Positions 1 through 64,000 of a stretch of 64,000 bases of DNA are shown here, one piece after another. The stretch comes from Deltaproteobacteria bacterium (GTDB lineage: Bacteria; Myxococcota_A; Polyangia; Polyangiales; JADJMO01). The notes under the pieces are model-generated. The model had not been told where the DNA came from. It ran no database searches and worked only from the letters and a program-made list of their open reading frames with translations. The stretch's first letter is position 1. Each line of letters starts with the position of its first letter. Both the position numbers and the translations under genes were made by a program. Location of the stretch: NCBI GenBank assembly GCA_025363655.1, contig JANYDK010000121.1, forward strand, positions 1-64,000, given 5' to 3'.

Positions 1-33
1 TCCTGGCACTTTCTTCGACTCCTTGCGCTCGAC

Positions 34-61
34 TTGACCATCTTTACCGTCGCTCGATACT
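34..61 (+). promoter_or_regulatory. possible sigma70-type promoter
   Basis: A -35-like TTGACC at 34-39 and a -10-like GATACT at 56-61 are separated by 16 bases. They point toward the FHA-domain gene, which starts about 100 bases downstream. The -35 matches the consensus at five of six positions and the -10 at four of six. No other gene lies between them. The assignment rests on sequence match alone. Confidence 0.4.
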
Positions 62-158
62 CTTTTCGAGTAACTCCCCCTTAGCCCGATCTCGGACCTC
101 GGATCCACCCGTCCGCACAGCGCTGCCTCCCTCCGCAAAGAGGGGGCGCACAAAGTCT

Positions 159-1136
159 TTGAACCCGATCACGATGCAAGATCAGTCACCGAAGGCGCCT
201 TCGCCCACGACCATGCGGCCGGGGAAGTCGTTTGTCCTTCGCTTCATCAGCGGGAAATACCAAGGCGGCGAGTTTCCGATCGTTCCCGAGAAGCAGATCA
301 TCGTCGGCCGCTCGAGCGACCTCGAGATGGTCCTCGTCGAGGACATGGTCAGCCGCAAGCACGCGAAGATTCAAATGCAGGCCGATCAGATCTGGATCGA
401 AGATCTCGGCTCGACGAACGGCACCTTCGTCAACGGTGAGAAGGTCAAGAAGGCGCGGCTGAAAGAGGGCGATCGCGTCCTCATCGGCACCAGCATCCTC
501 AAGGTCGTCGCCGCCGACTCGAACGCGCAGCCGCAAGGCGACGCCAAGGCCAACCTCGAGAACGTCGCCGCGGCTCGTCGCACCTCGCAGGTGCGCACCA
601 TGAGCGGCTCGCTCCAGGAAGTGCCGCTCCCCGACTTGCTCCAGCTCTTCGGCACTTCGAAGAAGAGCGGCGTCCTCGTGCTTCGCACCGAAGACGAAGT
701 CGGCAAAATCTATCTCCGCAAGGGCAACGTCTACTACGCCAGCGTCAACGACGGCGACGAAGTCCCTCCCGTGAAGAGCTGCTACCGCATGCTCACGTGG
801 GAGCAAGGCACGTTCGATCTCGACCCGCCCGACGAGCGCACGTTCCCCGACGAGGTCGATCTCACCGTCGCCGAAATCCTCATGGAGGGCATGCGGCAGC
901 TCGACGAGTTCAACCGACTCAAAGAGCAGCTCCCGCCGCTGACCCAGCGCCTCGCCATCTGCCAGCCGCTGATCCCGCCGCTCCGCGATCTCACGCCCGA
1001 CGACGTCGACGTGCTGCAGATGGTCCACAACTACGGAACCGTCGCCGCCGTCCTCAACAAGTCGATGGCGACCGATCTGCAGACCACCACCATCCTCCTC
1101 AAGCTCATCAAGTTGCAGTACATCGACAAGGCTTGA
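159..1136 (+). CDS. FHA domain / DUF4388 signalling protein
   Basis: The 325-residue product has two domains. An FHA phosphothreonine-binding domain at about 25-125 shows GRSSDLEMVL, SRKHAKI and GSTNGTFVNG, the usual binding-loop signatures. A DUF4388 (PATAN-like) domain at about 148-225 begins GSLQEVPLPDLLQLF and contains SGVLVLR and GNVYYASV. FHA domains read Ser/Thr-kinase output, and DUF4388 is common in myxobacterial and cyanobacterial signalling proteins. No membrane segment or signal peptide is visible, so it is probably cytoplasmic. The start is TTG at 159, 13 bases after AGAGGGGG; an in-frame ATG at 174 would remove only five residues. The partner kinase is unknown; a Ser/Thr kinase lies far downstream at 59295-60899. 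Confidence 0.85.
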   Translation: MNPITMQDQSPKAPSPTTMRPGKSFVLRFISGKYQGGEFPIVPEKQIIVGRSSDLEMVLVEDMVSRKHAKIQMQADQIWIEDLGSTNGTFVNGEKVKKARLKEGDRVLIGTSILKVVAADSNAQPQGDAKANLENVAAARRTSQVRTMSGSLQEVPLPDLLQLFGTSKKSGVLVLRTEDEVGKIYLRKGNVYYASVNDGDEVPPVKSCYRMLTWEQGTFDLDPPDERTFPDEVDLTVAEILMEGMRQLDEFNRLKEQLPPLTQRLAICQPLIPPLRDLTPDDVDVLQMVHNYGTVAAVLNKSMATDLQTTTILLKLIKLQYIDKA

Positions 1137-1268
1137 GCCGCGGCTGAGCCGTGCGTACGTGCGTGTAGGCTCCGTTCCTTCTGCACGACGAGTGTGAAGT
1201 AACGTGCGGTGCGCCTGGTCGTCGCGACACCTTCGGGAATTCGAAGGTATCGAGACAAACACCCTGCG

Positions 1269-3026
1269 ATGCGAACTCTTGTCCTCGGCGCCTGCGCCGC
1301 CTTGCTTCTCGGCGCGTGCAGCAGCGGATCTCCTGGGCCCGGCGACCAAGCGACCACATCGACCCCCGACTCGGGCCTCGATGCCGAAGTAGGAGCCGAT
1401 GCTCCCGACGACACCGGTCCGAGCGTCGTCCTCCCGCTCGATCCGGTGCCGTCGCCGAGCGAAGTGACGCCGTCGCTGACGCAGGCCGCGCTCAGTCCGA
1501 CGTCGGTGCTCACGCAACACAACGACGTCTCGCGCAGTGGCGCCAACCTCTTCGAGCACGCGCTCGACACCACGAGCGTCGCCAAGGGCACGTTCGGCCT
1601 TCTTTTCTCGCGTGATGTCGTCGGTCAGACGTACGCGCAACCACTCTACGTGCCGTCGCTCGACGTGCCGGGAAAGGGCGTGCTCGACGTCGTCCTCGTC
1701 GCCACCGAGCACAACGACGTCTATCTCTTCGAAGCCGACGATCCCGCGCTGACCGAGCCGCTCTGGCATGTGCACCTCGCCGAGCCGGTGCCGACGGAAG
1801 ATCTGCTCAGCTTCGGCTACTGCAGCGATCTCTCGCCGGAGATCGGCATCACCGCGACGCCGGTGATCGATCCGTCGACGGGCTTCGTCTACGTCGAGAC
1901 GAAAGAGAAGACCGCTGCCGGCGTCTATCGACACCAACTGCACGCGCTCGATCTGCGCACTGGGCTCGAGCGCGCGGGGAGCCCGGTGGAGATCGACGGC
2001 GCGGTCCCCGGCTATGGTGACGGCACCAACTCCGAAGGCAACATCGACTTCTCCCCGCTGCGCGAGCACGCGCGTTCGGGCCTTCTTCTCTCGCATGGGG
2101 TGATCTGGCTGGCCTTCGCCGGACACTGCGATGCGACGCCGTTCCACGGCTGGGTGATGGCCTACGACGCGGCGACGCTGAGGCAGGTCGGCATCTGGAA
2201 CGACACCGCCGACGGCGAAGACGGTGGCATCTGGATGGGCGGCGAAGGGCTCAGCGCCGAGCCTTCGGGTGACGTCTTCCTCGTCTCGGGCAACGGCAGC
2301 TTCGACGAGTCGAGCACGCCGATGGGGCTCGGCGACAGCTTCGTGCGGCTCCATCTCGGCACCGAGGGCATCGACGTCGCCGACTACTTCACGCCGTACA
2401 ACCAAGACATCCTCGACGTCGACGATCTCGATCTCGGCTCTTCCGGAGCGGTGCTCGTGCCGGGGACGCACCTCGTCGTCGGTGCTGGCAAAGAAGGTCG
2501 TCTCTACGTGATGGACCGCGACTCGATGGGTCATCACGAGAACGACGGCGACGATCAAATCGTCCAGAATTTCCAGGCAACACAGCTCGATCCGAAATAC
2601 GGGCACGCGCTCTTCGGATCGCCGGTCTTCTGGAACAAGCAGCTCTATCTCTGGGGCGTCGCCGACGTGCTTCGTGCGTATCCTTTCGACGGTGCCAAGT
2701 TCGCCGAGACGCCGAGCGCGACCGGGCCGAGCACCCTCACGCCTCCGATGCCCGGTGGCATCCTCTCGATCTCGGCCGATGGCGTGAAGCCCGGCACCGG
2801 CATCGTCTGGGCGTCGCATCCGAACACCGACGCTGGTCGCGCGACCTCATCGGGAGTGCTCCGCGCATTCGACGCCGCCGACGTCTCCCGCGAGTTGTGG
2901 AACAGCAACCTCGATCCGCTCGACGACGTCGGCACCTTTGCCAAGTTCACGCCGCCGACGGTGGCCAATGGTCACGTCTACCTCGCCACGTTCGGCGGAA
3001 AGCTCCGGGTCTACGGGCTCAAGTGA
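1269..3026 (+). CDS. PQQ-like beta-propeller lipoprotein
   Basis: The predicted 585-residue product starts with a lipoprotein signal, MRTLVLGACAALLLGAC, with a LLGAC lipobox and Ser at +2. Short blade-like repeats follow, such as YAQPLYVPSLDV, LVATEHNDVYLFEAD, GFVYVETKEKT and GRLYVMDRDS, matching PQQ/quinoprotein-like beta-propellers that usually bind ligands or act as scaffolds outside the membrane. No dehydrogenase active site is evident, so an enzymatic role is not supported. An in-frame GTG at 1209 would add 20 Arg-rich residues ahead of the signal peptide, so the ATG at 1269 is preferred. The gene stands alone between the FHA gene and the kinase. Its specific function is unknown. Confidence 0.75.
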   Translation: MRTLVLGACAALLLGACSSGSPGPGDQATTSTPDSGLDAEVGADAPDDTGPSVVLPLDPVPSPSEVTPSLTQAALSPTSVLTQHNDVSRSGANLFEHALDTTSVAKGTFGLLFSRDVVGQTYAQPLYVPSLDVPGKGVLDVVLVATEHNDVYLFEADDPALTEPLWHVHLAEPVPTEDLLSFGYCSDLSPEIGITATPVIDPSTGFVYVETKEKTAAGVYRHQLHALDLRTGLERAGSPVEIDGAVPGYGDGTNSEGNIDFSPLREHARSGLLLSHGVIWLAFAGHCDATPFHGWVMAYDAATLRQVGIWNDTADGEDGGIWMGGEGLSAEPSGDVFLVSGNGSFDESSTPMGLGDSFVRLHLGTEGIDVADYFTPYNQDILDVDDLDLGSSGAVLVPGTHLVVGAGKEGRLYVMDRDSMGHHENDGDDQIVQNFQATQLDPKYGHALFGSPVFWNKQLYLWGVADVLRAYPFDGAKFAETPSATGPSTLTPPMPGGILSISADGVKPGTGIVWASHPNTDAGRATSSGVLRAFDAADVSRELWNSNLDPLDDVGTFAKFTPPTVANGHVYLATFGGKLRVYGLK

Positions 3027-3129
3027 GCGCTCGGCCTCTGGAGCGTCGGGGCTGCTGTGCGGACATCCCCTACCCAAACCCCTGAAAATCGAGCCTCGCG
3101 GGGTGCGAGGTCGGCGACGACATCGTATC

Positions 3130-5343
3130 GTGCACGTGGTGTCAGTGGAGAACGACCGGAGCCTGCGAGCCTTCTTCGCAGCTTCGCCCGACGCGACGCT
3201 GGTGCTCGACGCCGACCTCGTCGTCGTCGAAGCGAACCGAGCCGCCGGTCAGTTCCTCGGGAGGACCAGCGACGAGCTCGCACAATGCTCGTTTCCTTCG
3301 CTCTTCCGTGACGACGAGCGTTCGAGCTGCGCCGAGCTGCTCCGCCGCGACGTCTCCGAGCACGTGACGCTGCGCGGGCTCCAGGCGAAGGGCGCGATCG
3401 TCGACGTCGAGGGGAGCGTCACCGTCGTCGGGACGTCTCGCGTCGTCGTGCTTCGCGAGGTCGTCGGCGACGTCGTGCGCGCGCTCCGTGCGGTCGCCGA
3501 GGTCTCGCCGCTGCTGCTTTTTCGGGTCGATCGACACGGCGTCGTCGTCTGGGCGCGCGGCGTGCTCGCGAAAAATGGCCTCGACGGCTGCACACTCGTC
3601 GGCCGTTCCGTGTTCGAGATCTTCGGGACGGCGCCCGTCCACCTCGCGGACGACAGCGTCGTCGACGCCGGTCGCGCGCTCCGTCGTGCGCTCCTCGGGG
3701 ATCCCTTCCTCGGACGCCTTCAGTTGCAAGCGCGAACCCTTCTCTTGCGTGCCATTCCCGTCGACGACGAGTCGGGCGAGACGCGCTCACTCGTCGTCCT
3801 CGCCGTCGACGAGACCGAGGGCGCGCTCGAGAGACAGCAGCTGAAGGCGAGCGAACAGCGCTTCCGGATGCTCGTCGAAGGGAGCGGCGAGGTCACCCTC
3901 GTCGTCGGTCGCGATCGCGCCATCGCCTACGCGTCGCCGGCCGTGCTCCAGATCCTCGGCTACTCGCCGGCCGAGTTGGTCGGCATGCCCGTCGCCGCGC
4001 TCGCCCATCCCGAATCGCAGCCGTCCGCGCATGAGGGTCTCGGCGCCCTCGTCGCCCAGGCCGCGCCGGTTCGTCGAGGCGAAGCTCGTCTGCGGCACAA
4101 ATCAGGCGGTCATCGCTCGCTCGATGCCACCGCTCGCGCGAGCGTCGATGGCGAGGTCGTCGTCCACCTGCGTGATCTCAGCGAGCAGCGTCAGCTCGAA
4201 GATCAGCTCCGTCGCGCCCAGAAAATGGAGGCCGTCGGTCGGCTCGCCGGTGGCATCGCGCACGACTTCAACAACATCCTCGCCGCCATCCAAGGCATCG
4301 CCGAGGTGTCGCTGGAAGAGCTCGCCGACGAAGATCCGCGGCGCGAAGATCTCTGGCAAATCCTCGAGGCGAGCAACCGCGCGACCTTGCTCACGCGTCA
4401 GCTCTTGGCGTTCGGCAGGCGGCAGATGCTCAACCCGCAGGTGGTCGATCCCGCCGAGCTCGTCGTCAACGTCCATCGCGTCTTCCATCGGCTCCTCGGC
4501 GCGGACATCGAGTTCGCCACCGTTCGCCCGGAAAATGCGCTCGCCGTGCGGGTCGACCCGGGGCAGCTCGAGCAAGTGATCGTCAACTTGATGGTCAACG
4601 CGCGCGACGCGATGCCAGGCGGCGGCAAGCTCACCATCGAGACCAGCGAGGTCACGCTCGACGACGACTTCGTTCGCTCGGTCGGCGATCTCAAGGCCGG
4701 CGTCTACGCGCGCATCACCATTCGCGACACCGGTACGGGAATGGACGAGGCGACGCGCGCCCACGTCTTCGAGCCGTTTTTCACGACGAAAGAGCTCGGT
4801 CGCGGCACCGGCCTCGGGCTCGCCACTGCGTTCGGCATCGTCCAGCAGAGCGGCGGTCACCTCGCGGTCGAGAGCGAGCCGGGCGAGGGCGCGACCTTCC
4901 ACATCTATCTCCCTCGCGACGAGAGCCGCGCGCCCTCGACGGCCCCGTCGACGCCTCTCTCGACCGTGCATCCGGGCACTGGCACCGTGCTCATCGCCGA
5001 GGACGAGCCCGTCTTGCGCGAGCTGGTCGCGCGCGTTCTACGGAAAATTGGCTACGAAGTGCTCGTCGCCGACGACGGACGGCAGGCGCTGCAAGTCGCT
5101 GCGTCCCACGCGGGGCCGATCGATCTACTTCTCACCGACGTGACGATGCCACGCCTCGGGGGCGTCGAGCTGGCGCAGGCGCTCTTGGCGGCTCGTCCGG
5201 AGGCCAGGGTGCTCTTCATGTCGGGTCACGCCGAACGCGCGCGTCTGCAGACGTCGCGCTTGGTCGGCGAGGTGCTGGAGAAGCCGTTCACGACGCGAGA
5301 GCTGCAGCGGGTCATTCGTCGCACGCTCGCGACGGCGACCTGA
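3130..5343 (+). CDS. hybrid sensor histidine kinase/response regulator with PAS domains
   Basis: This 737-residue soluble kinase has a PAS-like N-terminal domain (about 8-65), a second PAS-like stretch (about 120-230) and a clear PAS at about 240-355 (YASPAVLQILGYSPAELVG). Next come a HisKA domain with phospho-His at about 378 (GGIAHDFNNIL), a HATPase domain (N box VNARDAMPGGG, GTGMDEAT, GTGLGLATAFG), and a receiver with Asp at about 670 (LLLTDVTMPRLGG). The HisKA/HATPase type (HDFNN) often feeds its own receiver or a separate one. No transmembrane helix is visible. The start is GTG 3130; GTGs at 3136, 3139 and 3145 are alternatives. The open frame continues upstream inside the previous gene, but there it is a shadow. 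The output partner could be the sigma54 regulators nearby; this is inference. Confidence 0.9.
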   Translation: MHVVSVENDRSLRAFFAASPDATLVLDADLVVVEANRAAGQFLGRTSDELAQCSFPSLFRDDERSSCAELLRRDVSEHVTLRGLQAKGAIVDVEGSVTVVGTSRVVVLREVVGDVVRALRAVAEVSPLLLFRVDRHGVVVWARGVLAKNGLDGCTLVGRSVFEIFGTAPVHLADDSVVDAGRALRRALLGDPFLGRLQLQARTLLLRAIPVDDESGETRSLVVLAVDETEGALERQQLKASEQRFRMLVEGSGEVTLVVGRDRAIAYASPAVLQILGYSPAELVGMPVAALAHPESQPSAHEGLGALVAQAAPVRRGEARLRHKSGGHRSLDATARASVDGEVVVHLRDLSEQRQLEDQLRRAQKMEAVGRLAGGIAHDFNNILAAIQGIAEVSLEELADEDPRREDLWQILEASNRATLLTRQLLAFGRRQMLNPQVVDPAELVVNVHRVFHRLLGADIEFATVRPENALAVRVDPGQLEQVIVNLMVNARDAMPGGGKLTIETSEVTLDDDFVRSVGDLKAGVYARITIRDTGTGMDEATRAHVFEPFFTTKELGRGTGLGLATAFGIVQQSGGHLAVESEPGEGATFHIYLPRDESRAPSTAPSTPLSTVHPGTGTVLIAEDEPVLRELVARVLRKIGYEVLVADDGRQALQVAASHAGPIDLLLTDVTMPRLGGVELAQALLAARPEARVLFMSGHAERARLQTSRLVGEVLEKPFTTRELQRVIRRTLATAT

Positions 5344-5371
5344 CCACCGTCTCCGGGGGCCCTGCTCTCCG

Positions 5372-6850
5372 TCACGACTCGCGTTTGCGTCGCAGCGTAT
5401 TGCGCCCGATTTCCAGGGTCTCGGCGGCCCGTGTGAGGTTGCCGTCGTGCGCGGCGATGGTCGCGTCGACGTAGCGTCGCTCGGCTTCGGCGAGCGAGAG
5501 CCCGAGCGGAAGTCGGACGTCGCTCACGTTGCCAGGTGCGCCGCCGCCGGCGATGAGCCCGAGGTGCTCCGGCGCCAACACTTCGCCGGGCGCGAGGACG
5601 ACCGCGCGTTCGATTGCGTGCTCGAGCTCGCGCACGTTCCCTGGCCACGGATGCGAAAGGAGCGCCGCGAGCGCGTCCTTCCCAAGCGTGCGCCCAGGGC
5701 GTTGGTGTCTTCGCCCGTAGAGATCGAGGAAGTGTCGCGCGAGCACCACCACCTCGTCGCCACCCCGCGCGCGCAGCGGTGGAATGGCGATTTCGACGAC
5801 CCGGAGCCGGTAGAACAAGTCCTCGCGAAAGGCGCCGGCGCGTACGAGCGCGTGGAGATCGCGGTGCGTCGCGGCGAGGAGACGGACGTCGCTCTTGAGC
5901 GTCGTGCGCCCGCCGATGCGCTCGAAGGTGCGGTCTTGGAGGAAACGCAGCAGCTTGGCCTGCGCCGACGGTGGCAGCTCGCCGATCTCGTCGAGGAAGA
6001 GCGTGCCTCCTTCGGCGAGCTCGACCTTGCCGACGACGCGACGATCGGCGCCGGTGTACGCGCCCTTCTCGTGACCGAAGAGCTCGGCCTCGACGAGCGA
6101 GAGCGGCAGCGTCGTGCAATCGACGGTGACCATCGGCTCTTCGCGTCGCTTCGAGTTGGCGTGGATCGCGCGAGCAAAGAGTCCTTTGCCGACGCCGGTC
6201 TCCCCGGTGAGGAGCACCGTCGCGTCGGTGGCCGCCGCACGACCGATGAGCGTGTAGACCTCGCGCAGTGCAGGGCTCGGACCGACGATGTGGTTGATCG
6301 GACCGCGCACCGTGACGCCCCGACCTTCAGGACGTGCAGCGCGCAGCGTGGTCGCGTCGAGCGCCTGCGCCACCTGCGCTGCGAGCGCGAGGAGGAAGGC
6401 CTCGTCTTCCTCGTCGAAGGGACCGCTGTGCTTGTTGAGCACTTGCACGACCCCGCGGATGGCGCGCGCGTCACGAATCGGCGCGACGAGCATCGTCTGC
6501 GTGACGTACCCCGTCGCCGCGTCGACGCCTGGATAGAAGCGCGGCTCGCGCGCCGCGTCTTTGACGTTGAGGACGACGCCCGTCTCGGCGACGTGCCCGG
6601 CCACGCCTTGCCCGACCGGCAGACGAATCTCCTCGATTTCAGGCAGATCGGCGACGCGCGAACGGAGCTCACCGCTCTCGGCGTCGACCAGATAGACCGT
6701 CGCGCGATCGGCGGCGAGCGCACGTGCGATGCGACGACCAAGGGCTTCGAGCAGGCCATCGAGCTCGATTTCGCGCGCCAGGAGCGCACCGAGATCGAGC
6801 AAGAGCGACAGGCGCTGATCGCGCGGAGGCACGACCTGCGACTCTATCAC
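5372..6850 (-). CDS. GAF-domain sigma54-dependent transcriptional activator
   Basis: The 492-residue product has an N-terminal GAF domain (about 15-165), a sigma54-interacting AAA+ domain and a C-terminal Fis-type helix-turn-helix. The AAA+ region shows Walker [16 protein letters not shown] (a variant of the sigma54-contacting GAFTGA loop) and Walker [14 protein letters not shown]. The HTH is in the last 40 residues ([19 protein letters not shown]). A GAF input suggests direct small-molecule or redox sensing. A GTG start at 6850 overlaps the stop of the upstream hydrolase gene in a GTGA motif, which argues for translational coupling; a GTG at 6877 would add nine residues. The paired hydrolase may supply or remove the sensed ligand, which is speculation. 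Confidence 0.88.
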
Positions 6851-7701
6851 GCGGCCACGGACGCTCCGGGGCCGCACTGCAACACGAGACCTTCACGCGC
6901 CGCGACGACGTCGGGGAAGAGCTCGGCCGCCTTCGCCTCGATCGCCCGCACGCCCTCGTCGGTGCGCGTCGGATCGTGATGAAAGAGCACCAGCCGATCG
7001 ACGCCCGCCGCCTTCGCCAGCTCGACACCCGCCGCATACGTCGAGTGTCCCCACCCGACCCGACTCGGTCCGCGCTCGCCCGCATACTCCTCGGGGAGAT
7101 ACTGCGCGTCGTAGATGAGCACGTCCGCACCTTGCGCGAGGGCGAGGAGACGACGATCGACGCACGCATAGTGCTCGGTGTCGGTCGCGTAGACGATCGA
7201 GCGGCCACCGTGATCGATCCGATACGCGTGCACCGCATCGGGATGGTTCAACCGGACGGCAGTCACGCGCGCCTCGCCGATCTCGATCGTCTGCCGATCG
7301 CGAAGCTCCTGAAAGGACATCGCCGCCGGCACGTCGCGCAAATCGACCGGGAAAACAGGCGCGCTCATCTGCCGACGCAGCGTCTCCGCGAGCGGCGTCC
7401 CGTTGGCACCGGAGATCATCCGCAGCCGCGTGTTCGGCACGTAGAGCGGGGCGAAGAACGGAATCCCTTGGATGTGATCCCAATGCACGTGCGAGAGGAG
7501 CACCGTCGCCTCCACCCCGCTCGGATTCTTCTCCGCCAACATCGCGTGCCCGAGCCCGCGCAGCCCGGTCCCCGCATCGAGCACCAGCCGCGTCTCCCCT
7601 GCACGCACCTCGACACAAGACGTGTTCCCCCCGAACTCCACCGTGTCCGGCCCCGGCGAAGCAATCGACCCCCGCACCCCAAAGAATCGAATCTCGAGCA
7701 T
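6847..7701 (-). CDS. metallo-beta-lactamase fold hydrolase
   Basis: The 284-residue product begins MLEIRFFGVRGSIASPG, typical of the cyclic-nucleotide phosphodiesterase/RNase Z-like branch of the metallo-beta-lactamase superfamily. It carries the metal-binding HxHxDH motif as SHVHWDHIQG, then further candidate ligands (YATDTEHY, a late FHHDPTRTD). The substrate cannot be read from sequence. The ATG at 7701 is preceded by GAGGAGG at good spacing; the longer open frame upstream encodes an Arg/Ser-rich shadow. The gene overlaps the sigma54 activator by four bases, so the two are probably one operon. A phosphodiesterase controlling the activator's GAF ligand is one possible link. Confidence 0.85.
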   Translation of the reverse strand: MLEIRFFGVRGSIASPGPDTVEFGGNTSCVEVRAGETRLVLDAGTGLRGLGHAMLAEKNPSGVEATVLLSHVHWDHIQGIPFFAPLYVPNTRLRMISGANGTPLAETLRRQMSAPVFPVDLRDVPAAMSFQELRDRQTIEIGEARVTAVRLNHPDAVHAYRIDHGGRSIVYATDTEHYACVDRRLLALAQGADVLIYDAQYLPEEYAGERGPSRVGWGHSTYAAGVELAKAAGVDRLVLFHHDPTRTDEGVRAIEAKAAELFPDVVAAREGLVLQCGPGASVAA

Positions 7702-7874
7702 GTTGAGCGCCCTCCTCGGAGGGACGAGAGAGCAGCTCGCGTGCCGAGAGAGATCAGCGGAAAAACAAGGGTCCGGGCGAGAGCTCGACGGTCGATATTG
7801 GCGCGCTGCCGATCGAAGACGGCTCGCCCGCGCCCGCGCCATGCGCCTGCGCCCGCACCCGCAGTTACAACCGC

Positions 7875-7902
7875 TTGTCCCTGCTCCAAATTGGTGTATC
7901 TA
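7875..7902 (+). promoter_or_regulatory. possible promoter of tRNA-Ser
   Basis: TTGTCC (7875-7880) and TATCTA (7897-7902) are separated by 16 bases and end 28 bases before the mature tRNA. The stretch is less GC-rich than its flanks. Supported only by position and partial consensus match. Confidence 0.35.
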
Positions 7903-7930
7903 TGCGCCTCCCTCGCCCGAGGGAGGCCTT

Positions 7931-8018
7931 GGAGAGGTGACCGAGAGGCCGAAGGTACCCGCTTGCTAAGCGGGCGTTCCCTTAACCGGAACCGCGGGTT
8001 CGAATCCCGCCCTCTCCG
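7931..8018 (+). tRNA. serT-like: tRNA-Ser(GCT)
   Basis: The seven-base acceptor stem GGAGAGG (7931-7937) pairs perfectly with CCTCTCC (8011-8017), and the discriminator is G at 8018. The anticodon loop TTGCTAA, closed by CCCGC/GCGGG, gives anticodon GCT for AGC/AGT serine codons. A long variable arm, as expected for a class II tRNA, precedes a T arm GCGGG-TTCGAAT-CCCGC. The 3' CCA is not encoded, so it must be added after transcription. Confidence 0.96.
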
Positions 8019-8189
8019 CAAATTCAGTCGTCGTGATGCTTCTCGCTTCGGCCGGGTTGCCGAAGCTTCGGTCCGTTCGCCGCATTCGAGGCGGAGGGTG
8101 CTTCGGGGGGCCGCGGCATCGGTGCAAATTCCCTGGAAATCGCATTCCGTGGGATTCGGCATTTCAGCACCAGCGCAAATCACTAAGCT

Positions 8190-8205
8190 TGGCGCCCCCG
8201 CCGCA
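8190..8205 (+). promoter_or_regulatory. weak candidate sigma54 (-24/-12) promoter
   Basis: TGGCGC beginning at 8190 and GCA ending at 8205 place a GG and a GC exactly ten bases apart, as required for -24/-12 promoters. The TT before the -12 GC is replaced by CC, so the match is partial. It lies about 40 bases before an NtrC-type regulator gene. The region is GC-rich, so chance occurrence is quite possible. Confidence 0.22.
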
Positions 8206-8244
8206 CCTGCGGGCATCGTACGAAACCGGGGGGGCTCGAACGTC

Positions 8245-9585
<1,341 letters not shown>

Positions 9586-9607
9586 CGGTCGGCGGGCTCT
9601 CCGCGAG

Positions 9608-10204
9608 TCAAATCCCCGCCGGGCACGCGTGCGGACCGGGGACGTCGATCAACAGCTCGCTGCTGACGCCGCTCGACCACTTGCCATTGAGGCGGACGCG
9701 GACGCGGCCCGTCTGTTCGTCGAGGTCGAGGATGGTCGCCTCGCCGGAGACCGTCTCCTCGTCGGCGAGTGCGCGACCGTCGTTCGAGTTCACGCGGATG
9801 GCGCGGGCGGTGACCCAGCCCGCGTCCTCGTCGAGAGCACGCTGACGGGTGACGAGCGGAAGGTGCGCGCCGGGCTTGGCGCCGTGGAGACGAAGCTCGA
9901 TCGCCGTTCCCGCGATGCCAGCGTGCTCGGTGGTGGCGATGCGAGGAACCGCGCACGACGCCGGCTCGGTGTGGAACGCGACGACGGTGAGCTCGCCATC
10001 GCCCCAGTGGCGGACGCTGACGTCTGTCGGGGAGAGGCAGACGGCGCCGCCGCAGACCTCGGTTTTGGTGGTGGCGGCCGAGACGTCGTCGCTGAGCCCG
10101 TCGACGTTGGCGACGCAGCCGGTGCTGAAGACCGAGACGCAGAGCCCGGCGAAGAGGACGAAGAGAGTGGGAAATGCCCAATGGGGAGTAAAACTGAAGG
10201 ACAT
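9608..10204 (-). CDS. secreted lipoprotein of unknown function
   Basis: The 198-residue product has a signal peptide with lipobox-like FSTGC (MSFSFTPHWAFPTLFVLFAG, then SVFSTGC). The mature part contains two cysteines near each other (VCGGAVCLSP), a third in PASCAVPR and one near the C-terminus (HACPAG), so disulfides are likely. No family is recognised. The ATG at 10204 is chosen because GGAGG sits six bases upstream. The gene is preceded by a palindromic promoter region (10218-10277), so it is probably regulated separately from the genes upstream on the same strand. Confidence 0.72.
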   Translation of the reverse strand: MSFSFTPHWAFPTLFVLFAGLCVSVFSTGCVANVDGLSDDVSAATTKTEVCGGAVCLSPTDVSVRHWGDGELTVVAFHTEPASCAVPRIATTEHAGIAGTAIELRLHGAKPGAHLPLVTRQRALDEDAGWVTARAIRVNSNDGRALADEETVSGEATILDLDEQTGRVRVRLNGKWSSGVSSELLIDVPGPHACPAGI

Positions 10205-10217
10205 GCGGAGCCTCCGA

Positions 10218-10277
10218 TGACGCATAAAATGGACACGATAACGCATCGTGTCAACACATCGAATGTGCGATGCGTCA
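10218..10277 (-). promoter_or_regulatory. promoter overlapped by nested inverted repeats (probable operator)
   Basis: On the minus strand a perfect -35 box TTGACA (10249-10254) is followed after 17 bases by CATTTT (10226-10231). The spacer is covered by a perfect inverted repeat, GACACGAT-N5-ATCGTGTC (10232-10252), that reaches into the -35 box. Two more inverted repeats lie around it: CACAT-N3-ATGTG (10255-10267) and an outer pair TGACGCAT/ATGCGTCA (10218-10225 and 10270-10277). This layout is typical of a repressor operator that blocks RNA polymerase. The regulator is not identifiable. Transcription would start near 10219, giving a short leader for the lipoprotein gene at 10204. Confidence 0.6.
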
Positions 10278-10549
10278 TTTGGCGGTTCGCTTTGGAACCG
10301 CAGGAATGTTCGCGACCTCGCGAAAGACGAGCGGCCGTTCAGGCGCGCCGCGTCACAGGCCGATAGTAGGCTCGATTTCGTGCTTCGCCAGGGCAGGACC
10401 CCAAATGCGAGCACTCTTTTTGCGGAAACTGCGTCCTGCAGCGCCAGGTCCGAAAATATGAGGACTTGCTCGTATTCTGTCGACGCGAATCGCGTTCAGA
10501 ATGCGAGTGTCTCCTCAGGTTGACGCCAAACGGTGTCACGTTCGCGAGC
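10278..10549. other. non-coding stretch
   Basis: With the promoter region this makes a gap of about 345 bases between two minus-strand genes. I see no supported gene in it. It holds one short inverted repeat, ACGCG-N3-CGCGT at 10483-10495, without a T tract, so it is not an obvious terminator. Confidence 0.6.
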
Positions 10550-11347
10550 TCAGATGAGGACGTCGATGCAGAGATCGTCGCTCGCCAAGCGGGTGACGGT
10601 CGCTGCGGGGACGGCGCCAGCGTCCGTGGGGGTCGCGGGGAAACCGGGGAACTCGACCATCAAGGGCGTGGCGTCGGCGCTCGGGCCGCAGAGGTTCGCT
10701 TTGGCGCCGCGAACGGTGGTGCCGAGAATGCCGGTGACCTCGATGCGATCGAGCGGAATGGCGGCACCGTCGCGCACGCCGAGTCGGGCGAGGAGCGAGA
10801 TCTGTTTGGCGCCGCCGAGGTTCTCGACCGAGATGGCGGTGCGGATGCGGAGCGCGAAGGGAGCCTCGCCACGAGGCAGCCTGATCACGTGACCGGCAGT
10901 TTTTCCGGCGCCGAGGACCAAGGCGGCGCTGGTCGGCTTCACGTAGACGTCGAGGATCGTCAGCTTGGTCGCGCCGGCTTCGACGAGGGCGCCCTTGTCG
11001 TCGAGCGCGTGACGCGTCGCTTCGACGGCCATCGGACGCGCCTGCGCGGTGTAGCCGACGAAGATCGAACCGTCGCCACCACTCGCTGGGCCCGCGACAG
11101 CGAGCGCGCCTTTGGGGAAGACGAGATCGTGGATCACCACCGCGCCGCCCGGGCTGACGTCGAAATGAACGCGCGCGAGGCGGGGAATCGACTTCAGTTG
11201 GGTGTTCGGCCCGGCGGCGTCGGGCGCGACCGCGTCGGGCGGTGGCTTCTTCGGGGGAGCCGCGGAGGTCAGCGCCGCGACCGCCAACGTCGCCGCGATT
11301 GCGCCGCCGGAAGTGGCGAGCACCCGAGCACGGAGGTCACGAGCCAT
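10550..11347 (-). CDS. exported protein of unknown function
   Basis: The 265-residue product has a signal peptide (Arg-rich n-region, ATSGGAIAATLAVAALTSAA) followed by a Pro/Ala-rich linker. The mature domain is rich in short beta-strand-like stretches (ARVHFDVSPGGAVVIHDLVF, TKLTILDVYVKP), suggesting a beta-sandwich. Two cysteines (LCGP, DLCIDV) may pair. No family is recognised. The ATG at 11347 lies inside the end of the PilZ gene (11-base overlap), so the two genes are probably co-transcribed and translationally linked. A periplasmic or surface role alongside the PilZ protein is possible but not shown. Confidence 0.7.
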   Translation of the reverse strand: MARDLRARVLATSGGAIAATLAVAALTSAAPPKKPPPDAVAPDAAGPNTQLKSIPRLARVHFDVSPGGAVVIHDLVFPKGALAVAGPASGGDGSIFVGYTAQARPMAVEATRHALDDKGALVEAGATKLTILDVYVKPTSAALVLGAGKTAGHVIRLPRGEAPFALRIRTAISVENLGGAKQISLLARLGVRDGAAIPLDRIEVTGILGTTVRGAKANLCGPSADATPLMVEFPGFPATPTDAGAVPAATVTRLASDDLCIDVLI

Positions 11348-11759
11348 CGTCGCGCGAGGTCTTGATGAGGCGCTCGCTGATGTGATCGCCGAGCTCTTCT
11401 TTGATCAGGCGCTCGACGATGTGCTCGGTCGCTTCGCGCTCGGAGTCGTCGCGGTAGCGAAAGCGGATGCCCATCCCCGGCGGACGCTCGTCGTTGCTCT
11501 TCTCGGCGTCGACGATCCACACCACCTCGCCGTTGAGGCGGAGCGGCTCCTCGAGCTTGGGCACGGTGAGCACGAAGACGAACTCGGTGCCCGGCGGCAA
11601 CGGCTTGGTCGTGCGGATGAAGGTGCCGCCCTTGGAGATGTTCTTCGTGTAGTCGGCGAAGAACGAGTTGAGCCGCCGGTACTCGACGCGCAACTCGATG
11701 GGCAGGCGAAGGCCGAGATCTCGGCGCTCCGGCTCGTCGTCGACCATGGGCGTTGGCAT
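11337..11759 (-). CDS. PilZ domain protein (gliding-associated type)
   Basis: The 140-residue product is one PilZ domain with a C-terminal helix. It has RRLNSFFADYTKNISKGGTF, where the conserved N-x-SxGG part of the c-di-GMP site is visible, and LRLNGEVVWIVDAE and GMGIRFRYR from the barrel. The first part of the canonical site, RxxxR, is represented by an ELRVEYRR stretch and may be divergent, so binding needs testing. This resembles the short PilZ paralogues described in Myxococcus as gliding-associated (TIGR02266 type). The start is ATG 11759; ATG 11747 is nearly as good. It is divergent from the T2SSE_N-REC-TPR gene, 105 bases away, and overlaps the exported-protein gene downstream. Confidence 0.85.
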   Translation of the reverse strand: MPTPMVDDEPERRDLGLRLPIELRVEYRRLNSFFADYTKNISKGGTFIRTTKPLPPGTEFVFVLTVPKLEEPLRLNGEVVWIVDAEKSNDERPPGMGIRFRYRDDSEREATEHIVERLIKEELGDHISERLIKTSRDDGS

Positions 11760-11864
11760 CGCATGTCGCGGCGCTCGTGGCCACCTTTCCGGCCCAGCTT
11801 CACCCTTCGCTGCTTCGGACTCGCCCCGGCGCGACGGCTCGGATACCTTGGAGGAACCCGAGCG

Positions 11865-13442
11865 ATGAGCAACGACAAGAAGGCGTTGGGTAGAATCGCC
11901 CTGCAGCGGCAACAATCGCTGCCCGATGTCGATCCAGCGGCGTCGCTCGAAGCGCTCCGTGCCCTCTCCGAGAAGTTCGGGGTTCCTGGGCTCGATTTGA
12001 CGCAGGTGGCGATTCCGCTCGAACACCTCGAGCTGCTCCCGCGGGAAATCGCCGCGCGGCACGGCGTGTTGCCGGTGCTCGTGCAGGACGAACGCATCTT
12101 CCTCGCGATGGCCAATCCGGACGACAAGCGCGTCATCGACGAGCTCGAGTTCGTCACCGGCAAGCGTGTTTTTCCATACGTCGCGCCGCCTTCGTCGCTG
12201 CAGAAGGTCATCGAAGAGAGCTACGAGCTGAAGATTCGCGGCGAGGCGTACTACCTCGGCCCGCAGGTGCCGAAAGAGGTGCTCGTGCGCCTCGGGCTCA
12301 CCGACGAAGCGCCCTCGTCGCGTCGCGAAGAGCCGCCCGATCCACCGTCGTCACGTCGCGATCCGGGTCCCAACAAGGATGCGGGTCCGTCGGCGCCGCG
12401 CCCCGAAGCGCCGGCCGGAGAGCGACGGCGTCCGCCCCCGGTTCCGCCTGCCGCAGCAGCGACGGCGCCTCGCCCGAAGGGGCCTCCGGCGCCCAATCCC
12501 AGCGGCGAGATGCCTTCGATCATCCCGCCGAAGATGGAGGCGAAGAAGGGTGGCGTCGCCGACACGCTCACCGAAGGCGATTTCTCGGGCGGGAGCGATC
12601 TCTCGAGCGTCACCAACACGCCCGTCACCATCACCTCGCCGACGAGCGCGAACGCGGCGTCGATGCAGGGGCAGAATCGCCTCGTCCTCGTCGTCGACGA
12701 CGAAGACGACATCCGTCGCCTCCTCAAGCGAGTGCTCGTCGATCGTGGCTACCGTGTGATCGAGGCTGATCGGGGGACGACCGCGCTCCGGCTCGTCAAA
12801 GAGCACGTCCCCGATCTCATCGTCCTCGATGCGATGCTGCCCGAGCTCCACGGCTTCGAAATCTGCCGGCGCATCAAGGGCTCGCAGAAGTACGGGCAAA
12901 TCCCCATCATCATGATCAGCGCCGTCTATCGAGGCTGGCGCTACGCCGAAGATCTGAAACAGAACTACGGCGTCGACGCCTACATCGAGAAGCCGTTCCG
13001 CATCACCGAGGTGGTGAAGGCGGTCGAGCTGGCGGTGTCCAAGCAGAAGGGCGACGCCTCCGCGCCCGATCGCGAAAAGACCTCGGCCGAGGCGGAAAAA
13101 GCGCTTCAAGCGGGCATCGCCGAGTACCAGAAGGGCAACCTCGACGCGGCCATCGCTCACCTCAAGAAGGGCTCGGCGATCGATCCGCTCGCGTACCGTC
13201 TCCACTACCACTTGGGGCTTTTGTACGGGAAGAAGCAGCTCATTTACGAGGCGATCCAGGCCCTCGAGACGGCCGTCGAGATCAACGGCAAGCATTTCCC
13301 GGCGCTGAAGAACCTCGCGGTGCTCTACCAGAAGGCCGGCTTCAAGCTGAAGGCGGTCGAGATGTGGGAGCGCGCCCTCGCCCACTCGCCCGACGACACC
13401 ACCAAACAAGGGATCAAAGATCACCTGCTGACGTTGCTCTAA
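11865..13442 (+). CDS. T2SSE_N - receiver - TPR fusion protein
   Basis: The 525-residue product joins three modules. The first, residues about 40-125, resembles the N-terminal domain of type II secretion/type IV pilus ATPases (T2SSE_N: VAIPLEHLELLPREIAARHG, ILPV-like core, FLAMANPDD). A Pro-rich disordered linker (about 145-265) follows, then a complete receiver (about 272-390, phosphoacceptor Asp322 in VLDAMLPELHGFE, Lys in IEKPF), and three to four TPR motifs at the C-terminus (about 405-520). There is no ATPase domain and no DNA-binding domain. T2SSE_N domains bind partner proteins or, in MshEN forms, c-di-GMP; the neighbouring PilZ gene makes the second option attractive. GGAGG lies 11-16 bases before the ATG. 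Confidence 0.85.
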   Translation: MSNDKKALGRIALQRQQSLPDVDPAASLEALRALSEKFGVPGLDLTQVAIPLEHLELLPREIAARHGVLPVLVQDERIFLAMANPDDKRVIDELEFVTGKRVFPYVAPPSSLQKVIEESYELKIRGEAYYLGPQVPKEVLVRLGLTDEAPSSRREEPPDPPSSRRDPGPNKDAGPSAPRPEAPAGERRRPPPVPPAAAATAPRPKGPPAPNPSGEMPSIIPPKMEAKKGGVADTLTEGDFSGGSDLSSVTNTPVTITSPTSANAASMQGQNRLVLVVDDEDDIRRLLKRVLVDRGYRVIEADRGTTALRLVKEHVPDLIVLDAMLPELHGFEICRRIKGSQKYGQIPIIMISAVYRGWRYAEDLKQNYGVDAYIEKPFRITEVVKAVELAVSKQKGDASAPDREKTSAEAEKALQAGIAEYQKGNLDAAIAHLKKGSAIDPLAYRLHYHLGLLYGKKQLIYEAIQALETAVEINGKHFPALKNLAVLYQKAGFKLKAVEMWERALAHSPDDTTKQGIKDHLLTLL

Positions 13443-13587
13443 CCTGACGTGCCGACGCCATCCGTCCGTGGCGGCTGCATGGGAGACGGGTCGAGATGCA
13501 AAAACGCTCGGGTGATGCGAAACTCACTCTCGGGGATCACCTCGAGCATGTGCCGATGCGTGCGCTACGCGTGACCAAGGAAGTCCG

Positions 13588-15414
13588 ATGAAGTTCCTCT
13601 GCGACCAGTGCAAGGCGAAGTACCAAATCGCCGACGAAAAGGTGCAGGGGAAGACTCTGCGGATGAAGTGCCGCAAGTGCGGGCACGTCATCGAGATCAA
13701 AGCGCTCCCGGGCGCCGCTGCGCCTTCGTCGATGCCGCCTGCGGGAAATCCGGGCCTCGGCGGGGTCGGCGCGACGATGCAGCTCGACTCGCTCACCGAA
13801 GAGCAGGCACAGGCCGCCCTTGCTGCGCCGAAGGCTCCGTTTGGTCGCGCCTCGGGTCCGGGTGCCAAGCCCGCGCCCGGTCCGCCGCGTCCTGCTGCGG
13901 GTGCGGGTCCCATGGCGCCACGTCCTGCCGCGGGTGCACGTGCGCCGCTCGCGGGTGCGAGCCTCGCCAAGCCTGCCGCGAAAGCGCCGGCGCCGATCGA
14001 CGACGACGAGCCGCCGAACAGCGTCCTCGCCAATGCCTTCGCCAAGTCGGTGCAAAAGACTCCCGGCGTGACGATGGCAGCGACGAGCTCGCCGACCGAT
14101 CCGCCCGCCGAAGAGTGGTACGTCGCCATCGACGAGGTGCCGGTCGGTCCGATTCGTCACACGGAGCTCCGCGGGAAATACGGCGTCGGACAGGTGACCG
14201 ACGACTCGCTCGTCTGGCGGGAGGGCTTCGAAGAATGGCGGCCGTTGCGCACGCTCCCCGAGCTGCACGCCCTCGTCCGTGAAGACATGTCGCAGCGCGG
14301 CTCGCTGCTCCCGTCGACGCCCTCGAAGCCGACGCCGCGTCCGGCAACGGCCACCACTTCCGGGCGCACTTCGGCTGCGACGCCGCGTCCGACGACGACC
14401 TCGACGCCGAGTCCGGCGCGTCCGTCGGGTCCTTCGGGCAACGTCATTCCCTTCCAGCGCCAAGCGGGCGTTGCCGCGCGAAAGCTCGAAGAGCCGGAGG
14501 ACGACGAGGTCACGCGCATTTCGTCCTCGCCGATGTTCCCGCCGCCTGCTGCAGCTCACGCCGAGCCTGCCGAGGGTGCACCGGCGGCGATGGCGAAGGC
14601 GGGCATCACGGCGGCGTCGGTGGGCAGCCCACGCATCGTCGATGACGATCCGTTCGCCACGCCAGGCGCGCCGAGCGCGTCGTTCACGCCGGCGTCGCCG
14701 TCGGCGATTCCGATGGTCGGTGTCAGCGGCGGCACGCACCACGACTCCGTCATGATGCGCCTCGGCGCGAGGGCCGGGGTCTCGAAGGGCGTCGTCGCGC
14801 TCATCGCCGCCGGCGTGTTCCTCCTCGGCGTCGTGGTCGCGGTGCTGCTCGTTCGCAGCAAGCAGCAGGCGCCCGAAGTGCAGGAGAAAATCGTCGAGAA
14901 GCAGGTGGTCGTCACCAACACCGTCTTCGTCGACAAGCCTGGCGTGCCGCCGATCGCGACCGTCGATCCTTCGGGGACGACGACCGCGAAAGTGCCGGGA
15001 AAAGCAGTGCCGGGAAGCACGACGACCGCACCGACGGTCGCGGCGGCACCCACCACCACGACCACCGGCAAGAAGTGGGGACCGACGGGCGACGAGCCCG
15101 AGGTGCCCGTCGACAACAGCAACAACAACAACAATGCGACGGTGGGCGCGCTCGATGGCAAAGCCGTCGGTGAGGTCGCGCAACGCAGCGCGGTCGGCGT
15201 GCGCAAGGCTTGCTACGAGAAGTGGGTCGAGACCGGTCCTGCCGACGCCAAGGTGCAGGTCCACATTCGTCCCGACGGCACCGTCTCGAGCGTCGACAAG
15301 CTCTCCGGCAGCCCGCCGCAGTTCCTCGATTGCGTGGCGCGTATCGCGATGAATTGGAAATTCCCGAAGAGCACCGCGGGCGGCACCTACCCGATTCCCT
15401 TCATCTTCAACTGA
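13588..15414 (+). CDS. gltJ-like: GltJ/AgmX-like gliding motility protein (zinc ribbon, GYF, TM, TonB-C)
   Basis: The 608-residue product has a zinc ribbon (Cys5, Cys8, Cys28, Cys31), an Ala/Pro-rich linker, a GYF_2 domain at about 174-230 (EWYVAIDEVPVGPIR, SLVWREGFEEW), a second disordered linker, one transmembrane helix at about 401-423 and a periplasmic TonB-C/AgmX C-terminal domain at about 520-608 (ACYEKW, VHIRPDGTVSSV, DCVARIAMNWKFP). In Myxococcus xanthus GltJ (AgmX) has this same order; its zinc ribbon and GYF domain bind the polarity GTPase MglA on the cytoplasmic side, and its TonB-C domains reach the envelope. Here only one TonB-C copy is seen and no other glt gene is adjacent. A poly-Asn run precedes the TonB-C domain. 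Confidence 0.82.
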   Translation: MKFLCDQCKAKYQIADEKVQGKTLRMKCRKCGHVIEIKALPGAAAPSSMPPAGNPGLGGVGATMQLDSLTEEQAQAALAAPKAPFGRASGPGAKPAPGPPRPAAGAGPMAPRPAAGARAPLAGASLAKPAAKAPAPIDDDEPPNSVLANAFAKSVQKTPGVTMAATSSPTDPPAEEWYVAIDEVPVGPIRHTELRGKYGVGQVTDDSLVWREGFEEWRPLRTLPELHALVREDMSQRGSLLPSTPSKPTPRPATATTSGRTSAATPRPTTTSTPSPARPSGPSGNVIPFQRQAGVAARKLEEPEDDEVTRISSSPMFPPPAAAHAEPAEGAPAAMAKAGITAASVGSPRIVDDDPFATPGAPSASFTPASPSAIPMVGVSGGTHHDSVMMRLGARAGVSKGVVALIAAGVFLLGVVVAVLLVRSKQQAPEVQEKIVEKQVVVTNTVFVDKPGVPPIATVDPSGTTTAKVPGKAVPGSTTTAPTVAAAPTTTTTGKKWGPTGDEPEVPVDNSNNNNNATVGALDGKAVGEVAQRSAVGVRKACYEKWVETGPADAKVQVHIRPDGTVSSVDKLSGSPPQFLDCVARIAMNWKFPKSTAGGTYPIPFIFN

Positions 15415-15432
15415 GCGAAAATACGCGGAAAA

Positions 15433-16032
15433 TCAGGGCGTTTCCGCGTCGCTGACGTCACTCGCGTCGCTCGCGTCACGTGCGTCCGACACGTCGCCTG
15501 CGTCTCCTGCGTCCGGCTCCGGCGGATTGCAGAGGAATCCTTGCACGGTCCACACGCGATCGAAGGTGTCGATGCCGCGGCACGCCGCGTACGTGCGTGT
15601 GTCGTCTTCGCAGAGGCCGAAGTTGCACGCCATGTAGCCGAGGTGCGGCGCGCATGGGCAAGGGTCGCCGGCGCGCGGGGAGACGGTCGGGCACTTGGGG
15701 GTGTAGTCGATGCTGACGCGCGTCCAACGCAGACCGACGCCGTCATCCATGCACGCGTAGACGTTCTTCGGCTCTTTTTCGGGGCTGTCGGGACACTCGT
15801 CGGCGTAGCTGCATCGCACGCTCGGTTCGGCCGAACAGGGCGCACGCGCGGGGCCGAAGCCAGGGTCGCTCGTGGGGCATGGGGAGGCGTCGAGCGGAGC
15901 GCCGTCGGCGTTTGCGTCGGTCGTGGAGGTCTCGTTCGAGCCGACGTCGGCGCTCGGGACGCCAAGCGCGTCGTCGCTACAGCCGACGCCGAGGAGCGCG
16001 GTGATCACGAAGGGGGCGCGGAGGCGTTGCAT
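15433..16032 (-). CDS. small Cys-rich lipoprotein
   Basis: The 199-residue product has a lipoprotein signal (MQRLRAPFVITALLGVGC, lipobox GVGC followed by Ser-Asp). The mature protein is a low-complexity Asp/Ala/Thr region, then a domain with about eleven cysteines (PCPTSDP, APCSAEP, ECPDSP, KCPTVSP, PCPCAPH, CNFGLCED), then an Asp-Ala-Ser repetitive tail (AGDVSDARDASDASDV). Such proteins are common in myxobacteria and are usually outer-membrane anchored; no function is known. The Asp at +2/+3 may affect Lol sorting. It starts 19 bases after the fused ketosynthase gene on the same strand, so it may be the last gene of that operon. Confidence 0.7.
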   Translation of the reverse strand: MQRLRAPFVITALLGVGCSDDALGVPSADVGSNETSTTDANADGAPLDASPCPTSDPGFGPARAPCSAEPSVRCSYADECPDSPEKEPKNVYACMDDGVGLRWTRVSIDYTPKCPTVSPRAGDPCPCAPHLGYMACNFGLCEDDTRTYAACRGIDTFDRVWTVQGFLCNPPEPDAGDAGDVSDARDASDASDVSDAETP

Positions 16033-16050
16033 GGCGCACACGAGTCTGAC

Positions 16051-18234
16051 TCAAGGACGCTCGAGTCGCAGCCCGTAGACGCGACCGGGGCTGGTGCCGA
16101 GGATGAGAGCCGAGAAGACGCCCCCCTTGAGGAGGAGGCCGGCCGCTGCTGCGACGGCGAAACCGCCGAGCCCTTCGTGGCGCCCGACCGCCGGCGCGAC
16201 CTCGAGGATTTGCGCTTTTTCCCAGGGGGTTCGTTGGAGCGCTTCGCGGATCGCAGGAGTGATTTCGCTGACCACGACGGCACCTTTGACGAACGGAGGT
16301 GCCATCGCGCCGACGACTTCGGCGAGGGTTGCACCTTGCACGACCTGTTGGACGATGACGCGCTCTTCGACGAGCTCGGCTGTCTCGGGAGGCGGCTCGC
16401 GCGTGAGGCGGACGACTGCAGCGCCGGTCGTGCGTCGCGCTTCGCTGCGCTTCTCACCGGCGGCGTCGGAGAACGACGGCGCGATGCTGCTCTCGACGAT
16501 TTGGCTCGGGCCCTCGACGCTGCCGGCCGTGGCGGCGTCGATGAAGCCGCTGGCGATCAGCTCCCAGGCGGTGACGATCGCCGCTTCACCACTCGTCGCC
16601 AAATCGGCGATCGCGATCGCCGGTCCGTGGAGCGCGAGGTAGATCGACGCGTGTCCGCTCGGCGAGGAGGGCACCAAGTTGGGGAACTCGGCGGGCGGCG
16701 CCATGCGCGGACCTTTGGCGAAGACGCGCGCGAGGAAGGCGGCGCTCGCATCCGGGTCGCCGTAGCTGGTGCCGAGGAAGATGCCGTCGTTGCCGCTCGA
16801 CCACGCCAGTTGCGCAGCGGAAGCCGCCAGACGTGCGGCGCGATCGAGGCGGCGGGCGCGCACGAGATCGAGCGTCGCGGTGGGATCTTCCACCTCCGGA
16901 TCGCCTGCGGAGGGCGCTGGCTGCGGCTCGAGGAGGCGCGCGTTCTCATCCCACTGGAGGCCGCCCATGCGCGAGGCCGAGCCGATGCCGGTGACCCAAA
17001 CAGCACGCGCCGGGCGCTCTTGTTCGGCCGCGTAGCCGAGCTTCGCGAAGGCGAGCACGGTGTCGACGCCGCCGAAGCCGAAGGCGTTGGAGAGGGCGAC
17101 CCGCACGTTCGTCTCGGCCGCGGCTCCGACGACGTGACGAAGCGCGCTGCAGGCCGGATCGACCTGTTCGAGACCGCCGGTCGGGGGCACCTTGCCGTCG
17201 CGAATCGCGAGCACGGTGAAGATCGCCTCGATGGCGCCGGCCGCGCCGAGAGTGTGGCCGATTTGGCCCTTCGTCGAAGAAACATAAATACGTGATGTTT
17301 CTTCGCCGAAAGCCTTCTGCAGGGCTGCCGTTTCCATCACGTCGTTGAGCGTCGTGCCCGTCCCGTGGGCGTTGACGTAGTCGACGTCGGTCGGCGCGAG
17401 GGCGGCTTCTTTGAGCGCCTTTGCGATGGCCTCTGCCGGGTACTCGCCGGACTCGTGCGGGTTGGTGATGTGGTGCGCCTCGGAGACGATGCCGGCACCG
17501 ACGAGCTCGGCGAGGGGCGGAACGCCGCGTGCGCCCGCGCGCTCTTCGCGTTCGAGGACCGCGAAGCCAGCGCCTTCGCCGATGTTGAGGCCGCGGCGTC
17601 GGGCGTCGAAGGGACGCGCCTGTCCGACGTCCATCGCGCCGAGCGCGTTGAAGCCGGTGAAGGTGAGGCGACAGAGACCGTCGGCGCCGCCGACGAGCAC
17701 TGCATCGACGAGGTCGAGCTCGAGCCACGCGCGTCCGAGCGCGAAGGCATTGGCGCCGCTCGAGCACGCCGAACAAAGGGTGCGCGTGCGCGCGAAGGGA
17801 CCGAGGACGCTCGCGAGTCGATCGCTCGTGGCCGAGAGCGGGTGCGCCAGCATCGCTGGGTTGGGCACGCGTGCGCTCGGTTCGGCGTGCATCTTCGCCA
17901 GCAGCGCTTCGGTCTCGTACATGCCGCCGGTGGTCCCGCCGACGACGATTCCCAGGCGAATTCCCGTACGATTCTCCAGCTTGGCCGCGCGCAACGCTTG
18001 GCGTGCGGCAGAGAGCGCGAGCGCGTCGGTGCGTGACCACGGTGAGCCGCCTTCGGTCGGAACGACGAGATCGGGCACCTCGGCGGCGAGGCTCGAGCGC
18101 TGTCCTTCGGTCGAGAAGAGACGGGCCGGGGTGGCGCCGCGATCACCGCGAAGGACGCGCTGCCAGACGCCGTCGACGGTGTCGCCGAGCGCGCAGATCA
18201 CGCCGAGGCCGCTGACCGCGACGCGCAAGCTCAA
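16051..18234 (-). CDS. fused beta-ketoacyl synthase with degenerate second KS-like domain
   Basis: The 727-residue product contains an intact KS domain (about 1-400) with active Cys157 (SACSSG), His290 (NAHGTGTT), Lys322 and His327 (TKGQIGHTLGAAG), and the NAFGFGG loop. A second KS-like region follows (about 410-727), starting AVWVTGIGSA. There the Cys position reads DLATSG, so it is Ala546, and the His/His motifs are missing. This recalls a KS-chain-length-factor pair fused into one chain, although classical type II PKS CLFs carry Gln instead. It begins with TTG at 18234, overlapping the ACP stop in TTGA. Together they probably act as a condensing unit on ACP-bound acyl chains. The product is unknown. 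Confidence 0.85.
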   Translation of the reverse strand: MSLRVAVSGLGVICALGDTVDGVWQRVLRGDRGATPARLFSTEGQRSSLAAEVPDLVVPTEGGSPWSRTDALALSAARQALRAAKLENRTGIRLGIVVGGTTGGMYETEALLAKMHAEPSARVPNPAMLAHPLSATSDRLASVLGPFARTRTLCSACSSGANAFALGRAWLELDLVDAVLVGGADGLCRLTFTGFNALGAMDVGQARPFDARRRGLNIGEGAGFAVLEREERAGARGVPPLAELVGAGIVSEAHHITNPHESGEYPAEAIAKALKEAALAPTDVDYVNAHGTGTTLNDVMETAALQKAFGEETSRIYVSSTKGQIGHTLGAAGAIEAIFTVLAIRDGKVPPTGGLEQVDPACSALRHVVGAAAETNVRVALSNAFGFGGVDTVLAFAKLGYAAEQERPARAVWVTGIGSASRMGGLQWDENARLLEPQPAPSAGDPEVEDPTATLDLVRARRLDRAARLAASAAQLAWSSGNDGIFLGTSYGDPDASAAFLARVFAKGPRMAPPAEFPNLVPSSPSGHASIYLALHGPAIAIADLATSGEAAIVTAWELIASGFIDAATAGSVEGPSQIVESSIAPSFSDAAGEKRSEARRTTGAAVVRLTREPPPETAELVEERVIVQQVVQGATLAEVVGAMAPPFVKGAVVVSEITPAIREALQRTPWEKAQILEVAPAVGRHEGLGGFAVAAAAGLLLKGGVFSALILGTSPGRVYGLRLERP

Positions 18235-18515
18235 CCCGCGGCTTTCGGCCCGTCGCCGGCAGGGTGCTCGACGATCCATCGTGCGAGCGCAGCGACCGAG
18301 GCGAAGGCGATGCGGCCTTCGGGTCCTTCGGGGATGCGTACGTTCCAGCGCTCTTCGACCGACATCGCCAGCTGCAGTGCATCGAGCGAGTCGAGCCCGA
18401 GGCCTTCTCCGAAGAGCGGCGCCTCGTCGACGATCGACGACGGATCGCGACCCTCGAGGTTCAGCTCTTTGACGATGAGCGACTTGAGCTCGTTCTGCAG
18501 CGCGGCGACGTCCAT
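18231..18515 (-). CDS. acyl carrier protein
   Basis: The 94-residue product is a stand-alone ACP. The phosphopantetheine site is Ser43 in GLGLDSLDALQL, which extends the DSL motif. The four-helix length and the acidic pattern (KELNLEGRDPSSIVDEAPLF) match the family. The start is ATG 18515; upstream codons are an Arg/Ser shadow. The stop overlaps the start of the ketosynthase gene, so the ACP is likely its cognate carrier. It is a second-type ACP, not the housekeeping acpP, because it lies away from fabD/fabG/fabF genes. Confidence 0.9.
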   Translation of the reverse strand: MDVAALQNELKSLIVKELNLEGRDPSSIVDEAPLFGEGLGLDSLDALQLAMSVEERWNVRIPEGPEGRIAFASVAALARWIVEHPAGDGPKAAG

Positions 18516-18653
18516 CGAGGTTCGGTCTCGGACGAAGCTGAGGGCCTCTGGGACCGCCTCCGCCGAGGCTCTTCGAGTAGCACGCACCCAGCACGCAGCA
18601 AATCTCGTCTCGCCAAAGACTTCGCCGCGCAGGTTCTGATAGCCTCTCCAGCC

Positions 18654-19295
18654 ATGACGTCGCGCTTGCTTCCGTCCGCGTCCGTCCTCTTGCGCCGAGG
18701 CGTCGCCCTCTGCACGATTGCCTCACTCGGCAGCATTGCCACAGTCGCGTCGGCAGACGGCGCCTACGTCTACAAGCCTTCGCAGACCGAAGTCCACGGC
18801 AGCCAGGTCGCCTCCAGCGAGTGGCTCCCAATCATCATCGGCGGCGCAGCAGGACTGGTCGTCGGCGGACTCGGTGGAAGCGCCTTCGACGATCGTCAGC
18901 CTCCTGTCTTCGGCGCGCTCGTCGGCGCCGGCGTCGGCGGCTTCACTGGCGGAGCGGGCGGCGCGTGGCTCATCCGCGGGTATCGCGATCAAGACACGCG
19001 CGTCGCCGGTGCGCTGACGGGCCTCGGCGTCGGCGTCGGTCTCGGCTCGATCATCTTCGCCAAGACCATCACCAGCGATCAGACGGGCACCAAGGCTGGC
19101 GGCGTCGCCGGTCTCATTCTCCTTCCCGTCATCGGAATCTTCGCCGGCCGCAGCCTCGCCATCTATCTCGGCAGCAAGCCAAAGAAGGAAGCTGCGCCTG
19201 CGCCCGTCGCGATGATGCACCCGAACGTCGCGCCGATCGTCACCCCAGGGCTCGGCACCACTGGGATGACGCTCGGTTTGGACGGCGTTTTCTAG
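18654..19295 (+). CDS. exported glycine-rich membrane protein
   Basis: The 213-residue product has an N-terminal signal or anchor (RRGVALCTIASLGSIATVASA) and then three or four Gly-rich hydrophobic segments (IIIGGAAGLVVGGLGGSAF, FGALVGAGVGGFTGGAGGAW, ALTGLGVGVGLGSIIFA, GVAGLILLPVIGIFAGRSLA). The Gly-zipper spacing is like that of outer-membrane glycine-zipper lipoproteins and of pore-forming helices. It has no lipobox. No family is assigned. It is divergent from the ACP gene, 138 bases away. It ends one base before the next gene, which is transcribed toward it. Confidence 0.65.
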   Translation: MTSRLLPSASVLLRRGVALCTIASLGSIATVASADGAYVYKPSQTEVHGSQVASSEWLPIIIGGAAGLVVGGLGGSAFDDRQPPVFGALVGAGVGGFTGGAGGAWLIRGYRDQDTRVAGALTGLGVGVGLGSIIFAKTITSDQTGTKAGGVAGLILLPVIGIFAGRSLAIYLGSKPKKEAAPAPVAMMHPNVAPIVTPGLGTTGMTLGLDGVF

Positions 19296-19296
19296 T

Positions 19297-19812
19297 CTAT
19301 TTGCAGTAGCCGGCCGACGAGAAGCTGCTCAGCACCGAGTTGCAGCTGGCGTCGACCTTCGAGTCGACGACCTTCTGACAACCCGCCTGCGTGTCGGCGG
19401 TCGGCAACTTCGGGCAGCAGGTCGCGAGGGCCGCGCAGCCGCCGCCGGACGAACTGCCAGTGTCGGTGCCGCCGGCGTCGGCCGTCGACGTGCTGCACTC
19501 GGTCTTGCAGTTGGTCTGTTCGCAGGTGGTGAGCGGCGAGAGACAGCTCTGACAGGTCGCGTCGGGAAGTCCCTTGCAGCCGGCGCCGGACCACGCGCTG
19601 CACGAGCCGCCGCTGCCGAAACAGGCGCTCACTTGGCTGGCGCACTTCGACTGCGCGCAGGTGCCACAAGCGCTGGAGCTGCCCGAGCTTCCGCCACACG
19701 TCCCCGTCCCGGCGCCGGTGCTGTCGCTGCTGCTGCTGCTGCTGCAGGCGACGGCGCCGAAAGAGACGACGGCGGTGAGGGCGAGGGCGGCGAATGAGTG
19801 GAAGAGGTTCAT
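19297..19812 (-). CDS. Cys-rich lipoprotein with poly-Ser linker
   Basis: The 171-residue product begins with a lipoprotein signal (MNLFHSFAALALTAVVSFGAVAC, lipobox AVAC). A poly-Ser run directly after the lipid-anchored Cys is encoded by an imperfect AGC repeat near 19723-19745. The mature domain has many Cys pairs (CGTCAQSKCASQ, CKGLPDATCQSC, TCEQTNCKTEC, ATCCPKL) and is probably cross-linked by disulfides. A Ser/Gly/Thr/Asp linker separates two Cys-rich halves. This architecture recurs in myxobacterial lipoproteins of unknown role. It converges on the exported membrane protein with a one-base gap. Confidence 0.65.
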   Translation of the reverse strand: MNLFHSFAALALTAVVSFGAVACSSSSSSDSTGAGTGTCGGSSGSSSACGTCAQSKCASQVSACFGSGGSCSAWSGAGCKGLPDATCQSCLSPLTTCEQTNCKTECSTSTADAGGTDTGSSSGGGCAALATCCPKLPTADTQAGCQKVVDSKVDASCNSVLSSFSSAGYCK

Positions 19813-19957
19813 CGAGGTCTGGCTCCTTGATCCGAAGGAAGGGCTCCGGTTCGGTATGGAGTTCAGACGGCGACCTCGACTGCCCATTCCTTGATGAAAT
19901 CGGACATCCCGCGAACCTCTCACGGAGACGCGGGAAAACAGGCGAACGGAAACAGCC

Positions 19958-20203
19958 TCAGTGGCCGGTGGCGAACGTCACGGCCCACGCCAGGTAGACG
20001 ATGGTCGCCGAGCCGAGGAGCGCCGGTACGACGAAGCGTGACCAAGTGACGGCGGCGCGGCTCCCGAGTTCGGAGCGCCCGGCGACGTGCTCTTCGCGAA
20101 AGGTACGCATCGCGACGCGGCGAACGCGGGCGCCGCCCTCGTCGTCGACGTCGAGGGGAGGGAGCGCGCGGAGCGCTTGCAGATCGTCGTCAACTTCGGC
20201 CAC
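19958..20203 (-). CDS. small membrane protein coupled to the ECF sigma factor
   Basis: The 81-residue product has an acidic N-terminus (AEVDDDLQALRALPPLDVDDEGG), a basic middle and a single C-terminal transmembrane helix (about 57-77). It starts at GTG 20203, seven bases after a strong GGAGG, and overlaps the end of the sigma factor gene by 14 bases. Its position is where anti-sigma factors normally sit. It lacks the zinc-binding HxxxCxxC of ZAS anti-sigma proteins and is shorter than usual, so an anti-sigma role is inferred from context only. Confidence 0.7.
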   Translation of the reverse strand: MAEVDDDLQALRALPPLDVDDEGGARVRRVAMRTFREEHVAGRSELGSRAAVTWSRFVVPALLGSATIVYLAWAVTFATGH

Positions 20204-20825
20204 GGAGACCTCCAGTTTGCATCGCCAGCGCGGCGTCGTCGAGGGCGAGGAGCTCGGCGAGCCGAACGCGCGCTCGTCCGAGTCGCTGGCGGAGCGCGTC
20301 CCACTTGATGCCGAGGATCTCCGCGGCTCGCTCGGGCTCGAAGCCTTCGACGGTGACGAGCAAGAGCACCTCGCGTTGCGCGTCGGGGAGCCTGCCGATG
20401 GCACGCTCGAGGCGCTGTACTGCGCGACGATCGTCGACCCGCGCTTCGACCTGTCCATCGTCGGCGCGCCAGTGCACTTCGTCGTCGAGCGCGACCAAAC
20501 GGCTCAAATCGAGCATCGTCCAGCGTCGATGGCTGACCCAAGCGTTGCGCGCGACCGTGTAGAGCCAGGCCGGAAGGTCGGTGTCCTCGGCGAGCCGCGG
20601 CGCGCTCCTCGCGAGCTTCAACCAGGTCTCCTGCAAGAGCTCCTCGGCGACGTCACGCCGTCGACAGAGCCGAAGGAGAAAGCCGAAGACGCGCGCGCGA
20701 TATCGCTCGTAGGCGGCTTCGAACGCAGCCGAATCGCCGCGCCGCAAGCCCTCGACGAGCGGTTGATCGGCCGGATCGCGCACGGGAAGAGAACGCCAGA
20801 TGCGGCGCCCTGTGACAACCCTCAT
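20190..20825 (-). CDS. ECF RNA polymerase sigma factor
   Basis: The 211-residue product has sigma region 2 (about 20-90: AAFEAAYERYRARVFGF, DVAEELLQETWLKL) and region 4 (about 137-192: RLPDAQREVLLLVTVEGF, ERAAEILGIKWDALRQRL) linked by an acidic loop. There is no C-terminal extension, so regulation is probably by an anti-sigma factor. The small membrane protein overlapping its 3' end is the natural candidate. The upstream side is divergent to a membrane protein gene 78 bases away, which may share its regulation. ECF group cannot be assigned by eye. Confidence 0.9.
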   Translation of the reverse strand: MRVVTGRRIWRSLPVRDPADQPLVEGLRRGDSAAFEAAYERYRARVFGFLLRLCRRRDVAEELLQETWLKLARSAPRLAEDTDLPAWLYTVARNAWVSHRRWTMLDLSRLVALDDEVHWRADDGQVEARVDDRRAVQRLERAIGRLPDAQREVLLLVTVEGFEPERAAEILGIKWDALRQRLGRARVRLAELLALDDAALAMQTGGLRGRS

Positions 20826-20903
20826 GGACGAAACGCGACGGCCTTGGAGATTTCTCCGTCACAGACCGGGTTTGGCTACGTTCCACTGCCGGCGAGGTGA
20901 GCG

Positions 20904-21269
20904 ATGTGGACTTTGTTCCGAAACGGCGGATTTCCCATGTTCTTCATCGTGGCGTTCGGGCTCATCGCCCTCGTCACGGCCTTCGTCTATGCGGTTCGGC
21001 CGCGCGCCGAGCACGAAGGCTTCATCAAGTTGATGAGCATCGCGACGCTGCTCTCGGTCTTCTCCGGCACCTGCGGCGACATCGCCGCGGTCGGCTACTA
21101 CGTCGGAAACAAGGCCGAACAGATGACCGGCAGGCAGCTCTCGGCGATTTTGCTCCAAGGCATGGGCGAGTGCACCAGCCCGGGAATTTTCGGCTTCACG
21201 ATGCTCTCGCTGGTCGCGCTGATGTGCGCGGTGGGCAAGCGGCGTTTGGACGCGCGGCGCGGGGAATAG
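20904..21269 (+). CDS. small polytopic membrane protein, possibly MotA/TolQ/ExbB-like
   Basis: The 121-residue product has three hydrophobic segments: FFIVAFGLIALVTAFVYA near the N-terminus, a glycine-rich central one (ATLLSVFSGTCGDIAAVGYY), and FGFTMLSLVALMC near the C-terminus. The segment order and the Gly-rich central helix loosely recall the MotA/TolQ/ExbB proton-channel family, but the protein is short for it and lacks an obvious GLLGTV motif. GAGGTG lies eight bases before the ATG. It is divergent from the ECF sigma factor and converges on the glycosyltransferase gene. Confidence 0.65.
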   Translation: MWTLFRNGGFPMFFIVAFGLIALVTAFVYAVRPRAEHEGFIKLMSIATLLSVFSGTCGDIAAVGYYVGNKAEQMTGRQLSAILLQGMGECTSPGIFGFTMLSLVALMCAVGKRRLDARRGE

Positions 21270-21285
21270 AAGACTGCGCCGTCTT

Positions 21286-24200
21286 CTAGGTGCCCGGCGC
21301 TCGGTGCGGGTCGATGATGCGATCGGGATACTTTCGCATCACGTCGACGCGCGTCGGCGGGATGAGCTGGTGGATCAGCGGCATCAGCGTCTTCACGTCG
21401 AAGCTGCCGAGGAAGACGCGGTTCTGCGCGTCGTGCGGCCCCTCGAGCACCTTCAGCCGCTCGCCGGTGCTGCGACGATAGACGCCGATGAAGACGTCGT
21501 ACTTGCCGGGCTTCATCGTGAACGGCGGGAGCTGGAAGAGCGTGCGATCTTCGAGAATTTCGCCGGCTTTCCAGCGATTCGCCGGATACATCCAGTCGCC
21601 CGGCGTGTGATCGCCCGGGGCTTGGAAGCCCTCGCGCGTGACGTGGACGAAGATGGTGAGGTCTTCCTCCATCGGCCCCGGCAACTTCCACCAGGTGGTC
21701 ATGAAGACCTCGTGGCGCTCGAGCGTCTCCGGCGTCAGCTCGGAGCCGAGGAGCTCGAGGTCGCGCTCGAACTTCACCTTCGGGCCCCCGAGGTTCGGCG
21801 GCGCAGTGTCGAGCACCACCTCGCGCGGGGTCTGCTCCCAGAGATCGCGCCGACGCCAGAGCGAGAGGTAGTACCCGAGCGAGCGCTGCCACGTGCGAAC
21901 GTGCACGTATTTCTGCTGGAAACGCGGGTCGGCGAAGATCTGGAATTGGTAGGGGTTGCTGTTGAAGGTGCTGCCGAGCGCGCCCGGGCCCGGGTCTTTT
22001 TCGAAGGCCTGCGCGATGCGCTGCTCTTCTCCCCGCGGCGTGTAGATGGTGAGGATGGCCCACTCGGGGTTGCGCTTGAAATAGTACTCGCGCATCTCGG
22101 CGTCGTACTTCGACTGGTTGTTGTCGAGGTCGCCTCCGGCGAAGGCGTGCAGCCCGTAGTTGTGTCGTGCGTGCGCGACGGTGCCGTCGACGAGGCCGAT
22201 GAAGTCGAGGAAGTTGATGTCCGGCGCGTGGTACGGCGTCGAGCCCATGTCTTGGAACGCCACCAGCGCGCCGGGGCGCTCGTGGCGGACGATGAACTTG
22301 CCGAGATCGGGGTGGAACGTGCCGGCGAGATCGCCGTGGCCGTCGAAGCCGTGTTGCTCTTTGTAGGTGAACTGGAAGCTGTTCCAGCCCGCGACCGCCA
22401 CTGCGCCCCAACCGAGCGCGTAGACGTATCCTCGAATCGACTCGCTCTTCAGGAGCTTCAGCGTGGCGTCGATCAAGTTCTGCGCGCCGAGGGCGGCGAG
22501 CACCGCGGTGAAGGGAAGCGCAGGCAAATAGAGCCGGTGCCACTGCATCTCGTCGACGCCGACCTTCACGTAGAAGGCCATGAAGGCGAGGCTGATGATC
22601 GCCATCATCGACTTCTCGACGAGGCGCTTGCGATCGGCGAACGCGAGCGGCGCGAGGACGACGAGCACGCCCATGTCGTTGAACTCGAACATGTCGTGGA
22701 GCGTCTTGATGCCTTCGCGCCAGACCAGCGAACCGGTGCCCGTCTTCACGTAGAACGTGTTGGGGACGATGGTGCCGTAGTACTTCCAACGGAAGAGGTG
22801 GCAGGGCACCGTGATGAGGAGGATGCCGCCGACGTAGAGGAGCTGCGCGCGCGAGATTTTACGTGCTCGAACGGCGTCGAGCACCAGCGGGAGACCGACG
22901 AGGATGGCCATCAAGTGGAGCTCGGGTCGCGTGATGCAACCGAGGCCCATGAGCACGCCGGCGATGAAATATTTCCTCGGCAGGATGGTGCCGTCACCCG
23001 AGGCGGGAGCGATCTTCGCGCGCGCGGTCCAGAGGACGAAGGCGCCGACGATGGGGAGGAGCTGCGCCAGTGGCTGCTCGAGGCCGCTCTTCGCCCAGAG
23101 CACGAAGCTCGACGAGCACGCGAGCCACGCCGCGCCCCAGAGGTGCGAGAGCTCCTTGCGCTCGCCGTTGATCCACGAGGTGAAGCGAACCACCTCGATG
23201 AGGCAGGCGATGCCGAGGACGGTGCCGAGCACCTCGCACACTTGGAAGAGGTCCCAGCCGAGCGCTTCGAAGGGCGCGAGGATGAGCACCCAGAGAAAGT
23301 TGGTGAAGCCCTCGAGCTTCTCGCCCGGGTTGAAGACGAGCCCTTGCCCCTTCACCAGGTTGTGCGCGTAACGAAACGAGATGTACGCGTCGTCCTTGAC
23401 GAACTCGAGGACGACGAGAATCCCCAGGAAAAATGGCACCGCCGGCGCGAAGGGAGCGACTCTGCGGAGCCAGTCGGGGAGAGGACGCGCGGCCGAAGCA
23501 GCCGACTCGTCGTCGTCGCTGTCGCTGCGACGGAGGAAGAAGAAAGCCGCTACCACGATGCCGCCGAAGATCGCGCCGAGCCACGCGCGCCACGGACGCA
23601 CGAGGCCCCAGTACTCGAGGAGCGCCATCTGCCGCGGCGTGATCGTGCGCAGCGTCGCGTCGGGGTTCGCGGGGACGAGCTCGACGAAGCCGGCGTGGAC
23701 GCGGTTGTCGGGGGTCTTCGGCGTCAGCACCTTGAGGCGCGCCCACGTCGTTCGGTCGTAGAGGCCGGCGAAAATCTCGAAACGTCCCGGCTTGCACGAG
23801 GCCGGCACCTGCAGCGTCACCGCGTGCGTGATCTCACCATCGGCCCACTTCAACGTGCTCGGCGTCGGCGGCTGATCTTGGACGAGACGACACTGCGTGG
23901 TGGCGTTGCTCACCGACTCGACGTGGATGAAGAACCACAAGTCGGCGTCGAGCGCGTGCTTGCTGCGGAGCTTGAAAGTGAGCGGGATGGTGCCGCCCGG
24001 GCTCGCCTCGTTCGGTGTCGTCACCGACGTGAGGGAGACGTCCTGCTCGAAGAGGATCTTGTCGTCGACGCTGCGGGAGATGAACACCACCGCGGCGATC
24101 ACCACCGCGATCAGCGCCATCAGCGCTCGGAGCAACTGGCCCTGCGTCTTCTTGCGCGCGGCCAGATCGGGCCCCTTCGTCTTCTTCGCGGAGGGCTTCT

Positions 24201-24396
24201 CCGGCGTCTTCTCCGGGCTCTTCTCGGGCTTGCTCTCCGGCGGATCGCTCTTCGGCCGCGGCGGGAGCGAGCTGCGCGTCTTCGCACGCGGCGAGGCGGC
24301 GAGGGTCCCCTCCGGGTCGGGCTCGGCGACGTCTTCGTCATCGACGCGCGGCTGCGGGGGATCACTCTTCTTGCTCTCGTCGTCCTTCTCGGTCAT
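21286..24396 (-). CDS. GT-C family membrane glycosyltransferase with flanking beta-sandwich domains
   Basis: The 1036-residue product starts with a cytoplasmic Lys/Pro/Ser-rich tail (about 1-88), one transmembrane helix (about 91-110), a periplasmic beta-sandwich (about 115-240), then a multi-helix core with the GT-C acidic motif Asp335-Asp336 (VKDDAYISFRYA) and EGFTNFLWVL. These are the hallmarks of AftB/GT39-like enzymes that use polyprenyl-phosphate sugars. A soluble periplasmic region follows, ending in a second beta-sandwich. The two sandwiches resemble each other (GLYDRTTWARLKVLTP and GVYRRSTGERLKVLEG, each followed by NRV), so one probably arose by duplication. The ATG is at 24396. The glycan target is unknown. 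Confidence 0.8.
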   Translation of the reverse strand: MTEKDDESKKSDPPQPRVDDEDVAEPDPEGTLAASPRAKTRSSLPPRPKSDPPESKPEKSPEKTPEKPSAKKTKGPDLAARKKTQGQLLRALMALIAVVIAAVVFISRSVDDKILFEQDVSLTSVTTPNEASPGGTIPLTFKLRSKHALDADLWFFIHVESVSNATTQCRLVQDQPPTPSTLKWADGEITHAVTLQVPASCKPGRFEIFAGLYDRTTWARLKVLTPKTPDNRVHAGFVELVPANPDATLRTITPRQMALLEYWGLVRPWRAWLGAIFGGIVVAAFFFLRRSDSDDDESAASAARPLPDWLRRVAPFAPAVPFFLGILVVLEFVKDDAYISFRYAHNLVKGQGLVFNPGEKLEGFTNFLWVLILAPFEALGWDLFQVCEVLGTVLGIACLIEVVRFTSWINGERKELSHLWGAAWLACSSSFVLWAKSGLEQPLAQLLPIVGAFVLWTARAKIAPASGDGTILPRKYFIAGVLMGLGCITRPELHLMAILVGLPLVLDAVRARKISRAQLLYVGGILLITVPCHLFRWKYYGTIVPNTFYVKTGTGSLVWREGIKTLHDMFEFNDMGVLVVLAPLAFADRKRLVEKSMMAIISLAFMAFYVKVGVDEMQWHRLYLPALPFTAVLAALGAQNLIDATLKLLKSESIRGYVYALGWGAVAVAGWNSFQFTYKEQHGFDGHGDLAGTFHPDLGKFIVRHERPGALVAFQDMGSTPYHAPDINFLDFIGLVDGTVAHARHNYGLHAFAGGDLDNNQSKYDAEMREYYFKRNPEWAILTIYTPRGEEQRIAQAFEKDPGPGALGSTFNSNPYQFQIFADPRFQQKYVHVRTWQRSLGYYLSLWRRRDLWEQTPREVVLDTAPPNLGGPKVKFERDLELLGSELTPETLERHEVFMTTWWKLPGPMEEDLTIFVHVTREGFQAPGDHTPGDWMYPANRWKAGEILEDRTLFQLPPFTMKPGKYDVFIGVYRRSTGERLKVLEGPHDAQNRVFLGSFDVKTLMPLIHQLIPPTRVDVMRKYPDRIIDPHRAPGT

Positions 24397-24479
24397 CGCG
24401 GGGCGCACGGTAGCTCACGCGGCCGCCGAGCGAAAACGGTCGGGCAATCATCGAGTGATTATGTGATTTCGCGCACGGC

Positions 24480-25052
24480 TCAATCGGCGATGGCGACGCG
24501 CTTGACGAAGCAGGCATGGCAGGTCGGCGCGTAGCTCTCGTCGCCACCGAGCTGCACCTGCGGACCTTGGCGCGTGGCCTTTCCGTCGACGAGGCGCATG
24601 TTGAAGATCGCCTTGCGATTGCAGTACTGGCAGGTGACCTTCACCTCTTCGATGGTGTCGGCGAGCTCCATCAGCCGTCGGCTTCCGGGGAAGAGTTGCG
24701 TGCGAAAGTCGGTGCGCAGGCCGTAGCAAATGACCGGGACGTTGTGCGACAGCGTGAGGCGGCGCAGCTGCTCGATGACCGCCACCGAGAGGAACTGCGC
24801 TTCGTCGACGAGCGCGCAGTGCAGTCCGTCGAACGGTGCTTCGTCGAGCAAGCTTCCTTCGTCGAGGAGGACGTCGGCCTCGGCCGAGAGCCCGGCGCGC
24901 GAGACGACCTTGCCGCTGCCGAAGCGATCGTCGAGCCGCGGCTTGAGGATGAGCACGCGCTTGCCTTGCGTCCGGTAGTTGTGCGCGACCGCGAGCAAGT
25001 TGAGGGTCTTCGCGCTGCTCATCGTTCCATAACGAAAATATAGTTTGGCCAT
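24480..25052 (-). CDS. tdk: thymidine kinase
   Basis: The 190-residue product is a type II thymidine kinase. The P-loop is in FRYGTMSSAKTLNLL, the Walker B/catalytic region is VDEAQFL, and the lasso/zinc domain has paired cysteines CQYC and CHAC. It phosphorylates deoxythymidine in the salvage pathway. The ATG at 25052 is preceded by GGGAG. It lies 84 bases upstream of the glycosyltransferase gene on the same strand, and is divergent from the EamA permease gene. No unusual features. Confidence 0.95.
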   Translation of the reverse strand: MAKLYFRYGTMSSAKTLNLLAVAHNYRTQGKRVLILKPRLDDRFGSGKVVSRAGLSAEADVLLDEGSLLDEAPFDGLHCALVDEAQFLSVAVIEQLRRLTLSHNVPVICYGLRTDFRTQLFPGSRRLMELADTIEEVKVTCQYCNRKAIFNMRLVDGKATRQGPQVQLGGDESYAPTCHACFVKRVAIAD

Positions 25053-25175
25053 GGTCACGGGCTCCCGGGAAAACGAGCTTGTGCGCGTGCTCGCCGCTCG
25101 CCGCCAAGTGGAAAGGGTGTGGAGGAAATGTTGGAAAGTCTCGCCGGCCGACGTGCTCGACCCTAAGGCGGCGTG

Positions 25176-26102
25176 ATGCCCGTCGGTGAGCTCGCAGCCG
25201 TTCTCGCTGCCATCACCTGGGCGGTCGGAGCGATCCTCTTCGCGCGCATCGGTCGTGAGGTGCCGCCGGGCGCGATGAACCTCGGGAAGCTGGTGGCCGC
25301 GGGCGTCTTCTTGTCGCTGACGAGGCTCGTCATCGCTCCGGTCGCGCCGCTCGGCGCCGTGCCCTCGTCGGCGGGCGTGCTGCTGCTCGCGAGCGCGATC
25401 GTCGGGCTCACCATCGGCGACACTGCGTACTTTGCGGCGATGGAGGCGATCGGCGTCTCGCGCGCCATTCTCATGCTCTCGTCGGCGCCGGTCTTCACCG
25501 CGATCGGCGGCTATTTTTTCCTTCACGAGAAGCTTGGCGCGCGCTCGATGGTCGGCATCGCGATCACGCTCGCGGGCGTCCTCTTCGTCGTGCTCCGGCC
25601 GTCCCTCGCCCAAGAAAACTCCGAGCCGCTCGCGTCCGATCCGCCGAAGAGGCATGCCGCACGAGGGCTCGTGTTCGGTCTCGTCGCCGCGCTCGGACAA
25701 GCGTCGGGGAGCCTATTTTCCCGGCGTGCGATGCAGGCGGGGATCGATCCGCTCGCGGCCAGCGCCGGACGCGTGGTCTCTGCCGCCGTCGTCCTCATTC
25801 TCCTCGCGGTCATCGCCGGGCGCGCGCGCGGATGGATCGCCGCGCTTCGTCGCGATCGAGCGTGGCTCAAGGTCTCCACCGCGGCGATGCTCGGTACCTA
25901 CTGCGGCGTCTGGCTCTCGCAGGTGGGCATCGCCCGCGCTTCGTCGGCGGGAGTCGCCGCCACGCTCCTCGCGACGACACCCGTCTTCGCGCTCCCCATC
26001 GCGCACTACAGCGGCGTCGAACGGGCGACCGGCCGCGCGGTCCTCGGCGCGCTGCTCACCGTCCTCGGCATCGCCGTTCTCTCGACCAGCCGGGGTGGTT
26101 GA
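25176..26102 (+). CDS. EamA/DMT superfamily permease
   Basis: The 308-residue product is an integral membrane protein with about ten helices in two EamA repeats (first about 3-135, second about 158-305). Repeat-specific glycine-rich helices (GVLLLASAIVGLTIGDTAYF; AAMLGTYCGVWLSQVG) and the terminal helix with ALLTVLGIAVLSTS are typical. It is a drug/metabolite-type exporter or importer with unknown substrate. ATG 25176 is preceded by AAGGCGG; the in-frame GTG just before it would add one residue. Confidence 0.88.
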   Translation: MPVGELAAVLAAITWAVGAILFARIGREVPPGAMNLGKLVAAGVFLSLTRLVIAPVAPLGAVPSSAGVLLLASAIVGLTIGDTAYFAAMEAIGVSRAILMLSSAPVFTAIGGYFFLHEKLGARSMVGIAITLAGVLFVVLRPSLAQENSEPLASDPPKRHAARGLVFGLVAALGQASGSLFSRRAMQAGIDPLAASAGRVVSAAVVLILLAVIAGRARGWIAALRRDRAWLKVSTAAMLGTYCGVWLSQVGIARASSAGVAATLLATTPVFALPIAHYSGVERATGRAVLGALLTVLGIAVLSTSRGG

Positions 26103-26133
26103 GGTCGCTGCCACATCGCGCGATGCTGCATCG

Positions 26134-27111
26134 ATGCACGGGCAATCGCACCTCCCGCGGATCGCGATTCTCGCGTATTTTGCCGCGTTTCTTGCGTCGA
26201 CCGGGTGCAAGAAGGAACCGCCGAGGCCGACCATCGAGCCCGATCGTCCGAGCTCGTCCGTGTCGGTGGCGAAGACCGTCGATGCTGCGCCCGCGCCTTC
26301 GCCGACGCCGAAATCGGCGAGCGCTTGCATGAAGAAGATCTTCCGCGACGCCCCGCTCGATGGCGCATGGCTCGACGGCAACAGCATCGTCTTCTGCGCC
26401 AAGACCAACGAGTGGGCCGAGCCGCCGAACTTGCGTGCTTGTTTCGCCGTCGAATGGGCCAGTGGCGTCTATCGCGCGATGCCGAATGATCTGGTGGCGC
26501 CGAAGCATCCGATGCCCGTGAAGACCTCGAGCCTCGCCGCGACCTCCATCGGCGGCGCCTTCACGTCCTCGCTCAAAGGCGGGCTTCGAGTGCCCCACGG
26601 CGCGACGCTTGAGCTCGTCGACACCAAGACGAAGGCGAAGAAGACGGCCCCCATCGACTACGACGAGCACGTCGTCTTGGAAGGTTGGCTCGGTGACGGT
26701 GTCGTCTTGCATACCTCGGTCGACGAAGGCCCGGGCTGCGTGCGATCGATCTATTTGCCCATGAAAACGTGGCCGATCGTGCTCTACCCGGGAGGCATCG
26801 ACCTAGGGAGCTGTTACGACACGCAAGAGCTGGTGTTCGACACGCCGTCGAAGAAGAAGGCGCTCGTCGATGGCGACGGCGGCAAGTTGGTGCTCGTCGA
26901 TCCCCCCACGCTCGTCGTCGACACGCTCGATCCGAAGCACTCGACCGGCGGTCCCGGCGAGTTCTCCACCTTCACGCCGAGCGCCACCGAGGTCGTCATC
27001 CTCTACGCAGCGCCCGTCGGTGACTTCGTCCGTTACGACCTCGACAAAGAGGCCATCGCCTCGGATGGCGCCCCCGACCTCTGCGACGAGCCCGACGCCG
27101 GCTCGAAATGA
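26134..27111 (+). CDS. lipoprotein of unknown function
   Basis: The 325-residue product has a signal peptide (HLPRIAILAYFAAFLASTGC, lipobox STGC, followed by Lys-Lys-Glu), a Pro/Ser/Ala-rich linker and a domain with several cysteines (ACMKKIF, VFCAKTN, RACFAVE, GCVRSIY, SCYDTQE, DLCDEP). Short alternating hydrophobic strands in the second half suggest a beta-propeller-like or beta-rich fold. No family is recognised. It lies between the EamA permease and the aminotransferase on the same strand, without evidence of functional linkage. Confidence 0.68.
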   Translation: MHGQSHLPRIAILAYFAAFLASTGCKKEPPRPTIEPDRPSSSVSVAKTVDAAPAPSPTPKSASACMKKIFRDAPLDGAWLDGNSIVFCAKTNEWAEPPNLRACFAVEWASGVYRAMPNDLVAPKHPMPVKTSSLAATSIGGAFTSSLKGGLRVPHGATLELVDTKTKAKKTAPIDYDEHVVLEGWLGDGVVLHTSVDEGPGCVRSIYLPMKTWPIVLYPGGIDLGSCYDTQELVFDTPSKKKALVDGDGGKLVLVDPPTLVVDTLDPKHSTGGPGEFSTFTPSATEVVILYAAPVGDFVRYDLDKEAIASDGAPDLCDEPDAGSK

Positions 27112-27145
27112 CGAACCGACACGAATTTGCTAGCGAGAGAGCACG

Positions 27146-28444
27146 ATGACCAGCAGCGCCGACGTTCGCGAGAAGCACGACGAGCACCTCTTCGCGACGG
27201 CCAATTACTACGAAGAGCCGATCGTCCTCGCCGAGGGCAAGGGAACACGCCTCAAAGATCTCGACGGCAAGAGCTACCTCGATTTCTTCGGCGGCATCCT
27301 CACGGTCTCGGTCGGTCACTGCAACGACAAGGTCAACGCCGCCGTCAAAGCGCAGATCGATCGGCTCGGTCACGTCTCCACGCTCTACCCGACGCTCCCC
27401 ATCGTCGAGCTCGCCGAGACGCTCACCAAGATCGCGCCCGGGCAGCTGAAGAAGGCCTTTTTCACCGTCAGCGGCACCGAGGCCGACGAGACCGCGGTGA
27501 TGCTCGCGCAGGTCCACACCGGCAACAGCGAGCTCATCGCGCTTCGTCACGGCTACAGCGGTCGTTCGCTCCTCACGCAGAACCTCACCGCGCATGGGCG
27601 CTATCGGGCCACCGGTTCGCAGGTCGCCGCCGTGAAGCACGCGATGTCACCGTACTGCTACCGCTGTCCGATGGGGCTTCGGCCCGACAGCTGCGGCGTC
27701 CGCTGCGCGACCGATCTCGAAGAGCTGATCCAGACCACGACCAGCGGCCACGTCGCCGGGATGATCGCCGAGCCGATTCAAGGCGTCGGCGGCTTCATCA
27801 CCCCGCCCAAGGAGTACTTCCCGATCGTCGCCGAGATCATCCGCAAATACGGCGGCATCATGATCCTCGACGAGGTGCAGACGGGCTTCGGCCGCACCGG
27901 CAAGATGTGGGGTCACGAGCACTTCGGCGTCGTGCCCGACGTCATGACGATGGCCAAGGGCATCGCCAACGGCTTCCCGCTCTCGGCGACCCTCTGCACG
28001 CCGGCGGTCGCGGGCTCGTTCAAGTCGGCGAACATCAGCACCTTCGGCGGCAATCCGATCAGCGCCGCCGCCGGCAAGGCCACCATCGACGTCATTCTCG
28101 AAGAGAATCTCGTCGAAAACGCTCGAAATATGGGCGAAATCCTCCATGCTGGGCTGGTCGCGCTGCAGCGGCGTTTCCCCAAGACCATCGGCGACGTCCG
28201 CGGCATGGGGCTCATGCAGGCCGTCGAGCTCGTGGTCGACGAGACCGCCAATGATCGCACGCCGAACAAGCAGGCGACGCTCCGGCTCTTCGAAGAGACG
28301 AAGAAGCGAGGTCTCCTCATCGGCAAAGGCGGTCTTCACGACAACACGATTCGCCTCGCGCCCGCGCTCAACATCGGCAAGGCCGATCTCGAGGACGGCA
28401 TCGCGATCTTCGGCGACGCGTTCGCAGCGCTGGGTGTCGGCTAG
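27146..28444 (+). CDS. class III PLP-dependent aminotransferase
   Basis: The 432-residue product is a fold-type I omega-aminotransferase. PLP Lys271 is in TMAKGIANG, the phosphate/ring region is FFTVSGTEADETA, and the Asp that pairs with the pyridine nitrogen is in ILDEVQTGFGRTG. It resembles alanine-glyoxylate aminotransferase 2 and 4-aminobutyrate aminotransferases. A Cys cluster CYRCPMGLRPDSCGVRC lies in the middle and is characteristic of this subgroup; it may hold a structural metal or be redox active. The exact amino donor cannot be assigned by eye. Confidence 0.9.
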   Translation: MTSSADVREKHDEHLFATANYYEEPIVLAEGKGTRLKDLDGKSYLDFFGGILTVSVGHCNDKVNAAVKAQIDRLGHVSTLYPTLPIVELAETLTKIAPGQLKKAFFTVSGTEADETAVMLAQVHTGNSELIALRHGYSGRSLLTQNLTAHGRYRATGSQVAAVKHAMSPYCYRCPMGLRPDSCGVRCATDLEELIQTTTSGHVAGMIAEPIQGVGGFITPPKEYFPIVAEIIRKYGGIMILDEVQTGFGRTGKMWGHEHFGVVPDVMTMAKGIANGFPLSATLCTPAVAGSFKSANISTFGGNPISAAAGKATIDVILEENLVENARNMGEILHAGLVALQRRFPKTIGDVRGMGLMQAVELVVDETANDRTPNKQATLRLFEETKKRGLLIGKGGLHDNTIRLAPALNIGKADLEDGIAIFGDAFAALGVG

Positions 28445-28469
28445 CCTCACGCGAAGTCGCGCAGTCGTC

Positions 28470-29114
28470 TCAGCCCGCCGTCGATTGGGCGGCGAGCACG
28501 CACTGCACGAGCGCGGAGAGATCCTCGAAAGAAGCGCTCGGCGCGAGGGCCCGGGCGAAGGCTTCGTGGGCTTCGGGGTCGTTTTTCGCGAGGAACGCGA
28601 AGCTCTGCTTCGGTCCGCGATACCAGTGACGACGGAGACGAAAGTAGCTCTCGAGCGCTTCGAAGAGGAGCCACGTGCGTCGATAGCTCGCTTCCAGATC
28701 GCCGCGGGCGATGCGTTCGAGCATCTTGCCGTACCAGACGCGGAGCGACTCTTCGGCCGTCTCTTCGAGCGCCTTCGGACCTTTCGCTTCGAAGACGCGG
28801 ATGCGTTCGACGAGCTTGGCTCCGTAGCCGCGCGTGTCGACGAGGAGCTTGCCGCCGAGGAAACGAAGCGAGCCTTCGTCGAGGGTGGCGAAGTGCGACT
28901 CGGGATAGACGAAGGCGTCGAGCCAGGCGCCGTGCAGATCGCGTGCGGCGCGACTCGCTTCGCCGGCCGGCCGGACGCCGAGCACGTCCCAGTCGCTGCT
29001 CTTGTCGGAGTCGCCGCGGGCGCGCGAGCCATAGAGGATGACCGTGTGACAGCCGTGTCCGTCGACGAGCGTGTGCCGGATCTCGTCGAGCGACTGCGCC
29101 TCGGTGCGTTCCAT
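28470..29114 (-). CDS. nucleotidyltransferase-fold protein
   Basis: The 214-residue product has the minimal nucleotidyltransferase signature GSRARGD followed by a WDVLGV strand, supplying GS and the D-x-D type metal ligands. A mostly helical C-terminal part (about 95-214) follows. Stand-alone enzymes of this type adenylylate or otherwise nucleotidylate proteins, RNA or small molecules such as aminoglycosides; the target here is unknown. ATG 29114 is preferred over an upstream TTG. No HEPN-domain gene is adjacent, so an MntA/HepT-type toxin-antitoxin pair is not supported. Confidence 0.8.
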   Translation of the reverse strand: MERTEAQSLDEIRHTLVDGHGCHTVILYGSRARGDSDKSSDWDVLGVRPAGEASRAARDLHGAWLDAFVYPESHFATLDEGSLRFLGGKLLVDTRGYGAKLVERIRVFEAKGPKALEETAEESLRVWYGKMLERIARGDLEASYRRTWLLFEALESYFRLRRHWYRGPKQSFAFLAKNDPEAHEAFARALAPSASFEDLSALVQCVLAAQSTAG

Positions 29115-29161
29115 CGTTTGACGTTGCCGCAACCGCGCGATGGCGCCAAGCTCCGCCGCGC

Positions 29162-30085
29162 ATGACTTCGCATCGTGACGAATCCGTCGGCCCTCGCGAT
29201 CTCGCCATCACCTTCGCGGGTGGGGGAAATCGGGCGTTCTGGCAGGTGGGCCTCTTTCGCGTCGTCGGCGATCTTCTCTGGCCGCGCGTCGCCGCGGTGA
29301 GCGCGTGCAGCGCCGGCGCATGCGTCGCCACTTTGCTCCTCGCCGAGCGCACCGACACCGCGCACGCGTTCTGGGAGAAGCGTCGTCTCGGCGTCGACAA
29401 GAACATGGACTGGCGCCGCGTGCTCCGCGGACAGTCACCGGCGCCGCACGGGCCCATCTATCGCGACACGCTCCTCCATGGCTTTCGCGAAGGGGGTCTC
29501 GCGCGGGTGCAAGCGGCGCCGTTTCCCGTGCTCGTGCAGACGACGGGCTTCCCACGCGGGGTGCCTGCGTCGGCCGCGGTGCTCCTCGGCATCGCGGCCT
29601 ACAGCCTGGAAAAAGCGCTGCGCGACGACATGATTCACCCCACGCTCGGTCCCAAGCTCGGCTTCCGATCGCAGGTCTTCGACGCACGCCAGTGCCGCAC
29701 GCCGGAAGAGTTGGCGGCGCTCGTGCTCGCTTCGTCGTCGACGCCTCCCTTCACGCCGCTCGGGCGCTTCCAAGGGCACGCGCTCCTCGATGGTGGCGTC
29801 ATCGACAACGTGCCGGCGTCGCTCTCCGATGCGGTGCCCGGCGTGAAGAAGAACCTCGTGCTCCTGACGCGCCCGTACCCGAAGCACGCGGTCGGTCGAC
29901 AAGGCGCGCGCCTCTATCTCGGCCCCGAGCGCCCGGTGCCGATCGAGCGATGGGACTACACGCGCCCCGATCTCCTCGCCGCGACCATCGCGCAGGGAGA
30001 AGAAGAAGGACATCGACTACGCCCGCGCATCCTCGAATTCGTGGGAAAATCCAAGCCGAACAGGGCTTCTCTCGACGTCCATTGA
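29162..30085 (+). CDS. patatin-like phospholipase
   Basis: The 307-residue product has the patatin oxyanion hole (FAGGGNRAFWQVG), a nucleophile Ser in SACSAGA, and the catalytic Asp in LLDGGVIDN. The nucleophile elbow has Ala instead of the first Gly of the usual GxSxG. These enzymes are serine/aspartate lipid acyl hydrolases or related esterases. No signal peptide is visible, so it is probably cytoplasmic or membrane-associated. It is divergent from the nucleotidyltransferase gene, 47 bases away. Confidence 0.85.
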   Translation: MTSHRDESVGPRDLAITFAGGGNRAFWQVGLFRVVGDLLWPRVAAVSACSAGACVATLLLAERTDTAHAFWEKRRLGVDKNMDWRRVLRGQSPAPHGPIYRDTLLHGFREGGLARVQAAPFPVLVQTTGFPRGVPASAAVLLGIAAYSLEKALRDDMIHPTLGPKLGFRSQVFDARQCRTPEELAALVLASSSTPPFTPLGRFQGHALLDGGVIDNVPASLSDAVPGVKKNLVLLTRPYPKHAVGRQGARLYLGPERPVPIERWDYTRPDLLAATIAQGEEEGHRLRPRILEFVGKSKPNRASLDVH

Positions 30086-30170
30086 CGACGCCTGCGCCGG
30101 CCGCCACCTTTCGCCTCGGCCTGGACTGCGCCGCGGAGCTGATGCTCGCGGGTGCGCTACTCTGACGGGG

Positions 30171-31409
30171 ATGCGTCTCCTCGTCGCGCGGGTCGCGTGC
30201 TCCTACGTCTTCGCGGCCAGCGTCGTTGGTTGTGCGCAAGCCGGCGGTGACGCGAGCGGCGACGTCGATGGCGGCGTGCGGCCCGACGTTTCGAGCGACG
30301 CTGCTGGCGACGGCGCCACCGCCGGATGCGATCCCACCTCCGACACGTGCCCGTCGGCCCAATATTGCAGCCCTTCGCTGAAGAAGTGCGTCGACGGTTG
30401 TCGTCGTGACGACGCCTGTCCTGGTGGCAAATCGCACTGCGATCTGGCGACGCACGTCTGCCAAGTCTGCCTCACGAGCGACCACTGCCCCGCCGGCCAA
30501 GCGTGCAGCGGCAACGTCTGCGTGCCCTCGTGCAACGACACGCGTCCGTGCGCCAGTGGCTCGACGTGCTGCGGCGCCGCGTGCGTCGACCTCGCCACCA
30601 ACACCGCCAACTGCGGCGGATGCGGCACCAAGTGCGTCGTCGCCGGAGGTGTTCCCAGCTGCGTCGGCGGCGCGTGCAAGGTCGGCGACTGCGGCGCGGG
30701 TTACGCCGATTGCAACGGCAAGCTCGGCGACGGCTGCGAAATCGTCCTCGCCTCCGATCCGAACAACTGCGGAAAATGCGGCCAAGTGTGCGGGGGCGCC
30801 CACGCCTCGCCGAGCTGTGCTTCGGGCGCCTGCGCGCTCACCTGCGCCGGCGGCTTCGGCGACTGCAACGGCGTCAGCGGCGACGGTTGCGAGGCCGACT
30901 TCGCCCACGACAGCAAGAATTGCGGCGCGTGCGGAGCGACGCCGAAAGAAGTCTGCAACGGCGTCGACGACGACTGCAACGGCGTGTGCGACGACGACGT
31001 CGGCGGTTGTCGGGTGGTGGTCGAGCGCTCGTACAAAGCGTCGAACGGCGAGCACTTCTACACGACGAGTGACAGCGAAGCGCACTGCTGCGGCTTCACC
31101 TTCGAGAACCCCGCGGCCTACTACCTCTACACCGCGACCGGTCCCGGCCTCGCGCCGTTCTACCGATGCGTGCTCAGCGCCGGCTACCACTTCTACACGC
31201 AGAATTCCGCGTGCGAAGGAGCGGGCACGATGGAGTCGATCATGGGCTACATCGCGACGTCACCGACGTGTGGCGCCGTTCCTCTCTATCGCTTGGCGAA
31301 CAAGAAGAACGGCGACCACCTGTACACGACGGACGCTGCCGAGAAAGCGGCGAGCCTCGCGACGTACATCGATGAAGGCGTAGTCGGATACGTGTGGACC
31401 CGCCCGTGA
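30171..31409 (+). CDS. Cys-rich lipoprotein with DUF5648-like repeats
   Basis: The 412-residue product has a signal peptide with lipobox VVGC, an Asp/Gly/Ala linker, and an EGF-like Cys-rich region (about 50-275) with repeats such as NCGGCGTKC, NCGKCGQVC and NCGACG and the module CNGVDDDCNGVCDDD. The C-terminal about 130 residues hold short repeats of the DUF5648 type (GEHFYTTSD, YHFYTQN, DHLYTTDA, each near a YLY or PLYR strand). Both parts are typical of secreted cell-surface proteins in myxobacteria, where they may bind carbohydrate or protein partners. The role is not established. Confidence 0.82.
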   Translation: MRLLVARVACSYVFAASVVGCAQAGGDASGDVDGGVRPDVSSDAAGDGATAGCDPTSDTCPSAQYCSPSLKKCVDGCRRDDACPGGKSHCDLATHVCQVCLTSDHCPAGQACSGNVCVPSCNDTRPCASGSTCCGAACVDLATNTANCGGCGTKCVVAGGVPSCVGGACKVGDCGAGYADCNGKLGDGCEIVLASDPNNCGKCGQVCGGAHASPSCASGACALTCAGGFGDCNGVSGDGCEADFAHDSKNCGACGATPKEVCNGVDDDCNGVCDDDVGGCRVVVERSYKASNGEHFYTTSDSEAHCCGFTFENPAAYYLYTATGPGLAPFYRCVLSAGYHFYTQNSACEGAGTMESIMGYIATSPTCGAVPLYRLANKKNGDHLYTTDAAEKAASLATYIDEGVVGYVWTRP

Positions 31410-31412
31410 GGG

Positions 31413-32276
31413 CTACGCGGTCTTCTTGTCGCTGACGGCCTTGAGTCCGAAAGAGTGGGCGTCGGCGGGGAAGACGCCGCGCTGCACTTCGTCGACGTAC
31501 GAGCGGGTCGCTTCGACGACGGCGTCGCCGAGCTCGGCGTAGCGCTTCACGAACTTCGGGCGGAGGCCGCGGAACATGCCGAGGAAGTCGTAGCAAACGA
31601 GCACTTGCCCATCGCAGTGCACGCCCGCGCCGATGCCGATGGTGGGGACGGCGACTGCTTCCGTGATGCGTTCGGCGACGTCGGCGGGGACGGCTTCGAT
31701 GACGATGGCGTAGGCGCCGGCATCTTCGAGCGCGCGGGCATCGCGGATCAGGCGATCGGCGTCGTCCTCGCGCTTGCCCTGGACCTTGAACCCGCCCATC
31801 GCGTGGACGCTCTGCGGCGTCAGTCCGACGTGGCCCATCACCGGGATGCCGGCCTGGACGATTTTGCGGACGGCCGGCGCAACCTCGGCGCCACCCTCCA
31901 GTTTCACCGCTTCGAAGGCGCCGTCCTTCATCATCTTGCCGGCGTTCTTCAGGGCGTCCTTCGGGGAAGCCTGGAAGCTCATAAAAGGCATGTCGCCGAC
32001 GAGGTGCGCGCGCCGCAGCGCTCGAGCACACGCGCGACCGTGGTAGCAAATCTCGTCGACGGTGACCGGGAGGGTGTTGGGGAGGCCCTGCACCACCATT
32101 CCCAGCGAATCACCGACCAAAACGATGTCGGCGCCGCCCTCGTCGAGGAGGAGCGCCATCGTGTAGTCGTAGGCCGTCACCATCGCGAGCGGGGGTCCAG
32201 CCTCCTTGCGCGCGCGAATCTCGGGGACGGTGACCTTGCGGACGGGAGCCTGCGGGCTCGCTTGCGGACCGTACAT
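31413..32276 (-). CDS. panB: 3-methyl-2-oxobutanoate hydroxymethyltransferase
   Basis: The 287-residue product matches ketopantoate hydroxymethyltransferase, first step of pantothenate synthesis (methylenetetrahydrofolate-dependent). The metal-binding region is VLVGDSLGMVVQG, followed by YHGRACARA, AVKLEGG, PVMGHVGLTPQSVHAMGG and GIGAGVHCDGQVLV. Length is normal for the family. The ATG at 32276 follows AGGAGG. It converges on the DUF5648 lipoprotein with a three-base gap and is divergent from the giant TPR gene. No panC or panD is adjacent. Confidence 0.95.
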   Translation of the reverse strand: MYGPQASPQAPVRKVTVPEIRARKEAGPPLAMVTAYDYTMALLLDEGGADIVLVGDSLGMVVQGLPNTLPVTVDEICYHGRACARALRRAHLVGDMPFMSFQASPKDALKNAGKMMKDGAFEAVKLEGGAEVAPAVRKIVQAGIPVMGHVGLTPQSVHAMGGFKVQGKREDDADRLIRDARALEDAGAYAIVIEAVPADVAERITEAVAVPTIGIGAGVHCDGQVLVCYDFLGMFRGLRPKFVKRYAELGDAVVEATRSYVDEVQRGVFPADAHSFGLKAVSDKKTA

Positions 32277-32372
32277 GTGCCTCCTGGTCGCGGCCGGGTA
32301 GAGCCGGTCCACGCCTACGAAGTAGGGTATCACCTGCCGCGGCGGCGTCGAGCCCCTCCCTCACTCCCGGCA

Positions 32373-32392
32373 CTTCCCCTCGCTTCCCCTCG
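32373..32392. repeat. short tandem repeat, two copies of 10 bases
   Basis: CTTCCCCTCG occurs twice in direct succession in the intergenic region between panB and the first giant TPR gene. A third copy is not present, and no function is evident. Confidence 0.5.
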
Positions 32393-32485
32393 CTTACCTG
32401 AGGAAAGGCTCTCGTGTCTGTCCGCGGAATGGCCTAGCCTCGGCTTTCTAAGCGTGCGCCGTCTCTGCTCGAGGCCGACCCCCGG

Positions 32486-35400
32486 ATGCCCGATACCAAC
32501 GAAGACGTGTCAGAAGAAGAAGACACGCTGAACCTGAGTGAGCCCCCTCCTGCGGCTGCCCCATCTTCGGGCAACAGCGCGGCCGAGGCCCTCTCTGCGC
32601 GTCCGCTCAGCAATGCGCCTGCCGATGGCGTGGCGATGGTCGAGCGTCTGCGCTCCGAAGCAGAGGCCGCGGAAGACCCGACGCGTCGCGCGGTGTTGCT
32701 CCATGAAGCGGCCGAGCTCGAAGAGCGTGTCGCCGGCGACGAGCTCGGCGCGGCCCGCGAGTACCTCGCAGCGTTCAACGAAGACGCGAATTTCCGAGAG
32801 CCGCTCGAGGCGCTGGTGCGCATCCTCGAGAAGCGCCGCTCGCTGAAGAACCTCGGCCGGGTCCTCGACTCGCTCTCCAAATCTGCCGAGGCCGCCGACG
32901 AGCGCGCGCGTGCGCTCCGTGCGCTTTCGTACGACGCCGTCGACGTCCACGCCGATCGTGGTGCGGCGCGTGAGTTCCTCGAGCAAGCCATCGAGGCCGA
33001 TCCGGAAGATCTCACCGCCTGGCTCCTCCTCGAAATCGACGCCGGCATGCGCAGCGACGGCGAGGCACGAAAACGTGCGCTCGGGCGCCGTGTCGAGCTC
33101 ACGACCGATCCGCGCTGGTCTGCGCTTCTTCGCGTCGACCTGGCAGAGATTCGCGCCGCCGAGGGAGACATCGACGACGCGCTCGACGTTCTCACCGAGG
33201 TCATCAGCTCGCCTGGTGAAGCCGCGTTCCGTGCCTGTGAAGTCGCCGAACGTCTCGCGCGCGGAGCCGATCGGAGCGATCGCGAGGCCTGGGCGTTGAC
33301 CCAACGGGGCGAAATCGTCCTCGAATCTCTCGGGCACGACGCGCCCGAGGGCGAGACGATCGGACCGCGCGGGCAAGGTGTTCCGCTCGTCCTTCGTCGC
33401 GCTGGCACTGCCGCCGATGCCTTCGTGCGCGCGGCTTCGGCGTACCGCTCGGTCGGTCGTATCGAAGACGAAATCAGCTCCCTCGAACGCGCGCTCGCCG
33501 TCGATCCTGCAGCGACGATGCCGCACCTCGCGCGCATCGCGGCCGCCAGTCGCCTCGGCGATCTCGAGCGCGCCGCCGCCCTCGCACGCGAGCTCATCGA
33601 ACGCGGCAGTCGTCCCGATCTGGCGGCGCACCTCTGGCTGACCCTCGCCGAAAACGCGCTCGCACAAGGCGATCGCGACGGCGTGATGCAAGCGTGCGCC
33701 AAGCTCCTCGAGGCCGCTGGCGGCAGCGAAAACGCAGATGTGCCGAGCGCTGCCGGCTTGGTCGCGAAGACGCTGGTCGCCGATCTTCTCCTCGACGGCT
33801 CCGACCCGAAGCGCCTCTGTCTCCTCCTCGAGGCCGACGCCGTTTCGCGACCGACCGAAGAAGGCAAGTCGCGTGGGTACCTCGACGCCGCCATCGCCTG
33901 GGCGCTGATCGCCGGAGACGGAGCCGCGGCCCGCACTTCGATGGCGCAAGCGCTCACCCACGGCGCCGAGCCTCGCCAGACGTCACGACTCGGTCGCGCG
34001 CTCGCGGCATGCACGCCGAGCGGCGAAGGCGACGAGCGCATCCTCCACGATCCGGCTTGGTACGACGAGGCGACGCAGCGCGTGCGCGCGACGGTCACCG
34101 ATCCGGCAGAAGCCGCCGACGTCGATCTCGACCTCGCACGCCATCGTCTCTCGCGCGGTGACAGAGATGGCGCACGCACGGCGCTCGAAGCCGTCGCCGA
34201 AGGTGGTCCGCGCAGCCTCCTCGCACGCGTCCTTCGGGTCGCGCTCGGCGGGGATGCCGCGGGGGACGCTCTCCTCGCCGAGCTGGGAAATGGCGCCGAA
34301 GGAGATTCCGCGGTCGCCTTCGCGGTGGCGCGAGCCCTTCGTGCGACCCGTCGCGACGAGAGCGGCGCGCGCACGGCGGCCATCGAGGCGCTCGCCAAAT
34401 CGTCCGAGGGCGACGAGGTCGCTGCGCTGGTCAAGGCCGCGAACCTCGTCGACGAGAATCCGAGCGACGCTGCCGAAGTGGTCCGCGAGCTCGCCCGTGC
34501 GAGCACCGAGCCGGGCTCCCGCGACGTCCTTCGCGCGGCCAGCGGTCTCCTCTTTGCGCGCAGCTCGAAGATCGCCGAAGCGCTCGAGGTCACCACCGAT
34601 CTCGAGACCGACGCCGCCCATGCGCTCGCGCCGATGCGCGCGATTTGGTCTCGCCTCATCACCCGCTCGAACGAAGACGAGCGACGCGGCGCGGTCGAAA
34701 TCATGGGTCGCGACGTTCTCTCGACCGGCGGCTTCGGCGCCCTCGAGCGTGCGGCCGCGCGGCTCGTCGACGACGGTGCCGGTGGCATCGAAGAGCTCCT
34801 CGCCGAGCTCGCGGCCTCCGGCGACACCGCCCTCGCACGTGCGGCCCTTCTCCTTCAAGCGAGCTGGCCCACCGAGAGCGTCGGACAGGCGATCAAAGAC
34901 GACGCGCTCGGCAGCCTCGAGCGGGCAGGCGACGACGCCGCACGTCTCGTGGCGCGCGCGCAGCTTCGGCGTTCGAGCCAACAGGGCGACGTCGGCATGG
35001 GCATCGTCGCCGCCGAGAATTGGCACCGCTTCGGTGGAGGCGTGCCGGCTGCGCTCGAAATGCTCATCGGCGCCGAGCTCTCCGCCGACAGCGACGTCGA
35101 AGTGCGGGGTCGCACCGCGCTCGCCGCTGCACTTCCGGGTGCGCTCGGGCAAATCGTCGCGGCCAGCGCGTCGGTCGCTGCCCATGTCGCCGGTCTCCCG
35201 CCTCCTCCGCTTCCGACGAACCCCGATCCCGAAGCGGCCAACACCGTCGCGCTCGCGGCGGCCGAGCTGGCACCTCCCGGTTGCGATCCGCAAAGGCGCG
35301 AGCGTGCGGTCGTCGATCTCGCCACCGTCCTCGTCGATTCTTCATCGACGCTCCACGAGCTCGGTGCCTGGTCGGCGCTCGCCCGTGCCGACTACGCGAC

Positions 35401-37405
35401 GGCGAGAGCCCATTTCGCAAAAGCGCTCGAGCTCGCGAAAGAACGCGGGGACGAGCCTCGTTCGGCGGTCGAAGGTGCCGTCGAGACCGAGCTCGCGGCG
35501 GCAGGCGGTCGGCCCTCTCCGGCGTGGGCCGAGCTCGTCGAGAACCTCGCACGCGTCGTCGACAAAGAAGGCGACACCGAGACGGCCACCAACCTCTTCG
35601 AGCAAGTCGGTCACGCGTGGTGGGACGCGCTCCAGAACACCGAACGCGGTGAGCGCGCGCTCGCCGAGACGTTCGCCCGCGACGCCAAACGAAAAGCGGC
35701 TTTCGAGCGTGTTTTCAGGGCAATTCGTGCGCGCAAGGAAGACGACGCCCTCCTCGAGATCGTCCGTCGACGCCTCGAGAACACCGACGATCCGCCGGAG
35801 ATGGCCAAGCTCTTTTGGGAGCAGGCGCGCGTGCTCCGGGCCAAGGGCGATCGCGACGCTGCGCTCTCCTCGCTCGAGAACGTGACGATGCTCGAGCCCG
35901 ACCACGTCGGTGCGCTCGCGCTCTCCGCCGAAATCTACGTCGGTCGGCAGATGTACGAAGAGGCGGCGATGGCGCTCGATCGCCTCTCGCGTCAGCCGGT
36001 GCCCGTCGAGCAGAAGATCGGCGCCGGTCTCGGCGCGGCCGACCTCTACGAAGGAAAGCTCGATCGTCCCGACGCGGCGATGGAGGTGCTGGTGGCCCTC
36101 GACAAGGTCGGGCTCTCCGACGTCGCCATCCACGAACGCATCGCGCGCGCGGCGGCGAAGGCCAAGGCGTGGATCCCCGCGACCACCTACCTCGAAAAGC
36201 TCGTCGCCGAACGGCCGACGGCGGACGGTCGCATCGAGGCCGCGCGGCTCGCTGCTGCGATCTACCGCGACAGCCTCGATGACTCCACCGCCGCCGTGCC
36301 GTCGCTCGTCTCGCTGCTCCGCGAGGCCCCCGAAGATCCCGATGCGCTCGAGCAACTGCTCGACATCGCGCCGCTCCCGAGCAGCGCGCAGCTCACCGTG
36401 GCGCGATCGCAAGCTCTTCTCCGCGCGAAGATGCCGAACGCGCCGACCGACGTTCGCACTGCGCGCATCGTCGGGCGGCTCGCCGGCGTCCTCGGTGATC
36501 ACGACGGGAGGCAAGTCTCCCTCTCGGTGCTGCACGCGATGTCCGCGGCGACGCCGGAAGAACGCGCGCAAGAGGCCCAGATGCTCGGGCGCATGGCGCC
36601 GGCTCCGGTGGTCGCGCTCGACGGCACGGCGATGAAACGCCTCGCCGCGGCCGAGGAAACCGGCCCTCTGCTCGAGCTCTTCCGCTTGATGGCGCCGACC
36701 ATCGCCGAGGCCCTCGGGCCGACCACGGAAGCGCTTGGCGTCGGTCGCAAAGAACGCGTCGATGTTCGCAGCGGCAGTCCTATGCGCACCGAGGTGGCGG
36801 CCTGGGCGGGCGCGCTCGGCATCACCGAGTTCGAGCTCTACGTCGGCGGCAAAGATCCGAACGTCATCCAGGGCGTGCCCGGCGACGTCGCCTCGGTGGT
36901 CATCGGCACCAACATTCGCGGTCCGCTCTCCCTCGAAGATCGTGCGCGCTTGGTGCGTGAGCTCCTCGCCCTCGCGCGGGGCACCACCATCGTCCTCCAG
37001 CGCGACGACGTCTCGGTCGCGGCCGTCATCGTCGCGTCTTGTGCGCTCGTCGAGGTCAAGCTGCAGACGCCGGCCTACGCTGTCCTCGCCGAGACGCAGA
37101 AGCTCATTTCCAAGGCGATTTCGCGCAAAACGAAGAAGGCGCTGCCCCCCCTCGCCGACCTCGTGGCGCGACATCTCGGCGGCGGTGGCGACCTTCGTCC
37201 CTTCCGCGCGCACGCCATCAAGACGCTCGATCGCGCGGCGATGCTCGCGACCGGCACGCCCGTCGCAGCGCTCGCGCAAATCGTCGGCCCTGGCGCGGTG
37301 GCGGCGCGCATCGACGCCGACCCGCGCGCGCAGGCGATGCTCGGCTTCGCTTGGAGCGACGACTACTTCGCGCTGCGCAAGCAGCTCGGCCTGGGGATCG
37401 GGTGA
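32486..37405 (+). CDS. giant TPR protein A
   Basis: The 1639-residue product has an acidic disordered N-terminus (about 1-50) and then a very long array of helical hairpins of TPR type, such as GAAREYLAAFNEDANFREPLEAL, ALSSLENVTMLEPDHVGALALS and AEIYVGRQMYEEAAMALDRL. No signal peptide or membrane helix is visible, so it is probably cytoplasmic. From about residue 1440 the pattern changes to a distinct C-terminal domain (GITEFELYVGG, VASVVIGTNI, then FAWSDDYFALRKQLG) that recurs in the next gene. TPR arrays scaffold protein complexes; a role in motility or envelope complexes is possible, but none is shown. The next gene starts five bases after its stop, so the two are co-transcribed. Confidence 0.8.
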   Translation: MPDTNEDVSEEEDTLNLSEPPPAAAPSSGNSAAEALSARPLSNAPADGVAMVERLRSEAEAAEDPTRRAVLLHEAAELEERVAGDELGAAREYLAAFNEDANFREPLEALVRILEKRRSLKNLGRVLDSLSKSAEAADERARALRALSYDAVDVHADRGAAREFLEQAIEADPEDLTAWLLLEIDAGMRSDGEARKRALGRRVELTTDPRWSALLRVDLAEIRAAEGDIDDALDVLTEVISSPGEAAFRACEVAERLARGADRSDREAWALTQRGEIVLESLGHDAPEGETIGPRGQGVPLVLRRAGTAADAFVRAASAYRSVGRIEDEISSLERALAVDPAATMPHLARIAAASRLGDLERAAALARELIERGSRPDLAAHLWLTLAENALAQGDRDGVMQACAKLLEAAGGSENADVPSAAGLVAKTLVADLLLDGSDPKRLCLLLEADAVSRPTEEGKSRGYLDAAIAWALIAGDGAAARTSMAQALTHGAEPRQTSRLGRALAACTPSGEGDERILHDPAWYDEATQRVRATVTDPAEAADVDLDLARHRLSRGDRDGARTALEAVAEGGPRSLLARVLRVALGGDAAGDALLAELGNGAEGDSAVAFAVARALRATRRDESGARTAAIEALAKSSEGDEVAALVKAANLVDENPSDAAEVVRELARASTEPGSRDVLRAASGLLFARSSKIAEALEVTTDLETDAAHALAPMRAIWSRLITRSNEDERRGAVEIMGRDVLSTGGFGALERAAARLVDDGAGGIEELLAELAASGDTALARAALLLQASWPTESVGQAIKDDALGSLERAGDDAARLVARAQLRRSSQQGDVGMGIVAAENWHRFGGGVPAALEMLIGAELSADSDVEVRGRTALAAALPGALGQIVAASASVAAHVAGLPPPPLPTNPDPEAANTVALAAAELAPPGCDPQRRERAVVDLATVLVDSSSTLHELGAWSALARADYATARAHFAKALELAKERGDEPRSAVEGAVETELAAAGGRPSPAWAELVENLARVVDKEGDTETATNLFEQVGHAWWDALQNTERGERALAETFARDAKRKAAFERVFRAIRARKEDDALLEIVRRRLENTDDPPEMAKLFWEQARVLRAKGDRDAALSSLENVTMLEPDHVGALALSAEIYVGRQMYEEAAMALDRLSRQPVPVEQKIGAGLGAADLYEGKLDRPDAAMEVLVALDKVGLSDVAIHERIARAAAKAKAWIPATTYLEKLVAERPTADGRIEAARLAAAIYRDSLDDSTAAVPSLVSLLREAPEDPDALEQLLDIAPLPSSAQLTVARSQALLRAKMPNAPTDVRTARIVGRLAGVLGDHDGRQVSLSVLHAMSAATPEERAQEAQMLGRMAPAPVVALDGTAMKRLAAAEETGPLLELFRLMAPTIAEALGPTTEALGVGRKERVDVRSGSPMRTEVAAWAGALGITEFELYVGGKDPNVIQGVPGDVASVVIGTNIRGPLSLEDRARLVRELLALARGTTIVLQRDDVSVAAVIVASCALVEVKLQTPAYAVLAETQKLISKAISRKTKKALPPLADLVARHLGGGGDLRPFRAHAIKTLDRAAMLATGTPVAALAQIVGPGAVAARIDADPRAQAMLGFAWSDDYFALRKQLGLGIG

Positions 37406-37409
37406 GCAC

Positions 37410-40400
37410 GTGAGCGAACCGAAGAAACCGCGCAGCTCGGGCGATCCATTCGACGGAATGGATTGGGACAAAGAGCTCGACGACTGGGACAAGTCGACGA
37501 GCATGCCGAACAAGGTGTCGGTGCCCGAGTCGTTCTCCTCGGCGACGCCACCTCCGGTGGTGGCGAAAAACGTCGAGGCGCCGCCGCCCGAGAAGCCCGC
37601 TGCACCCCCAGGCGGACCGCCGAAGGCGCCGCCGCGTCCGCTCTATCGTCCGCCGCCCGCGCCCTCGCGCGACATGCGCACTCCGCTCGCGCATCCGAGC
37701 CCGCCGCACCTCGCCTCGCTCCTCGACGACGTCGACGAGTCGAAGACGCGCTCGCGTGACGACGACGATGACGTCGACGAGTCGACCGTGATCGCGCCGG
37801 TGTCCCGCGATCTCCTAGCCGAGCTCGAAAAAGCAGGGTTTCCGCGTCGGCAGAAGCCGGCCGATCCGGTGCAACAGACGAAGGCGACGGTGCCGCCGCC
37901 GCCCGCTCCGCCGGTCGTCGAAGAGATCGCCGCAGCTTCCAATCCGGTCGACCTCGGCGAGCTCGACGAGAGGGCCGAGCCGACCGCCGATCACCCGCCG
38001 CCGGCGCTCGATGACGAAGATCCTTCGGTCGTCACCTCGGCGCCCGATTTCCTCGCCAAGGTGCGCGCGGCCACGAGGCCCGTCGAGACGCGCGGACCGG
38101 CCATCGAGCACCACGTCGGCGACGGCGAAATGTTCGATCCCTTCCGCGGCATGGACGTCGAGCCGCCGGTGTCCGAGTCGGTGAAGAGGCCGCCGTCGAA
38201 CGCGCCGGGGCCGCGCCTGCTCGCGCCCGAACGACGAAAGCACAGCGACAGCGACGAGACCGCGGTCTTCGACAAGAGGGCGCTCAGGCCGCCCGAGGCG
38301 CGCCCGCTCGATCCCGACGCGACGAGCGAGACCGCCGCCGATCCATTCGCAGCCTCGGCCGATCCCTTCGGTGCGCCCGATCCGTTCGAGAAATCGGCCG
38401 GCGACGACTCCTACGATTCCGATGGGCAAGCGACCACGCACGAGAGCGCGAGCGCCACGCTCGAGGTCGGCGAAGAGGCCGACGCGGCGGCAATCATCGA
38501 TCTCCTCGGCGGCGACGAGAATACCGGTGAGCAACCGGTTGCCGGTGGCGCCGGTGCCGAGCTCTCCTCGTCGGCGTCCGAAGAGCTCCCGGCCTCCGAG
38601 TGGATCGGCGACGAGGTCGACGAGTGGAAGATGCGTGCAGAGCGCATCGCCAACGACGCGCGCAACAAGGAAAAAGGCCCGAAAGCGCGTGGTTTGGTGA
38701 TCGCCTCGGAGATCGCGGCCATCGCCGGTGATCGCGTGCTCGCGATCACGCTCGCCGAAGAGGCGTGGGAAGCGGTGCCCGGGGACGCGCTCGCGGTGCG
38801 ACAGCTCCGTCAACTGCTCGCCGCCGAAGGTCGTTGGGACGAGGTCGCTCCGCTCCTCGAACAAGAAGCGAAGCAGTCGACCCACGGCGCGGTGAAGGCC
38901 AACGCGTCGATCCTCGCGGCCGACGCGGCGCGGCTCGCACGTGCGGCGCCCGACGAGGCGACCAAGCTCTACGAGGCGGCGCAACGAGCGGTACCGGGTG
39001 ACGTTCGCCCGGTGCTCGCGCGCGCCCTCTCGGCGCTCTCGGCGGGAAAGAGCCTTCCGCTCCTCCGCTGGCCTGCGGGTGCCGAACCGCTCGGTGAAGC
39101 CATCTCGCGAAGGGCCAAGGGCGGTGAGCCGGTCGAAGACGTCGCGCTCGCGACGATGATCGAGGGTGTCGGACAATTTGCCGAAAAGGCCGGCGGTGTC
39201 GAAGGGTCGCTGGCCGCAGCGCTCGAAGAGCTCGCTTCGTCCGAGACGCTCGGACCGGCGGTGCAGTGGCTCCACGTCGCGCTCGACGCCGTTCGACCGA
39301 AGGCGCGTGCGGCCGCGGCCGATCGTCTCGCCGAGGTCCCGCCGGGACGCGCAGCCATCGAGGCTCGTCTCGCGCTCTCGCTCGATCTCGGCGACGTCGG
39401 GCGTGCGACCAGCGCAGCAGCGGCTCTCGCCAAAGAGAACCCCGATGCACGAACCCAACTGGCGTTGACGGCGCTCGCGTCGATGAGTCATGCCATCGAG
39501 GGAAGCCTCGAAGGCCTGACGTCGTTCGCCGCGTCCGATGGGGTCGTTTCACTCGGTCGCGCCGTCGCCATCGCGACGATGCAAGATCCTCCCGCGGCCT
39601 TCGCCAGCAGCGATTCCCTCGATGCGGCGACGCGCGTGGCCGGTCGCTTCGTGCGTGGCGAGGCCATCGACGGCGAGCTCCGTCTGCGCACCTCGCGTGG
39701 CGCGCAGCTCGGCTTCACGTTCGGTGACGCGCTCGCCGCTGGTTCGCCGCGGGGCACGCTCGAAGCGCTCGCGCCGCTGATGACCTGGCCCTCCGAACAG
39801 TCGGTCGAAGAGCCCCTCGCACGTTCGTTCGCTGCGCTCGCCGAGGGAGATGCCGAGGCGACGCGCACGCATTTCGGCGAGGCGATCGCCGCCGATCCGA
39901 CCACGTTGCCCGTCGCCTATGCGCTCCTCGCCTCGGGCGACCCAGATGGCCCGGCGCTCTCGCTCGGCGCCGTCGAGGCCACCGTCGACGATGCTCGCGC
40001 GGCTGCTCTCGCGCTCCACGTCGGCATCTCGTCCGTGCTCCGAGGCGACCTCGAGACGGCCAAGCGAGCGATCGAGCTCGCGCTCCTCCGCACGCCCGAC
40101 GATGCAGCTGCAGCGTTCGTGGGCGAAATTCGTGCGCGTCGCGGCGGCGATTTCGACGGCGTGGTCGAGGCGATCCGGGCCAGGGCCAAATCGACCACCG
40201 ATCCCGTCGCTCGGACCGAGCAGCTCGTGCGCGAGGTGTTCCTCCTCCTCGGTGGCGACCTCGCGACGTGCATCGATCGCGCGAACGAAGCCGCGCAGTT
40301 GGCGCCGAAAGATCCGACCGTTCGTGCCCTCTACGAGCGCATCGCCGGCGAAGGTGCGCAGGGGCGCGCCGAGTGGCGTGCGGAGATCGCCGAGTCGCTC

Positions 40401-43079
40401 AGTGGCGTCGCCAAGGCCGAGACGTTGCTCGACGCCGCGCGCGAGGCCGAGCGTCACGGAGATCTCGAATCCTCCGAGCGTCACGCGGTCGCCGCCGAAA
40501 AAGCCGGCGCTGGCTTCGAGGCGACGACGCTGCGACACCGCGTCCAATCGCGTGGCGACGGCGCCGCCCGCCTCGCCGAAGAGCTCATCGAAGTCGCCAA
40601 AAATGCCACCGATCCGTCGGCCCAGCGCGAGACTTACGAGCAGCTCGCCGACCTCGATCTCTACGCACGTCACGACACCGCGAGCGCCGTGCTCTGGCAT
40701 CGCGCGATCCTCGAGACCACGCCCGGACACCTGCCGAGCTTGCGACGTCTCGAGCACATGCTCGTCGGTGAAGGTCGCGAGGACGACTACGAGTCGATCG
40801 CCTCCGAGCTCGCGCGGACGTTGCCCGCCGATGCACGCGACGCCCACGCCGAGGTCGCCGCCAGGCTGCGCCTCCGTCGTGACGGCACGCCGTGGGAGTC
40901 GATCACCGAGCTCATCCTCCTCGCGACCGAGCGAGAAAAGCCGAGTTATTGGGGCGTTCGCATGCTCGACGCCCTGGCGCGCATGCGCACCGACGATCGG
41001 GCACTTCTCCGCGTCACCGACCTGCTCCTCGCGCGCTCCGAGCGTCCGGCCGAGGTCGCGGCGATCTCGACCCGCGCCGCCGAGGCATCGTTCCGGCTCG
41101 GCGACGTGACCCAGGCCCGCGCTGCCCTCGAGCGTGCCCTCGAAGCCGATCCGCAGCATCCGACGGCGCTCGCGTCGATGGCCGAGCTCCGCCGTCACGC
41201 GGGTGACGTGCGTGGCGCCGCCGAGTCGATCGAAGCGATGGCGCAGACGCAGCTCGTCGCCGAGCACCGGCTCGAAGACTGGCACGCCGCCGCCGTCCTC
41301 TGGCTCGACCACGTCGCCGACAAGGTGCGTGGGCGCGCCGCGCTCGAACGAGCCGCCGAAATCGATCTCGCCTACGGCGACGTCTTCGAGCGCCTCGTCA
41401 CGCTCGCCCGTGCTTCTCGCGAGCAAGAGGTCCTCGCCGATCTCTACGCGCGACGTCTGCAGCAGCTCGAAGAGCCCGACGCGCGTGCGTCCCTCCAGGT
41501 CGAGTACGCACAGGTCCTCGTCGAGCTCGGCGATCGTGACGGTGCTCGTAGCGCGCTCTCCGAGGCCCTCGAGGTCGCGCCGGGAAATCTCGATGCGCTT
41601 CGTGAAGGCGCACGGCTCGCCGAAGAGGCGGAGGACTGGCCCGATCTCGAGACGTATCTCCTTCGCCTCACGGACGCGCAGGCGGCCGCCGAGGACAAGC
41701 TCCTCTTCCTCCGTCGCCTCGGCGCCATCTACGAAGGCCCGTACCCCGACGACGCGAAGGCCGAAGGGGTCTATCGGCGGCTCCTCGAGCACCAAGAGGA
41801 CGACGAAATCTACCGTCGCCTCGTCGATGTCTACGTTCGTGTCGGAGACGGCGAGCAGGCCGTCGAGACGCACAAAGAGCGCGTCCGCCTGGCGACCGAT
41901 CCGGCGATGCGCCGCGCGCGCCTCATCGAGCTCGCCAAGCTCCTCGACGAACAAGCGGGCGATCCCGAGCGTGCGCTCAAGGCTCTCGAACAGGCGCGCG
42001 CCGGTGATCCGGCCGACCTCGTCGCCCTCGGCGCGCTCGCCGAGTTCCACACCAAGCACGGTCACCCCGAGCTCGTCTCGTCGGCGCTCGATGGTGCCGC
42101 CGCCGATCTTCGCAACCGTCTCGCCGGCGACGCGGGCAACGTCGAGCTCCTCGAGCAGCTCCAGAAAATCCTCGATCTCCGCGGTCGCAAGGATGCGATG
42201 GCGACCGTGCACTCGGTGCTGCTCGGGCTCTCCGGCAATGTCGGCGAGCTCATCGGCGCCGAAGACGCGGCCTCCCTCGCCGATCTCGACGCGCTCCTCT
42301 GCCCCGCCGAGCTGACGCCGGCCTTCCGCGAGCTGCTCGTCAAAGCGGGCGACGCCCTCGAGAAGTCGGTGCCCGTCGATCTGCGCGCCCTCAAAGCGGC
42401 CAAACTGGGGACCAGCAACCCCGTGCTCAAGGCGAAAATCGACGCTGTTTCCCGTGGTTTCGGCCTCCCCGATCCCGACGTCGTCATTTCGCGCGCGATG
42501 CCGTTCCTCTGCTTGCCGGTCGGCGCCAAGCCTTTCCAAATCGTCCTCGGTGATGCCGTCGTCTCGACCGACGACGAAGTCGCGCGACGCTTCGTCCTCT
42601 ACCGCGCGATGAAGGCCTGCGGTGCCCACTGCGCCTCGCTCATCCGCGTGCCGTCGAGCGACTTGAAGGTCTTCCTCGACGTCCTCCTCCATCACCTCCA
42701 TCCCGAGCATCCCGCACCCGCGATCGAGCCCGAGCGACTCGACGAGATCACCAAGCGTCTGCAGCGCTTCATCCCACGCAAGGACGAAGCCGAGCTGAAG
42801 ACGCTCGCGGCTGCGGTGGTCGCCGAAGGAGTCCCCAACACCGACGCGCTCGCCGCTGCCGCCGCGACGTGGGCCGATCGGGTGGCGCTCTTGGCGGTCG
42901 GTGACGTCGGCGCAGCGTTGCGTGGCGTCGCTTGGACACTCGGTCAGAAGGACGCACCGCCGCAGGGCGTGGCGGCGCGTCGCGAGTGGCTCCTGCAGAA
43001 CCCGGCCGCGCGTGATCTCGTGGCCTTCGCGCTCTCCGACACCTACCTCGAAGCTCGTCGCCGCGCCGGCGTCGCGTAA
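37410..43079 (+). CDS. giant TPR protein B
   Basis: The 1889-residue product starts at GTG 37410, five bases after the stop of protein A. Residues 1-390 are disordered, Pro/Ala/Asp-rich, with an N-terminal motif FDGMDWDKELDDWDKS and repeated DPF elements. The rest is a long TPR array (ALERALEADPQHPTALASMAEL, ALSEALEVAPGNLDALREG). From about 1690 to the end is the same kind of C-terminal domain as in protein A (FLCLPVGAKPFQIVLG, then FALSDTYLEARRRAG). This suggests an ancient tandem duplication followed by divergence of the N-terminal part. Function is unknown. Confidence 0.8.
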   Translation: MSEPKKPRSSGDPFDGMDWDKELDDWDKSTSMPNKVSVPESFSSATPPPVVAKNVEAPPPEKPAAPPGGPPKAPPRPLYRPPPAPSRDMRTPLAHPSPPHLASLLDDVDESKTRSRDDDDDVDESTVIAPVSRDLLAELEKAGFPRRQKPADPVQQTKATVPPPPAPPVVEEIAAASNPVDLGELDERAEPTADHPPPALDDEDPSVVTSAPDFLAKVRAATRPVETRGPAIEHHVGDGEMFDPFRGMDVEPPVSESVKRPPSNAPGPRLLAPERRKHSDSDETAVFDKRALRPPEARPLDPDATSETAADPFAASADPFGAPDPFEKSAGDDSYDSDGQATTHESASATLEVGEEADAAAIIDLLGGDENTGEQPVAGGAGAELSSSASEELPASEWIGDEVDEWKMRAERIANDARNKEKGPKARGLVIASEIAAIAGDRVLAITLAEEAWEAVPGDALAVRQLRQLLAAEGRWDEVAPLLEQEAKQSTHGAVKANASILAADAARLARAAPDEATKLYEAAQRAVPGDVRPVLARALSALSAGKSLPLLRWPAGAEPLGEAISRRAKGGEPVEDVALATMIEGVGQFAEKAGGVEGSLAAALEELASSETLGPAVQWLHVALDAVRPKARAAAADRLAEVPPGRAAIEARLALSLDLGDVGRATSAAAALAKENPDARTQLALTALASMSHAIEGSLEGLTSFAASDGVVSLGRAVAIATMQDPPAAFASSDSLDAATRVAGRFVRGEAIDGELRLRTSRGAQLGFTFGDALAAGSPRGTLEALAPLMTWPSEQSVEEPLARSFAALAEGDAEATRTHFGEAIAADPTTLPVAYALLASGDPDGPALSLGAVEATVDDARAAALALHVGISSVLRGDLETAKRAIELALLRTPDDAAAAFVGEIRARRGGDFDGVVEAIRARAKSTTDPVARTEQLVREVFLLLGGDLATCIDRANEAAQLAPKDPTVRALYERIAGEGAQGRAEWRAEIAESLSGVAKAETLLDAAREAERHGDLESSERHAVAAEKAGAGFEATTLRHRVQSRGDGAARLAEELIEVAKNATDPSAQRETYEQLADLDLYARHDTASAVLWHRAILETTPGHLPSLRRLEHMLVGEGREDDYESIASELARTLPADARDAHAEVAARLRLRRDGTPWESITELILLATEREKPSYWGVRMLDALARMRTDDRALLRVTDLLLARSERPAEVAAISTRAAEASFRLGDVTQARAALERALEADPQHPTALASMAELRRHAGDVRGAAESIEAMAQTQLVAEHRLEDWHAAAVLWLDHVADKVRGRAALERAAEIDLAYGDVFERLVTLARASREQEVLADLYARRLQQLEEPDARASLQVEYAQVLVELGDRDGARSALSEALEVAPGNLDALREGARLAEEAEDWPDLETYLLRLTDAQAAAEDKLLFLRRLGAIYEGPYPDDAKAEGVYRRLLEHQEDDEIYRRLVDVYVRVGDGEQAVETHKERVRLATDPAMRRARLIELAKLLDEQAGDPERALKALEQARAGDPADLVALGALAEFHTKHGHPELVSSALDGAAADLRNRLAGDAGNVELLEQLQKILDLRGRKDAMATVHSVLLGLSGNVGELIGAEDAASLADLDALLCPAELTPAFRELLVKAGDALEKSVPVDLRALKAAKLGTSNPVLKAKIDAVSRGFGLPDPDVVISRAMPFLCLPVGAKPFQIVLGDAVVSTDDEVARRFVLYRAMKACGAHCASLIRVPSSDLKVFLDVLLHHLHPEHPAPAIEPERLDEITKRLQRFIPRKDEAELKTLAAAVVAEGVPNTDALAAAAATWADRVALLAVGDVGAALRGVAWTLGQKDAPPQGVAARREWLLQNPAARDLVAFALSDTYLEARRRAGVA

Positions 43080-43102
43080 TCGACGTAATCGCGAGGAAAT
43101 TC

Positions 43103-43708
43103 GTGCACGTCTTCGGTCTCACCGGCGGCATCGCATCGGGAAAGAGCGCCGTGTGCGCGGTGTTTCGCGAAGAGGGCGTGGCGGTGATCGACGCCGACGC
43201 GATGGCCCGTGAGGTGGTCGCGCGAGGAACCGAAGGGCTCGCGGCGATCGTGGCTGCGTTCGGCGCCGAGGTGCTCCTTCCCGACGGCGGGCTCGATCGC
43301 AAGAAGCTCGCAGCGATCGTCTTCGACGACGCGAACCGACGACGGACACTCAACGGCATCGTCCACCCACGTGTGGCGCTCGCCAGCCAGGCGCGTTTCG
43401 CCGAGCACGCGTCGCAGGGCGTGACCCTCGGTTGCTACGACGCAGCGCTCCTCGTCGAGTCGGGAGCGGGTGCGATGTTTCGTCCGCTCGTCGTCGTCGC
43501 CGCGTCTCCCGAGTTGCAGAAAACGCGCCTCATGCATCGTGACGGGCTCACCGAAGCAGAGGCCGATGCGCGGCTCGCCGCTCAAGCCCCGCTCGAGGCC
43601 AAGCTCGCGGCCGCTGACCTGGTGATCTGGAACGACGCCGATCTCGCGACGCTCAGCGATCGGGCGCGTGCGACCTTGGGCGAGGTCCGGCGTCGCATCG
43701 CCTCCTGA
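43103..43708 (+). CDS. coaE: dephospho-CoA kinase
   Basis: The 201-residue product has the P-loop GGIASGKS (residues 8-15) and the DADAMAREVV region of dephospho-CoA kinases. It catalyses the last step of coenzyme A synthesis. The N-terminal start at GTG 43103 is preceded by GAGGAA. It follows the giant TPR gene by 23 bases and may be in the same operon; the biosynthetic genes panB and coaE thus flank the TPR pair, but panB is on the other strand. Confidence 0.93.
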   Translation: MHVFGLTGGIASGKSAVCAVFREEGVAVIDADAMAREVVARGTEGLAAIVAAFGAEVLLPDGGLDRKKLAAIVFDDANRRRTLNGIVHPRVALASQARFAEHASQGVTLGCYDAALLVESGAGAMFRPLVVVAASPELQKTRLMHRDGLTEAEADARLAAQAPLEAKLAAADLVIWNDADLATLSDRARATLGEVRRRIAS

Positions 43709-43757
43709 CGCGACGCACGTGGAATGAACCGCGTTCGTAGTTGTTGTGACGAACGCG

Positions 43758-44144
43758 ATGTCCTGCGTCCGCGATCTGCTCGGCGTGTCCGCGATGGCAG
43801 CGCTCGCAGTGATCGCCTCCGGCACCCTCGGCGGTTGCATCGACGCCGAGGGTCAGACGCACGGGCCGCACGTGAAAGGTAGTACCTCGGGCACCGCGGC
43901 GACGCCCATCTTCGGGCAAGGCTCTGGCGGTGGCGGCGGTAGTGGCGGCGGAGGCAATGGCGGGAACGGTGGAAGTGACGCCGGCGCTTGCACCGACTCG
44001 TGTGGATGTCTCGCCGAGTGTTGTGACGCCCTCGGACCGCCGATCGGCAACGGTGACGCTTGCGGCGTCACGCGCGATCGCTGGTCGACCACCTGGTGTG
44101 CACGTGCATACAATGATTATGTATCTCGCGGATGGTGTGACTGA
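43758..44144 (+). CDS. small Cys-rich lipoprotein
   Basis: The 128-residue product has a signal peptide with lipobox LGGC (SAMAALAVIASGTLGGC), a Gly/Asn/Ser-rich linker (about 50-75) and a Cys-rich C-terminal segment (ACTDSCGCLAECCDALG, ACGV, TWCARAY, GWCD). At least nine cysteines suggest a disulfide-bonded domain. In-frame GTG 43746 is an alternative start. No family recognised. Confidence 0.6.
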   Translation: MSCVRDLLGVSAMAALAVIASGTLGGCIDAEGQTHGPHVKGSTSGTAATPIFGQGSGGGGGSGGGGNGGNGGSDAGACTDSCGCLAECCDALGPPIGNGDACGVTRDRWSTTWCARAYNDYVSRGWCD

Positions 44145-44150
44145 GCAAAG

Positions 44151-44504
44151 CTAGTCGTCGCACGCGCGCAGCTCGATCAGTCCCTCACCGGCCGTCGTCT
44201 CGACGCTGCAGGCGAGCCGTCGCCGCGTCGGATCGTCGCCGAACTCCTCGAGCACCGACCGCTCGTCGTCTCCCGGCGGCAGGAGCAGCGCGGCGCCCCT
44301 GAGCACGTCCACTCGACAGGTTCCGCAGCTCGCCGAGCGGCAGGAGAAGGCAATCGGTGCCGCCTGCTCTTCACACCTGTCGACGATTCGACCGCCCTGC
44401 GGAAGGTCGAACGTCGCAGCCGGCCCAGAGGGACTCTCGAGCACGTGAAGACGCGGCAAGCACTCGCGATACGTCAGTCGTAGGCGCAGCGGAAGCCGAT
44501 CCAT
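44151..44504 (-). CDS. [2Fe-2S] ferredoxin
   Basis: The 117-residue product has the plant/adrenodoxin-type cluster ligands Cys55, Cys60, Cys63 and Cys99 (CRSASCGTC and a later LAC), spaced Cx4CxxC. It is an electron carrier. ATG 44504 lies 31 bases inside the upstream FGE-like gene; a TTG at 44456 (LPRLHVLES) would give a more typical 101-residue ferredoxin starting at the first beta-strand. It converges on the lipoprotein gene with a six-base gap. Its redox partner is not in this window. Confidence 0.85.
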   Translation of the reverse strand: MDRLPLRLRLTYRECLPRLHVLESPSGPAATFDLPQGGRIVDRCEEQAAPIAFSCRSASCGTCRVDVLRGAALLLPPGDDERSVLEEFGDDPTRRRLACSVETTAGEGLIELRACDD

Positions 44505-45334
44505 GCTTCACGCGCACCGACCTCGACCACGCGGCGCCAACGTGCGCGCAAGGCGTTGGCGTCGTCGTCGATGAACGAGCCACCACGGACGACGCCTTTG
44601 CCAGCAGGCCCGCCATCGACGACCCATTCGGCGACGTTGCCGGCGACGTCGAGCACGCCGAAAGGCGTCGCTCCCCACGGACGCGCGCCGACGGTGTCCG
44701 GTCCCTTCGCGCCCTCGGCGCACGGACCGGAGACGAGGCCGTAGCTCGCGCGTAGACAAAACGCATCGGGATCGCCCCACGGATATCGCTTCTCGACGTC
44801 ACCGATGGCGACGCGCAACCACTCGGCATCGTGCGGTACGCGGCCACCCTCGAAGGTGCAGAACGTCTTCGCTTCGTCGAGCGTGACGCCGTGCGCCGCC
44901 TGTCCGGGATCTCCACCGGCGATCGGTGTCACCGGCGTGCACTTGCCCGCGTCGACGCATCGTCGATAGCGAGCCCACGTCACCTCCGTGCGGTCGATGG
45001 CGAAGGAATCGGTCTGCGCGAGCTCACCGACGCTTCCCACTTGCGTGTCCGGCGGCTTCCATCCGGAGGTGCCGCGCGGCAGACGGACGTGGCCTTCGCG
45101 CGCGAGGCAGGCCTCGTTGCGGGCCTCGAGACCTTCGGAGCAGCGCGTCGGAGTTCCGTCGCAGGCGCCCGCGCGCAGGCGTTGGCCCTCGCCACAGCAG
45201 CGAGCGCCGAGGGCGACCAAGCCTGGCGGACAGCGGGGTGGGGACGGCGACGTCGAGACCGCGACCCAAGCGATGGCAATTCCCCCGAGAACGAGGGCGC
45301 CACGGCCCGTCCAGGAGATCGAGCTCGTCCGCAC
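44474..45334 (-). CDS. membrane-anchored FGE/SUMF1-fold protein, probably non-catalytic
   Basis: From GTG 45334 the product is 286 residues: a transmembrane helix near the N-terminus (ALVLGGIAIAWVAVS), a Cys-rich linker (RCPPGLVALGARCCGEG, CDGTPTRCSEG, EAC), and a formylglycine-generating-enzyme-sulfatase domain (about 105-286: IDRTEVTWARYRRCVD, GVLDVAGNVAEWV, GVVRGGSF, WIGFRCAYD). The two cysteines expected near the C-terminal end of active FGEs are not seen, so it is likely a binding or structural variant. Another in-frame start at 45508 (GTG) would add 58 Arg-rich residues; AAGGA precedes 45334. The ferredoxin gene overlaps its end. Confidence 0.75.
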   Translation of the reverse strand: MRTSSISWTGRGALVLGGIAIAWVAVSTSPSPPRCPPGLVALGARCCGEGQRLRAGACDGTPTRCSEGLEARNEACLAREGHVRLPRGTSGWKPPDTQVGSVGELAQTDSFAIDRTEVTWARYRRCVDAGKCTPVTPIAGGDPGQAAHGVTLDEAKTFCTFEGGRVPHDAEWLRVAIGDVEKRYPWGDPDAFCLRASYGLVSGPCAEGAKGPDTVGARPWGATPFGVLDVAGNVAEWVVDGGPAGKGVVRGGSFIDDDANALRARWRRVVEVGAREAWIGFRCAYD

Positions 45335-45542
45335 CGGGTCCTTGCTATCGCCGTCCTTGCTCCCCGCCAAGCGGCCTCCGCCTGGGACCTCGTCGCGGCG
45401 CCAGGAGCCCCGGAGCACCTCGCACCGTCTTCGGCGGGCGCGGCATCGTAGGGTCCGTGGGCGGCGCCCTCCGTACCGGTGCCCCTCGACACCCGGCGAG
45501 ACCTTCACGAAACTCCCGCGATTGCTACATTGTCAGGAAAGG

Positions 45543-45561
45543 GCCGCGTTTTTCTCGCGGC
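45543..45561 (+). other. hairpin in the trxA leader
   Basis: GCCGCG (45543-45548) and CGCGGC (45556-45561) can pair around a seven-base, T-rich loop. It ends 17 bases before the trxA start codon and just before the AGGAG ribosome-binding site. It might stabilise the mRNA or affect translation. It has no T tract after it, so it is not a terminator for a gene transcribed rightward. Confidence 0.45.
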
Positions 45562-45578
45562 ATGAGTAGGAGCGAACC

Positions 45579-45914
45579 ATGGCTGGCAAGAACGTCGTCG
45601 TCATCAACGACCTCAATTTCGAAACCGAAGTGCTCAAGAGCGACAAGCCCGTCTTGATCGACTTCACCGCCACCTGGTGCGGGCCCTGCAAGCAGATTTC
45701 ACCGATGATCGACGAGCTCGCCGACGAGACGGCCGGCACCTTCAAGATCGCCAAGCTCGACATCGACGACGCGCCCGCCACCGCCGCCAAGCTCGGCATC
45801 CGTGGCGTTCCGACCCTCGTCGCCTTCAAGGACGGCAAGGAAATCAACCGTCACGTCGGCGCGAACACGAACAAGGCGAAGCTCCGCGCGATGCTCGGAC
45901 CGGGCGCCAACTAG
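45579..45914 (+). CDS. trxA: thioredoxin
   Basis: The 111-residue product has the active-site WCGPC (Cys34, Cys37), the cis-Pro loop GVPTLVAF and the classical length. It is the general cytoplasmic disulfide reductase. The ATG follows AGGAGCG. The gene stands alone, divergent from the FGE-like gene, with a strong terminator 42 bases downstream. Confidence 0.96.
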   Translation: MAGKNVVVINDLNFETEVLKSDKPVLIDFTATWCGPCKQISPMIDELADETAGTFKIAKLDIDDAPATAAKLGIRGVPTLVAFKDGKEINRHVGANTNKAKLRAMLGPGAN

Positions 45915-45955
45915 TCTCGCGAGTCTCCGTCGCTCGTCTCGAGCGACACGCTTCA

Positions 45956-45998
45956 CCCGCCGGTCGAGCCAGCAAGGCTCCGCCGGCGGGCCATTTTT
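45956..45998 (+). terminator. rho-independent terminator of trxA
   Basis: CCCGCCGG (45956-45963) pairs with CCGGCGGG (45983-45990), and GAGCC (45966-45970) pairs with GGCTC (45976-45980) inside it, with a small mismatch between. The stem is followed by ATTTTT. It is the clearest intrinsic terminator in the window. Confidence 0.85.
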
Positions 45999-46016
45999 GT
46001 GCGAGTTTTATCGAGA

Positions 46017-46568
46017 CTAGACCGATTTCCAGGAGTTGGGATCGAGGTCGGGGAAGCTGACCTTGCACGAGCCTGGCTGGAGGCCCTCTTCTCGCGCCCG
46101 GCCGCTGACGTTGGTGCGGCCTTCGATTTTGCGGCCGTCGGCGGTCTCGATGACGTAGCGCTCGTCAGGGACCGCTTCTTTGTCGTCGTCGATGAGCTCG
46201 ATCTCGATCCACGTCGAGTCGTCTTCGCTCGGGCCGAGGACTTCGACCTCACGGTGCTGTTCGACGGCGGTGACGCCGCTGGTGCGGAAGCAAATCAGCC
46301 GACCGCGACGAATCGCCTCGGCGACGCGTGATTCGAGCTCGCGATTGCTCGCGAGGCTGACGTGGCCATCGAGCGCGCCGAGGATGCGAAGGAGCGTCTC
46401 GCGGTCGGAGCGGTCACGGGCCGGGTTGGTCGCCGGCAGCGACTCGACCATGAACGCAGCGTCTTCGGGCGGAACGACGGCGAGGCCCTTGTGGCGGCCT
46501 GCGTCGATTGCGCGCACGAGAACGAAGGTCTCGCCGTAGCTCCGAATTTGCCAGTACTGCGCGGCCAT
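46017..46568 (-). CDS. conserved protein with a T6SS-type C-terminal module
   Basis: The 183-residue product has an unknown N-terminal domain (about 1-110) and a C-terminal module (about 115-183) with TWIEIELIDDD, YVIETADGRKIEGRTN, GLQPGSCKVSFPDLD. This kind of module (ADGRxxxG and GxCxVxFPDLD) is frequent at the ends of VgrG or PAAR-associated proteins of type VI secretion systems, which is why I suggest the link; this is recall of pattern, not a search. No other T6SS gene is adjacent. GAGGTG precedes the ATG. Its neighbour on the other strand (46708) is unrelated by sequence. Confidence 0.6.
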   Translation of the reverse strand: MAAQYWQIRSYGETFVLVRAIDAGRHKGLAVVPPEDAAFMVESLPATNPARDRSDRETLLRILGALDGHVSLASNRELESRVAEAIRRGRLICFRTSGVTAVEQHREVEVLGPSEDDSTWIEIELIDDDKEAVPDERYVIETADGRKIEGRTNVSGRAREEGLQPGSCKVSFPDLDPNSWKSV

Positions 46569-46707
46569 TCACACCTCGGGGTTCGCGACCGTCTAGATTC
46601 TACGGCACCATCGCCCAATTCGTGGGTCGGAGACCTCGGTTCGGCGTTTCGACCGCTCCGCGTCCGTCCGGATTGGGCGCCCGCGCCGGAGGCAGTAGGA
46701 GCGTTTC

Positions 46708-47649
46708 ATGCTCGACGACGCTGCCCTGACCGCGCTCCTCGACCTCGGATTCGAGTTTGGCTGCCAGAAACGCATCTCCGATCTCATCGACGTCGGTCGG
46801 GTGCTGGAGGCGATCGATCTCGCCGCCACGCCCGAGCGGCTGTTGCGACTGCACCAGCGCGTCATCGCCCCGCAGCGCGATCGACTCCTCGCGCGGGCGA
46901 AGGCCAGCGACGTCGAGCTCGGCGCTTGGATCCCCGAGATGGCGGTGGAGCCGATCGCCGATCTGATCGGCGCGCCGGTGCCGTTGCCACCGAAGATGGT
47001 CGACGACATGGTCGCCTCCGAGCAGGTGCGCGACGAGGTGCGCGCGATGCTCAGCGACACGCTCTCCGGCTTCCTCAAGAAGGCTTTCGGTGGAGATTCG
47101 ACCGGTGGTGCAGCGTCGATCGGCTCGATGCTCGGTCGCGGCGCTCGCACGTTCGGCGCACTCGGAAAAGGGCTCCTCGGTGGGCTCGGCGACGAGCTGC
47201 AGAAGCAGTTGCAAGACAAGGTGCGTGACTTCGTCGACGGCTCGGTCTCGGCGTTGCAAGAGCGCATCGCGAAGAAGCTGAAGAGCGAAGAGACGGCGAA
47301 GGCGCTCGCCAAACGCCGTCGCGCGGGCTTCCTCAAGTTGCTGAAGAAGAAAGAGTCAGAGGCCGTGGCGCCCCTCGGTGGCGTGCCTTTTCCGGCCATC
47401 GACGCGCTCGTGCCGCTCCTTCTTCATCACAACCTCGGGCGTGCCGAGCTGCGCGCGGCGGTGAAGGACGAAATCGCCGCCGTGCTCGGTGAGCTCTCGA
47501 CGCAGACGATCGGCGACTGGCTCGAAGAGCTCGGCCTCCGTGCGCACGCCAAGTCGATGATGCACGCCGCGCTCGTGCCGATCGTTCGCGAGGTGGTGGC
47601 GACGGAGCCGTTCCTCGCTTGGTGGAAGGCACACGCGACCCATGGATGA
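46708..47649 (+). CDS. conserved hypothetical helical protein
   Basis: The 313-residue product is mostly helical, with an amphipathic Lys/Leu-rich middle (EELQKQLQDKVRDFVDG, ERIAKKLKSEETAKALAKRRR) and a Gly-rich stretch (SIGSMLGRGARTFGALGKGL). No signal peptide, and no transmembrane helix is clear. No family is recognised. AGGAGCG precedes the ATG at 46708. The next gene overlaps its stop by eight bases, so the two are a coupled pair. Confidence 0.7.
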   Translation: MLDDAALTALLDLGFEFGCQKRISDLIDVGRVLEAIDLAATPERLLRLHQRVIAPQRDRLLARAKASDVELGAWIPEMAVEPIADLIGAPVPLPPKMVDDMVASEQVRDEVRAMLSDTLSGFLKKAFGGDSTGGAASIGSMLGRGARTFGALGKGLLGGLGDELQKQLQDKVRDFVDGSVSALQERIAKKLKSEETAKALAKRRRAGFLKLLKKKESEAVAPLGGVPFPAIDALVPLLLHHNLGRAELRAAVKDEIAAVLGELSTQTIGDWLEELGLRAHAKSMMHAALVPIVREVVATEPFLAWWKAHATHG

Positions 47650-48208
47650 CCGAAAAAACATGCTCAGGCCTTCGTCTTCGCTGCGTGCGTTCGTGCTCTT
47701 CGCCGTCGTGCTCACCGTGCCGATCGTCGCCTGCTCGCGGAAGCTCAAGCTCGAGGACTGCAATCACCTGCTCGGTCGTGGCGTCGGGCTCGCGGCCTAC
47801 GCGGGGTCGGCGGAGGTGCCGGTCGACATCGATGCTCTGCGCGGGCGTGCGCGTGGAGCTCCCAAGCGCGCCATCGAGGACTTCGACAAAGTCTGCATCG
47901 GGGCCGAAGAAGACGGGCAAGTCGCGTGTTCGCGTCGCGCCAACAACATCGCCGAGTTCGCCGCCTGCGGGGGTCTGGTGACGAAGGCGCGTGACGCGGG
48001 CCTCATCGCAGCCCAGCTCGTCGCGCGCCGTCACACCAGCGACGAGTGCTCGAAGTACGCGGAGCACGGCGTGCACGCCGGCGTCGGCACCGTCGACGAT
48101 GCCGGCAAGCTCATGCGCGAGTGCGACGAGGTGATGGAGGAAGGCGTCTACGCGTGCCGACTCGCGGCCAAGGACGCGCCGACCTGGGAAGCGTGCATGG
48201 GCCTCTGA
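47642..48208 (+). CDS. Cys-containing lipoprotein
   Basis: The 188-residue product has a lipoprotein signal (LRAFVLFAVVLTVPIVAC, lipobox IVAC, then Ser-Arg-Lys). About eight further cysteines are spread over the mature part (EDCNHL, VCIGAE, VACSRRA, AACGGL, DECSKYA, RECDEV, YACRLA, EACMGL), suggesting multiple disulfides in a helical domain. The start overlaps the upstream gene by eight bases; an in-frame ATG at 47660 is also plausible. Function is unknown, but coupling suggests it acts with the upstream protein. Confidence 0.65.
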   Translation: MDDRKNMLRPSSSLRAFVLFAVVLTVPIVACSRKLKLEDCNHLLGRGVGLAAYAGSAEVPVDIDALRGRARGAPKRAIEDFDKVCIGAEEDGQVACSRRANNIAEFAACGGLVTKARDAGLIAAQLVARRHTSDECSKYAEHGVHAGVGTVDDAGKLMRECDEVMEEGVYACRLAAKDAPTWEACMGL

Positions 48209-48224
48209 GCTAGAGAGGCGGAGC

Positions 48225-49619
48225 TCAGGGGGCGAGGATCTTCCCCGGGTTCAAGATCCCCTTCGGATCGAGCGTCTGTTTCAGCGAACGGAGCACCGCG
48301 AGCTCGGCGGGCGTGCGCGAATAGCTCAAGAAATCGCGCTTGAGGAGGCCGATGCCGTGCTCGGCGGAGATGCTCCCTCCGTGCTTCTTCACGAGCGCGA
48401 ACATGTCGTGATCGGACGCCTTGGCATGTTTGAGGAAGTCGTCCTTCGACATCGCATCGGGCTTCATCACGTTGACGTGAAGGTTGCCGTCGCCGATGTG
48501 ACCGAAGTTGCAAATCTCGAAGCCAGGGTAGCGAGAGGAAAAGACGCTCTCGAGCTCGGCGCAGAAGGGCTCGAGCGCGGCGATGGGGAGCGAGATGTCG
48601 TTCTTGTGCGGCATGCCCGTCGCCGACAGGCTCTCGCTGATGCCTTCGCGCAACGTCCAGAGCTCGCGTGCCTGCGTCGCGTGCTGCGCGAGCACGCCGT
48701 CGAGCGCGAGGCCATCTTCGAAGACCTTGGTGGTCCACGATTCCAACGCTGATTCTTCGGCGTTTTCCACCTCGACGAGCACGTAGTGGCCCATCCGCGT
48801 GGCGAAAGGCTCTTTGATTTGACGATGTCGCGCGAGGCGCGCGAGGCAGCGATCGGTGAAGAACTCGTAGGCCATCAGCGTGAAGGGGCCGGTGCGTGCC
48901 TCACGGAAGAGGCGCAAGACGCCCGCGAGAGCGTCGACGGCGAAGAGCATGACGTCGAGCTTGCCGGGGAGCCGCGTGAGCTTGAGCGTCGCCTCGGTGA
49001 CGACGCCGAGCGTGCCCTCGCTCCCGATGAAGAGCTGACGCAAATCCATCCCGGTGTTGTTCTTTTCGAGCGCGCCGTTGAGCTCGAGGATCTCGCCGCT
49101 CGCGAGCACGACTTGAAGGCCGAGCACCCAGTGACGTGTGAGGCCGTAGCGGATGACCTTCACGCCGCCGGCGTTGGTGGCGATGTTTCCGCCGACGTGG
49201 CTCGAGCCTTTCGAAGCGAAATCGACGGGCCACGTGAGACCCGTCGGCGCGCAATGGTGGTGCACCGCCTCGGTGACCGCGCCGGCTTGGACGCGCACGG
49301 TCTGTCCGAGGAGGTCGACCGCGTCCATTCGGTTCATGCGTGAGAGCGAGAGGACGAGCTCACCGTTCGCCGCGACGGCGCCGCCCGCGAGCCCAGTGCG
49401 CCCACCGGAGGGGACGACGGCGACGCCCGCCTCGTTGCATGCGCGGAGGACGGCGGAGACCTCGTCGGTGGTCCGCGGGAGCACGGCGGCGCACGGGGCA
49501 GGCGCGAAGACCTTCGTCCAATCGCGCCCCAACTCGGATAGTTGGGAGGGATCGCGCGTCAGCGTGCCCTCGGGAAGCCGTGCGGAGAGAGCATCGAGGA
49601 AGCCGCTGGGAAGGCTCAT
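48225..49619 (-). CDS. FAD-linked oxidase (glycolate oxidase GlcD / D-2-hydroxy acid dehydrogenase family)
   Basis: The 464-residue product has the FAD-binding PCMH-type domain (about 45-225: VVPSGGRTGLAGG, SHVGGNIATNAGG) and the FAD-oxidase C-terminal domain (FGHIGDGNLH, SAEHGIGLLKRD). It oxidises a D-2-hydroxy acid, such as D-lactate, glycolate or D-2-hydroxyglutarate, to the 2-oxo acid. No GlcE or GlcF subunit gene is adjacent, so it is a single-subunit form. ATG 49619 is the natural start; the upstream open frame is a shadow. Confidence 0.88.
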   Translation of the reverse strand: MSLPSGFLDALSARLPEGTLTRDPSQLSELGRDWTKVFAPAPCAAVLPRTTDEVSAVLRACNEAGVAVVPSGGRTGLAGGAVAANGELVLSLSRMNRMDAVDLLGQTVRVQAGAVTEAVHHHCAPTGLTWPVDFASKGSSHVGGNIATNAGGVKVIRYGLTRHWVLGLQVVLASGEILELNGALEKNNTGMDLRQLFIGSEGTLGVVTEATLKLTRLPGKLDVMLFAVDALAGVLRLFREARTGPFTLMAYEFFTDRCLARLARHRQIKEPFATRMGHYVLVEVENAEESALESWTTKVFEDGLALDGVLAQHATQARELWTLREGISESLSATGMPHKNDISLPIAALEPFCAELESVFSSRYPGFEICNFGHIGDGNLHVNVMKPDAMSKDDFLKHAKASDHDMFALVKKHGGSISAEHGIGLLKRDFLSYSRTPAELAVLRSLKQTLDPKGILNPGKILAP

Positions 49620-49709
49620 CGTGTGCGACCTTCGTCTACGTCCAGCCGCGTCGCAACGGGCGCATAGGAAACGGGGCGCGGCTCGCGGTACCATGACCCT
49701 TGGAGGTCG

Positions 49710-50258
49710 ATGTTTCTCAAAGGTTCGGGGCTTCGGAGCTTGCTCGGGGCCATCGAAAAACTGCACGGACCCGGTGGGCTCGAGCGCGTGCTCGCGGCGG
49801 TGCCCGAAGACCTGCGCCCAGAGCTGGAGAAGCCGATCTTGCCCGTGAAGTGGTACCCGATCGGGTACACGACCGCGGTCCACGCCGCCGTGCGCGAGAC
49901 GCTCGGACACGGCGAATGGAACGAGAGCAAACGACTCGGTCACGAGGCCGCGCTCCAAGATTTCACCGGCGTTTATCGCGTGCTCCTTCGAAGCGTGCAC
50001 TACGACACCATCTGGGATCGCATCCAGGTCGCGTTCTCGCAGTACCACTCGCAGGGTCTCGCCGAATGGGTCGATCGGCAGCCGGGGTGCGCGACCGGCG
50101 TCGTCACCGGCGTCGTCGGATACAACCTCGGGCAGTGGCTCTCGATCGCGGGGCGCTGCGAACGCTTGCTCCTGATGTCGGGCGCGAAGTCGGCACAGGC
50201 GGACATCCTCGAGTCGACGGCGACCTCGGCGCGCATCGAGCTGCTGTATTTCGACTAG
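49710..50258 (+). CDS. DUF2378-like protein (myxobacterial paralogous family)
   Basis: The 182-residue product resembles the Myxococcus-restricted family DUF2378 (TIGR02265): an amino-terminal MFLKGSGLRSLLGAIEKLHG, a middle KWYPIGYTTAVHAAVRE, and a C-terminal VTGVVGYNLGQWLSIAGR followed by beta-strands. It looks soluble and globular, without signal or membrane segment. The family's function is not established. It lies 90 bases from the divergent oxidase gene and 12 bases before the oligopeptidase gene on the same strand. Confidence 0.6.
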   Translation: MFLKGSGLRSLLGAIEKLHGPGGLERVLAAVPEDLRPELEKPILPVKWYPIGYTTAVHAAVRETLGHGEWNESKRLGHEAALQDFTGVYRVLLRSVHYDTIWDRIQVAFSQYHSQGLAEWVDRQPGCATGVVTGVVGYNLGQWLSIAGRCERLLLMSGAKSAQADILESTATSARIELLYFD

Positions 50259-50270
50259 AATGCGCAGCCC

Positions 50271-52502
50271 ATGCGCAGGCTCGTCGCTTCGTTCGTCCTC
50301 GTCTCAGGCTCCCTCGCGTCGGTCGCGTTCACCTCGTGCGCGCCTGCGTACCAAGAGTCGGGCAACGTCACGCCACCCCCGACGGCGTCGGTGAGCACGA
50401 CTCCGAGCGCGTCGCAGAGCGCGATCGTCGACACGTCGCCGAAGCCGCCGGTGGCGAAGAAGATCCCGCACGCGACGACGATTCACGGCGTCACCTTGAA
50501 CGACGACTACTTCTGGATGCGGAACAAGGACTCGAAAGAGGTCCTCGATTACCTCGCAGAAGAGCGAGATTTCACGGCCAAAACGACTGAATCGCTGACG
50601 CCACTGCGCGACAAGCTTTATGCCGAGATGGTCGGGCGGCTGCAACAGACCGACGAGTCGCCGCCGGTGAAAGACGGTGCGTTCGTCTATTACACGCGCA
50701 CGCTCGAAGGAAAGCAGTACGCGATTCATTGTCGTAAGCCGGCGAAGCCGAAGAAGGGCGAGAAGCTCGAGGACGTGAAAGAGGAGATCCTCGTCGACCT
50801 CAACGAGCTGGCGCTGCAGAACAAGTTCGTCTCGCTGGGGACGAAGAGCTTCTCCGACGACGGCAACGTCTTCGCGTACACCCTCGACACCACCGGTTTT
50901 CGTCAGTTCACGCTCCACGTGAAGGACCAAAAGACGGGCAAGACGTACCCCGAGACCATCGAGCGGGTCGACGACGTCGAGCTCGCGGCCGACGGCAAGA
51001 TCCTCCTCTACGTCACCGAAGATGCGACGACGAAGCGGGCAAACAAGCTCTTTCGTCACGTCCTTGGCGAAGATCCGAAGAACGACGCGCTCGTCTACGA
51101 AGAGAAGGACGAGCGCTTCGATCTCTTCTTCTACAAGACGCGAAGCAAGGCCTGGTTCGTCGTCACCTCGGCCAGTCACACCACGACCGAGGTGCGCCTG
51201 GTGTCGACGAAAGATCCGAAGGCGGCTCCGAAGCTGGTGGCGCCGCGCGAGAACGATCACGAGTACTACCTCGATCACGCCGGCGATCTCTTCTACGTCC
51301 ACACCAACTCGGGCGGGCGCAACTTCCGGCTGATGACGGCGAAGACGTCCGATCCTTCACGCGACAAGTGGAAGGAGATCGTCGCCCATCGCGACGACGT
51401 GATGCTCGAAGGCGTCGAGGCATTCAAAGATCACCTGGTGCTCAAGGAGCGTCGTGACGGCCTTCCGCGCCTGCGCATCACCGACCTGCAAGGCAAGGGC
51501 GGTCACGAGGTCGAGCTCCCGGAGCCTGTTTTCACCGTCTCGTTCGATCGCAACCCGGAGTTCGACTCGCACCTCTTGCGCTTCCACTACCAGTCGTTCG
51601 TCACGCCCGACAGCGTCTTCGAGGACGACGTGAAGACGAAGGCACGCAAGGTGCTCAAGGTCACCAAGGTGCTCGGGTACGACGCGAAGGGGTACGCGAG
51701 CAAGCGCATCGACGTCCTCGCGCGCGACGGCAAGACCAAGGTGCCGGTGTCGCTCCTCTACAAGGCGGGCACGAGTCCCGACGGCAAGCACCCGCTCTTT
51801 CTCGTCGGTTACGGCTCGTACGGCTTCCCCTATCCCGATTCGTTCTCGAGTGAGCGGCTCTCGCTCGTCGATCGCGGCGTCGTCTTCGCGCTCGCCCACG
51901 TTCGTGGCGGCGGCGAGCTCGGAAAGAAGTGGCACGACGACGGGCGCATGCTCACCAAGGCGCACACCTTCACCGATTTCATCGACGTCGCCGAAGCGCT
52001 CGTGACGCAAGGTTGGGCGGCCCGCGACAAGATCGCCGCCAATGGCAAGAGCGCGGGCGGCTTGCTCATGGGCGCCATCGTCAACCTTCGCCCCGATCTC
52101 TTCCGCGTCGTCATCGCCGACGTCCCCTTCGTCGACGTCATCAACACGATGCTCGACGAGACGCTGCCGCTCACCGTCGGCGAGTTCGAAGAGTGGGGAA
52201 ACCCCAAGAAAAAAGCGGAATACGACGTGATGATGTCCTACAGCCCGTACGACAACGTCGCCGCCAAGCCCTATCCGACGATGCTGGTGAAGACCTCGTA
52301 CAACGACAGCCAGGTCATGTACTGGGAGCCGACCAAGTGGGTCGCCAAGCTGCGCGCGATGAAGACCGACAAGAACCCGCTCGTCCTCCAGATCAACATG
52401 GACCCGGCGGGTCACGGTGGGCTCTCTGGTCGATACGATCACTTGAAGGAAGTCGCCTTCGACGAGTCGTTCGCCCTTCACGCGCTCGGCATCGACGAGT
52501 GA
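50271..52502 (+). CDS. prolyl oligopeptidase family (oligopeptidase B-like), exported
   Basis: The 743-residue product is an S9A peptidase with an N-terminal signal peptide ending near Cys (FTSC, a weak lipobox), a beta-propeller domain (about 70-430) and an alpha/beta-hydrolase domain. The catalytic triad is Ser594 (GKSAGG), Asp679 (YNDSQV) and His715 (AGHGGLSG). The sequence TSYNDSQV and the spacing match oligopeptidase B rather than prolyl endopeptidase, so cleavage after basic residues is probable. Export distinguishes it from cytoplasmic PtrB, fitting a role in digesting peptides outside the cytoplasm. The start is near the end of the previous gene. Confidence 0.9.
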   Translation: MRRLVASFVLVSGSLASVAFTSCAPAYQESGNVTPPPTASVSTTPSASQSAIVDTSPKPPVAKKIPHATTIHGVTLNDDYFWMRNKDSKEVLDYLAEERDFTAKTTESLTPLRDKLYAEMVGRLQQTDESPPVKDGAFVYYTRTLEGKQYAIHCRKPAKPKKGEKLEDVKEEILVDLNELALQNKFVSLGTKSFSDDGNVFAYTLDTTGFRQFTLHVKDQKTGKTYPETIERVDDVELAADGKILLYVTEDATTKRANKLFRHVLGEDPKNDALVYEEKDERFDLFFYKTRSKAWFVVTSASHTTTEVRLVSTKDPKAAPKLVAPRENDHEYYLDHAGDLFYVHTNSGGRNFRLMTAKTSDPSRDKWKEIVAHRDDVMLEGVEAFKDHLVLKERRDGLPRLRITDLQGKGGHEVELPEPVFTVSFDRNPEFDSHLLRFHYQSFVTPDSVFEDDVKTKARKVLKVTKVLGYDAKGYASKRIDVLARDGKTKVPVSLLYKAGTSPDGKHPLFLVGYGSYGFPYPDSFSSERLSLVDRGVVFALAHVRGGGELGKKWHDDGRMLTKAHTFTDFIDVAEALVTQGWAARDKIAANGKSAGGLLMGAIVNLRPDLFRVVIADVPFVDVINTMLDETLPLTVGEFEEWGNPKKKAEYDVMMSYSPYDNVAAKPYPTMLVKTSYNDSQVMYWEPTKWVAKLRAMKTDKNPLVLQINMDPAGHGGLSGRYDHLKEVAFDESFALHALGIDE

Positions 52503-52570
52503 CCCGATCGCGTCACGAAACACGGTCATTTCCGCCACCTTGACGCGATGCGCTATTTGCGTCAGGCTTC

Positions 52571-52588
52571 ACTGAATCGCGATTCAGT
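52571..52588. promoter_or_regulatory. 18-bp perfect palindrome upstream of fadI (probable operator)
   Basis: ACTGAATCGCGATTCAGT reads identically on both strands and ends 26 bases before the fadI start codon. Palindromes of this length and shape are used by TetR-family regulators of fatty-acid genes such as PsrA or DesT; the sequence is not identical to any consensus I can recall with certainty. No regulator gene is adjacent, so the binding protein is inferred from context. Confidence 0.65.
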
Positions 52589-52614
52589 TTTCTTCGCGAC
52601 GACGGAGGTCTCTC

Positions 52615-53946
52615 ATGGCAAGCGGATCGAAGAAGTCGAAAGAGCGCGAGTCGAACGGCAAGCGCCCCGATCGCGTGGCCATCGTCGCCGGTCTGCGGAC
52701 CCCGTTCGTCAAACAAGGCACCGCCTATCGCGATCTCTCCGCGCTCGACCTCGGGAAGATCGTCGTCAGCGAGCTGCTCGAGCGCACCGAGCTCGATCCG
52801 GCGGAGGTCGATCTCCTCGTCTACGGTCAGGTCGTCCCCTCGCTCTCGGCGCCGAACATCGCGCGTGAGATCGTCCTCGGCACGCAGCTGCCGAAGGGCG
52901 TCGAGGCGTACAGCGTGAGCCGCGCGTGTGCGACGTCGATTCAGTCGATGACCTCGGCGGCCGAGGCGATCCTCGCCGGGCAGCACGACGTCGCCATCGC
53001 CGGCGGCGCCGACAGCGCGAGCGTGGTGCCGATCGCGGTCTCCAAGCGCCTCGCCGGGATGCTCCTCGAAGCGTCGAAGGCGAAGTCCCTCGTCGACAAG
53101 CTGAAGAGCTTCCGTGGCCTCGTTCCCGGCGATTTGGTGCCTGTCCCTCCCGCGCTGAAAGAGCCGTCGACGGGGATGACGATGGGCGAGAGCGCCGAGA
53201 AGATGGCGCGTGAAGGCGGCATCAAGCGCAAGGACCAGGACGAGCTGGCGGTGCGCTCGCATCAGCGCGCGGCGAAGGCCTGGGCCGACGGCGTCTTCGA
53301 CCAAGAGGTGATGCACGTCGTCGTCCCGCCGAAGTTCGAGCAAGCGGTGGCGAAGGACAACTTGGTCCGCGACGACGCGTCGGTGGAGGCGATGGAGAAG
53401 CTCCGTCCAGTCTTCGATCGCAAATATGGAACGCTCACCGCCGGCAACTCGTCGGCGCTCACCGACGGCGCCAGCGCGCTCCTCCTGATGCGCGAGTCGA
53501 AGGCCAAGGCGCTCGGCTACACGCCGATCGGATACTTGAAATCGTGGGCCTACGCGGCGATCGATCCGGGCGGTTGGATGCTCATGGGTCCGACCCACGC
53601 GACGCCGATCGCGCTCGATCGCGCCGGGCTCTCGCTCAAGGACATCGACCTCGTGGACATGCACGAGGCCTTCGCCGCGCAGATCCTCTGCAACGTCAAG
53701 GCGTTCGGCAGCAAGCAGTACGCGCAGGAGAAGCTCGGACGCGCTCACGCCATCGGTGAGATCGACGAGAGCAAATTCAACGTCCACGGCGGCTCGATCG
53801 CCATCGGTCATCCCTTCGCCGCCACCGGCGCGCGCATGGTCACGACCACCCTCCGCGAGCTCAAGAGGCGCGGCGGTCAATACGGTCTCGTCACTCTCTG
53901 TGCAGCCGGCGGGCTCGGCGCCGCTGCCGTCCTGGAGGTCGCGTGA
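52615..53946 (+). CDS. fadI: acetyl-CoA acyltransferase (beta-oxidation thiolase, beta subunit)
   Basis: The 443-residue product is a thiolase with nucleophile Cys105 (SRACATS), His in MHEAF, the GHPFAATGAR loop and the second Cys in LCAAGG. It cleaves 3-ketoacyl-CoA in the last step of beta-oxidation. It is longer than PhaA-type thiolases and matches FadI-type. GGAGG precedes the ATG. Its stop overlaps the fadJ start (TGATG), so the two subunits are coupled. Confidence 0.93.
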   Translation: MASGSKKSKERESNGKRPDRVAIVAGLRTPFVKQGTAYRDLSALDLGKIVVSELLERTELDPAEVDLLVYGQVVPSLSAPNIAREIVLGTQLPKGVEAYSVSRACATSIQSMTSAAEAILAGQHDVAIAGGADSASVVPIAVSKRLAGMLLEASKAKSLVDKLKSFRGLVPGDLVPVPPALKEPSTGMTMGESAEKMAREGGIKRKDQDELAVRSHQRAAKAWADGVFDQEVMHVVVPPKFEQAVAKDNLVRDDASVEAMEKLRPVFDRKYGTLTAGNSSALTDGASALLLMRESKAKALGYTPIGYLKSWAYAAIDPGGWMLMGPTHATPIALDRAGLSLKDIDLVDMHEAFAAQILCNVKAFGSKQYAQEKLGRAHAIGEIDESKFNVHGGSIAIGHPFAATGARMVTTTLRELKRRGGQYGLVTLCAAGGLGAAAVLEVA

Positions 53947-56213
53947 TGGCCAACCAAGCGAGTATTCAAGCGGATTCTGGGCCTTCGAGCGCGCCGCGAT
54001 CGAAGTCGTCGGAGGCCGCCGAGAGTGGCGCCTTCGTCGTCGATGCGCGCCTCGATGGCGTGTCGGTCATCTACATCGACGTCCCCGGCGCCAGCGTCAA
54101 CTCGTTGCAGGCGAGCTTCGCGCAAGAGCTCGACGACGTCCTCGAGAGCATCGAGCGTGACGAGACGGTGCGCGCGATCGTCATCGCCAGCGGCAAGACC
54201 GACAGCTTCGTGGTCGGTGCCAACATCGACATGCTCGCCGGTTGTCGCCTCGCCTCCGACGCCGAGGCGCTCTCGCGCGCTGGCCAAGCGGGTTTCCGTC
54301 GGCTCGAGACGGCGAAGAAGCCGATCGTCGCCGCCATCCACGGCGCTGCGCTCGGCGGCGGCTTCGAGCTCGCCCTCGCGTGCCATGCGCGCGTGCTCTC
54401 CGACGACAAGAAGACGGTGCTCGGCTTCCCCGAGATTCAACTGGGGCTCATCCCCGGTGCCAACGGTCTCCCGCGCGTCGCCGCCATCGTCGGTCTGCAA
54501 GTGGCGCTCGATCTCGGCCTCACCGGCAAGCAACTTCGTCCTTCGCGCGCCAAGCGCCTTGGCATCGCCGACGACGTGGTGCCGCAATCGATCCTCATCG
54601 AGGTCGCTGCCAAGCGCGCGCTCTCGCTCTGTGACCGGCCGATTCGCGCCAAGGCGGGGCTCTTCCATCAGCTCGATCGCCTGAAAAACATGGCCCCGCA
54701 GGCCGCGCTGACCGAGCTCGCGCTCGAGGACAACGCGATCGGTCGGCGCATCCTCTTCCGTCAAGCGCGACTGATCACGCAGAAGAAGACCAAGGGTCAC
54801 TACCCGGCGGCGATGGCGATCATCGACGTCCTCGAGACGTTCGGCAGTCGTGGCTTCGAAGCCGCTGCCGAGCACGAGGCGCGTCTCTTCGGTGAGCTCG
54901 TCGTCAGCGAGACGGCGCGTCAGCTGATCGGCATCTACGACGCGACGCAGGAGCTGAAGAAGGACAGCGGCGTCACCGATCCGAAGGTGAAGCCGCGCAC
55001 GGTCGCCAAGGTCGGCGTGCTCGGCGCTGGGCTGATGGGCGCCGGCATCGCCTACGTCACCGCCGACAAGGCTTCACTGCCGGTGCGCGTGCGCGACAAG
55101 GACGACGCTGGTGTCGGCCGCGGGCTCGCCTACGTCGGGAAGATCCTCGACGGTCGGGTGAAGCGCAAGTCGCTCACGCGCCTGGAAAAAGACGGGATCA
55201 CGAGCAAGATCAGCGGCACCACGACCTACGACGGCTTCGGCCGATGCGACGTCGTCGTCGAGGCGGTGTTCGAGGACCTCGCGCTGAAGAAGCAGATCCT
55301 CGCCGACGTCGAAAAGAAGTGCTCGGTGACGACGATCTTCGCCAGCAACACCTCGTCGATCCCGATCGGGAAAATCGCCGAGGGCTGCGCGCGTCCGCAC
55401 AACGTCGTCGGGATGCACTACTTCTCGCCGGTCGAGAAGATGCCGCTCCTCGAGGTCATTCGTCACAAGCTGACGAGCGACGAGGCCGTGGCCACCGCGG
55501 TCGCGCTCGGGAAGAAGCAGGGAAAGACGGTCATCGTCGTCAACGACGGCGTCGGCTTCTACACCTCGCGCGTCCTCGGCCCCTACATGAACGAAGCGGC
55601 ACACCTCCTCGCCGAGGGCGTCGCCATCGACGTCATCGACAAGGCGCTCGTCGATTGGGGCTTCCCCGTCGGTCCGATGACGCTCCTCGACGAGGTCGGG
55701 ATGGACGTCGCCGAGCACGTCGGTCGCATCGTCCACGAGGCCTTCGGCGAACGGATGACGCCGCCGGCGATCATGGAGCGCCTCGCCAAGGACGACCGCA
55801 AAGGCCGGAAAAACAGCCGCGGAATGTATCTCTACGACGAGCGCGGCCAGAAGCCGAAGGACGCGCCGGACGGTGGGGTCGACACGAGCGTCTACGCCAC
55901 GCTCGGCGTCACGCCGACGACCAAGGTCGAGACCGAAGAGGTCCAGATGCGTTGCGTCCTCGCCTTCGTCAACGAGGCGCTTCGTTGCCTCGGCGAAGGC
56001 ATCCTCCGCTCGCCACGTGACGGTGACGTCGGCGCCATCTTCGGCCTCGGCTTCCCGCCGTTCCGTGGGGGCCCGTTCCGCTACGTCGACGCGGTCGGCG
56101 CCGCCGAGGTCCTTCGTCGCATCGAGAGCTTCCGTCTCCGCTTCGGCGCTCGCTTCGAACCGGCCCCGACCCTGGTGAATCTCGCGAAGATCAACGGGAA
56201 GTTCTACCGCTGA
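53946..56213 (+). CDS. fadJ: multifunctional beta-oxidation alpha subunit (enoyl-CoA hydratase / 3-hydroxyacyl-CoA dehydrogenase)
   Basis: The 755-residue product has an enoyl-CoA hydratase domain (about 30-220, HGAALGGGFELALACH with the first catalytic Glu, GFPEIQLGLIPGANG with the second), a Rossmann NAD domain (VLGAGLMGAG at about 360) and the 3-hydroxyacyl-CoA dehydrogenase C-terminal domains, with catalytic His in GMHYFSPVEKMPL. It forms a complex with FadI. GTG 53943 is an alternative start. Its 3' end overlaps the GlpA-like gene on the other strand by 23 bases. Confidence 0.93.
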   Translation: MANQASIQADSGPSSAPRSKSSEAAESGAFVVDARLDGVSVIYIDVPGASVNSLQASFAQELDDVLESIERDETVRAIVIASGKTDSFVVGANIDMLAGCRLASDAEALSRAGQAGFRRLETAKKPIVAAIHGAALGGGFELALACHARVLSDDKKTVLGFPEIQLGLIPGANGLPRVAAIVGLQVALDLGLTGKQLRPSRAKRLGIADDVVPQSILIEVAAKRALSLCDRPIRAKAGLFHQLDRLKNMAPQAALTELALEDNAIGRRILFRQARLITQKKTKGHYPAAMAIIDVLETFGSRGFEAAAEHEARLFGELVVSETARQLIGIYDATQELKKDSGVTDPKVKPRTVAKVGVLGAGLMGAGIAYVTADKASLPVRVRDKDDAGVGRGLAYVGKILDGRVKRKSLTRLEKDGITSKISGTTTYDGFGRCDVVVEAVFEDLALKKQILADVEKKCSVTTIFASNTSSIPIGKIAEGCARPHNVVGMHYFSPVEKMPLLEVIRHKLTSDEAVATAVALGKKQGKTVIVVNDGVGFYTSRVLGPYMNEAAHLLAEGVAIDVIDKALVDWGFPVGPMTLLDEVGMDVAEHVGRIVHEAFGERMTPPAIMERLAKDDRKGRKNSRGMYLYDERGQKPKDAPDGGVDTSVYATLGVTPTTKVETEEVQMRCVLAFVNEALRCLGEGILRSPRDGDVGAIFGLGFPPFRGGPFRYVDAVGAAEVLRRIESFRLRFGARFEPAPTLVNLAKINGKFYR

Positions 56214-57882
56214 ATTCGTCTCCGAGCTCCGCGGTGAGGTGCGCGAACGTCAGCGCTTCTTGCCGCGCCTGCTCGGGGCCCATCGCCGGGATGCGCAACG
56301 TGCGTTGTCGCTCGAGGAAGCGAATGGCCTGCGCGCGCCCTTCCTTCTGGGTGATGCCGGTGTCCTGAGCGACGATTTGCCCGCATCGCAGCGCGCAACG
56401 CATGCCGCCGCAGGTGCCGAGGCCGAGCCGCGTGCGCCTGGCGACGTCGTCGACGGTGACCGCCAGCTCTTCGGCCACCACCTGACGCACCTCGGCCTCG
56501 AGCACCGGCTCGCAGACGCAGACGACGCGCGCCTCTTCCGGCTTCTTCGCGATTCGTTCGACGATTTGCCGGGCGCGCCCGCCGTGACGAAAGACGAGGC
56601 GCCGTGACGCGACCGGGTGAATGTCGGCCTCCTCCGCGAGCGCGATCGCATCGGGCACGTCGTCGCCGCCCGGCATGCGGATCTCGTGCGTGCGGCACTT
56701 GGCGGTGAGGCCGAGCTCGCGCGCGAGGACGTCGCTCATCTCTTCGGCGAAGATGCGATAGCTCGCGAGCTTGCCGCCGATCATCGAGTAGAGGCCGGGG
56801 ACGTTGCCGTGCTTGTCCTTGCCGTGATCGAGGATCGCGTGCTCGCGCGTCACCTTGTCTTCGACCTTGCCGTATTCGAAGAGCGAGGGGCGCACGCCGG
56901 TGGTGACGCTGACCGCGCGCGCGTGACGAATCGACGGGAAAACAGCGGCGACGGCCTGCACCAGGTAACGCACCTCGTCGGCGGTGGAGCGCACGTCGTC
57001 GAGGTCGCCGTAGTAGTCGTCGTCGGTGGTGCCGAGGACGCTGGTGTTCTGCCACGGCTCGAGGAACACCTGCCGTCCATCGGCGGCGTTGACGGCGATG
57101 GCGTAGTTCGAGAGTCGTCGATCGTAGACGACGTGGATTCCTTTGGTCGGTCGCACGCGAATCGAGACGCCACCACGGGCGCCGGTGATCGGGCTCCACG
57201 CGCCGGTCGCGTTGACGATGAGCCGCGCGGTGGTGGTGGTGACGGCTCCGCTACGGAGATCGCGATGACGAGCGCCGATCGCGCGCGAGCCCGGCCCATC
57301 ACCAGATCGCACGATTTCCAGGACTTCCGTGTGCGTACGCACCTCTGCACCGCGTGAGATGGCGTCGAGCACGTTGAGCGCACAGAGCCTCCCGCCGTCG
57401 GTACCCCACTCGTCGAACGAGACGCCGCCGATCAGATCGCCGACCAGGCCCGGCTCGAGGACCGCGAGCTCGTCCGGCTTCAAACGCGTGTGCGGCTTGC
57501 CCCGCTTCAGCGGCTGGAAGTCGTCGTAGGCGCGGAAGAAGGCGTCGACGAGCGTGAGGAAGAGTTTTCGCGCGGTGCCGCCCTTGGCGATCGGCATCAA
57601 GAAGGGAATGCGATGGAGGAGAAACGGCGCGACGTGTTGAATGAAGCCGCTGTCGCGACAGCTCTGCTCGGTGACGCTCGGCTCCGACGTGAGGTAGCGC
57701 GCGCCGCCGTGGATCATCCCGCTCGAGTTGCCGCTCGCCCCGAACGCGAGGTCGTGTTTTTCGAGGAGCGCGACCTTCGCCCCACGCATCGCCATGTCGC
57801 GCGCGACGCCGGTGCCGTTGACGCCGCCTCCGATGACGAGGACGTCGACGTCGGCGTCACGGGCGCGCAGCTCGGTGCTCAC
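56191..57882 (-). CDS. glpA-like: glycerol-3-phosphate dehydrogenase, GlpA/GlpD type with C-terminal BFD-like domain
   Basis: The 563-residue product has an FAD-binding Rossmann domain (VLVIGGGVNGTGVARD), conserved NSSGMIHGGARYL, and a DAO-type catalytic part. After about 440 it carries a [2Fe-2S]-type BFD-like domain with Cys in VVCVCEP and GTCGGMRCALRCG, as in anaerobic GlpA but not aerobic GlpD. It oxidises glycerol-3-phosphate to dihydroxyacetone phosphate, probably passing electrons to a partner. No glpB or glpC is adjacent. GTG 57882 start; the preceding beta-rich protein gene is 12 bases upstream on the same strand. Confidence 0.88.
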   Translation of the reverse strand: MSTELRARDADVDVLVIGGGVNGTGVARDMAMRGAKVALLEKHDLAFGASGNSSGMIHGGARYLTSEPSVTEQSCRDSGFIQHVAPFLLHRIPFLMPIAKGGTARKLFLTLVDAFFRAYDDFQPLKRGKPHTRLKPDELAVLEPGLVGDLIGGVSFDEWGTDGGRLCALNVLDAISRGAEVRTHTEVLEIVRSGDGPGSRAIGARHRDLRSGAVTTTTARLIVNATGAWSPITGARGGVSIRVRPTKGIHVVYDRRLSNYAIAVNAADGRQVFLEPWQNTSVLGTTDDDYYGDLDDVRSTADEVRYLVQAVAAVFPSIRHARAVSVTTGVRPSLFEYGKVEDKVTREHAILDHGKDKHGNVPGLYSMIGGKLASYRIFAEEMSDVLARELGLTAKCRTHEIRMPGGDDVPDAIALAEEADIHPVASRRLVFRHGGRARQIVERIAKKPEEARVVCVCEPVLEAEVRQVVAEELAVTVDDVARRTRLGLGTCGGMRCALRCGQIVAQDTGITQKEGRAQAIRFLERQRTLRIPAMGPEQARQEALTFAHLTAELGDEFSGRTSR

Positions 57883-57894
57883 GGCGCGCGCGGC

Positions 57895-59241
57895 TCAGTT
57901 CCCGACGGGGACGTCGAAGAAGCCGCCGAGGCCGAGGCCGGCGAAGTTGTGGATGGCCGTGCTGTCGATGGTCTTGGTGCTGGAGGTGCCGCCGACGGAG
58001 AGATCGATCTTGGTGTACGAGCCCGCGGAAGCCCACAAATAGCCGACCATCGTGAATTTCGCCGACGGCTTGAAGGCGACGCCGACCTTGAGGCGAAGCG
58101 GCTCGATGCCGATCAGCGTGCCCTCCTCGGTGGTGTGGTCGGCGGTCTCGACGTGCACCTTGGTGAGGCGCATTCCCGTGGCGAGATCGCCGTAGAAGCC
58201 CCAGCGCCCGCCCGGATTGCTGTTCAGCATGAGGCCGAGACCGAACGCGTCGGTCGTCACCGTCATGGAGCTGACGGCCACGCCGCCGCTCGCCTGGAGG
58301 GTGCTGACGTCGGGCGCGCCGAGAAAACCGTGCTGCCAGAAGAGATACGCGGCGAGCGCAGGGACGAAGCGAAAGCCGATGTCGCCCTCGATCGCGGCGC
58401 CCGTCTTCATGAAGTCGATGGCGTTCGACGAGCGCGCGCCGTCGGGCGAGGTGCTGACGTACGACGCGGTCGGGCTCGAGGAGTCTTCGAGCTGTCCGCC
58501 GGGACCAATCGACGCGACCGAGACGCCGAAGACGAAGCCGATGCGTGGCGCGACGTAGGTGCTCGCGCTCGCGGGCTTGGCGTCTTTGCCGTTTCCCTCG
58601 GGCGGAGGCTTCGTGCCCTTGCCCTTCTCTTCAGGCGGCGGTGGCGGCGGTACGACCACGGCCGCGCCGCCCGACGCCTTCGCTTCGAAGACGACTTCCT
58701 TCACGTCTTTTTCGCCGACCGTGACCTCTTGCTTGTCGTCGGCCGCGCCGCCGCCGCTGATCGCCACCGTGTGGGTGCCGACGTTGACGGGGATGCCCTC
58801 GTCGAGGAGCACCGTGCTGACCGAGTGCTCGTCGATGACGACCTGCGGCTTGCCGCTCGCGCCGTTGATCTTGACCTTGATTTTGGGGATGCGCGCGCGC
58901 AGCGCCTCGGCTGCCTTGTGCGACGCATCGACGGCGTCTTTCTGTTTCGCGTCACCCTGACCGTCGAGCTGGCTGCGTGAATAGGCGTCGAGCGCCTCGA
59001 CCCACTTGCCGAGCTTCTCGGCGCAGAAGCCCTCGTGGTAGCGGACGATCGCCGTCGATTTGATCTCGCCGACCTTGCGGAATTTCTCGTACGCCGCCGC
59101 GTAGTCCTTCGACTTCTCGAGCTCGCTGCCCTGCGCGTAGAGGCCGCGCGCGGCTTCGAGCTCGGCCGCGGTCTGCGCGAAGAGGGGAGTCGCGAACGCC
59201 AGCGAGGACCCGAGGACGAGGCTGAAGAGGACACGGCGCAT
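57895..59241 (-). CDS. TPR/PEGA-like exported protein with beta-barrel-like C-terminus
   Basis: The 448-residue product has a cleavable signal peptide (FSLVLGSSLAFATPLFA), a TPR-like segment (LYAQGSELEKSKDYAAAYEKF), a PEGA-like strand region (VVIDEHSVSTVLLDEGIPVNVG), a Pro-rich linker and a C-terminal region of amphipathic strands ending in aromatic-poor PVGN. Proteins of this order in myxobacteria are secreted or outer-membrane. No enzyme is evident. It is transcribed toward the GlpA-like gene, which starts 12 bases after its stop, and it follows the Ser/Thr kinase gene by 53 bases. Confidence 0.72.
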   Translation of the reverse strand: MRRVLFSLVLGSSLAFATPLFAQTAAELEAARGLYAQGSELEKSKDYAAAYEKFRKVGEIKSTAIVRYHEGFCAEKLGKWVEALDAYSRSQLDGQGDAKQKDAVDASHKAAEALRARIPKIKVKINGASGKPQVVIDEHSVSTVLLDEGIPVNVGTHTVAISGGGAADDKQEVTVGEKDVKEVVFEAKASGGAAVVVPPPPPPEEKGKGTKPPPEGNGKDAKPASASTYVAPRIGFVFGVSVASIGPGGQLEDSSSPTASYVSTSPDGARSSNAIDFMKTGAAIEGDIGFRFVPALAAYLFWQHGFLGAPDVSTLQASGGVAVSSMTVTTDAFGLGLMLNSNPGGRWGFYGDLATGMRLTKVHVETADHTTEEGTLIGIEPLRLKVGVAFKPSAKFTMVGYLWASAGSYTKIDLSVGGTSSTKTIDSTAIHNFAGLGLGGFFDVPVGN

Positions 59242-59294
59242 CGCGTCGACATGATAGTCGACGTCGGGAAATCAGGCCCGATCTTTGCGAAAAG

Positions 59295-60899
59295 TCAGAA
59301 TCCGGGGCCAGTGCCGACGGAGGCAGGCCCGTCGTTTTCGCTCGAGGGCTTGGCGCTCGGCTTCGCGCTCGGCTTGGTGCTGGCGGTGCTCGAGGGCTTG
59401 GGCACGAACTGCGGCTTGGGCTTCGGCGTCACCACGGTGGGAACGGTCGGGTTGGCGGGCGTCGACGCCTTGGTCGCAGGCGCCATGCTCGTCGTCGCGC
59501 TCGGGAGCGGCGCTGTCGACGGTTCGGCCGAGGCGGGCTCTTTCGCGGTGCCGATGGGGACCGTGGTGTCGATCGGATCGGGCAGGTCGATCTTCGTGGG
59601 CGGATCGACGCTCTTCTTCGGCGCGGGTTTGGTCGTCTCGGTCTCGGTGGTGTTCGCTTCGGTCGCCGGCGGTGAGCGTTCGCCATCGCGCGCGCGTTGT
59701 CCGACCACCGCCCAAGCGCCGACCCCGACGACGCCCGCCAAGAGGATCGCGCTCACCGCCACGAGCGCCCCGCGGCCACGTTTTTTCGGTGTTTCGATGA
59801 CCGTGACGGCGCCGACCGTCATGTGCGAGGGATCGCTGCGCACGGTCGTCGAGGCGTGCTCGGGGCGCGGAGCTGCCGGAGGAGACCCCGAGGCCATGCG
59901 CGCGCTGCCGTTGCCGCCGTTGCCGCCGTTGCCGCCGTTGGAAGCGAGTCGATAGGTCGAGCCGATGCGCGCGTTTCGTGCGCTCACCGGATCGCCGATG
60001 TCGATCGGCGGAATGCCGTAGGCCGCGCGCGGCGCCACGTAGCCATCGAGGAGCGCAGAGAGCGCTTCCATCGTCGGCGGGCGATGATCACGGTCCTTGC
60101 GCAGACACTGATCGACGATGGCGACGAACTCGGGATCGACCTGCGGCGCCACTTGCGCGAGCGGCGGCGGATCTTCCAGGGTGATGGCCATCATCACCTG
60201 GTTGTAGTTCTCGCCGTTGAAGGGGATGCGTTGGCTGACGCACTCGTAGAGGATGACGCCGATCGCCCAGATGTCGGTGCGCCCGTCGAGATCGCTGCGC
60301 CCGCGCGCTTGCTCGGGGCTCATGTACGCCGGCGAGCCGAGCACCGCGCCGGTGCGCGTCATGCGGATGTCGTTGCCGATTTGCGAGGTGATCTTGCTGA
60401 TGCCGAAATCGAGGATCTTCGGCAAAATGAGGTCGCCGCGCTTGGCGACGTAGATGTTGGCGGGCTTGAGATCGCGATGGACGATGCCGGCCGCGTGCGC
60501 TGCGGTGAGCGCGCGGGTGACGTCGAGCATGATCGCCGCCGCCTGCACCGGCGTCAGCAGACCGCCGTCGATGATCTTGTCGAGCGGCCGGCCCTCGAGG
60601 AACTCCATCACCAGGAAGGGCGCGCCGTCGGGCAAGGTGCCGAGGTCGAGCACGTCGACGATCGACGGGTGATCGATGCGCGCGCTGGCCTTCGCTTCGC
60701 GGAAGAAGCGCTGGATGACGTCGGGGTTCTCCGCCAGCTCGGGGAGCATGAACTTGATCGCGACCTTGCGTTCGGTCATCTGGTTCTGAGCGACCCAGAC
60801 CGAACCCATGCCGCCTTTGGCGAGCGGGCGCAGGAGCACGTACTTGCCGGCGACGATCTCGCCCTCTACCCAGCCGTGTGTGCTCCCACCCTCTGACAC
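59295..60899 (-). CDS. membrane-anchored Ser/Thr protein kinase (PknB type)
   Basis: The 534-residue product has a complete eukaryotic-like kinase domain (about 15-285): G-loop LAKGGMGSVW, VAIKFM Lys, catalytic HRDLKPANI, DFGIS, and PAYMSPEQARG after the activation loop. A disordered juxtamembrane linker with NGG repeats follows, then a transmembrane helix (ALVAVSAILLAGVVGVGAWAVV) and a periplasmic Pro/Thr/Ala/Ser-rich tail without PASTA repeats. The start is GTG 60899 with no clear ribosome-binding site. Such kinases in myxobacteria sense the envelope and phosphorylate FHA or other targets. Confidence 0.93.
   Translation of the reverse strand: MSEGGSTHGWVEGEIVAGKYVLLRPLAKGGMGSVWVAQNQMTERKVAIKFMLPELAENPDVIQRFFREAKASARIDHPSIVDVLDLGTLPDGAPFLVMEFLEGRPLDKIIDGGLLTPVQAAAIMLDVTRALTAAHAAGIVHRDLKPANIYVAKRGDLILPKILDFGISKITSQIGNDIRMTRTGAVLGSPAYMSPEQARGRSDLDGRTDIWAIGVILYECVSQRIPFNGENYNQVMMAITLEDPPPLAQVAPQVDPEFVAIVDQCLRKDRDHRPPTMEALSALLDGYVAPRAAYGIPPIDIGDPVSARNARIGSTYRLASNGGNGGNGGNGSARMASGSPPAAPRPEHASTTVRSDPSHMTVGAVTVIETPKKRGRGALVAVSAILLAGVVGVGAWAVVGQRARDGERSPPATEANTTETETTKPAPKKSVDPPTKIDLPDPIDTTVPIGTAKEPASAEPSTAPLPSATTSMAPATKASTPANPTVPTVVTPKPKPQFVPKPSSTASTKPSAKPSAKPSSENDGPASVGTGPGF
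59908..59940. repeat. 9-base tandem repeat inside the kinase gene
   Basis: About 3.7 copies of CCGTTGCCG in direct succession encode NGGNGGNGG in the linker next to the kinase's membrane helix. Slipped-strand changes would stay in frame because the unit is nine bases, altering only linker length. Confidence 0.7.
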
Positions 60900-60986
60900 C
60901 TGGAGACTCTACGCGTCCACGCTGGGGGGCGCCAATTCACCGGGCAAGCCCACCTGGAAGGTGCGGGACATCGGTTCAGTCACGTG

Positions 60987-61514
60987 TCACTTCCGAGCTC
61001 CGCTTCGAGGCCGCGGATACGAGAGCGCGTCGAAGGCGCGGCTGGCATCGCGATCGAGGTGATAGTCGACGCGCTTCGACATCGGCTCTTGGTCGTCGGG
61101 AGCGCCACGAAAGGGCACGGCGAGGAGCGCGACGATCGATTTTCCCGCCCACTGCAGCTCGATCTGCAAACGCACGCGGCCGGCCCCCGGCACCTCGCGA
61201 ATGTGCGCGACGAAGGTCGCTTCTGCGAGAGGAACCCGGATGCCTGGGCCCTTGCGCGTGAGCACCAGCTCTTCGTCCGCGCCGCCCTCGTTCTCCAACA
61301 TCACGACGCCGCGTTCGGTGCGTGCGACGAGCGCGTGCCGAGCGAAGAACCAGACCGCGAGCCCGACGACGACGGCGCCGCCGAAGCCGAGCACGCCGAT
61401 GGTGCGCGCGCCGATCGCGCCGGTGACCGCAAAAAGCAGCCCGCCGACGAGGAAGCCGTTGCGCGAGGCGCGGCGATGATCGGCGTCGGTGAGGAAGGTG
61501 CCGAGGAGACGCAT
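60987..61514 (-). CDS. small membrane protein
   Basis: The 175-residue product has two adjacent transmembrane helices (NGFLVGGLLFAVTGAIGA and GVLGFGGAVVVGLAVWFFARHALV) near the N-terminus and a soluble C-terminal domain (about 75-175) with strand-like stretches such as GIRVPLAEATFVAHIREVP and RLQIELQWAGKSIVALLAVPF. No family is recognised. It lies 87 bases upstream of the Ser/Thr kinase gene on the same strand. Confidence 0.65.
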   Translation of the reverse strand: MRLLGTFLTDADHRRASRNGFLVGGLLFAVTGAIGARTIGVLGFGGAVVVGLAVWFFARHALVARTERGVVMLENEGGADEELVLTRKGPGIRVPLAEATFVAHIREVPGAGRVRLQIELQWAGKSIVALLAVPFRGAPDDQEPMSKRVDYHLDRDASRAFDALSYPRPRSGARK

Positions 61515-61569
61515 GGAGGAGAAGCCCGCGGTCTATACGACCGTGGAGGGCTCGGCTACTCGGGACTCC

Positions 61570-62001
61570 ATGACGCGTTCCTCGCGAGGCATCGGCATCG
61601 TCACACTCTTCGTCGGCTGCGGCGTCGTGCTCTTCGCCGCGTGCGGTGGGCCGACGCGCTCGAGCGAACCGCCGATGGCGGGTAGCGCCGCGATCCTCCC
61701 GAGCCCGGTCAACGCCGAGGTGGTGCCGAAGAGCACGCCGAGCGACGCGACGATTCCTTCGTCGACGAACGGCGCGGGCAAGTCGGGCGATCTCGACCAA
61801 GCGCAGAAGAGCCCTGCCGAGATCGTCGTGAAGCCGGCCGCTTCGACGAGCGCGTCGGCCTCCAAGGTCGAGGAAAAGAAGTGCAAGGGCATGGTCCCCG
61901 GCAAGACCAAGAACGGCGATGCCTGCACGTCCGACAAGCAGTGCGCGTCCTGCGTATGCACGACGGCCATCTGCTCGCGCGCCATCAGCCCCGACCTCTA
62001 G
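61570..62001 (+). CDS. lipoprotein with a short Cys-rich tail
   Basis: The 143-residue product has a lipoprotein signal (GIGIVTLFVGCGVVLFAAC, lipobox FAAC) and a Pro/Ser/Ala-rich region (about 25-95). It ends in a small Cys motif, KKCKGMVPG, then GDACTSDKQCASCVCTTAICSR. The Cys motif is common in myxobacterial secreted proteins. Function is unknown. It is divergent from the small membrane protein gene, 55 bases away. Confidence 0.62.
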   Translation: MTRSSRGIGIVTLFVGCGVVLFAACGGPTRSSEPPMAGSAAILPSPVNAEVVPKSTPSDATIPSSTNGAGKSGDLDQAQKSPAEIVVKPAASTSASASKVEEKKCKGMVPGKTKNGDACTSDKQCASCVCTTAICSRAISPDL

Positions 62002-62122
62002 CCGGGCGGTCCGGCTGTATAACTCGGCTATGCAACTCGGCCGGCGGCCCTGCCGGAGGGTGGATGTGGCCGCCCAATACCCATGATCCCATCGGAGCTT
62101 CTCGGATGCTCCACAGTCCCCC

Positions 62123-62538
62123 ATGAACCACCAGCCGATGAAGCTCGCCCTCTCCGTTCGCGTGACCAACACGCAAGACGGCACTGTGCTCGACCGCATC
62201 TTCGACAGATTCCCAGTCCGCATCGGGCGAAGCGGGCTCAACGACCTGGTCCTCGACTTCGGCTTCGTTTCCAACTTCCACGCCGCCATCGAGCGCAACG
62301 ATCAGATGACGACCTCGATGGTTCCGCGCAGCGGCGTCGACACTTCGAGGCAGTGTTGAAGGTCGAGCACGGCGGGGTGCTCAAGTACTTCGCGCCGGGA
62401 GTGGGAGTGTTCGACAGCGCCGAACAGGTCTTGAAACATTCGTTTCAGACGCTCCTCTGGATGGAGTTCGTGCCAAACGCCGTAGACCCAAAGAAGTCAG
62501 ACCGCTTCATTCGTCAAATCGTCACCAACTATCCGTGA
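62123..62538 (+). pseudogene. disrupted FHA-domain gene
   Basis: A 78-codon frame from 62123 encodes the start of an FHA domain (RIFDRFPVRIGRSGLNDLVL, FVSNFHAAIE) and then stops at 62359 without the rest of the domain, where a STNGT strand would be expected. A second frame, overlapping from about 62312 to 62538, carries a plausible C-terminal part (LKVEHGGVLKYFAPGVG, FQTLLWMEFVPNAVDP). The two pieces look like remnants of one gene that lost sequence or shifted frame near 62310. FHA proteins starting in this way are often T6SS-associated in myxobacteria, but the assignment is weak. Confidence 0.6.
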
Positions 62539-62618
62539 CGGAGGTGTTCTTGCGACGACGCCGATCCGTTCCTCAGCGACGCTCCCACGCACGTCTTGGA
62601 GCTCAGCGCGTCTGCTCG

Positions 62619-63305
62619 ATGCATCTGCTCGTCCAACTCGTGGTCATCGTCGCGGCGTGCTCGCTACCACGGAAGGAAGAACCGTCGAGCGCGGAGACGC
62701 GTCTCGTGGAAGAGCCGGCGACGCCGCGGCTGCCTTCGACGCCTGCGCGTGATCTTCCCGACTTGAAGGTCTCGACGTACATGCTCAAGGTCCACCTTCC
62801 GTCGGGTGCGCTGGGCGCGAAGTACAAGCCGATCGACGAGGCCAAGATCGTTGGTTCCTCCATCTGGAGCTACCTCAACGGCATCGCCTATCCCCTCCTC
62901 GATGGCGTGGAGCATTTTAGCTGGACGGGCGGCACGGACTTTTCGAGGTTCGAGGAAGGTAACGTCGCCTACCATCGCTACACGCGCTCGTACCGCGGGC
63001 TCGAGTCTTGGGAGACGTGCTTGTTGTTCATCTTGCGGGTTCCCCTCCTCGGCGACGAACGCACGAGGCCCCGACTCGAGGTCGTCAATCAGCTCGCCGA
63101 CGAGCACCTCATGTGGTCATTCCCCCCCTGGGATGGCCCGCACCGTTTCTTGCCGCTCGAGGCGCCCGACGAGTTCTCGACCAACCCAGCGGTGGAGCCG
63201 CCCTGGCTCTATCGCATCGACGCTGTGATTCGTGACGAGGCGTCGTACTTCATCTTGGGGAAGGAGAGCTCGTTTGGTCTGGGACGCGAGCAGTTTTGCT
63301 TTTGA
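62619..63305 (+). CDS. lipoprotein of unknown function
   Basis: The 228-residue product has a signal with lipobox VAAC (LLVQLVVIVAAC, then Ser-Leu-Pro). The mature part has many aromatic and charged residues (SIWSYLNGIAYPLLDG, FSWTGGTDFSRF, HRYTRSYRGLESWETC). No family recognised. Upstream codons from 62535 are an Arg-rich extension, so ATG 62619 is preferred. Confidence 0.6.
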   Translation: MHLLVQLVVIVAACSLPRKEEPSSAETRLVEEPATPRLPSTPARDLPDLKVSTYMLKVHLPSGALGAKYKPIDEAKIVGSSIWSYLNGIAYPLLDGVEHFSWTGGTDFSRFEEGNVAYHRYTRSYRGLESWETCLLFILRVPLLGDERTRPRLEVVNQLADEHLMWSFPPWDGPHRFLPLEAPDEFSTNPAVEPPWLYRIDAVIRDEASYFILGKESSFGLGREQFCF

Positions 63306-63398
63306 AGCTCCAGTCGGCGCGCAAGGTGAAGTGGGCGGCCGAGAGCACGACATTTCCGGGGAAGAGGCCCGCCGTCGGCGCGCCATACCCGGGCGCAC

Positions 63399-63433
63399 AA
63401 AAACGAAAAAGCCCGCACCTCTCGGCGGCGGGC
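63399..63433 (-). terminator. rho-independent terminator of the TPR gene
   Basis: On the minus strand GCCCGC (63433-63428) pairs with GCGGGC (63416-63411), followed by TTTTTCGTTTTT. It lies 28 bases after the stop codon of the TPR gene at 63461. The orientation fits that gene. Confidence 0.75.
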
Positions 63434-63460
63434 CCTTTCACTTGGTGCCGGTGACTCGAC

Positions 63461-64000
63461 TCAGGCCTTGCCCTGTTGCGCAGTCGCTGCTTGCTGCTGC
63501 AGCTGCTGGAGGAACTTGCTGACGGCCTGCGCGCGCTCTTGCGCGAACGCCTTCACCTGCGCGTTCTCGGCGCGCACGAGCGTGTTGAGGAAGCGCGTGA
63601 CCTTCTCGATCTGACGCGACTGCCAGAGGCACTCGAAGTAGTTGTTGGCCAGACGCACGTCGGTGAGCATCTTCGTCTCGTGCGCGCGGAGGAGCTTCTC
63701 GACCTCGTCGAGGCGGTTCATCTGCCCGTAGATGGCCGAGAGGCAGAGGAGCGACATCGGGTCGTTGCTGTCGCGCTCGACGGCCTTCTTGGCGAAGACG
63801 AGGGCCTTCTCGCGCTCGGACTCTTCGTTGACGTACATGCCCTGGAGGGCGATGTACGGCGCCGCGTACTTCGAGTGCTTCTCGCCCTGGGCCAGCTCTT
63901 CCACGGCCTTTTCGGCCGCTTCGACGCCGCCGCCGTGCGTCTTGACGTGCTGGTAGAGAGCGACCCACGCGTCGAGGAAGTTGCCGGCGAGATCGAGCGC
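63461..64000 (-). CDS. TPR-like helical protein, 5' end outside the window
   Basis: The last 179 codons of a minus-strand gene are present and the frame remains open to the window edge. The protein has helical repeat segments (ALVFAKKAVERDSNDPMSLL, DEVEKLLRAHETKML) resembling TPRs, and ends in a Gln-rich helix (SKFLQQLQQQAATAQQ). No signal is visible in the available part. The start lies beyond 64000; an internal GTG at 63904 is not used as the start because coding continues upstream of it. Confidence 0.75.
   Translation of the reverse strand, partial: ALDLAGNFLDAWVALYQHVKTHGGGVEAAEKAVEELAQGEKHSKYAAPYIALQGMYVNEESEREKALVFAKKAVERDSNDPMSLLCLSAIYGQMNRLDEVEKLLRAHETKMLTDVRLANNYFECLWQSRQIEKVTRFLNTLVRAENAQVKAFAQERAQAVSKFLQQLQQQAATAQQGKA

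Follow-up and report, generated by a model that had tools for sequence, protein, structure and literature searches.

How does an ACP paired with a ketosynthase whose second half has lost its active-site cysteine make a product when no tailoring enzymes are encoded around it? Two genes on the minus strand of the 64,000-nucleotide stretch of Deltaproteobacteria bacterium DNA analysed here (the window) raise this question. From its relatives, we take the organism to be a myxobacterium of the order Polyangiales. The first (18231-18515) encodes an ACP of 94 residues, with the phosphopantetheine serine, Ser43, in the motif GLGLDSLDAL. The second (16051-18234) encodes a 727-residue protein that joins a ketosynthase domain, KS1 (residues 1-398; 17041-18234), to a Cys-less domain, CLF1 (residues 408-727; 16054-17013). 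A sequence-only reading of positions 15433-18515 had proposed this arrangement, and we found the frames as it claimed and the ACP and ketosynthase domains confirmed by Pfam.

The two genes are tightly linked, whichever of two TTG codons starts the second. Starting at TTG 18234, the genes overlap by 4 nt; starting at TTG 18228 they are separated by 2 nt, and the closest homologue has its start residue at this second TTG, 2 nt behind the ACP stop. The TTGA overlap noted previously is therefore real only with the first TTG, and it suggests translational coupling rather than the stoichiometric production that had been read into it. No promoter or terminator consensus was found at the locus. The association is conserved: wherever the locus of a relative was checked, the gene immediately in front of KS1/CLF1 encodes an ACP, and the spacing varies from about -13 to +63 nt.

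KS1 has the properties of an active ketosynthase. Residues 1 to about 400 match both ketoacyl-synt domains in Pfam (E = 2.5e-27 for the N-terminal and 7.7e-37 for the C-terminal domain) and score 346.7 bits with a fabF-type profile. Cys157, His290, Lys322 and His327 are invariant among 38 aligned homologues (the cysteine and the two histidines are encoded on the minus strand at 17764-17766, 17365-17367 and 17254-17256, respectively). Against FabF structures, VIA-align gave a Z of about 60 over 397 residues; its matches concern mainly the KS half, and CLF chains missing from them carry no meaning. KS1 would thus be expected to carry out the decarboxylative condensation of malonyl-ACP with an acyl chain.

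Comparison with related genomes showed that the pair, previously treated as standing alone, is half of a larger unit. The typical operon in most Polyangiaceae-type relatives runs from the ACP and KS1/CLF1 genes through LIP, which encodes a LolA/B-like lipoprotein, to a second fused gene, KS2/CLF2. The latter lies behind KS1/CLF1 in 17 of 19 Polyangiaceae-type loci, and LIP is found between or behind the two KS/CLF genes in 16 of the 19. Because LIP and KS2/CLF2 sit on another contig of the window's genome, C43 (L017:8873-11543), the window holds only the first half. The two fused genes occupy different contigs in other genomes of the window's family as well, and for this family we assume that the halves function jointly. 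The new element described here is this conserved Polyangiales operon, in which genes for an ACP and a lipoprotein accompany those for two single-chain KS-CLFs; no paper describing it was found in the literature searched. Many of the Polyangiaceae-type loci also have an enoyl-CoA hydratase gene divergently upstream of the ACP gene (for example, L053:11069-11863, L064:10582-11373, L066:11001-11795 and L114:4705-5508); no such gene was seen in the window. In many relatives, the gene after KS2/CLF2 encodes a small lipoprotein that has a weak SnoaL-like match (L064:4481-4981, L114:10940-11485).

KS2, like KS1, retains its catalytic residues: Cys152, His282, Lys314 and His319 are kept in 25 of 25 sequences. 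CLF2 has no catalytic residues in this set and is only about 190-250 residues long. LIP belongs to no Pfam family that we could find and has no detectable profile similarity to ApeN, leaving an ApeN/DUF3261 assignment without support. Its top 27 Foldseek matches are all lipoprotein carriers of the LolA/LolB superfamily, obtained with a poor model (two sequences, pLDDT 46), which is suggestive of a LolA/B-like lipid carrier.

Several features link these proteins to aryl polyene synthesis. KS domains and CLF domains separate in our trees, and KS1, KS2 and E. coli ApeO fall into one clade (98/92) outside FabF, ApeR and NodE; the comparison with FabF and aryl polyene enzymes proposed at the outset thus places KS1 with ApeO. 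The ACP matches PF00550 in Pfam (E = 8e-8), and its best NCBIfam model is the aryl-polyene model PRK09184, with 66.3 bits against a cut-off of 70 (E. coli ApeE, 89.5). The companion model PRK09185 is the best match of KS2 and the third best of KS1, with scores of 220.9 and 322.2 bits, respectively, against a cut-off of 407 (E. coli ApeO, 556). Both the KS and the ACP therefore fall short of the curated cut-offs. The likeness to the ApeO-ApeC/ApeE system (PMC8358021) extends to a gene for a LolA/B-like lipoprotein close to that for the KS, and to the half-sized CLF2, which recalls ApeC with its single thiolase domain (PMC8358021).

There are also differences. Whereas ApeO and ApeC are separate chains, KS and CLF are fused here and there are two such pairs, and no gene for ApeR, ApeQ, ApeP/I, ApeH or ApeM lies nearby. 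At the window locus and the compared Polyangiaceae-type loci, we found no linked KR, DH, ApeR-type KS, ligase or MMPL exporter, and neither the KS1/CLF1 nor the KS2/CLF2 locus has a linked thioesterase or second ACP, in line with the early impression of a neighbourhood without ketoreductase, malonyl transferase or thioesterase. Judged by profile scores and linked genes, the locus falls outside the aryl polyene clusters, and its aryl-polyene-like character would rest on phylogeny and gene content. Elsewhere among the collected loci, two from other Myxococcota (L101:1114-3440, L106:136-2243) have a fused KS2/CLF2-like gene directly followed by an ApeK-like 4HBT thioesterase gene. Two others (L104:5114-12801, L109:4000-12261) combine a fused KS/CLF with ApeE-like and ApeF-like ACPs and an ApeR-like KS, and L104 also has a FabA-like dehydratase; these are fuller aryl-polyene-like clusters.

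We favor, with a probability of roughly two in three, the reading that the locus encodes one half of a system built on two enzymes: a type II PKS that is aryl-polyene-like, reduced and fused, and that borrows its KR, DH and malonyl transferase from FAS. The ACP and KS1/CLF1 would constitute one half, and KS2-CLF2, with its shorter, ApeC-like CLF, together with LIP the other. Keto reduction, dehydration and malonyl loading would be supplied by dissociated fatty-acid synthase enzymes, for which NodF/NodE offer a precedent, and the product may be a polyene or an otherwise unusual acyl chain. Borrowing of this kind is possible because dissociated FAS-type genes are present in the genome. FabA/FabZ-type dehydratases are encoded there, and contig C43 carries, at about 12.3-18.5 kb (L018:4324-10501), genes for FabD, an SDR, FabH, FabA, FabZ, a divergent FabF-like KS, an ACP and an ACPS. 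This run makes up a second set of dissociated fatty-acid/polyketide synthase genes; LIP-KS2/CLF2 lies on the same contig at a distance of about 70 kb. The earlier conjecture that the unit must borrow a ketoreductase and a malonyl transferase is, with FabD, the SDR, FabH, FabA, FabZ, the ACP and the ACPS in the genome, plausible. The presence of two KS/CLF pairs and the grouping with ApeO, an elongating KS, make its other suggestion, a single condensation, less likely.

NodF and NodE, an ACP and KS pair without tailoring enzymes of its own, borrow the remaining steps from FAS. The ACP and KS1/CLF1 might likewise add one or a few malonyl units to an acyl chain from the primary FAS, with the second KS/CLF acting independently. 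The compact ACP and KS pair has the layout of the NodF/NodE genes seen in locus L076, and in the window's family KS1/CLF1 is unlinked from KS2/CLF2, as this reading would have it. However, NodE has no CLF and branches elsewhere in the tree, outside the clade of ApeO, KS1 and KS2, and most other relatives carry both KS/CLFs in one operon. We consider a NodF/NodE-like unit unlikely, though it deserves some weight.

The favored reading also assigns a role to the second half of the protein. Across the 38 homologues, position 546, where the nucleophile would lie (Ala546 in the window, codon 16597-16599 on the minus strand), is occupied by Ala, Gly, Ser, Glu or Asp and never by Cys. Neither catalytic histidine is at its position, although 31 of the 38 have a histidine one residue away (His686). 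The loss of the nucleophile and of both catalytic histidines seen in the single sequence is thus a feature of the alignment, and the second half is not a complete active KS. It is nonetheless related to ketosynthases: its best sequence matches among solved structures are KS proteins, with weak scores (9s5h_C, 7e-10), and its Ketoacyl-synt_2 match in Pfam (E = 0.022) is under the threshold. In hhalign comparisons, CLF1 was closest to the unfused CLF of locus L107 (5.6e-23), followed by CLF2 (5e-20), a Streptomyces CLF (2e-17) and its own KS1 (1e-11); profiles side with CLFs over KSs. Profile comparison of CLF1 with the single E. coli ApeC sequence detected no similarity, and a PF13723 profile search of the whole genome gave no match.

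Structure prediction of 16051-18234, which had been suggested as a check, produced a model resembling a KS:CLF pseudo-dimer. AlphaFold modelled the whole 727-residue chain with a pLDDT of 88.6 and a pTM of 0.93 (alignment of 15 sequences), and CLF1 as a complete but short thiolase-like fold of about 320 residues. The top Foldseek match of the whole chain, aligned over the whole model with a TMq of 0.82, is 6RIW, the PfaC KS-CLF didomain of a PUFA synthase (Santin et al. 2020, cited in PMC12895367); the remaining matches shown span about one KS domain. The model thus favors a single chain that folds into a KS:CLF pseudo-dimer. Because the best whole-chain match is itself a single-chain KS-CLF, the idea that the second half acts as a chain length factor in cis, one of two roles proposed for it earlier, is well supported by the predicted structure. 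CLF1 would pack on KS1 in the same chain, taking the place of the partner in a KS homodimer. It probably also bounds the chain tunnel, and so probably sets chain length, by analogy with the KS-CLF of PfaC, with actinorhodin and with ApeO-ApeC.

The second half might instead be a degenerate KS retained purely as a structural dimerization partner, with no control over chain length. At about 320 residues CLF1 is shorter than KS1, it is more divergent (54% identity between the window and L052, versus 67% for KS1) and part of its C-terminal half is modelled at low pLDDT, all of which would fit a degenerating domain. Yet CLF1 falls among the true CLFs of systems in which KS and CLF are unfused, and it keeps conserved positions of its own, such as Glu550 in 36 of the 38 homologues, which makes a purely structural role rather improbable.

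The single chain, regarded at first as exceptional, has precedents: the architecture is already known from the solved 6RIW, and, besides PfaC, single-chain KS-CLF ORFs occur in six phyla. PfaC shares with KS1/CLF1 an active KS and a CLF in one chain and the same whole-chain arrangement. A remnant or offshoot of PfaC could explain why 6RIW is the best whole-chain structural match, but PfaC belongs to a type I megasynthase and is only 16% identical, while the protein described here is a stand-alone chain of 727 residues with a separate ACP. The chain comprises only KS-CLF, with no DH-DH domains and no megasynthase around it, and its score with PfaA is 66.7 bits, the cut-off being 1010, so we regard this origin as very unlikely. 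We also found single-chain KS-CLFs with a Cys-less second half on a Streptomyces plasmid (NZ_CP108982, 787 residues) and a Lachnospira eligens plasmid (NC_012780, 797 residues). These differ in that their clusters have their own FabD, KR and DH; they are about 30% identical, and their KSs form separate branches. The Lachnospira cluster, from a gut bacterium, is compact (L075:7251-12560), with an ACP, the single-chain KS-CLF, FabG, FabZ and FabD. Tandem KS-KS' ORFs were present in Clostridium, Oscillospiraceae, Bacteroidales, Verrucomicrobia, Thermosporothrix, Saccharothrix and Herbidospora. The literature searched yielded no published fused KS-CLF in myxobacteria or in a type II PKS catalogue. 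KS1/CLF1 works like a KS-CLF but stands outside the classical type II minimal sets, in which KS and CLF are separate polypeptides.

The fusion is long-standing and conserved rather than an error of assembly, since 48 genomes carry it and the ACP gene is in front wherever this was checked. Uninterrupted, near-full-length homologues were listed as matches in 48 of the 183 genomes of the order searched, the window's own included. Those outside the window's genome are 41-61% identical, and several further ones are broken at contig ends. Polyangium sp. y55x31 (L114) and Polyangiaceae bacterium SJ398 (L138) are named carriers; in the scan of named genomes, a single-protein query gave nothing and an alignment query gave matches. 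Two genes merged by sequencing error, the outcome that would have undone the sequence-only reading, or a decaying FabF copy can be dismissed in view of the 48 genomes with an intact fused gene, the invariant catalytic triad of KS1 and GC3 that is high in one frame along the whole of 16051-18234.

How the fusion arose is suggested by locus L107, which comes from a different part of the phylum. There (L107:6481-12498), genes for KS2, CLF2, an ACP, a short protein, KS1 and CLF1 lie on one strand, all separate, and KS1 and KS2 each have their own unfused relative in this locus. The short protein looks FabZ dehydratase-like by eye and has no Pfam match. Because this unfused set exists and CLF1 is nearer to CLFs than to its own KS1, sequence comparison indicates that old, separate KS and CLF genes were fused, as two distinct pairs. 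A tandem duplication of KS1 was considered and rejected, as CLF1 groups with the CLFs of other systems.

Directly downstream of KS1/CLF1, the window encodes a Cys-rich lipoprotein (P0003; 15433-16041, minus strand) with a lipobox-like sequence ending in LLGVGC. It had been proposed as a possible receiver of the product. The lipobox bears out its presence as a lipoprotein, but no homologue of it was found beside KS1/CLF1 in relatives. Apart from a paralogue on contig C89, it had a single weak match, in genome G051, and it is unrelated to LIP. We therefore dropped it as a product acceptor and judge it to be outside the system. Elsewhere in the window, ARAGORN calls a 94-nt tRNA-Ala (anticodon cgc) at 9709-9802 among overlapping ORFs, probably a false call, and 21286-24408 encodes a 1040-residue protein with a strong codon signal, hydrophobic stretches and no Pfam match.

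If LIP is a carrier of the LolA/B type, as its predicted fold suggests, the acyl chain may be moved to the outer membrane. More tentatively than for the enzyme system itself, we propose that the operon represents a hitherto undescribed pathway of the Polyangiales, maintained by vertical descent, for a lipid or pigment. Two different single-chain KS-CLFs would share one ACP, the host FAS would perform every other step and the unusual acyl or polyene product would reach the outer membrane through a dedicated LolA/B-like lipoprotein. Natural single-chain KS-CLFs avoid the usual problem of balancing two subunits, and two of them acting on one ACP would offer a clean way to probe how a CLF sets chain length. 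For the organisms themselves, this conserved, unannotated operon predicts that a large family of myxobacteria shares a so far unrecognized lipid or pigment of the envelope.
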